Source: a virus. From it: a DNA stretch of 28,770 nucleotides. The notes beneath the pieces are model-generated. The model saw only the letters and a program-made list of their open reading frames with translations. It had not been told where the DNA came from and ran no database searches. Both the position numbers and the translations under genes were made by a program. The stretch lies in the IMG/VR virus record IMGVR_UViG_3300021356_000123, positions 1 to 28,770 of that record. One strand, given 5' to 3'. Shown here piece by piece: positions 1-28,770 of the stretch (within the stretch, counting starts at the first letter, position 1; the number at the start of each line of letters is the position of its first letter).

Positions 1-1221
1 ACTATGCCTTACCCAAACACCTGCTTTTGGTCTAGCAGTGTCATTATTATTAGTTCTCCAGAATAAACCACCAACATAAGTATCATTATCTCTATCGGTA
101 GTAATAGCTATTCCAGCATTGTTAATATTTTCTCTAAGATCTGTCATAGAACTACTAGTGTAAGTAGTTCTTACATCAACATTAGAGGCACCAGAAAAAT
201 ATGCGTTATTACCACCATGAATTACTAAACGATTATTTGTATCTGCATGTACGACAGGAGCAATTGAATCTGGTCTTGTAGAGTATAATGCATTTGTGAT
301 ACCATTGCCATCAAATCCACCATCTTCAGAATCATTTTCTGCATCTCTACACCAAACTCTAGTTAAGAGTGTAGCATGAGGTGAATTACTGTCATTGCCT
401 TGATGAATTTCAATTGCTTGTTGAGCACCGTCTGTTCCGTTGCCTCCATGGAAAATAGCACAATACGCTTGCCTAATACCAGCAGCAGTTGAAATATATG
501 CTGCTTTTGATAAACCTAAGCGCATAAATGCTGCTCTTAAGCTATCAGTGTAATTTGACTCAATGGCATCATATGAAGTGATAATACCAATTTGACCTTG
601 TGTCATATTATTCAAAGCAGTTGCCATATTATTAGAGGCACTAGTACTTCCATAAGTGTCATATGAATTGTTTGACACTACTGCTAAATTTTGTTTGTTG
701 AGGACAATTAAACGAAGTCCTCTTGAGTTTGCTGCAATATTAGGACCACCATTAATCCTAACTTCACGGTTTGCATTATTGTTTAAACCAGTTCCTCTGA
801 TAAAAATATCTGCAGTTCTAATGTCACCTCTAACAATATTTCCATCAAAACCAAGGTTTCCTCCGAAACTTACCGCTCCAGTAAAATCAACAGTTCCACC
901 AATCGTAACATCAGATCCAGCAGTTAAGGTACTAGTTGCAATTTTTACAGATCCATAAAATGCAGCAATGCCAACTTCACCTGTATCTAAAGCGTAAATA
1001 TGAGGAACACCTGAAATATCTCCAGCTTGGAAAACTGTTCCTGTTGTGCTACGATCTACTGTAAATAAAATATTATTGCCATTCTCGAATGACAACCTAT
1101 TACTATCAGTTACCTTAAGATCAATTGGTTGATTGTCAAAACCAGTTAATGAGATCTTTGGCGGATCATTAGCAACACCCCTATTTGGTGTAATAAGAAT
1201 ATTTTTATCTGAATTTGCCAT
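1..1221 (-). CDS. Tail fibre-like protein with ILEI/PANDER-like domain, 3' end cut by window
   Basis: The frame is open from an ATG at 1221 down to base 1, giving 407 visible residues starting MANSDKNILITPNRG. The first ~150 residues are low-complexity beta-rich sequence with fibre-type phrases (KISLTGFDNQPIDLKV, VTIGGTVDFTGAVSFGG). Residues ~157-258 look like an ILEI/PANDER (FAM3-type) domain: RGLRLIVLN, then YDTYG, a helix with NMATALNNMTQGQIGIITS, YDAI, LRAAFMRLGL and a closing GIRQAYCAIFHGG. In other proteins this fold is a carbohydrate- or protein-binding module, so a receptor-binding role is inferred. The rest is beta-rich and unassigned. A perfect late promoter octamer ends 23 nt before the ATG; the ribosome site is weak (AAGG, 11 nt away). 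The C-terminus lies outside the window. Existence of the gene is secure; function is by resemblance only. Confidence 0.9.
   Translation of the reverse strand, partial: MANSDKNILITPNRGVANDPPKISLTGFDNQPIDLKVTDSNRLSFENGNNILFTVDRSTTGTVFQAGDISGVPHIYALDTGEVGIAAFYGSVKIATSTLTAGSDVTIGGTVDFTGAVSFGGNLGFDGNIVRGDIRTADIFIRGTGLNNNANREVRINGGPNIAANSRGLRLIVLNKQNLAVVSNNSYDTYGSTSASNNMATALNNMTQGQIGIITSYDAIESNYTDSLRAAFMRLGLSKAAYISTAAGIRQAYCAIFHGGNGTDGAQQAIEIHQGNDSNSPHATLLTRVWCRDAENDSEDGGFDGNGITNALYSTRPDSIAPVVHADTNNRLVIHGGNNAYFSGASNVDVRTTYTSSSMTDLRENINNAGIAITTDRDNDTYVGGLFWRTNNNDTARPKAGVWVRHS
450..725 (-). other. ILEI/PANDER-like domain within the fibre gene
   Basis: Residues ~167-257 of the partial fibre follow the order of conserved elements in the ILEI family: an R-G-L/I-hydrophobic strand ending in VLN, a YDT(Y/W) motif, a helix followed by G-x-I-x-(I/L)-I-(T/A)-S-x-D-A, a second helix ending in LG, and a final strand with R-x-x-Y/W-x-x-I/V. 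The assignment is by eye from remembered family patterns. Confidence 0.65.
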
Positions 1222-1244
1222 CCGACAATATGCCTTTTATTGAA

Positions 1245-1252
1245 TATTTATA
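1245..1252 (-). promoter_or_regulatory. T4-type late promoter TATAAATA
   Basis: An exact TATAAATA on the minus strand overlaps the TAA stop of the 218-residue LamG gene and ends 23 nt before the ATG at 1221. T4-like phages use this octamer as the -10 element read by the gp55 sigma factor. The spacing would give a leader of about 15-20 nt, and is the same as at the 23984 promoter. Confidence 0.75.
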
Positions 1253-1904
1253 CTGAGAAACGAGCTCTATATTGCTCATGCACATCTGAAATTTCCTGTG
1301 GAGTCAGTACACGATCCCAACATGCAATCATTGAAACTTGAGCAAAAGAATATTGACCGTATTGAGCATTTACATTAAAACCTCTTGGTCCTTGAGATCC
1401 ACCATTATTAGAAACAATTTCATCCTTGTTGATATAAAGTTTCCAAATATCATTTCCTACATCTCCAGTACCAGTATACTGTCTCCACACAGTGTCAGAT
1501 GGTCTACTTCCCCCACTAATATTATATACCCAACCTTGAGCATAATAATCACCATAAGAAGTATCATGATGACCCAATAACCAATTATTTTGATATGCAG
1601 TTACAACACGACCGTTGTTATTATTTGCCATTTTTCTAGACCAAGTAATTACAGTGTTATTACTTGAAGCTAAATTCACATAAGAATCTGTGATACGAGC
1701 ATAACCATTAGCATCTTCTGCAAATTGTAAGACGCCACCAAAATCACTTTGAAATGTTACACTAGATCCTAAATCCATATGATGTCTTGTTCCACCAATA
1801 TCAAACCATTGGTTTCCTGATCCTGGGTAAGATGCTGGATTAGCAGCATCAACCATAAACACTAACCCGTTTACTGGGAACTTTGGTCCTATACTTGTTG
1901 CCAT
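1248..1904 (-). CDS. Stand-alone LamG/concanavalin A-like lectin protein
   Basis: A 218-residue protein that is essentially one jelly-roll domain. The opening GLVFMVDAANPASYPGSG, then QWFDIGG and GGVLQFAEDANGYARI, is the characteristic start of LamG-like domains in marine phage fibres. The later WKLYINKDEI and the closing MIACWDRVLTPQEISDVHEQY match the last strands and C-terminal helix. No signal peptide or membrane segment is seen. A clear Shine-Dalgarno (GAGGA, 8 nt from the ATG) lies in the last codons of the giant fibre gene, whose stop is 4 nt upstream, so the two are probably co-translated. Family knowledge suggests glycan binding on the host surface; it could be a detachable tip or decoration of the 3511-residue fibre. 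Its stop codon lies inside the promoter of the next gene. Confidence 0.92.
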   Translation of the reverse strand: MATSIGPKFPVNGLVFMVDAANPASYPGSGNQWFDIGGTRHHMDLGSSVTFQSDFGGVLQFAEDANGYARITDSYVNLASSNNTVITWSRKMANNNNGRVVTAYQNNWLLGHHDTSYGDYYAQGWVYNISGGSRPSDTVWRQYTGTGDVGNDIWKLYINKDEIVSNNGGSQGPRGFNVNAQYGQYSFAQVSMIACWDRVLTPQEISDVHEQYRARFSV

Positions 1905-1908
1905 TAGA

Positions 1909-4900
1909 TTAATCCTCGTATTCTACAGTAATTTGTTCTACATCTTTACGTTCTGCTTGTACAAAGTAGAACGCTGCCCCGCCACCAGTCGTGACTTTAT
2001 TGTCAGCGACATCAACTACCCAGCGATTACCTGAGTCACCAATAGCGGTGAGTTGTACGGTAATGCTATTTTCATCAACAAGTTCAGTCCAGTATTCTGG
2101 AAGTTCAATAACACCATCTGTGACACGTCCACGAACGTATACACCATGCTCAGGACCTTCAAGAGATCCATAACGTAATTTATATCCTTCTTTGGTTGGG
2201 TGATCAATTACGAAGGACTTGCTTTCTGCTGCAAATGCACCACGAACAATTAAGTTATAGTTATTATCAATGTCACCATTGATTGATGCAAGACCTTTGT
2301 TTGTAAATTTAGCAACTACTTTTCTAAATCCAGTTGAATTGCTAGCATTCATATAATGAGTGCTACCATCCCAACCACTAAGAATTGCGAGGCAATCATT
2401 AGCATCATTGTCACGAAGACCCATGATAATGTGACCATTAGCTCCACCAGTAATGATTGAACCAAAATTAGAACCAGCGATCAAATTGGTAACATGAGTA
2501 TCTGATGCAGTGTAATATCCTAATTTAATTTCGTTATTACTACTTGTAGTTGATCCATCACTAATTCTAACAGCATTTGATCTATCAGGACTTGAAACTT
2601 CAAGACGATGTTGTGGATCAGGTACATTAATACCAATATTACCATTAAATTTAATGGTCAATCTCTCATTCATACTTGTCTGAGAAGATCCACCTCTTGT
2701 TGAGAATCTAAGTGATGCTGCATAAGAACCATCCCAAGTACAACCAATTCTGGCGGCACCAATTAAAGAATTAGGAGTGTTGTCACCTGCTTTAAAGAAG
2801 ATACCACTAAATGAACCAGTAGTTCCACTTTGATTATTTCTCAATGCAAGTTCATGTGCTTGCTGGGTGTAAGAATTAACACCACCCCAAGCAGAAGACC
2901 AAGTTGTAGCACTTGTAATTTGTTGAATCAATGCACCAGTAATAGTTCCACCAGTAAGTGGAAGGTTGCCAGATGCAATACCAGTGAGATTTGCTGTAAT
3001 ATTATTAGCAGCAAAATTACCACTAGCATCTCTAATTACACCAACACCATTTGCATTAGTGTCATAGGAAGATCCACTAAATCCACTACTAAATGTGATA
3101 TTACCAGCGTGCCAAATGTTGTTAGAATTAACTTGAGCATTGTTTGCCTGGATATTCAGAGTACCTGTTCCTAAAGTAGAAGAACCACCACTTGCTTGAA
3201 TTCTTACATCAAAGTCAACATTATTTCCTGAGGTTAAGAAGTCAAGATATGGAATATTAGATTCAACAGTATTACCTAATTCTAAGAATGGTACACCGCC
3301 ACTATCAGATCCAAGACGTGCCTTTTGTCTAGAATATTCAGTTCTTCTAGTAACTGCAAAATCAGTTAAAGGATAATATTCTGCTGGAGCAGTTGCAGTA
3401 CCAACTTTTCTGATCGCTCTTGTTAAGTTACCAGATTGCAGTTCAACTGTAAGAATAGTATATGGATTGTTTACTTTTCTTTCAAACAAGAATTGTGCAG
3501 TACCACCTGTTGCATTTACTACGCCACTTCCATGAGTTGGTGGAACAGTACCTGCGGTATAAGTACCAGTTGCTGGGTTGTTTACAATATAAACATTATG
3601 TGCATATACAACTCTATCATTTTTATTAAAGGTTGCACCAGATTCCCATTCAAAGTTTTCCTCAACATATTGTTGTCCAGTCAAATAGTTTGCAGGATCA
3701 AGATTAATCTTTCTGTCAATTAATTTAACAGTACCTTCGTTAATATTGTTAGCAGTGTAAAGATTCAGTTGAGTGCCTATTTGTTGACCACCGCTTCCAG
3801 CAATGGTGTCAAGAGAATCAATATTTTCTTGGGTTAAATTATAACCTTCAATATAAAGATCGTAGTGACCACCATTGTTTACCTGGAATGCTGGATCTGG
3901 AACAGTAATGCGAACTTCCTTATTAAAAGCATGTTCATCCAATTGCGTTGGAATCTTACTATTCATCAACTGCTCATCTTCAGAAAGATTTAACGCAGTT
4001 TGTAACCAACGGAGTTCATAACCTTGAATTAAATCTGCATCAAGACCAGATCCAATACCATCATTACCATCATGCCAAACTTTATTCCAAGATGACCATG
4101 TATTCTGACCTGCATTATTTTGATATACAGGTAATGTAGCAGTAATTACTGCTGGTGTTGTGATTTGTCTTGTGTTCTGTGTACCAAAATATTCAAATGG
4201 AAGTACAACAGCAAATGAACCTACTGCACTGCCATCTACATTATAACCCCAACCTTTGTTGACAATTTCTACATCAGTAAAGGATCCATTAACAACAGTT
4301 AACTTAGCTCTCAATCCATAACCATCACCACCACCTAGAGGTACATCATTATAAACACCGTCAGGATATCCAGAACCACCTGTGGTAATTGTAAGAGAGT
4401 TTACCTGGTTTGCACCACTGTTTCTAAGGAACAGATTATTATTATCAGTGAACGCTAATTGATTAGTTGAACCTTCAGAGAATGTACTACCAGTTCCACC
4501 TCTTCTCAGAGTCATTACACCATGATAAAGACCACCATCATCAAGGAATTCAAAATCATTAGCATAACCAGGATTTGAATCATTATCCTTCCACTGCAAA
4601 TGTCCACCCGCTAAGAAGTTAGATGGTTGGAATGTAGAAGACCTAGCATCAACAGAGGTTAAGATATTTCCAAAATCAGCAGTTCCATCAATATCAATAC
4701 CATAAGTTCCAATCAAACAGTTTGCAGGAAGACCTGGAGTTGGAGAACTACCTGGTACAAAATTATCACATTCAACATAGAAGTTGGAATCTTGGTTATC
4801 TAAGAAGTCAGCATCAAAACCAGAACCTTGACCTTGATCAATATCAATGGAACCATCTTCACCAATAATAAATTGACCAATCCTTACACCAGATCCAGTG

Positions 4901-7900
4901 TCTGATTTTCTAAATTTAGCAACACCAACGGTACTATAATTATTAGCATTAGGAGTATTACCATTTACTCTGTTAATATCAATAGTAATATCATTAAAGA
5001 GTTTAGGTACTGTTGCAAAGAATGCTTCAAGATCTGCAGCATTGGTTGGTGATGTACCAATAATTGGTGGATTTGGACTAATCTGGAAAAAGGTGTTACC
5101 GCCTGTTGGAGTGTAATTAACTCCACCATCAGTAATTTGAATATATTGGATTGCTCCATCAGCAACTGTAGCAGTTGCTGTCGCATCTACACCACCGCCA
5201 CCAGTAATCTCAACTAAAGGAGTATTGCTTCCAAGTCCACTACCACCATCAACAACGTTAATTTTTGTAACTTGTCCACCAGAAATAAATGCTCTTGCAC
5301 TAATTCCATTAATAATTGTTGGATTTGCAGGATCTGTAAAATTATCTTTAAATGTTACTGTAGGTTCAGAAATATAACCAGTACCACCATTTGTAATAGT
5401 TAAAGATCTAACAACACCATCAGAAACTTTAATTGTTCCTTTCAGGTTTTGACCATTACCGCCAAGTAAATTTGTATCAGTATAAGTTCCAGTGGTGTAA
5501 CCTACACCAGCATCATTCATTTCAACTGACTTGATATAAGTATTTGTACTGTTGTTAGAACCAAGAACAACAGGAGATTGATCACCAATTTTTAAAGATG
5601 CAACTGCTGGAGCAAACAGAGAATCACCTCTAAGATAAGTCAAGGAACTTGCAGGATTCTGTGCTGTAACAGCAGCAAGTCGAGTTGGATTGATAATACC
5701 AGAAGTAATGAATGAAGCGTCAATGGTAGATGACGTTAACTGAATCCAGTTATCTGCATTAGAACCAGAAGTATTAACTGTGTCAATAATTGTAATTGTA
5801 TTTGGAGTTGGAGATGCCTGATCATCAATAGTATCAGAGTTAGTTGTTTTGATATTGTTAAGAATATCAATACTCAATCTAGATCTAACAACAGTAGTCA
5901 GAGAAGCATTTGCTCCTGCAGAACTTGTAATGGTGATGTCTCCATTTGCAGTAGATGGTGCAGTGAAGTAACCACTACCACCAGAATTTAAGGTAACTGC
6001 AGTAACTTGACCACCATTAACGACAAGTGTTCCTGTTGCGGCAACTCCACCAGATGGAGTGGAGAATGTAATAGTATCCCCACTTACATATCCTGAACCA
6101 CCAGAAGCAACAATAACCTGTTTAACAGTACCCTCTACAAAACTAGATACTTGACCTTGACCACCACCAGGTGTTGCAAGAGTAATATCGTTTACTGCAA
6201 AAGTATGATTTGAATCTGGTGCAAATTCAAGAATTTGACTTTCTAAATCATTATTAAGAATAAAGGAAATTGGAGTTCCTTGTGTTTCAAATACATGATT
6301 TCCAGAACCAACATTAGTAATATTGATTGGACTGTTTGTTGATGCATCAGTAATTGTTGATGCTAACTTAATAGTATCTACATCAACAACAATTGCATAA
6401 TAAGTTTCACCATCAACTAGAGGTGAAGGTGCAGTTACAGTACCAGCTCCTTCTTGATAAGTAACAGCGTCAGAAGTATTTAAACCATGACCTGTAATTG
6501 TAAACTCATCTGTTGATGCATTAATATCAGATGAGGTGAAATTAAACTCTTGGGTTGCAGTTTGAATAACAATGTCACCAGCAAGTGGTCCCTCAAACGC
6601 AAGACGTGCTGCTTCATCAACAACAGTGAAGATGTTAAATGGTCTCAGTGCAGGAAGTTGATCGATGTTAATACGACCAGAGTTGTCTAATTGAACCAGA
6701 GCATTTGGTGTTGGTGTAGTTGAATAAGTACGACCAATATAAATACCAAGTTGGTTATTGATATACTGATAAACTGCTCTTTGTGTTGGGAGTTGTGCGT
6801 CAGAAGGACCAGGTGCAACACCACCAAGTTCAATAGCGTTAAGGTTTACTGAAGTATCAAATCCTTCAATAGTAGTTGTACTACCAGCAATCTTAAGGAA
6901 ACTAACTTCAGAAATTTCAACAGTACCACCAAAGGTGATATTACCTGTTCTGTTCTCAACGTTAGCAAAGTAACCAATCTTGAAGTCGCCAAGTTCATCA
7001 GTACCCGATGCATAGACACGACCATTTAACTGTGATACCTGTTCAAAATCTTCTGTTTCATCTGATCCTCTAGTTCCACCATTCTGTGGGAGAGCATTAT
7101 AATCATTACCTGAACCAGAAAATTCCCAAGTATGAGAAGAAGAGTTACAAATAGAAGGTCTTACAAAACTAATTGGGTGATTTTGAAGTTTTGCTTTATT
7201 GAATTCATTGATAGTGAAGAATCCATCATTTCTTGTTGCCGTTGATGGCAATGGAGAAGTGACTGTTGGGTTATCAATAATCTCATCAAACAGATCAGAA
7301 AGTGTCTGAATTGCTGCTTGTACATTAGCACAATCACCACTGACATAATCAGGAGCAGTTGAAATATCATGAATAACTGTAGTATCTACATATGGAATTT
7401 CATCGGTCCATTGTGCAACATAGTAATCTGCAGTTTGTGCTGTAGATCCTTTAATTTGTAGTAAGTTATTGATTGCTTTCTTAGCAAGAGTTGTTGCAGT
7501 ATCAACTACTTCTTTAGTTGCTGCTTCATATCCAGCAACGTGTTGAATTGCACTACCACTTACATAGAGTTTTGCAGCATCCCAAGTAGCATCGTTTGCA
7601 TCAAACTTAATATCCTTTGACCATGCCTTAATAATTTCCTCAACGTCACGAATGCACTTATTTCTATTTTGATCAAAACTATTAGAGGATGTTACTGCAG
7701 TTGTAAAGTATGCTTCTTCTGCAATATAGCGAGCATTTTTTTCAAGAAGAACTGATGCATCAGTGTAACGGTTATAGTTACCTCTGACACTCATTGTAGT
7801 GTTTGCTCTTGTCTCTGCAGTAACTGGAGCAGTTGGAGTTGCAGATACGGTTTCTTCAATAAAGTATTTTGGGTTATTACCAGGATTAGTTCCTAATTCA

Positions 7901-10900
7901 AATCCGTCAGGTTCGATAATAAAGTGCTCAAGTGGTGCCTCACCCAATCCAGTGGTAGTAATAATTGGAACACCAATATCACTAAATGTAATATTATCAA
8001 TAATACCTTGGTGGAAAGTATAAGCTTCGTCTCTAACACCTGAAGATCTAAGTGAAAACGTACCGAAGTTAGAAGCAGAGTTAGTCAGTGATGCATATCC
8101 ACCAGATTCAACTAACGCACCATCTTGAGTAAAGATACAGAAAACAGAAACCAGCTGAGTATATCCATCATTAAATACTCGATAACCAGTACCGCCAAAT
8201 GAGATGATGGTAAATGCAGCAGCAACCATCGACTTACCTTGAGGTGGTAAGTTTGGTCTCTTAACGTTTGGTGTTGCTACCTTAGAACCATCAATTTCGC
8301 AACCATTACCACCCAAGAATGAAATTACAGATGCGTTGAAAATATATGGTGATACTTCAATAATTGGAAGATCATCAAAGGAATGACCTACATTGAAGAA
8401 TTTATTATTGCTATCTTCAAAGTAAGAAGTTGCGTTTGATGTAGCAGGAACTGTACGCCCATTAATTCTATCAATAACAATATTCCACAGAGTAAAGATA
8501 GATGATGATACGTTATCGCAAGCAAACTGTCTGTTTGCATCATAAGTATTGGAAATTGTTGTATCTTGATATGCAGTAATATTAATTGAAGAATCAAACT
8601 CATTACCTACACCATCAAACAGAATGTCTGCATTTTGGTTTCCAAGGGCTAATGCCTTGTCGTAACTAAAGACAAATGCATGTGTAGAACCACTATTTGA
8701 GGTATAATCTAAGTTCCAAGTTCTTCCCTTATCTTGAGAGGTGTAAATGTAAGAACTTGCTCCAGCATTGTACGATGACCAGAATTGATGTCCATCATGA
8801 ACTAATTTACCAAGATTATTATTTACAATATTACCAGAAGGAAGTGATCTGGTAGCATGATTAAGATTGTCATTATTAACAGCACTAGTAACAATAGTTG
8901 TTAAAGTGTTGATTGCAGATGCAACGTTAGTACACCTTTGTGTTTCGGTGCTACTATCAAGAGTAATATCTGTTTTTGTAAACTGAACAATATTAAGTTT
9001 GAATTGATCTTCTAATGTTGCAAGATATGCAGAATCTGTAAGATAACCAAGCGTGATTGAAATACCACGCATTGCTTCAATTGCAAGATCTCTTGCATTA
9101 TTGATGATAGCAATAGTTTCTGCTTCTTCCCCATCTACATGGGTAGTTCCAACATAGTAATTAGCAGCATCATATGTCTTAGCATTACCACCATGACGCA
9201 AGTCATGAGCAATTGCTTCCAGAACATCTACAACATCATCAACACAATTTTGATTGCCAGTTGGAATTGTAAATGAGTTTGCATCAACATAAGCATAAAC
9301 TGCCTGTGCTGCGATTAGTTTCTTATTCTCAAGGATAAGATCTGATGCATCCCAATATCTATTTGCCTGACCAGTAAATCCTTCATCCGCAGCAGGTGAT
9401 CTTGTAACTCCACTTAAATTACCAGGAGTTACAGTTGTACCAATAGCGGTGGTAAGAATACCAAAGAATGTGGTGATAGCACTTGCAACGTTTGCACATA
9501 CAGGAGATCCTGTATCTACAGTAATACTATTGTCAAAGTATTGGGTAAGACCAGAAGCAAAACTTTCAACATCAGTAGGATTAAATGCTTCATTTCTCAT
9601 TGCTGCAATAGCAAGAGTTTCTGCATATCCAAATACTTCTACAGATCTATCTTCTTCACCAAGAACGTGATTTCCAGTTACATAAAGATTTGCTGCGTCA
9701 TATACTTCATCATTACCTCCGAATTCCAAGTTGATAACCATTGACTCCAAGAAGTCAATTACGTCATCTTTACATGCTTGATTACCTGTTGGAATAGTAA
9801 ATCCAGTATTTGCATCAAGCATTTTATTGACAGCAATCTCAGCAATGATTGCTTTGTTTTGCAGAATCAGATCTGCAGCATCTGCAAAACGATCACCCTG
9901 ATTATTATCAGGACCACCATTAGTAACAACGTTTGTTTCCCAAGTTAAACCATTATCATCACTAGTAATGATAGCACCATTATCACCAGTAACGACCATT
10001 CTACCTTCGGTCCAAGAAATACCATATAGATTTCCTGTTGTTCCACTTTCTTGAGCAGTCCAAGTAATACCATCTGCAGATTCAATAATAACTCCATTGA
10101 TACCAATAGCAATAAACTTATCACAATCATCATTATAGATAATATCATTTAGAGTACCTGATACTCCGCTAGTTCCTGCTTGCCACGTTGTAACATTACT
10201 TGAGTATAGTACAGTTCCATTATTACCAACTACAACATAGGTTGAACCATTGTATGCAATAGAATTAAGAGTATCAGAAACTCCTGAAGTTACAGTGCTC
10301 CAATCTTCTCCATTGTTTGACCAAACAATAGTTCCATTGTCACCAACAACTACGTATTCTGGAACTCCTCGTTCTCCAACTGCCCATTTATTCCAAATAA
10401 TGTCTTTAAAAGATTCTGACGGAGCTGTTTGTGAAACCCAATTAGTACCATCTACTGAAGTGTGGATTGCTCCAGTATCACCAACAGCAACAAACTTCTC
10501 ATTATCCCAAATAGCAGAACGGTAACCACCAACATATCCACCAACTCTAGTAAATGTTCCAGTGCTTGAAGTGTCAACATAAGTCAACTGGTTACGCATT
10601 GCCTGAATAGACAGGTCTCTTGCTTCTTCAAATGCGTAAGAAGTTTCTTTAAGTTGATCTTGGACGTGAGTTAATGCACCAGCATCATAATAGTAATCTG
10701 CTGCTTCTTTAGTTGCTGCATTACCACCCCAAGTCAAGTCATAATTAATTGCATCAATAATATGACCGATGTCAGTTTTGCACTGAGTTTCGTCAGGAAC
10801 TACAAGTGCAGGATATTCTTCTTTTGCTCTTCTAAGTGATTCTGCGGCGATGCCTGTTTTGTTTCTACCAATCAGGTCAACAGCATCAAGATATCTGTTA

Positions 10901-12444
10901 GGACTCTTATTTGACTCATCAAACTTCTTAGGTGAGTTGTCGAGGGAGAAAACTACATAATGGTCATCAGATGTTACAGTTGCACCGAATGCAGTGACAT
11001 CATATTCTCCATTAACTGCACCCAATGCAGCAAGATCCGTAGGAGTGTCTTTATATAATACAAACTTTTTACTGAAACCATCAGCGGTCTCAATTCTATG
11101 AGACACGTACTGTCTACCGTTAAATCTAGCAAGATCGCTAAATGTTCCAGTAGTAGGTAAATTAGTAATCTCTACATATTGACCAACTTCATAATCATGA
11201 AATTCAGTATCAACTACACTAGCGATTAAACCATCAGGATAGTTTACTGGATCATATTTAAGTGATTTTAAACCAATGGTTGGGTGAGTAGTAACATGCT
11301 TAACTACTTGTGCATCTGGTGTTAACTGCTCACCATCAGTTACGTTTAAATTATATGTAACACTATTTGCAGTGTAATTATAGGTAGCACCGACAGAATT
11401 GATTGTACCAGTAATCTGATTAATGATAATGTAACCAGATTGATCTGTATTATCATTAAAGTTTACTTCAGTAATTACACCTGTACCAGATGTAGAGGTA
11501 TTAGTTACTGTAAGACCAACAACTAATTCTAAGTTTCCACTATTTGAAGTAAAATTAAGTTTCCACTCCTCTGGAGCAGAAATCTTATGACCTAATTCAA
11601 AGGTTCTTCCATACTGTCCACCCAGAGTTTTTGGATAGAAGAATCTTTGCTTATCATCAAAGACATAAGCATAACCCCAAGTAAACGCAGGATTACCCTC
11701 AGCGTTTAAGTTATCACGGAAAGTAATACCTGTAACATAGTTCTCGTTCGATGCCTTGAACATATGTTTCCCAGGATTCTGGGGTCTGATAATACACAGA
11801 CGAATATTATCACCAACAACTGAACACTGGTCTGGCAGGGAGATTGGGTTATCTTCTAAGTAATCTCCACCTGCAACGATTAAAGTTTCTTTTTGGTCAG
11901 TTTCTGCTGCAAGTTGAGTTGCTCTTTTGATAGTTCTGACGGGTTTTGTTGCGGAGCGTCCGTCAAAAGTATCGTTACCAATTTGTTCAGAAACATAGAT
12001 ACGTCCACCAACATCATTTGTTGCAATATTATAAACAAAGTTTGTTGTAGCAACCTTATTGCTATCATCATTAAATGCAGGAGTCGTAGAACGAGGGAAG
12101 AGAACTTCACCAGTTCCTGGATCAGTAAAGGTTTCTAAAATTGGAGCACGAAGTTGAAGTGAAGGATTGACAATTGTGTCAATATCAAGGTTATTAATTC
12201 GAGCAGTATCAGAAATGATAGAAGTGGTCGTTCTAATTTGACCATTTACATCAAGTTCAAATTGAGGATTATTTGTATTGATGCCGATACGAACAAGTTT
12301 ATCAACGTCTGACGTTAAATTTCCAAACAGTGCCACCTTTTCATCAGCACCGCCACCTAAATCAAATCTGACGCTGGTTTCATTTTTAACTTTTAGTTCG
12401 TCCGATTTGATAATTTCCTTATCGGCGTTAAATTCTAAAGCCAT
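1909..12444 (-). CDS. Giant modular virion fibre/adhesin, 3511 residues
   Basis: A single open frame of 10.5 kb. Residues ~1-130 hold fibre-type phrases (VRIGINTNNPQFELDVNGQI). Residues ~148-260 resemble the start of a pectate-lyase-type beta-helix (IYVSEQIGNDTFDGRS, TIKRATQLA). Four helical repeats start near 516, 851, 1027 and 1558, interrupted at ~641-836 and ~1200-1270 by BNR/Asp-box propeller blades. A second beta-helix-like stretch lies at ~1400-1500 (GGYASLTNSASNFG). Residues ~1740-1990 carry a block common in marine phage fibres (RPSICNSSSHTWEFSGSG, LGDFKIGYFANVENRTG, LPTQRAVYQYINNQLG). GSGY-type repeats follow (~2085-2460 and ~2690), then WH(A/D)GN motifs, then a C-terminal domain (~3405-3511) with FVIDHPTK, RYGSLEGPEHGVYVRGR and ELPEYW. 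The latter may fold or trimerise the fibre. The ATG follows a GATAAATA promoter; GGAG sits 3 nt and GGGAG 12 nt upstream. Confidence 0.95.
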   Translation of the reverse strand: MALEFNADKEIIKSDELKVKNETSVRFDLGGGADEKVALFGNLTSDVDKLVRIGINTNNPQFELDVNGQIRTTTSIISDTARINNLDIDTIVNPSLQLRAPILETFTDPGTGEVLFPRSTTPAFNDDSNKVATTNFVYNIATNDVGGRIYVSEQIGNDTFDGRSATKPVRTIKRATQLAAETDQKETLIVAGGDYLEDNPISLPDQCSVVGDNIRLCIIRPQNPGKHMFKASNENYVTGITFRDNLNAEGNPAFTWGYAYVFDDKQRFFYPKTLGGQYGRTFELGHKISAPEEWKLNFTSNSGNLELVVGLTVTNTSTSGTGVITEVNFNDNTDQSGYIIINQITGTINSVGATYNYTANSVTYNLNVTDGEQLTPDAQVVKHVTTHPTIGLKSLKYDPVNYPDGLIASVVDTEFHDYEVGQYVEITNLPTTGTFSDLARFNGRQYVSHRIETADGFSKKFVLYKDTPTDLAALGAVNGEYDVTAFGATVTSDDHYVVFSLDNSPKKFDESNKSPNRYLDAVDLIGRNKTGIAAESLRRAKEEYPALVVPDETQCKTDIGHIIDAINYDLTWGGNAATKEAADYYYDAGALTHVQDQLKETSYAFEEARDLSIQAMRNQLTYVDTSSTGTFTRVGGYVGGYRSAIWDNEKFVAVGDTGAIHTSVDGTNWVSQTAPSESFKDIIWNKWAVGERGVPEYVVVGDNGTIVWSNNGEDWSTVTSGVSDTLNSIAYNGSTYVVVGNNGTVLYSSNVTTWQAGTSGVSGTLNDIIYNDDCDKFIAIGINGVIIESADGITWTAQESGTTGNLYGISWTEGRMVVTGDNGAIITSDDNGLTWETNVVTNGGPDNNQGDRFADAADLILQNKAIIAEIAVNKMLDANTGFTIPTGNQACKDDVIDFLESMVINLEFGGNDEVYDAANLYVTGNHVLGEEDRSVEVFGYAETLAIAAMRNEAFNPTDVESFASGLTQYFDNSITVDTGSPVCANVASAITTFFGILTTAIGTTVTPGNLSGVTRSPAADEGFTGQANRYWDASDLILENKKLIAAQAVYAYVDANSFTIPTGNQNCVDDVVDVLEAIAHDLRHGGNAKTYDAANYYVGTTHVDGEEAETIAIINNARDLAIEAMRGISITLGYLTDSAYLATLEDQFKLNIVQFTKTDITLDSSTETQRCTNVASAINTLTTIVTSAVNNDNLNHATRSLPSGNIVNNNLGKLVHDGHQFWSSYNAGASSYIYTSQDKGRTWNLDYTSNSGSTHAFVFSYDKALALGNQNADILFDGVGNEFDSSINITAYQDTTISNTYDANRQFACDNVSSSIFTLWNIVIDRINGRTVPATSNATSYFEDSNNKFFNVGHSFDDLPIIEVSPYIFNASVISFLGGNGCEIDGSKVATPNVKRPNLPPQGKSMVAAAFTIISFGGTGYRVFNDGYTQLVSVFCIFTQDGALVESGGYASLTNSASNFGTFSLRSSGVRDEAYTFHQGIIDNITFSDIGVPIITTTGLGEAPLEHFIIEPDGFELGTNPGNNPKYFIEETVSATPTAPVTAETRANTTMSVRGNYNRYTDASVLLEKNARYIAEEAYFTTAVTSSNSFDQNRNKCIRDVEEIIKAWSKDIKFDANDATWDAAKLYVSGSAIQHVAGYEAATKEVVDTATTLAKKAINNLLQIKGSTAQTADYYVAQWTDEIPYVDTTVIHDISTAPDYVSGDCANVQAAIQTLSDLFDEIIDNPTVTSPLPSTATRNDGFFTINEFNKAKLQNHPISFVRPSICNSSSHTWEFSGSGNDYNALPQNGGTRGSDETEDFEQVSQLNGRVYASGTDELGDFKIGYFANVENRTGNITFGGTVEISEVSFLKIAGSTTTIEGFDTSVNLNAIELGGVAPGPSDAQLPTQRAVYQYINNQLGIYIGRTYSTTPTPNALVQLDNSGRINIDQLPALRPFNIFTVVDEAARLAFEGPLAGDIVIQTATQEFNFTSSDINASTDEFTITGHGLNTSDAVTYQEGAGTVTAPSPLVDGETYYAIVVDVDTIKLASTITDASTNSPINITNVGSGNHVFETQGTPISFILNNDLESQILEFAPDSNHTFAVNDITLATPGGGQGQVSSFVEGTVKQVIVASGGSGYVSGDTITFSTPSGGVAATGTLVVNGGQVTAVTLNSGGSGYFTAPSTANGDITITSSAGANASLTTVVRSRLSIDILNNIKTTNSDTIDDQASPTPNTITIIDTVNTSGSNADNWIQLTSSTIDASFITSGIINPTRLAAVTAQNPASSLTYLRGDSLFAPAVASLKIGDQSPVVLGSNNSTNTYIKSVEMNDAGVGYTTGTYTDTNLLGGNGQNLKGTIKVSDGVVRSLTITNGGTGYISEPTVTFKDNFTDPANPTIINGISARAFISGGQVTKINVVDGGSGLGSNTPLVEITGGGGVDATATATVADGAIQYIQITDGGVNYTPTGGNTFFQISPNPPIIGTSPTNAADLEAFFATVPKLFNDITIDINRVNGNTPNANNYSTVGVAKFRKSDTGSGVRIGQFIIGEDGSIDIDQGQGSGFDADFLDNQDSNFYVECDNFVPGSSPTPGLPANCLIGTYGIDIDGTADFGNILTSVDARSSTFQPSNFLAGGHLQWKDNDSNPGYANDFEFLDDGGLYHGVMTLRRGGTGSTFSEGSTNQLAFTDNNNLFLRNSGANQVNSLTITTGGSGYPDGVYNDVPLGGGDGYGLRAKLTVVNGSFTDVEIVNKGWGYNVDGSAVGSFAVVLPFEYFGTQNTRQITTPAVITATLPVYQNNAGQNTWSSWNKVWHDGNDGIGSGLDADLIQGYELRWLQTALNLSEDEQLMNSKIPTQLDEHAFNKEVRITVPDPAFQVNNGGHYDLYIEGYNLTQENIDSLDTIAGSGGQQIGTQLNLYTANNINEGTVKLIDRKINLDPANYLTGQQYVEENFEWESGATFNKNDRVVYAHNVYIVNNPATGTYTAGTVPPTHGSGVVNATGGTAQFLFERKVNNPYTILTVELQSGNLTRAIRKVGTATAPAEYYPLTDFAVTRRTEYSRQKARLGSDSGGVPFLELGNTVESNIPYLDFLTSGNNVDFDVRIQASGGSSTLGTGTLNIQANNAQVNSNNIWHAGNITFSSGFSGSSYDTNANGVGVIRDASGNFAANNITANLTGIASGNLPLTGGTITGALIQQITSATTWSSAWGGVNSYTQQAHELALRNNQSGTTGSFSGIFFKAGDNTPNSLIGAARIGCTWDGSYAASLRFSTRGGSSQTSMNERLTIKFNGNIGINVPDPQHRLEVSSPDRSNAVRISDGSTTSSNNEIKLGYYTASDTHVTNLIAGSNFGSIITGGANGHIIMGLRDNDANDCLAILSGWDGSTHYMNASNSTGFRKVVAKFTNKGLASINGDIDNNYNLIVRGAFAAESKSFVIDHPTKEGYKLRYGSLEGPEHGVYVRGRVTDGVIELPEYWTELVDENSITVQLTAIGDSGNRWVVDVADNKVTTGGGAAFYFVQAERKDVEQITVEYED
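1912..2230 (-). other. Conserved C-terminal 'SLEGPE' domain of the giant fibre
   Basis: The last ~105 residues contain KSFVIDHPTK, RYGSLEGPEHGVYVRGR, VIELPEYWTELVDENSITVQ and LTAIG. From memory this cassette ends many long fibres of marine T4-like phages. It sits where other phage fibres carry an S74 intramolecular chaperone, but it lacks the S74 pattern, so a folding or trimerising role is inference. Confidence 0.6.
1913..1917 (-). promoter_or_regulatory. Shine-Dalgarno of LamG gene
   Basis: GAGGA on the minus strand, within the last two sense codons (Glu-Asp) of the 3511-residue gene and 8 nt before the ATG at 1904. It supports the chosen start and coupling of the two genes. Confidence 0.75.
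7290..10900 (-). repeat. Four ~100-residue helical repeats, two-part, with conserved cysteines
   Basis: The first half of each unit has the pattern (N/D)R(Y/F)xDAxxL(I/L)xxN, then IA(A/E), then a Cys-x-x-D motif (CKTDIGHII, CKDDVIDFL, CVDDVVDVL, CIRDVEEII), GGN or DAN, DAA(N/D/K)xY, and A(M/I)(R/N). Starts are near residues 516, 851, 1027 and 1558. Second halves carry C(A/T/D)NV followed by (S/A)xIxTL near residues 984, 1171, 1309 and 1704. The four second halves match the four first halves in number, but the one belonging to unit 1 seems displaced by an insertion. Confidence 0.8.
9935..10530 (-). other. BNR/Asp-box beta-propeller insertion in the giant fibre
   Basis: Residues ~641-836 hold five blade-like units with Asp-box motifs: TSVDGTNW, WSNNGEDW, YSSNVTTW, ESADGITW and TSDDNGLTW, each preceded by a strand of the type (V/I)VGDNGTI. 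The pattern resembles Ycf48/HCF136-type and sialidase BNR propellers. A sixth unit, YTSQDKGRTW, lies about 400 residues later (around 8720-8760). Confidence 0.75.
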
Positions 12445-12470
12445 TTGCTCCGAAAACTCCCTAGTATGTT

Positions 12471-12478
12471 TATTTATC
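12471..12478 (-). promoter_or_regulatory. Late promoter GATAAATA before the giant fibre gene
   Basis: GATAAATA (one base from the T4 late consensus) lies in the 39-nt gap between the TGA of the 256-residue gene and the ATG at 12444, ending 26 nt before that ATG. Position and spacing resemble the exact octamers at 1245 and 23984. Confidence 0.55.
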
Positions 12479-12483
12479 TTTGA

Positions 12484-13254
12484 TCAATAGTTTCTTTCAG
12501 TATATACTAACTCTACTTTTCCACTCCATCTAATTCCATTACCACGTAACTCCAAATCAGTAGCCGTAGTTACTGATGGAGTAAAAGTAACAATTTTTGT
12601 AGTGTTGTTTACAATAGGGTTTATATCCCAGATATGTCCTGGTGGAACATTATCCTTTACAATATCTTTACTAACTGCTGCTAAGGAAAGATCAGTATTA
12701 GAATCACTTAAAACTGCAGATTCAATTCTTACTGCAAATTCCCAATTTAAACTATAAGATGTAATTTCTACAGATTGTGCCAAAACTGGATTATTGGCAT
12801 CTAAAGGTGCTCCAATTGTAAATGTAAACTCGTCATCATCTACCACTGTTACAGCATAATTACCATTTGATCCTGTATAAGGAGCAGCAAATTCAACTGA
12901 AATGACATCTGCAGTTGTCAATCCATGGTTAGAGAGTGTACAATTAATCTCTGCTGAATTTGCGTTTGCAGTGAAAACTGCAACTGGATAACCTTTCCAA
13001 GTCCCAAGCATGAATCCAGAAACAAAAACAATTCTGTCAGATTCTACCGTGTGAGTTGGAGTCATTTCCAAAGAAACGTTTCCATTGTCTAAAGATCCAT
13101 GAACAATAAATTCTTTTTTATAAGTTTTATCGTTTGAATTGTCTAGAACCTTTACACTATTTGCATCAATAATATTTCTAGTAGGATCAATGATGGTCTC
13201 ATCTGCAACAGAGAAACCACCATCAGATTGTACGGACTTTAGAATTTTAGGCAT
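12484..13254 (-). CDS. Beta-rich virion-associated protein, probable fibre partner
   Basis: A 256-residue protein with no membrane segment or signal peptide. It begins MPKILKSVQSDGGFSVADE and continues NIIDANSVKVLDNSN, an opening I recall from small beta-rich structural proteins next to fibre genes in T4-like cyanophages. Residues ~95-155 (LSNHGLTTADVISVEF, VTVVDDDEFTFTIG) form a 'HGL' beta unit also found in both giant neighbours, and look like an insertion into a shorter ancestral fold. The C-terminal part (DNVPPGHIWDINPI, ELRGNGIRWSGKVELVYTERNY) is unassigned beta sequence. The ATG lies 1 nt after the TAA of the 2589-residue gene and has no evident Shine-Dalgarno, so translation is probably coupled; a late promoter lies 69 nt upstream inside that gene. 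The biochemical role is unknown. Confidence 0.92.
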   Translation of the reverse strand: MPKILKSVQSDGGFSVADETIIDPTRNIIDANSVKVLDNSNDKTYKKEFIVHGSLDNGNVSLEMTPTHTVESDRIVFVSGFMLGTWKGYPVAVFTANANSAEINCTLSNHGLTTADVISVEFAAPYTGSNGNYAVTVVDDDEFTFTIGAPLDANNPVLAQSVEITSYSLNWEFAVRIESAVLSDSNTDLSLAAVSKDIVKDNVPPGHIWDINPIVNNTTKIVTFTPSVTTATDLELRGNGIRWSGKVELVYTERNY

Positions 13255-13255
13255 T

Positions 13256-16200
13256 TTATGTTAAAATATTGTGAGCAACAACTTTAACGTCATACTCGCC
13301 AGCAGCGTTAGTAACATCTGTAATATTTATAGCAAAATTAGTGCCATCAATATCAGCAGAAACATCTGCAAGAATTACATCAGTGTACATCTTATTAATT
13401 TCTGTATAATAAACGTCAGTTTCTCTTGAGTTAATCAAGTAACTAATTTCGGTATACTGCCTTCTTCTTTCTGCTGTAGTAATTGTATTTCCATATCCTG
13501 TAGATGTCAAGTTATAGTAATTTAATGTTGTTGGAGCATCTGGAGCAATTGTAATTTGAATTGATCTTTCTGTAGTTGCAGCATCAAAACCACCAACGTA
13601 TCCTGTTCTATCAACTTCTGCACCATCTAATCTATATACAACATTAGTTGTGTACTCTGTAGGTCCTTCTGCTGTTTCAGCAAATACAAGTGGATTTCCT
13701 ACATTTGAAGGATCAATTTGATTGAACTTAAATGTTCTTCCAACTAAAATATTTGTAAGTGCAGGAGATGCCGAACCATTGAGTGCATATTCATTACTTC
13801 CAAGAACAGTTACTACATATTCATAAGTTGTAATTGAATCTTCGAGTTCAATTTGAACTTTTCCAGATTTAGCAGCAGTTACTGGATGTGTTGTTACATT
13901 TAATGCATTTCCTCCAGTAACTGTAAACGTACCTGTATTTGTTACTACTCCATAATCTACTAATTCTAACTTCTTAAGGTCAGAGTTGATAACCTCAACA
14001 TAATTTGGTGTTGTTCCAGAGAAATTTGTATTTACAGAGAAACCACCAGATTCGCTAATTTTTAGTAATTCTTTAGAAGAATTGATAGCAAAAATAATTG
14101 AATCCGAAGTTGATTCAATAAATGCACTAGTAGAATCTCCTCTAAAAATTAAAGAACCTGAATTTACATCAAGTTTATCTACAGTGAAGAAATAATTATT
14201 AAGTACAGCAGTTAAATCATTGTAAATATTTCTTACATATGTAAGTTGTGCTGTTCCATTTGCAACAGTACCAGTTGTATGAGTTGGTGCTACTGTTCCA
14301 AGTGTACCACTAGTAGTAACTGCATATACATTTTCACCAAAATATATCAAGTTTGGTGTTGGAGCAACTGGTGTAAGTGTATGAGCACTACCAGTGTGTG
14401 ATGGAGAACTTACTAAATCAATATAAGTATTGGCAGTTAAATCTGCTTCTGATGCTGACAATTTAATCGTATTAACATCAACTACATACACATAATAATT
14501 TGTAGCATCTACTAAAGGACTTACTGGAGTTTCTCCAACTCCAGGACTGTAAGTTACAACACTACCAGTAACTAAATTATGATTTGTTAGTGTAATGGTA
14601 TCATCAGTATAATTAACTGCTGATGATGGAGCAAAAGTAGATACTTCTGATGTTGATTTTTGTTCAGTGCTTGCAACCCAAAGATTTACATCTGAAAGGT
14701 TTGTACTCTTAAAGTTTTGTACTCCATTTAAAGTAAAATCAGTTTGATCTAACTTTAAAGTATTAACATTTGCATTATAGAAGAAGAACGTATCTTCATC
14801 CTCTCCAGGTGCAGATTCTGTTAGAATAAATGTATCAAAGTCAACGTCTCTAGTTCCACCAAGAGATACAAATGAAGTTCCGTCAAATCCTTCAAATAAA
14901 GTTTCTTCTGTATTAAATCTAATTAATCCCGTTGCACCTACAGGTCTTTCTGCAGTAGTTCCAAATGGAAGTTGGAAAGCATCAGTGCCACTAACTTGGA
15001 CAAAACTTCCAGATTGTGCGGTAAGAACTAAATTATTAGTGTCTAAACGTGTGATAGCTTCTGGAGTAATCTGAATTTTGCTATCTAAATTAATACCATC
15101 AATAAGATTTGTAATACTCTTGGTGTTAATTTGACCTAAATCATCATCAACACTAACAGTATCTTCTGAAGAAATATTATCAATGGTAAAACTAAATCCA
15201 GATCCACTGTTACCAACTAATAGGTTACTAACAGTTAACACATCACTTACTGCATATCCTTCACCTGAAGAGTTAATAGTAACTGCTTGAATTCCTGCAA
15301 GTGATGTAATAGTTGCTTGGAACTGTGTAGATGGAGTATTTGTTACAACAAGATCACCATTAGAGTTGATATACTGCATAGCAGAATTATCTGCAGTAAC
15401 CACATCTCCAATAGAATAACCTGAACCATTAGATAAAATTACAATATCAGTTACTACAAGAGAAGGATCAACAGTAATTCTTGCAGTTGCACCATTACCA
15501 CCAAGTCCATCTGATACTGCATTAACCTCAATACCTGCTCCCGTTCCAAGTGCAGTAGTAGCAACAGTTTCTTGGAAACCACTACCTACTGCAACACCAG
15601 AAACTGTTAATTCAGCACCAGTTGCTTGGTGTAATGTAATGCTAATTTGTAATCCCGATCCACCTCCAATATCGCCAGAAGCAGCACTTAATACATCACT
15701 TGCTTGATATCCAGATCCAGCATTTACTAGGGTTATATTTGATACAACTCCACCAACTGTAACAATGTCTGCTGTTGCGTTAGATCCATTTCCTCCAGTC
15801 AGAGAGACACCTGAATAACTACCATCAGCATATCCAGATCCAGGATCTGCAACAGTTACTGTGTAGACAATACCAGCACCTTCAGCACCACCTAAATCAA
15901 TAACACTAGCAGTAAGTGTATCACCATTAGTGTATGCAAGACCACCATTAGCAATACTAGCACTAGTAACTACATTACCAGAAACCGTGATATTAGCAGT
16001 AGCGCCAGCACCAGTTCCTCCATTTAACGTTACTCCATTGTATGTACCATTTGCATAATATTGACCTTGATTGCTAACAGTCAATCCAGTGATTACATCA
16101 TCTGTAATATCACTTCCTGCAACAGATAAGGTGTCACTTGCAGAATATCCTTTACCAGGATCATTAATTGTTGCTGCAGTTACTGCCCCCAATTCAACGG

Positions 16201-19200
16201 TAATATCTAAGGTTGCTCCTGTTCCACTTCCGTTTGTTGTTGTCGCAACATTAGTGTAAGAACCATTGGTATATCCACTTCCACCAGTAATTGTTCCACT
16301 AAGAGATGCAATAACTGCACCACCCATATCAGATCCACTTGCAGATAAGCTATCACTTACTTGATAACCTGATCCTGCTGCAGTAATTACAACATCAGTA
16401 ATAATATTGTCTGAAACTGTAATAGTTCCTTGAGCGTTTGTTCCATTCCCACTACTCAATGGAACATTAGTAAAGGTTCCATTAGGATAATCTTGTCCAC
16501 CACTAAGAATAGAAGTTGTTTGAACTGCCCCAGCAGGAGCACTAGAGACATTCGTCAGTGGTACATTATCATATACTGCTTCATCATAATCTGCACCTGC
16601 AGTAGTAATAGATGGTACAAATGCGACTACAAAATCAACAGAAAGACCAACACCTGATCCTCCAGTTAATGCAATGTCGGAATATGTACCTACGCCGTAA
16701 TTAGATCCATTTACTACAGTAAATTGATCAACATTATTTGTTGTAAACTTAAGTCCTCTGAAAAATTGCAGTTCCTCTGCTTTTAAATCTGCAATAGTTC
16801 CACTAGTGCTAGTAATACTAATAGTTCCAGGTGTAGTGGAGAAGAATCCAGTTGTTAAACTATTAGCAAACGCCATTGATGGCGCTGATGTTTCCCCATT
16901 AGCAAATTTAACAACACCATTAAAGTTAGAATCACCAAGAACATTAAATTTATTGTCAGGATTTAATGCAAGCTCAGTAACTCCATCAAGTCCAGGTTCA
17001 TCACCAATTGTAACTCCAGTTCCTGCAGAAGTTGATAAGACAACATTCTCATGGAATTTTGCAGAAGCATCTACCTCAAATTCATATTCTGGTTCTGCTA
17101 CTTTAATACCAACTCTATCTTCTTGAGCGTCTACTACTAAAAGATTAGTGTCAAATGCAACATCATTTGCAAATGTAGATACTTCATCAGGTTCGCCAGT
17201 TACTGTTAATGTTCCTCCTACAATAGCATTATCTGCTAATGTGATAGAAGTTGCACTAATAGAAGAACCAAGTAAGGATAAAGTACCAGATAGTGTAGTA
17301 GTTCCAGTTACATTTAAACTACCAACGGTAGTATTTGATGCAACATTCATTGTTTGGAATGATGTTGATCCATCAACTCCGATACTAATGGTATTGTTTA
17401 ATGCAGTAGTTCCAACTGTAATTGATTCTCCAGTTCCAGGAGTTCCACTAATTGTTGCACTACCACCCATTCCCGAGTGCTGAGTACAGAAATAGTAAAC
17501 CGTTGCTGGACCAGAAGTTGGTACAAGTAAAATTCTTGTGTCATCTTCTTGAATAGCACCAATAAAATCTACATTAGCATCTCCACCACCCCAAGTTCCG
17601 TCTGCCGTTGTTGAAAAACTAATAGGATGATCATCATACTCAGTTCCATCTTCTTCATAAACAAATTTGTAAAGAGTGTCTCTTTCTAATTGTAATGTTG
17701 GTTTTTCTACATATCCATTACCATCACCCAAATCAAACCAAAAAGCATTTCCTGTGGTAGTTGCTGGTCTTACTGCAATGCTGTAAGTAACTTCCCTACC
17801 AATACCTACAAGATTACCATCTGCTCCAATTGCAGGATTTGCAATGGAAATAGAATCACCAATATTATAATCTGTTCCCCCATTTGCAACAGTAGCAGAA
17901 CTGATGTACTGAACATCATCTAAAGTAAATGCTGCTGCAGATCCAGAACCACCCATGGTGGAGTTATCTAAACCAACTGTCTCCCCAGCAACATATCCAT
18001 CACCATTAAATTGACCTTCAGGAGCAGATACACTAGAAACTGTGTAAGGATCTTGTGCTAATGTATAACTAAAGTTAGATCCACCAGACGCTACAACTTG
18101 ATCTGTAATTGGATCGGTATAAGTAAGATCGCTATTGTTAACAGTAAGAACATCAGTATTAGCATAATTTGATCCATGACTTACAAATCCAGTAATTGCT
18201 AAGGATCCACCCGTAGCAATCATATTTACAATAGCACCAGTTCCACTACCACCTTGTAAAGGAACATCACCATAAGTATAATTTTCATATCCACTACCAC
18301 CAGCAGTGGTTCCATTTTCTAAACCTTGAACTACAACATCTGCAGTGCCATTAGTTCCTGATCCACCAGTAATAGCAACGTTTGAGTAATTTCCAACAAT
18401 ATATCCAGAACCTGCATTTGTAACAGTAGCATCAAATGCATTAACAGTTACGTTAAGAGTTAACCCTGAACCATTACCAGTTGTAGTTGTAGGAACTGAA
18501 GTGAATGTACCAACGTGCCATCCGTTACCACCATCATTAATACTTAAAGTTTCTACTTGTACCTGCTGAGAAAGAATATCTGCAAATACATTGAAGTTTG
18601 TTGGAGTTGTTTGAACGATGGGAGTACCGTTCGCAATAAAATTAATTTCACCAGAACCTGATCTTTGGAGTCCAGTGTCTTGATCATTGATAAATGCAAG
18701 TCCAGGCAATGGCAGAGTGCCATCTGTAATTCTTAATTGGTTGTTGACATCAACCTTAGATCCAGAAGGAGCACTTAATTCTAAATCTCCAGATAGAGAT
18801 TCTAAGGTGTTGCCTGAAAGTTTTAAGTTACCAAGAGAAATACTTGTTGGGAGGATAGTTGTAGTGTCACCAGTACCAGTAACAACTAACTGGTCAAAGG
18901 TTGTACCACCACTTTGAGATCCACCAACAAATGATACGGTGCCATTCTCTTGATCTACAAAGAATGCATTACCAACACGGAAATCACCGTTTTGGTCCAT
19001 GCTGGTGAAAAGAACTCTACCACCAGTGGACTCAATAATTTCATTTGCTTGACTTACATCAGTAATGTCATTAGAGGAGTCACTTCCAGTTCCAATGTAT
19101 CCAAAATTATGTACAATACAACGTAATCTTGTTCCTTTACCAATTGCAGTGATACCACGCTCACCATAAACAGATGCAGAACCAATAGAACGAAGTTCAG

Positions 19201-21025
19201 CACCGAAATCAGTGTAATCTGCAAGTGCAATATACTGTGCAGTACCGCCTGAAGAAGAACGAATATCTTGTACAGATACACTACCATCTAAAATACTGGT
19301 AGAACCATCAAGACCATTAAGGTGAAGAAGTAATTGAGTGTTTGTATCAGTTACAAACTCAGAAGTTGTTGGAGTAAATGTTCCAGTGTAACGAGCAAGT
19401 CCTTTACTTACTCTAAATTCGTCAATATGACCAGGGAATTCTGCACTTCCATTGAAGTTAGCACCAATGTAAAGTGCTCTTGACGAACCATAATCTGTAG
19501 TATCTGTAAGATTACTACCTTCCTGAGATCCATTAAGATATAATTTAGTGACACCACTTTCTCTAACTACTGCAACGTGGTAAAATACATTTGCACTTAA
19601 AGTAGTGGATCCAGTAATAGTTCCCGCACCATTTGCTGATTGGAATTCTAATACAGAACCACTTAAAACCAATAATCCAGCAACTGTCCCACTAGTAGAT
19701 CTAAAATCTGCAATTACTTTTGTTCCACTAGCAACACTAGAAGGTCTAATAAATGCTTCTACAGTAAAATCACCAGTCCCAAATCCAAAGTCAGAAGATC
19801 CTGCTAATGACAGATAATCTCCAGTACCATCTAAGAGTAAGGATGCAGTACCAAATTTCTTTTCATCAGTATCTAATTGTGCATCACCATTTGCAGTAAC
19901 TGCTTTACCACCACTCTGTGCTTCTGCTTCTACAAATGTTCCAGTGCCTTGACCACTAATGAAAATATAAGTTCCATCATTAGAATCAATAGTGCCAGAT
20001 GCTAAGGCAGTAACACCATCAGTATCATAGTAAGTGATAGTGTCAGCAGCATTGAATGTACCTGTGGTATTATTAAGTTTTAATCTGGTTTTACCTGTAC
20101 CTTTGAAACCAGAACCACCTGGGTTTTCACCTTTAATACTATCGGCAGCAAAATACGTGAATGAGTTTAACCATTCAGAACGTGCGCCATTTTTAAGATA
20201 CAAACCAACTGAATTGGGTACAACAAATGTACACTCATTAAACAGAAGGGTTGCTTCGGCAGAGGATGCTCCCACACTAGATCCATCTACTAAGGCACCT
20301 CTACCAGCGTCTCCAGCAGCGTATCCACGAGGGTCAGCACCCGAAGTAGTACTACCAGTTGTAATTACGCTACAGCGTTGAATATATGGTCTTCTTCCGT
20401 CAGCAGAAACAGTATAATTTGACTTTAATCTAAATCCATATCCAGTATCACCTACAGAATCATAATAAAATCCAGTTAAGCAGAGATCCTCAATATTGCA
20501 ATCACCTTCAATTAAGAAAGCATCTTCAGTATTTGTGGCAAGAGATGGTTGAATAAAAGTAGATTTTAAACCATCACCTTTAATTACAACACCCACAGGA
20601 ACAGTCAGTGGGAAAGTTTCAGTAAAAGTACCAGTCGAAATGATAACAGTGTCACCAGATTGGGCATAATTATCCAATGCATACTTCAAAGAAGCAAATG
20701 CAGTAGTTGGAGTTTTACCCCAAGCATTTGCTCCAGTTGTTGCTCCATGGCGTGGATTTACAGATCCTAGAGTTGCTTTATCTACACCATTATCTGAAAC
20801 ATACCAAGTATTTCCAACACCATCAGTAATGGCGCTAGAAAACATTGACGGAACAATTGTCTCGTCGTTTGGATCAGCATTTAATACCTCAGTAATAGTA
20901 CCCGCATTATTGACAAATAGGGTTCTATCGGCAATATTAATCGCAACTTCCTTATCTGTAAGATCAGAAGTCGTCGGTACTGAGTTCTGAGTTAGGGATC
21001 TCTTTAACTTGATTCTGCTTGCCAT
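13256..21025 (-). CDS. Giant modular adhesin with beta-helix, LamG and cupredoxin-like domains, 2589 residues
   Basis: The N-terminus MASRIKLKRS, followed by DKEVAINIADRTLFVNNAG, is the same module type as the start of the 739-residue fibre. Domains in order: beta-helix ~70-350 (TWYVSDNGVDKAT, TAFASLKYALDNYAQSGDTV); LamG-like ~380-575 (DGTGDYLSLAGS, FTVEAFIRPSS, HVAVVRESGVTKLYLNG, HIDEFRVSKGLARYTG); fibre linker; GSGY repeats ~830-1070; cupredoxin-like ~1077-1195; linker with GTTTLSGTLSL and VGIKVAEPEYEFEVD; GSGY repeats ~1440-1945; a RPVGATGLIRFNTEE unit ~2025; 'HGL' and 'PTH' units ~2140-2270; a ligand-less cupredoxin-like domain ~2398-2515; a charged end (AERRRQYTEISYL). No catalytic site is evident; host-surface binding is inferred. 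The start overlaps the 72-residue gene by 62 nt and is fixed by the shared N-terminal module; AGAG lies about 9 nt upstream. Confidence 0.95.
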   Translation of the reverse strand: MASRIKLKRSLTQNSVPTTSDLTDKEVAINIADRTLFVNNAGTITEVLNADPNDETIVPSMFSSAITDGVGNTWYVSDNGVDKATLGSVNPRHGATTGANAWGKTPTTAFASLKYALDNYAQSGDTVIISTGTFTETFPLTVPVGVVIKGDGLKSTFIQPSLATNTEDAFLIEGDCNIEDLCLTGFYYDSVGDTGYGFRLKSNYTVSADGRRPYIQRCSVITTGSTTSGADPRGYAAGDAGRGALVDGSSVGASSAEATLLFNECTFVVPNSVGLYLKNGARSEWLNSFTYFAADSIKGENPGGSGFKGTGKTRLKLNNTTGTFNAADTITYYDTDGVTALASGTIDSNDGTYIFISGQGTGTFVEAEAQSGGKAVTANGDAQLDTDEKKFGTASLLLDGTGDYLSLAGSSDFGFGTGDFTVEAFIRPSSVASGTKVIADFRSTSGTVAGLLVLSGSVLEFQSANGAGTITGSTTLSANVFYHVAVVRESGVTKLYLNGSQEGSNLTDTTDYGSSRALYIGANFNGSAEFPGHIDEFRVSKGLARYTGTFTPTTSEFVTDTNTQLLLHLNGLDGSTSILDGSVSVQDIRSSSGGTAQYIALADYTDFGAELRSIGSASVYGERGITAIGKGTRLRCIVHNFGYIGTGSDSSNDITDVSQANEIIESTGGRVLFTSMDQNGDFRVGNAFFVDQENGTVSFVGGSQSGGTTFDQLVVTGTGDTTTILPTSISLGNLKLSGNTLESLSGDLELSAPSGSKVDVNNQLRITDGTLPLPGLAFINDQDTGLQRSGSGEINFIANGTPIVQTTPTNFNVFADILSQQVQVETLSINDGGNGWHVGTFTSVPTTTTGNGSGLTLNVTVNAFDATVTNAGSGYIVGNYSNVAITGGSGTNGTADVVVQGLENGTTAGGSGYENYTYGDVPLQGGSGTGAIVNMIATGGSLAITGFVSHGSNYANTDVLTVNNSDLTYTDPITDQVVASGGSNFSYTLAQDPYTVSSVSAPEGQFNGDGYVAGETVGLDNSTMGGSGSAAAFTLDDVQYISSATVANGGTDYNIGDSISIANPAIGADGNLVGIGREVTYSIAVRPATTTGNAFWFDLGDGNGYVEKPTLQLERDTLYKFVYEEDGTEYDDHPISFSTTADGTWGGGDANVDFIGAIQEDDTRILLVPTSGPATVYYFCTQHSGMGGSATISGTPGTGESITVGTTALNNTISIGVDGSTSFQTMNVASNTTVGSLNVTGTTTLSGTLSLLGSSISATSITLADNAIVGGTLTVTGEPDEVSTFANDVAFDTNLLVVDAQEDRVGIKVAEPEYEFEVDASAKFHENVVLSTSAGTGVTIGDEPGLDGVTELALNPDNKFNVLGDSNFNGVVKFANGETSAPSMAFANSLTTGFFSTTPGTISITSTSGTIADLKAEELQFFRGLKFTTNNVDQFTVVNGSNYGVGTYSDIALTGGSGVGLSVDFVVAFVPSITTAGADYDEAVYDNVPLTNVSSAPAGAVQTTSILSGGQDYPNGTFTNVPLSSGNGTNAQGTITVSDNIITDVVITAAGSGYQVSDSLSASGSDMGGAVIASLSGTITGGSGYTNGSYTNVATTTNGSGTGATLDITVELGAVTAATINDPGKGYSASDTLSVAGSDITDDVITGLTVSNQGQYYANGTYNGVTLNGGTGAGATANITVSGNVVTSASIANGGLAYTNGDTLTASVIDLGGAEGAGIVYTVTVADPGSGYADGSYSGVSLTGGNGSNATADIVTVGGVVSNITLVNAGSGYQASDVLSAASGDIGGGSGLQISITLHQATGAELTVSGVAVGSGFQETVATTALGTGAGIEVNAVSDGLGGNGATARITVDPSLVVTDIVILSNGSGYSIGDVVTADNSAMQYINSNGDLVVTNTPSTQFQATITSLAGIQAVTINSSGEGYAVSDVLTVSNLLVGNSGSGFSFTIDNISSEDTVSVDDDLGQINTKSITNLIDGINLDSKIQITPEAITRLDTNNLVLTAQSGSFVQVSGTDAFQLPFGTTAERPVGATGLIRFNTEETLFEGFDGTSFVSLGGTRDVDFDTFILTESAPGEDEDTFFFYNANVNTLKLDQTDFTLNGVQNFKSTNLSDVNLWVASTEQKSTSEVSTFAPSSAVNYTDDTITLTNHNLVTGSVVTYSPGVGETPVSPLVDATNYYVYVVDVNTIKLSASEADLTANTYIDLVSSPSHTGSAHTLTPVAPTPNLIYFGENVYAVTTSGTLGTVAPTHTTGTVANGTAQLTYVRNIYNDLTAVLNNYFFTVDKLDVNSGSLIFRGDSTSAFIESTSDSIIFAINSSKELLKISESGGFSVNTNFSGTTPNYVEVINSDLKKLELVDYGVVTNTGTFTVTGGNALNVTTHPVTAAKSGKVQIELEDSITTYEYVVTVLGSNEYALNGSASPALTNILVGRTFKFNQIDPSNVGNPLVFAETAEGPTEYTTNVVYRLDGAEVDRTGYVGGFDAATTERSIQITIAPDAPTTLNYYNLTSTGYGNTITTAERRRQYTEISYLINSRETDVYYTEINKMYTDVILADVSADIDGTNFAINITDVTNAAGEYDVKVVAHNILT
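13324..13331 (-). promoter_or_regulatory. Late promoter TATAAATA inside the 3' end of the 2589-residue gene
   Basis: An exact TATAAATA on the minus strand inside coding sequence (codons for Ala-Ile-Asn-Ile), ending 69 nt before the ATG at 13254. It could drive the 256-residue gene and downstream giant fibre separately from the upstream adhesin. Chance occurrence in AT-rich coding DNA cannot be excluded. Confidence 0.45.
13480..13835 (-). other. Degenerate cupredoxin-like domain lacking metal ligands
   Basis: Residues ~2398-2515 (YVVTVLGSNEYALNG, LVGRTFKFNQIDPS, GNPLVFAETAEG, TTLNYYNLTSTGYGN) follow the order of the cupredoxin-like unit at ~1077-1195. The expected first His is Asn2444 (GNPL), and the expected Cys/His/Met triad becomes Leu2506, Thr and Tyr. 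This would be a structural, metal-free copy. Confidence 0.5.
15185..16710 (-). repeat. GSGY-type repeat array, second block of the 2589-residue adhesin
   Basis: About thirteen alternating units. The A form reads roughly GY-x-NGTY-x-NV-x-LTGGSGTGA followed by an I-T-V strand. The B form reads GY-x-x-SD-x-LS-x-x-x-x-D-x-GG. I count seven A and six B units. The DNA also shows recurring phrases such as plus-strand TATCCAGATCCAG. Confidence 0.8.
17440..17795 (-). other. Cupredoxin-like domain with His-Cys-His-Met ligand set
   Basis: Residues ~1077-1195: PTLQLERDTLYKFVYE, then His1133-Pro (DDHPISFS), a central GGGDANVDF stretch, and YYFCTQHSGMGG giving Cys1180, His1183 and Met1186. Order and fold-edge motifs match type I copper proteins; the His-to-Met spacing (H-x2-M) is shorter than in plastocyanin. 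Copper binding is inferred, not shown. Confidence 0.65.
17815..18540 (-). repeat. GSGY-type repeat array, first block of the 2589-residue adhesin
   Basis: About six units of the same A and B kinds as in the second block (HVGTFTSVPTTTTGNGSG, GYIVGNYSNVAITGGSG, GYENYTYGDVPLQGGSG, then three B-like units with D-x-L or E-x-V cores), ending just before the cupredoxin-like domain. Confidence 0.75.
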
Positions 21026-21182
21026 TTATAGCATTCTCTGAATGTGACTGTTCTATGATACTATTTAACCGATTCGTCAAATCTTTATTTCGCGCCTCTA
21101 GCACAACATTAGTAAGAGTCAAATCAGTAATCTTCTTTTGAAGAGTTGAAATAAGGACATTTACATCTAATTCATTGTTCAT
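20964..21182 (-). CDS. Small coiled-coil protein preceding the giant adhesin
   Basis: A 72-residue protein. Residues ~5-45 (VNVLISTLQKKITDLTLTN, then VVLEARNKDLTNRLNSIIEQ) show a heptad pattern of Leu, Ile and Val typical of a coiled coil; the tail is polar and acidic (NSELSTDDF). A good Shine-Dalgarno (GAGG) spans the stop of the upstream 739-residue gene 9 nt away. Its last 62 nt overlap the start of the 2589-residue adhesin in another frame. Position suggests a fibre-specific assembly chaperone or a trimeric joint, by loose analogy with small T4 fibre helpers, but there is no recognisable family and function is unknown. Confidence 0.85.
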   Translation of the reverse strand: MNNELDVNVLISTLQKKITDLTLTNVVLEARNKDLTNRLNSIIEQSHSENAINGKQNQVKEIPNSELSTDDF

Positions 21183-21189
21183 TGTTTAA

Positions 21190-21193
21190 CCTC
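21190..21193 (-). promoter_or_regulatory. Shine-Dalgarno of the 72-residue coiled-coil gene
   Basis: GAGG on the minus strand, overlapping the TGA of the 739-residue gene and 7 nt before the ATG at 21182. Confidence 0.7.
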
Positions 21194-23411
21194 AGGTGAA
21201 TGTTCCCCCATCAACGGTATCAGTCCAGACGGGGACTCCTGCAGCAGTAACTGTAAGAATCTGGAATGATGTAGCAACGTCAGGACCAACTCCTGGGTTT
21301 GCCATGTTTGCAGCAGCGGTTTCTAAGAGTTCACCATTGCCATTTCCATAAAGAATGCCATTGGTATTAAACTCAGATCTTCCAGTACCGCCGTGCTTGA
21401 CTGCAAGATCAACATCCAATTCAAGATCACCCAGTAATACTGTGCCTCTTGATACTGCAATAGAAAGAACTCTAATTTGGATGTCATCAGTGGTTGCAGA
21501 ACCACCAACTAAGTTGCCTGCAATAGTAAGGAGATCACCTTCTTGATAATATGTTCCTGCATTTGCAACAGCAACAGAAGTAATTTCTCCTGAAGAACCT
21601 CTTACAACAGTAATAGTCGCTCCAGATCCTTCACCACCAGTAGTAGCAACTGCTGTATATGTTTGACTAGCAGCACCAGATAATGTAGTGCCACTTTCAA
21701 CATCTAAATCATTCTTTTCTCTAGCAATGGTCTGAATAGATCCAACTACATGAGTAAAAATGTTGTTAGTATTAGTTGCATCTTCGATAAACGTAAATGC
21801 TCCCAATCCATCTTCACCAGCAGTTCTATCAAAACCAAAGAAACCATTCTTAATTGCAGAACCATTGTGGTATGAATATTGAATACCACGATCCATTCCA
21901 TCATTAGAACCTTGAGTGATTGTCAGGAAATCACCAGTAGCAATATTACCTGAGAATCCACCACTCAAAGTAAGAGTTGTTGTCTCAAAAACACTTTGAT
22001 TAGTTGCATCCTTTTCAAGTGTAGCAGTTTGTGGAGTTCCACTGTTCCCATCAGTCAGAGAATCTCCCTCATAGAATGCACTTTCTCTAAGTGAAAGTGA
22101 TGCTAAAACTGTGATTCTAATAGTGTCAGCAGTTTGAGATTGGAATGTACCTAACTGTTGGTATACACCATCTTTCAAATGATAGATAGCATCACCATTA
22201 CTAGGTGCAGAGGAGAACGAAGATGTTACATGGAAAACAACTTCAACTTGGTTGATAGTTTTTGTAGTACCTACATTAGCACCACTTACTAAACCACCAG
22301 TAGCAATACCAGAAGGATTATCAATATTTACGGTTGTACCACCACCACTAACTGGTGCAGTTACCATCTTTTCTGATGTAGTGTCACCAATGTTAAAGAC
22401 AGGATCGTTGACCGTCATTTCGGTCGAATTTACTGTCGTGGTTGTACCAGCAACTTGAAGATTACCCCTGATAACAAGATCTCCAGCAGCATCACCATTT
22501 CTTGGATCTGGATCTAAGATAATTTGACTACCAGCGTTACTAGAAATAGTATTTCCATCTAAGCGGATGTTGTCAAGATTAAGTTGACCAGTTTGATTAA
22601 TAGTACCAGAAACAGTTTGAGTTCCATTGAATGTTACATCTGCATTAAATGTAGTTGTAGATTCAACCGTAAGAACATCGGTGGATGCAGTACCAAGAGT
22701 TACATCATCATCAACTACAAGGTCTTTAATCCATGCAGTTTGTGCAACACCAAGACCACCAGCAATTTTTACAGCACCAGTGGTGCTATTAGTTGCATTG
22801 GTAGTATCATTAATTTGAAGTGCAACACCATTATCATAGGTCCAGTCAGCACCTTCTACTCTAACGGTGTCTAATGTAGTTTCGTCATAACGAATACTAC
22901 CGTCACCATCACTACCAAACTGAAGTTTAAGATCATCATCTAAACGAAATTCTGGAGTGTTTACTCCAACACGATCTAAACGAAGAACGTTTGCTACTTC
23001 ATCAAATCTAAATTCGATATCACCAGTAGTACCAAATTCAAGTTCTTGACTATCTTCTACGACAAGTTTACCAGTGCCGTTTGCTCTGAAGATAAGATCG
23101 GTGTCAGTAGTATCAGTTTCTACAACGTTAGCATCAATATTAACATCATCTACTCTGAAACGATCTACTTTTGAATTATTATCTACAATAACTCCTGAAT
23201 TTGCTGTCAATGTACCATGTACATGATCCAGCATGTCGGTGAAATACTTACCACCGATAATTTGAACTGTTGAATTGTTGTCTCCAACAAAGACCCTATC
23301 GCCACGATTGACCTGAGTGCCAGCACCAACCGTTACAGCGAGTTCTCCAAATTCTAATGAAGAAGGTACAGTTGTATTTGTACTTCTTTTAATAAGGATG
23401 GTTGATGCCAT
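21192..23411 (-). CDS. Fibre-like virion structural protein, 739 residues
   Basis: The N-terminus (MASTILIKRSTNTTVPSSL, then EFGELAVTVGAGTQVNRGD and RVFVGDNNS) is a tail-fibre attachment-type module with the GEL motif, also seen at the start of the 2589-residue adhesin. The middle is a string of short beta phrases (LRLDRVGVNTPEFRLDDD, GAVKIAGGLGVAQTAWI). Near residues 318-350 is GTTTTVNSTEMTVNDPVF, a phrase widespread in marine phage fibres. Residues ~580-655 contain one GSGY-type repeat pair (TGGEGSGATITV, AGTYYQEGDLLTIAG). The end reads VKHGGTGRSEFNTNGILYG and stops in DTVDGGTFT. The ATG overlaps the upstream stop as TGATG, with a strong GGAGG 9 nt upstream. No enzyme signature is seen. It may be a proximal fibre or baseplate spike segment. 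Confidence 0.93.
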   Translation of the reverse strand: MASTILIKRSTNTTVPSSLEFGELAVTVGAGTQVNRGDRVFVGDNNSTVQIIGGKYFTDMLDHVHGTLTANSGVIVDNNSKVDRFRVDDVNIDANVVETDTTDTDLIFRANGTGKLVVEDSQELEFGTTGDIEFRFDEVANVLRLDRVGVNTPEFRLDDDLKLQFGSDGDGSIRYDETTLDTVRVEGADWTYDNGVALQINDTTNATNSTTGAVKIAGGLGVAQTAWIKDLVVDDDVTLGTASTDVLTVESTTTFNADVTFNGTQTVSGTINQTGQLNLDNIRLDGNTISSNAGSQIILDPDPRNGDAAGDLVIRGNLQVAGTTTTVNSTEMTVNDPVFNIGDTTSEKMVTAPVSGGGTTVNIDNPSGIATGGLVSGANVGTTKTINQVEVVFHVTSSFSSAPSNGDAIYHLKDGVYQQLGTFQSQTADTIRITVLASLSLRESAFYEGDSLTDGNSGTPQTATLEKDATNQSVFETTTLTLSGGFSGNIATGDFLTITQGSNDGMDRGIQYSYHNGSAIKNGFFGFDRTAGEDGLGAFTFIEDATNTNNIFTHVVGSIQTIAREKNDLDVESGTTLSGAASQTYTAVATTGGEGSGATITVVRGSSGEITSVAVANAGTYYQEGDLLTIAGNLVGGSATTDDIQIRVLSIAVSRGTVLLGDLELDVDLAVKHGGTGRSEFNTNGILYGNGNGELLETAAANMANPGVGPDVATSFQILTVTAAGVPVWTDTVDGGTFT

Positions 23412-23620
23412 CAGAATGATCCTCCGTTTACTGTTACGTTATTTAATACGTTTCCTGTTTGGAATTTTTGAGATGCTGAATCATAGATTAACAAATACCC
23501 ATCACCAAGACCATTGGTGTCGGTATCAACATCTGCAAGGTTTTGGACAGTAGCAGCGCCACCAACCGAAACCCTAGCAACTTGTGGAAACGATTGGTCT
23601 CCAAAGCGAATTCTTGCCAT
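23411..23620 (-). CDS. Small fibre-associated protein, 69 residues
   Basis: Begins MARIRFGDQSFPQVARVSVG and contains NLADVDTDTNGLGDGYLLIYDSA, a 'L-x-DVDT...DG-x-L-x-YD' phrase that recurs within marine phage fibres, here as a free-standing small protein. It ends NNVTVNGGSF, much like the DTVDGGTFT end of the next protein. It starts 1 nt after the stop of the 112-residue gene and shares one base with the start of the 739-residue gene, so coupled translation is likely. Possible roles are an adaptor or capping subunit of that fibre; no biochemical function is recognisable. Confidence 0.85.
   Translation of the reverse strand: MARIRFGDQSFPQVARVSVGGAATVQNLADVDTDTNGLGDGYLLIYDSASQKFQTGNVLNNVTVNGGSF
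23421..23425 (-). promoter_or_regulatory. Shine-Dalgarno of the 739-residue fibre gene
   Basis: GGAGG on the minus strand, 9 nt before the ATG at 23411 and inside the last codons of the 69-residue gene. It is the strongest ribosome site noted in the window. Confidence 0.75.
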
Positions 23621-23621
23621 T

Positions 23622-23960
23622 TTAGATAGTTACTCCCTCTACTACTGTTAACACACCTTCTAAAACTCTGGATTTTACTCCAGACCCAGAAGTTAGTACT
23701 ACATCATACACATATTTACCTGCGTGCATTCCTGAAGTTACAGAGTTTGCAAGAGAAAGTTTTACTGCACCTACAAATGCAGGTGGAGTAATTTCAACTG
23801 TCATTGTTGTTGACGTTGAACTATCGTAGTGCTTTTTAATTAAAGATGCGCCAGTATAACCAGTCAGATCAAAACTAGAACCATTATCATTAGTGACGTA
23901 AAAGGTGGTTTCAAAATCAGCACCTTGATAAACAATTAAGTTAGTTACCGCAGATAACAT
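23622..23960 (-). CDS. Ig-like beta-sandwich virion protein, 112 residues
   Basis: The sequence VYQGADFETTFYVTNDNGS, SFDLTGYTGASLIKKHYDSS, LSLANSVTSGMHAGKYVYDV and RVLEGVLTVVEGVTI has the strand pattern of phage beta-sandwich domains of the BppU N-terminal kind (baseplate upper protein), where 'F-DLTGYT-x-x-x-x-I-(R/K)K' and 'G-x-Y-x-YDV' are typical. Family assignment is by eye. The ATG has AGGA 8 nt upstream, and an exact late promoter octamer 23 nt upstream lies in the last codons of the 79-residue gene. Likely a baseplate or fibre connector leading the following fibre operon. Confidence 0.9.
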   Translation of the reverse strand: MLSAVTNLIVYQGADFETTFYVTNDNGSSFDLTGYTGASLIKKHYDSSTSTTMTVEITPPAFVGAVKLSLANSVTSGMHAGKYVYDVVLTSGSGVKSRVLEGVLTVVEGVTI

Positions 23961-23978
23961 TACTGTATTCCTACTTCA

Positions 23979-24218
23979 TCAAGTATTTATACCACTCACT
24001 AGTTTAAGCAGCAGGTCTTTAATCTCACCAACATCTTTTCTCAACTCTTCAACTTCTTTGATAGTGTTATTCAATTTTTCTTCATCTGATCGCAATTTAT
24101 TTCTAGTTGCGATGTATTTCTCATATTGAGTTTGGTTGGTATTAACAATTGAACCAGTTTTGGGATCTCTTGCTAAACCAGCATGACCCTCGACTGGAAT
24201 TAAGCGAGAGCTATGCAT
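23979..24218 (-). CDS. Small conserved-type coiled-coil structural protein, 79 residues
   Basis: Begins MHSSRLIPVEGHAGLARDPKTGSI and continues VNTNQTQYEKYIATRNKLRSD; the 'VEGH-x-L-x-RD-x-x-TG-x-IVN-TN-x-x-x-Y' pattern is one I recall from small proteins of marine T4-like phages near baseplate genes. Residues ~35-75 (EEKLNNTIKEVEELRKDVGE, IKDLLLKLV) are a strong coiled-coil candidate. Its start overlaps the 3' end of the DUF4815-type gene by 19 nt, with only a weak AAAGA upstream, suggesting re-initiation after that gene. The late promoter of the next gene lies inside its last codons. Function unknown; an oligomeric linker or chaperone is possible. Confidence 0.88.
   Translation of the reverse strand: MHSSRLIPVEGHAGLARDPKTGSIVNTNQTQYEKYIATRNKLRSDEEKLNNTIKEVEELRKDVGEIKDLLLKLVSGINT
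23984..23991 (-). promoter_or_regulatory. T4-type late promoter TATAAATA
   Basis: An exact TATAAATA on the minus strand, inside the last codons of the 79-residue gene (Gly-Ile-Asn-Thr) and ending 23 nt before the ATG at 23960. The spacing is the same as for the 1245 promoter. Confidence 0.75.
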
Positions 24219-27200
24219 CGTAAATCTTTAATAAGTGGAGTGTAACATGAATTATTAGATCTCATTCTAATCTTAACTGCGTATTTAGTAAATGTATCAT
24301 CACCAGACAAACTGATTTCGGATTCATACTCTACCATAGTAACTTCAGATTTACTCTCAGTATATTGAGATGGTTCTGCTTCAATCCATCCGATTTCATC
24401 TGGATTTTCTTCATCACCAGCAAGTAATTTAACGTAGATATCAAAATCAGTAAGTGAATTATTAAATGCTGCAAGAAGAATTTTTAAACTAGTGCATTCT
24501 TGATCTACTGTAATAATTTTGGTAATATATTGAGCACCATTAAAATCTTCTTCTGGACTTGTTGAAATATTGTAAGTAGCACTCAAATCGTCTAAGAAGA
24601 ACGCCTTTCTTGTAGTTTCGCTAAAGTTTTGGATTCTATTGTTTGTAGTTACTAAACTAATTCTATCAGTATCAATAACTGGACTTAAGTTGTCCTTTGT
24701 GCTACTTAATTTAATTCTAAGATCAAATGAATTTGCATTAGACATTTGCCTTTGCTCATTAATTAAGGATGCAACAACCTTAGGTTTTGTAAGATAATTA
24801 TTTTCATTAATGCGAATACTTGAATATGCCGAATCTTTTATGTAAGATTCTTGATAAGTAGCTGGAACGACAGGGGTAGGTAAGGAATGCTCACCATTGC
24901 CAATTGAAGTTCCTGATGTTCCCTTGAAAGAACTTTCAAGAGTTGTACCAGGTAATTCTTTAAATGCAATAGTAGGCATAAATGATGTGTACTGGAAATT
25001 AGTACTTGCAGTAGCAGTATCTCCACCAAATGTTACATTAGCATCATCAATGTTTCTTCTGTATGAATTAAAATCAATTTGATAACTATCAAGAGTGATG
25101 AATTTAAGATTTTGATGTACTTTATTAATCAGTGTAAGAGGAATGCCATTCTTGACATACAACTCTGCTTCCCATTCATCAGCAGTTTTAAATCCACCTG
25201 ATGGTACAGCATCTTCAGTAATCTTAGCAATTAATGTAATGGCAAACTTATTGTTTAATACACTACCAACTGCTGATGGATCATAACTGTAAACATATCC
25301 ACCGATTGAAATGTAACCTGGGTTTGATGCACTTGGGGCTGCACCAAGAATACCATGTCTGGCAGGACTTAAACCAGTGTTAAACAGCATTTCTGAACCA
25401 TCTGCATGGAATTTGTTTCTGATTGCACTAGTTCCACTAGTATCTTCAAGTTCAATTGGATCGTTTGCTCCAGTCAAACCAGACCAGTTATTAGCAAGTT
25501 TTGCAGTAATGTTAGTAGAAACACCTTTAATTTCTACAAAGGATGAATCATCGTGAAGACCATGGTTCTTATGGTTAACTTTCATATAACCACGAGCAGT
25601 TCCACTTTCATTTACAGTTAATTCAATAGGATCATTTCTAAGTTGTCTATAGAAAAGATTTCCAGAATTGTCATTAATGAAATCAATAGTTGGAGTTTCA
25701 TTAATTTTAAACTTACATCTGAAGATCTTAAACTTCATATCCTGATATTCAGCAGTAGTCCAAGTAGATGCGTTTTGAGATTTAAACAGAACACCTGCAT
25801 ATGGTTGCTTAGAAATTCTTTCACCATTTAAATCATCTTGACCCATTTCTGACAACCAGCAATTATATTCAACAGAAGATGTTAAGAGAACAAAACAATA
25901 TTCTTTTCTTTCTGCCAAATATACTGGAGTTTCAAATACAAAGGTTGTATTTACACTAGCATCATCAGATACTGAAACGTCAGAAGGATCTTTATTTTCT
26001 GTAGCAAGAACTGTTGAGGATGGATAACCATTTACCATCTCACGAATTTGCATTGTCACTGGAAGGTTAGTATCCTTAGTTCTAAAATATACATCAATTT
26101 TAGAAATATAACATCCGCCTGCTTCTTCAATTAAGAATGATTGTGCAAGAGGGTCGTACCATCCACCTGCTCTAGTGCTAGTTCTACTAGAAGTAATAAT
26201 TCTATCGTCAGTTACAGTGTCTCTAGTAACTTCTGCATTTCTAACAAGAAGAGTATCTTGCTGCTTTGTAAGAATAGTTCCCCTAGCACTATAAATGTTC
26301 TCTGCAGAACTATCAACAACTCCAGGAACTTGAGAATTGCTTGAACTATCTGACAATCTTACAACAGAATCACCAGTTGCCCATCTTGGGTTTCCTTGTT
26401 CAGCAGGATCTGGAATATAAACACTAGCACGTAAGTTACCTTTCTCATCAGCAATTAAATGCTTTTTAGTAACTTCTGCTGTTGCACCAGATGTCAAACC
26501 AATGATAATATCACCCTCAAGTAAATATCCACCTCTATCAGCACCATCTAACTCCTGCATTGATGCAATATTAAGATTCAAGAATGTAGAAGAATTGTTA
26601 TATGCAGTAATGTCAATTGCTTCTCCAGTAAAAGGATTAACTTCATATGGTTTATTGAGTTTAGCAATACCACCTCTTGGATTGCCAAGTTTTACTCTAA
26701 ACTTTCTACCATTCTTTTTACCAGACAATTTAATGTCTTCACCTGCCTGGAATTGTCCACTACGCATTTCAATTTCAATGATTTTAGGGGTTGTATATGT
26801 GTTTATGTCCCTACCTTCCATAAATGAATACACTCTTACATTTGGTTTTAATCTGTAAGCAGTAATAGAGAAGTTTCTAGATCTCTTCCATCTTGCATAT
26901 TTTGTGTCAACAACTCTATCGCCAAGAACAACTCTATCTTGAGTTGGAGTAACTTGAGTTCTAGTTCCAGTTCTAGATTGTCCAGAAGTAGTTTTTGTTG
27001 TTGTAGTAGTAACTTTTCTGATATATGGGTGCTGATTTCTTCTCTCTGTAGAAGTACTAGAACTGCTCTTTGAACTTGACCATTGAGTTTCCCAAGCATT
27101 CCATTCAGTTGGTGCAAAACCAGTATTTGGATCGGCACCTAATTCTAATAAAGTTGCTGTATAATCACCTTCAACTTCAGTTACTGTTTCTGGTAATCTC

Positions 27201-28770
27201 TTCTCATCAACCCAATCATCAGATGCTGGGAAGACATTCATCAATCCAACCCAAGAGACAACTGCAAACGGGTTTACGTTTTCAGAAACAGCAGCATAAG
27301 GTTGTTCAATTAACAATTGATCATCAAAATCAAGCATTAAAACATCACCCTTAATATAATTAGTGGGTTCTGTTTTATATTTTAAAGATACATTAGTTGT
27401 ATAATGTTGTGGTCTAAGTTCACCAAATGCAGAGTCAATAGAACACTTGTAGTTTGGATGATTTGGTTCACCAATAGCATGAGATGTAAAGTTATCTACA
27501 AGGAATCCATTTTTAAGTCGATTATTTCCATTTCCATCAGGAATAAACAGATTTGCAGTGTCACTTTCAAGTAAACTTAATTGAGTGTAATATTCTACAT
27601 TATCAATCCTTTGCTCCAATTTACCAATATCTCTCATAGTGTAACGTCTATTGGTAGATCTCTTAAACGTTACATTTACAAGATCTCTAACATAGGCAGG
27701 CATAGTAATTTGACCAACCTTCATAGCGTTTGCTAGAGATTCTTCTGGTTCCAGTGGTATAATTGCTGGATTTCCTTTTTTGTTAATAAAATTACCGTTC
27801 TTATCAATATACAGATCGTCAATTCTACCTAAGTAGTACTCAATATCACCATCAGTAGTTCCTGTTGGAATAATAAACGAACTAAAATTATAATTTCTAT
27901 TTTGGTAATCTGCTAAAGTTGTAGATGATGCAATTTGGGTTAGATCAATTTCATATGGTGTAGTATAATTACCATCTCCAGTAACTGCAGGAGTTTGGTT
28001 TGTTCTCCAATCAATTAAGTTACTAAGATAAATTCTTTCTCCGTTAAATAAAAATTCTGGAATTTCCTTATAATCAGCATCATAATAAGAATTAACTGTA
28101 TAGAATTTACCAGGAACCTCGTCTTTAAACCAATCAAATACAATCCAAAGTTTTCCAGAAACGCTACTAGCAGAAGAAACCTTTTTCAGTGAAGACCAAT
28201 CAAATGATTGAGGTCTTTGACCATCATTCAATACATATCTGGATGCAATATCAATTGCACCATTAAAGATTGGAGTATTTGATCCAGTTATAGTTCTAGT
28301 AACACCTGTTTCTTTTGATTTAATATCTTCATTTGCTACAAATCTAATCTTACCAATGTAAGTATAATAGACAGTATTTCCTGATTGACTAATTACACGT
28401 GCTTTAGCATTACTACTCTTTCCTTGAATAACTTCCCCGACATTAAATGACCCATTACCAGCTTCTAAGGTGAGTTTGGGAATTGCCTCTTCTTTAGTAT
28501 CTACATTATAAATTGCATGAATCTTACAAACACGAGTTAATCCAAGACGAAGAATTTCGGCATTAACATCATACTTATTATTAGCATCGCTTTCTAATTC
28601 AAGAATTCTCATCTTTTGCAAAGAAGATAAAGTAACATTTGGATTACTAATCTTTTGTGGACCAAATAAAGTAAACGCTGCATTTCCACTACCACTTCTT
28701 CCCGAAACAGTAGCAGTTAAAGCTCCATTAGTAACTGAAATACCTGTTAAAGATAATGTTTGAGCATCTT
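24200..28770 (-). CDS. DUF4815-type large virion structural protein, 5' end cut by window
   Basis: The frame stays open to the window edge: upstream of a TTG at 28621 there are 49 further in-frame codons (NGALTATVSGRSGSGNAAF and on), so about 1522 residues are visible and the true start is outside. The region around 27450-27860 matches the DUF4815 pattern of large T4-like phage proteins: EYYLGRIDDLYIDKNGNF, RRYTMRDIGKLEQRID, EYYTQLSLLE, NRLKNGFLVDNF and FGELRPQHY. A Ser/Thr-rich linker follows (SSSKSSSSTSTERR, TTTTTKTTSGQ; ~26960-27080). Then come KPNVRVYSFMEGRDI and WYDPLAQSFLIEEAGG (~26110-26165), a beta domain opening found in the same proteins. The C-terminal third is beta-rich. Such proteins are baseplate- or fibre-associated virion components; the exact role is unsettled. 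Confidence 0.93.
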   Translation of the reverse strand, partial: DAQTLSLTGISVTNGALTATVSGRSGSGNAAFTLFGPQKISNPNVTLSSLQKMRILELESDANNKYDVNAEILRLGLTRVCKIHAIYNVDTKEEAIPKLTLEAGNGSFNVGEVIQGKSSNAKARVISQSGNTVYYTYIGKIRFVANEDIKSKETGVTRTITGSNTPIFNGAIDIASRYVLNDGQRPQSFDWSSLKKVSSASSVSGKLWIVFDWFKDEVPGKFYTVNSYYDADYKEIPEFLFNGERIYLSNLIDWRTNQTPAVTGDGNYTTPYEIDLTQIASSTTLADYQNRNYNFSSFIIPTGTTDGDIEYYLGRIDDLYIDKNGNFINKKGNPAIIPLEPEESLANAMKVGQITMPAYVRDLVNVTFKRSTNRRYTMRDIGKLEQRIDNVEYYTQLSLLESDTANLFIPDGNGNNRLKNGFLVDNFTSHAIGEPNHPNYKCSIDSAFGELRPQHYTTNVSLKYKTEPTNYIKGDVLMLDFDDQLLIEQPYAAVSENVNPFAVVSWVGLMNVFPASDDWVDEKRLPETVTEVEGDYTATLLELGADPNTGFAPTEWNAWETQWSSSKSSSSTSTERRNQHPYIRKVTTTTTKTTSGQSRTGTRTQVTPTQDRVVLGDRVVDTKYARWKRSRNFSITAYRLKPNVRVYSFMEGRDINTYTTPKIIEIEMRSGQFQAGEDIKLSGKKNGRKFRVKLGNPRGGIAKLNKPYEVNPFTGEAIDITAYNNSSTFLNLNIASMQELDGADRGGYLLEGDIIIGLTSGATAEVTKKHLIADEKGNLRASVYIPDPAEQGNPRWATGDSVVRLSDSSSNSQVPGVVDSSAENIYSARGTILTKQQDTLLVRNAEVTRDTVTDDRIITSSRTSTRAGGWYDPLAQSFLIEEAGGCYISKIDVYFRTKDTNLPVTMQIREMVNGYPSSTVLATENKDPSDVSVSDDASVNTTFVFETPVYLAERKEYCFVLLTSSVEYNCWLSEMGQDDLNGERISKQPYAGVLFKSQNASTWTTAEYQDMKFKIFRCKFKINETPTIDFINDNSGNLFYRQLRNDPIELTVNESGTARGYMKVNHKNHGLHDDSSFVEIKGVSTNITAKLANNWSGLTGANDPIELEDTSGTSAIRNKFHADGSEMLFNTGLSPARHGILGAAPSASNPGYISIGGYVYSYDPSAVGSVLNNKFAITLIAKITEDAVPSGGFKTADEWEAELYVKNGIPLTLINKVHQNLKFITLDSYQIDFNSYRRNIDDANVTFGGDTATASTNFQYTSFMPTIAFKELPGTTLESSFKGTSGTSIGNGEHSLPTPVVPATYQESYIKDSAYSSIRINENNYLTKPKVVASLINEQRQMSNANSFDLRIKLSSTKDNLSPVIDTDRISLVTTNNRIQNFSETTRKAFFLDDLSATYNISTSPEEDFNGAQYITKIITVDQECTSLKILLAAFNNSLTDFDIYVKLLAGDEENPDEIGWIEAEPSQYTESKSEVTMVEYESEISLSGDDTFTKYAVKIRMRSNNSCYTPLIKDLRCIALA

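Follow-up and report, generated by a model that had tools for sequence, protein, structure and literature searches.

A cupredoxin-fold domain with a complete type 1 copper ligand set in a P-HM1-like myovirus baseplate-wedge/tail protein

Carrier protein and ligand set of the domain

A long baseplate-wedge/tail protein encoded in 28,770 nucleotides of DNA from an uncultured marine phage (IMG/VR virus fragment IMGVR_UViG_3300021356_000123; this whole stretch is called the window) contains an internal cupredoxin module, copy 1, with a complete type 1 ligand set that probably holds a copper ion, which may have a stabilizing role. The carrier gene (13256..21025, minus strand), assigned by PHROG matches and synteny, encodes 2589 residues, the length given in the initial annotation, and holds two cupredoxin-like copies. 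Its product matches a PHROG baseplate wedge subunit at E 9e-252. The genes of this region are ordered VrlC-like, GC112, L-shaped fibre assembly, YadA-like, GC509, carrier, GC512-like and GC513 tail fibre. Prochlorococcus phage P-HM1 shows the same order, each of the eight genes having a pairwise match there, and the carrier is syntenic with the P-HM1 gp7 / T4-GC 511 baseplate-wedge protein. Based on this shared gene order, the carrier is read as the baseplate-wedge/tail protein of a P-HM1-like myovirus, and its original label of adhesin is not supported. Identity between the two proteins is 44% across residues 1-757. P-HM1 gp7 also bears the domain, there with a C-x2-H-x3-M loop, but its copy is diverged and located at residues ~1379-1483. 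The carrier additionally has a Laminin_G_3 / concanavalin A-like lectin domain (residues 399-541, window positions 19403-19831, minus strand, Pfam E 5.5e-23), which is a more obvious glycan-binding candidate.

Copy 1 covers residues ~1080-1192 (~17450..17788, minus strand), as delimited by profile search, AlphaFold2 (AF2) and Foldseek. The first ligand, His1133 (17627..17629, minus strand), is followed by Pro1134 in the segment DDHPISF that begins at residue 1131, while the ligand loop C1180-T-Q-H1183-S-G-M1186 (17468..17488, minus strand) is part of YYFCTQHSGMGG, which begins at residue 1177. All four ligands are found, in type 1 order, exactly where they had been claimed. C1180 is the sole Cys of copy 1 and one of six in the carrier, and the C-x2-H-x2-M pattern occurs only once among the main proteins of the window, at copy 1. 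The initial annotation had remarked that the short His-Met spacing is unlike that of plastocyanin. The loop is indeed short, but C-x2-H-x2-M is the amicyanin spacing, so its length falls within the norm of type 1 sites. Similarly, copy 1 had been placed between two GSGY blocks; GSGY does occur on both sides (upstream at residues 872 and 909, downstream first at 1551), but the downstream block is not adjacent, and shaft-like sequence fills the stretch from copy 1 to residue 1551.

A profile of 37 relatives, from which the window sequence was excluded, matched copy 1 at E 8.5e-16. After the four ligand columns had been blanked, the same profile still matched residues 1080-1192 at E 2.8e-11, and copy 1 is therefore recognized by its whole sequence rather than by a chance motif. 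A disulfide or zinc-knuckle reading of copy 1 was ruled out by the single Cys in this domain and in its intact representatives.

Predicted fold and comparison with known cupredoxins

With residues 1078-1197 and the 37 relatives as input, AF2 produced a beta-sandwich with a pLDDT of 84.8 and a pTM of 0.79, with a poor stretch at model residues 61-80 (pLDDT 59-68). The model has the Greek-key topology of the cupredoxin superfamily, and the ligand order His...Cys-x(2-4)-His-x(2-4)-Met of type 1 sites is found at the expected strand ends. His1133 (model residue 56) stands directly before a strand, Cys1180 (model residue 103) at a strand end, and His1183 and Met1186 in the loop preceding the last strand, as in cupredoxins. 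A Foldseek search of the PDB returned rusticyanin, three-domain copper nitrite reductase, plastocyanin, pseudoazurin, amicyanin, auracyanin and laccase domains, with a best E of 5.8e-4; among the best 50 matches, nearly all were cupredoxins or multicopper oxidases/nitrite reductases. The TM-scores to known cupredoxins were moderate (0.4-0.57), and the resemblance is therefore one of fold and not a close one. Altogether, the model leaves little doubt that copy 1 has a cupredoxin fold; the cupredoxin-like domain of the initial annotation is borne out by a confident beta-sandwich with cupredoxins at the top of the Foldseek list.

Sequence comparisons point in the same direction at the level of the family. 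The single copy 1 sequence gave chance matches only when searched against the PDB. The family profile A4 matched copper nitrite reductases at E 2.8e-5 and plastocyanins at E 0.006, and in these alignments the His, Cys and His fall on their counterparts. Copy 1 had no significant match in Pfam or NCBIfam. Among the individual models, PF00127 (Copper-bind) did not match copy 1 and matched three of 38 relatives (best E 2.3e-4), while the amicyanin model TIGR02657 did not match copy 1 and weakly matched two of seven relatives (best E 0.011, below the cut-off).

Copy 1 thus shares with amicyanin, plastocyanin and pseudoazurin the predicted fold, the ligand order and the single Cys. It differs from them by the Pro that replaces Asn/Ser after the first His, by its location within a large virion protein that has no signal peptide, and by the lack of Pfam/NCBIfam matches noted above. 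The plastocyanin PetE of S-MbCM6 (locus L155; PF00127 E 2e-20) is another cupredoxin that a marine phage encodes. However, PetE is a stand-alone exported photosynthetic protein and not a virion domain, and it can be aligned only weakly with the tail-domain family.

The carrier has a further copy that is absent from the initial annotation; copy 2 was identified by profile, AF2 and Foldseek at residues ~2402-2517 (~13475..13822, minus strand), with all four ligands replaced (N, N, S and Y). Copy 2 matches the ligand-blanked profile at E 2.8e-15, and its AF2 model (pLDDT 89) again resembles rusticyanin and plastocyanin in Foldseek. The copies most like it are those that lack the ligands in the T4-GC 399 proteins of cyanophages. 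Since copy 2 is predicted to fold without ligands, the fold appears to need no metal, which makes the site kept in copy 1 more telling.

Conservation and loss of the ligands

Scanning of the fetched loci with the ligand-blanked profile, followed by clustering at 70% identity, yielded 69 domains. They were classified automatically into 58 with all four ligands, eight with none and three intermediates. Two of the intermediates proved to be alignment artefacts, caused by the C-x2-H-x3-M loop in P-HM1 and by an insertion in S-RSM4. After hand correction, about 60 domains are intact, eight have no ligands and one, from S-MbCM7, is a real partial that has kept the first His alone. Exactly one Cys was found in all 59 automatically classed intact representatives, and a disulfide can therefore be excluded. 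In all copies surveyed, the Cys and the second His are kept or lost jointly and never separated. The ligand positions are the four best conserved in the family alignment, where overall identity decreases to 25-40%. The lost copies mostly retain the core positions G1116, Y1119, F1121, P1173, L1176 and V1152, while the adjoining Tyr1178 and Pro1134 are usually missing together with the ligands. This family-wide conservation and joint loss reinforce the type 1 ligand set originally proposed.

Most relatives were fetched by patterns that partly cover the ligand loop, and the raw counts of intact copies are biased accordingly. For this reason, the ligand test was redone on a small set of relatives for which the N-terminal 760 residues of the carrier had served as the sole query. 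At the homologous position, eight of the 11 distinct copies are intact (L164/L165/L170 counted as one, L166, L167, L168, L172, L179, L180 and L181). The three lost copies (L163, L173 and L182) belong to one lineage with H-to-Y, C-to-S and H-to-Q replacements and a kept Met, and each of these proteins has an intact copy at another place. Elsewhere in this set, L162 has one ligand-free copy only, at a different site, and L175-L178 have an intact copy at a different position. A strict all-four-or-none rule of loss was rejected as too strong, with one lineage keeping the first His only and another the Met only. A tree of 108 columns, which resolves little, has about five state changes, two of them forced by well-supported branches. 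Taken together, these patterns make it very probable that the metal site is under selection. The domains of S-RSM4 (L144, residues ~865-1040) and S-MbCM7 (L149, residues ~566-735) share a ~60-residue internal insertion and form a natural sister pair that differs in ligand state, with the site intact in the former and the Cys/His lost in the latter.

Possible nature and role of the metal site

We propose that the cupredoxin module, inserted in a long baseplate-wedge/tail protein, holds one copper ion in the virion. Copper would be taken up during lysis or afterwards and would tie the sandwich together at its loop ends, stabilizing the exposed end of a decoration module. Copper is probably the metal of the copy 1 site, while a structural or stabilizing role of the putative site is a more tentative assignment, close to an even call.

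It is unlikely that the site holds a different metal purely as a structural staple, be it zinc or the iron known from T4 gp37. Such a reading is consistent with the ability of Cys/His/His/Met sites to hold zinc. The folding of virion proteins takes place in the cytoplasm, which has little free copper; this counts against copper and would favor zinc. However, the fold, the ligand order and the C-x2-H-x2-M loop are features of type 1 copper proteins, and the weak family matches point to amicyanin, halocyanin and Copper-bind models. As for iron, its binding at HxH motifs has been reported in the T4 gp37 tail fibre and proposed for marine phages under the name 'Ferrojan horse' (PMC11705849). In either case a metal site is shown or proposed in an external part of the phage, but the iron is octahedral at HxH, in contrast to the single candidate Cys/His/His/Met site in a globular domain. 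Within residues 1078-1197, HxH motifs of the T4-like type, which recur in a trimeric fibre tip, were absent.

A metal-free adhesive or assembly module, in which the ligands are inherited relics, appears slightly less likely still. Copies that lack the ligands but are predicted to fold alike do persist, both as copy 2 and in the T4-GC 399 proteins of cyanophages. On the other hand, the ligands stand out as the best conserved positions of a diverged family, their losses are mostly joint and not piecemeal, and the site is kept in most of the orthologous copies that were not selected for it (8 of 11). The structural relic suggested for copy 1 in the initial annotation is disfavored because real relic copies exist and look different, copy 2 being an example.

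The remotest of the alternatives is a redox-active or copper-handling domain that contacts host surface proteins at adsorption. In its favor, type 1 sites classically transfer electrons and the cellular relatives are on cell-surface lipoproteins, but neither a redox partner nor a heme or multicopper module was seen, and the modules lie among repeats in fibre and baseplate proteins where ligand-free copies are tolerated. Electron transfer is less favored because copies in these proteins that lack the ligands still have the fold; the module would probably serve in virion assembly or host-surface contact. The presence of intact and ligand-free copies within one protein provides a natural control for the effect of the metal.

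Distribution of the domain family

The family is a module of marine phage gp9, baseplate-wedge and tail-fibre proteins, and of marine bacterial and archaeal surface lipoproteins. Direct searches of viral contigs with copy 1 as query gave no matches, and the relatives were obtained from a cyanophage-relative query and a carrier N-terminus query. Copy 1 does match the PHROG families of gp9 and of baseplate/tail proteins. When used as a tblastn query, one relative retrieved 330 phage records, mostly at the C-terminal end of cyanomyovirus gp9; a second retrieved 328 records that include tail fibres and 'hypothetical' proteins, with a few pelagiphages and Methylophilales phages among them. A structural search of viral proteins gave TM ~0.7 to S-RIM14 gp9 and to fibres of P-SSM2 and P-TIM68. 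The C-terminal domain of gp9 (phrog_677, 'baseplate wedge tail fiber connector'), for instance in S-ShM2, belongs to the same family and has the same ligand set, but there it caps a protein of ~310-410 aa, whereas in the carrier it is internal to 2589 aa.

In the open-access literature we found no description of a cupredoxin or blue-copper domain in phage tails, gp9 or cyanophages, and the family is a real cupredoxin-fold branch, widespread in marine phage tails and apparently undescribed. Hundreds of marine phages have the domain, so copper may be present in many virus particles of the ocean. A loaded site would mean a cuproprotein in the tails of many abundant marine phages, of which we found no description in this literature. 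Ocean copper as a whole is unlikely to be affected, since at 1e7 phages per ml and 100 sites per phage the total would be only ~2 pM by our estimate. Hundreds of proteins whose present annotation is 'hypothetical' or 'baseplate wedge tail fiber connector' can now be given a domain name. The cultured phages S-ShM2 and P-HM1, which have the domain, offer a simple test.

The domain is also encoded in marine bacterial and archaeal genomes, some contigs being phage-like. Lipoproteins of SAR86, SAR92, related gammaproteobacteria and marine euryarchaea, with a lipobox recognized by eye, carry it either alone or fused to cadherin-like (by eye), collagen-like or PEBP domains. That loaded type 1 copper sites in marine phage tails take part in host recognition, as a copper counterpart of the proposed iron 'Trojan horse' with a module common to bacterial surface cupredoxin lipoproteins, is quite improbable. 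The domain is at the end of the SAR86 (L136:5758-6288), SAR92 (L131:5329-6306) and euryarchaeal (L121:5233-6327) lipoproteins, including a SAR86 lipoprotein of 177 aa; these lipoproteins may represent undescribed copper proteins on the surface of marine cells that are abundant. A link to Pfam PF25489 (the plant At5g54830-like domain) was dismissed with all matches below the cut-off; the recurrent weak ones at L136 residues ~118-163 hint at a eukaryotic relative. Two Pithovirus/marseillevirus 'beta-sandwich proteins' of 124-169 aa (BFVD A0A481Z6J5 and A0A481YVH3) have TM 0.67-0.70 to the copy 1 model and may be stand-alone versions in giant viruses.
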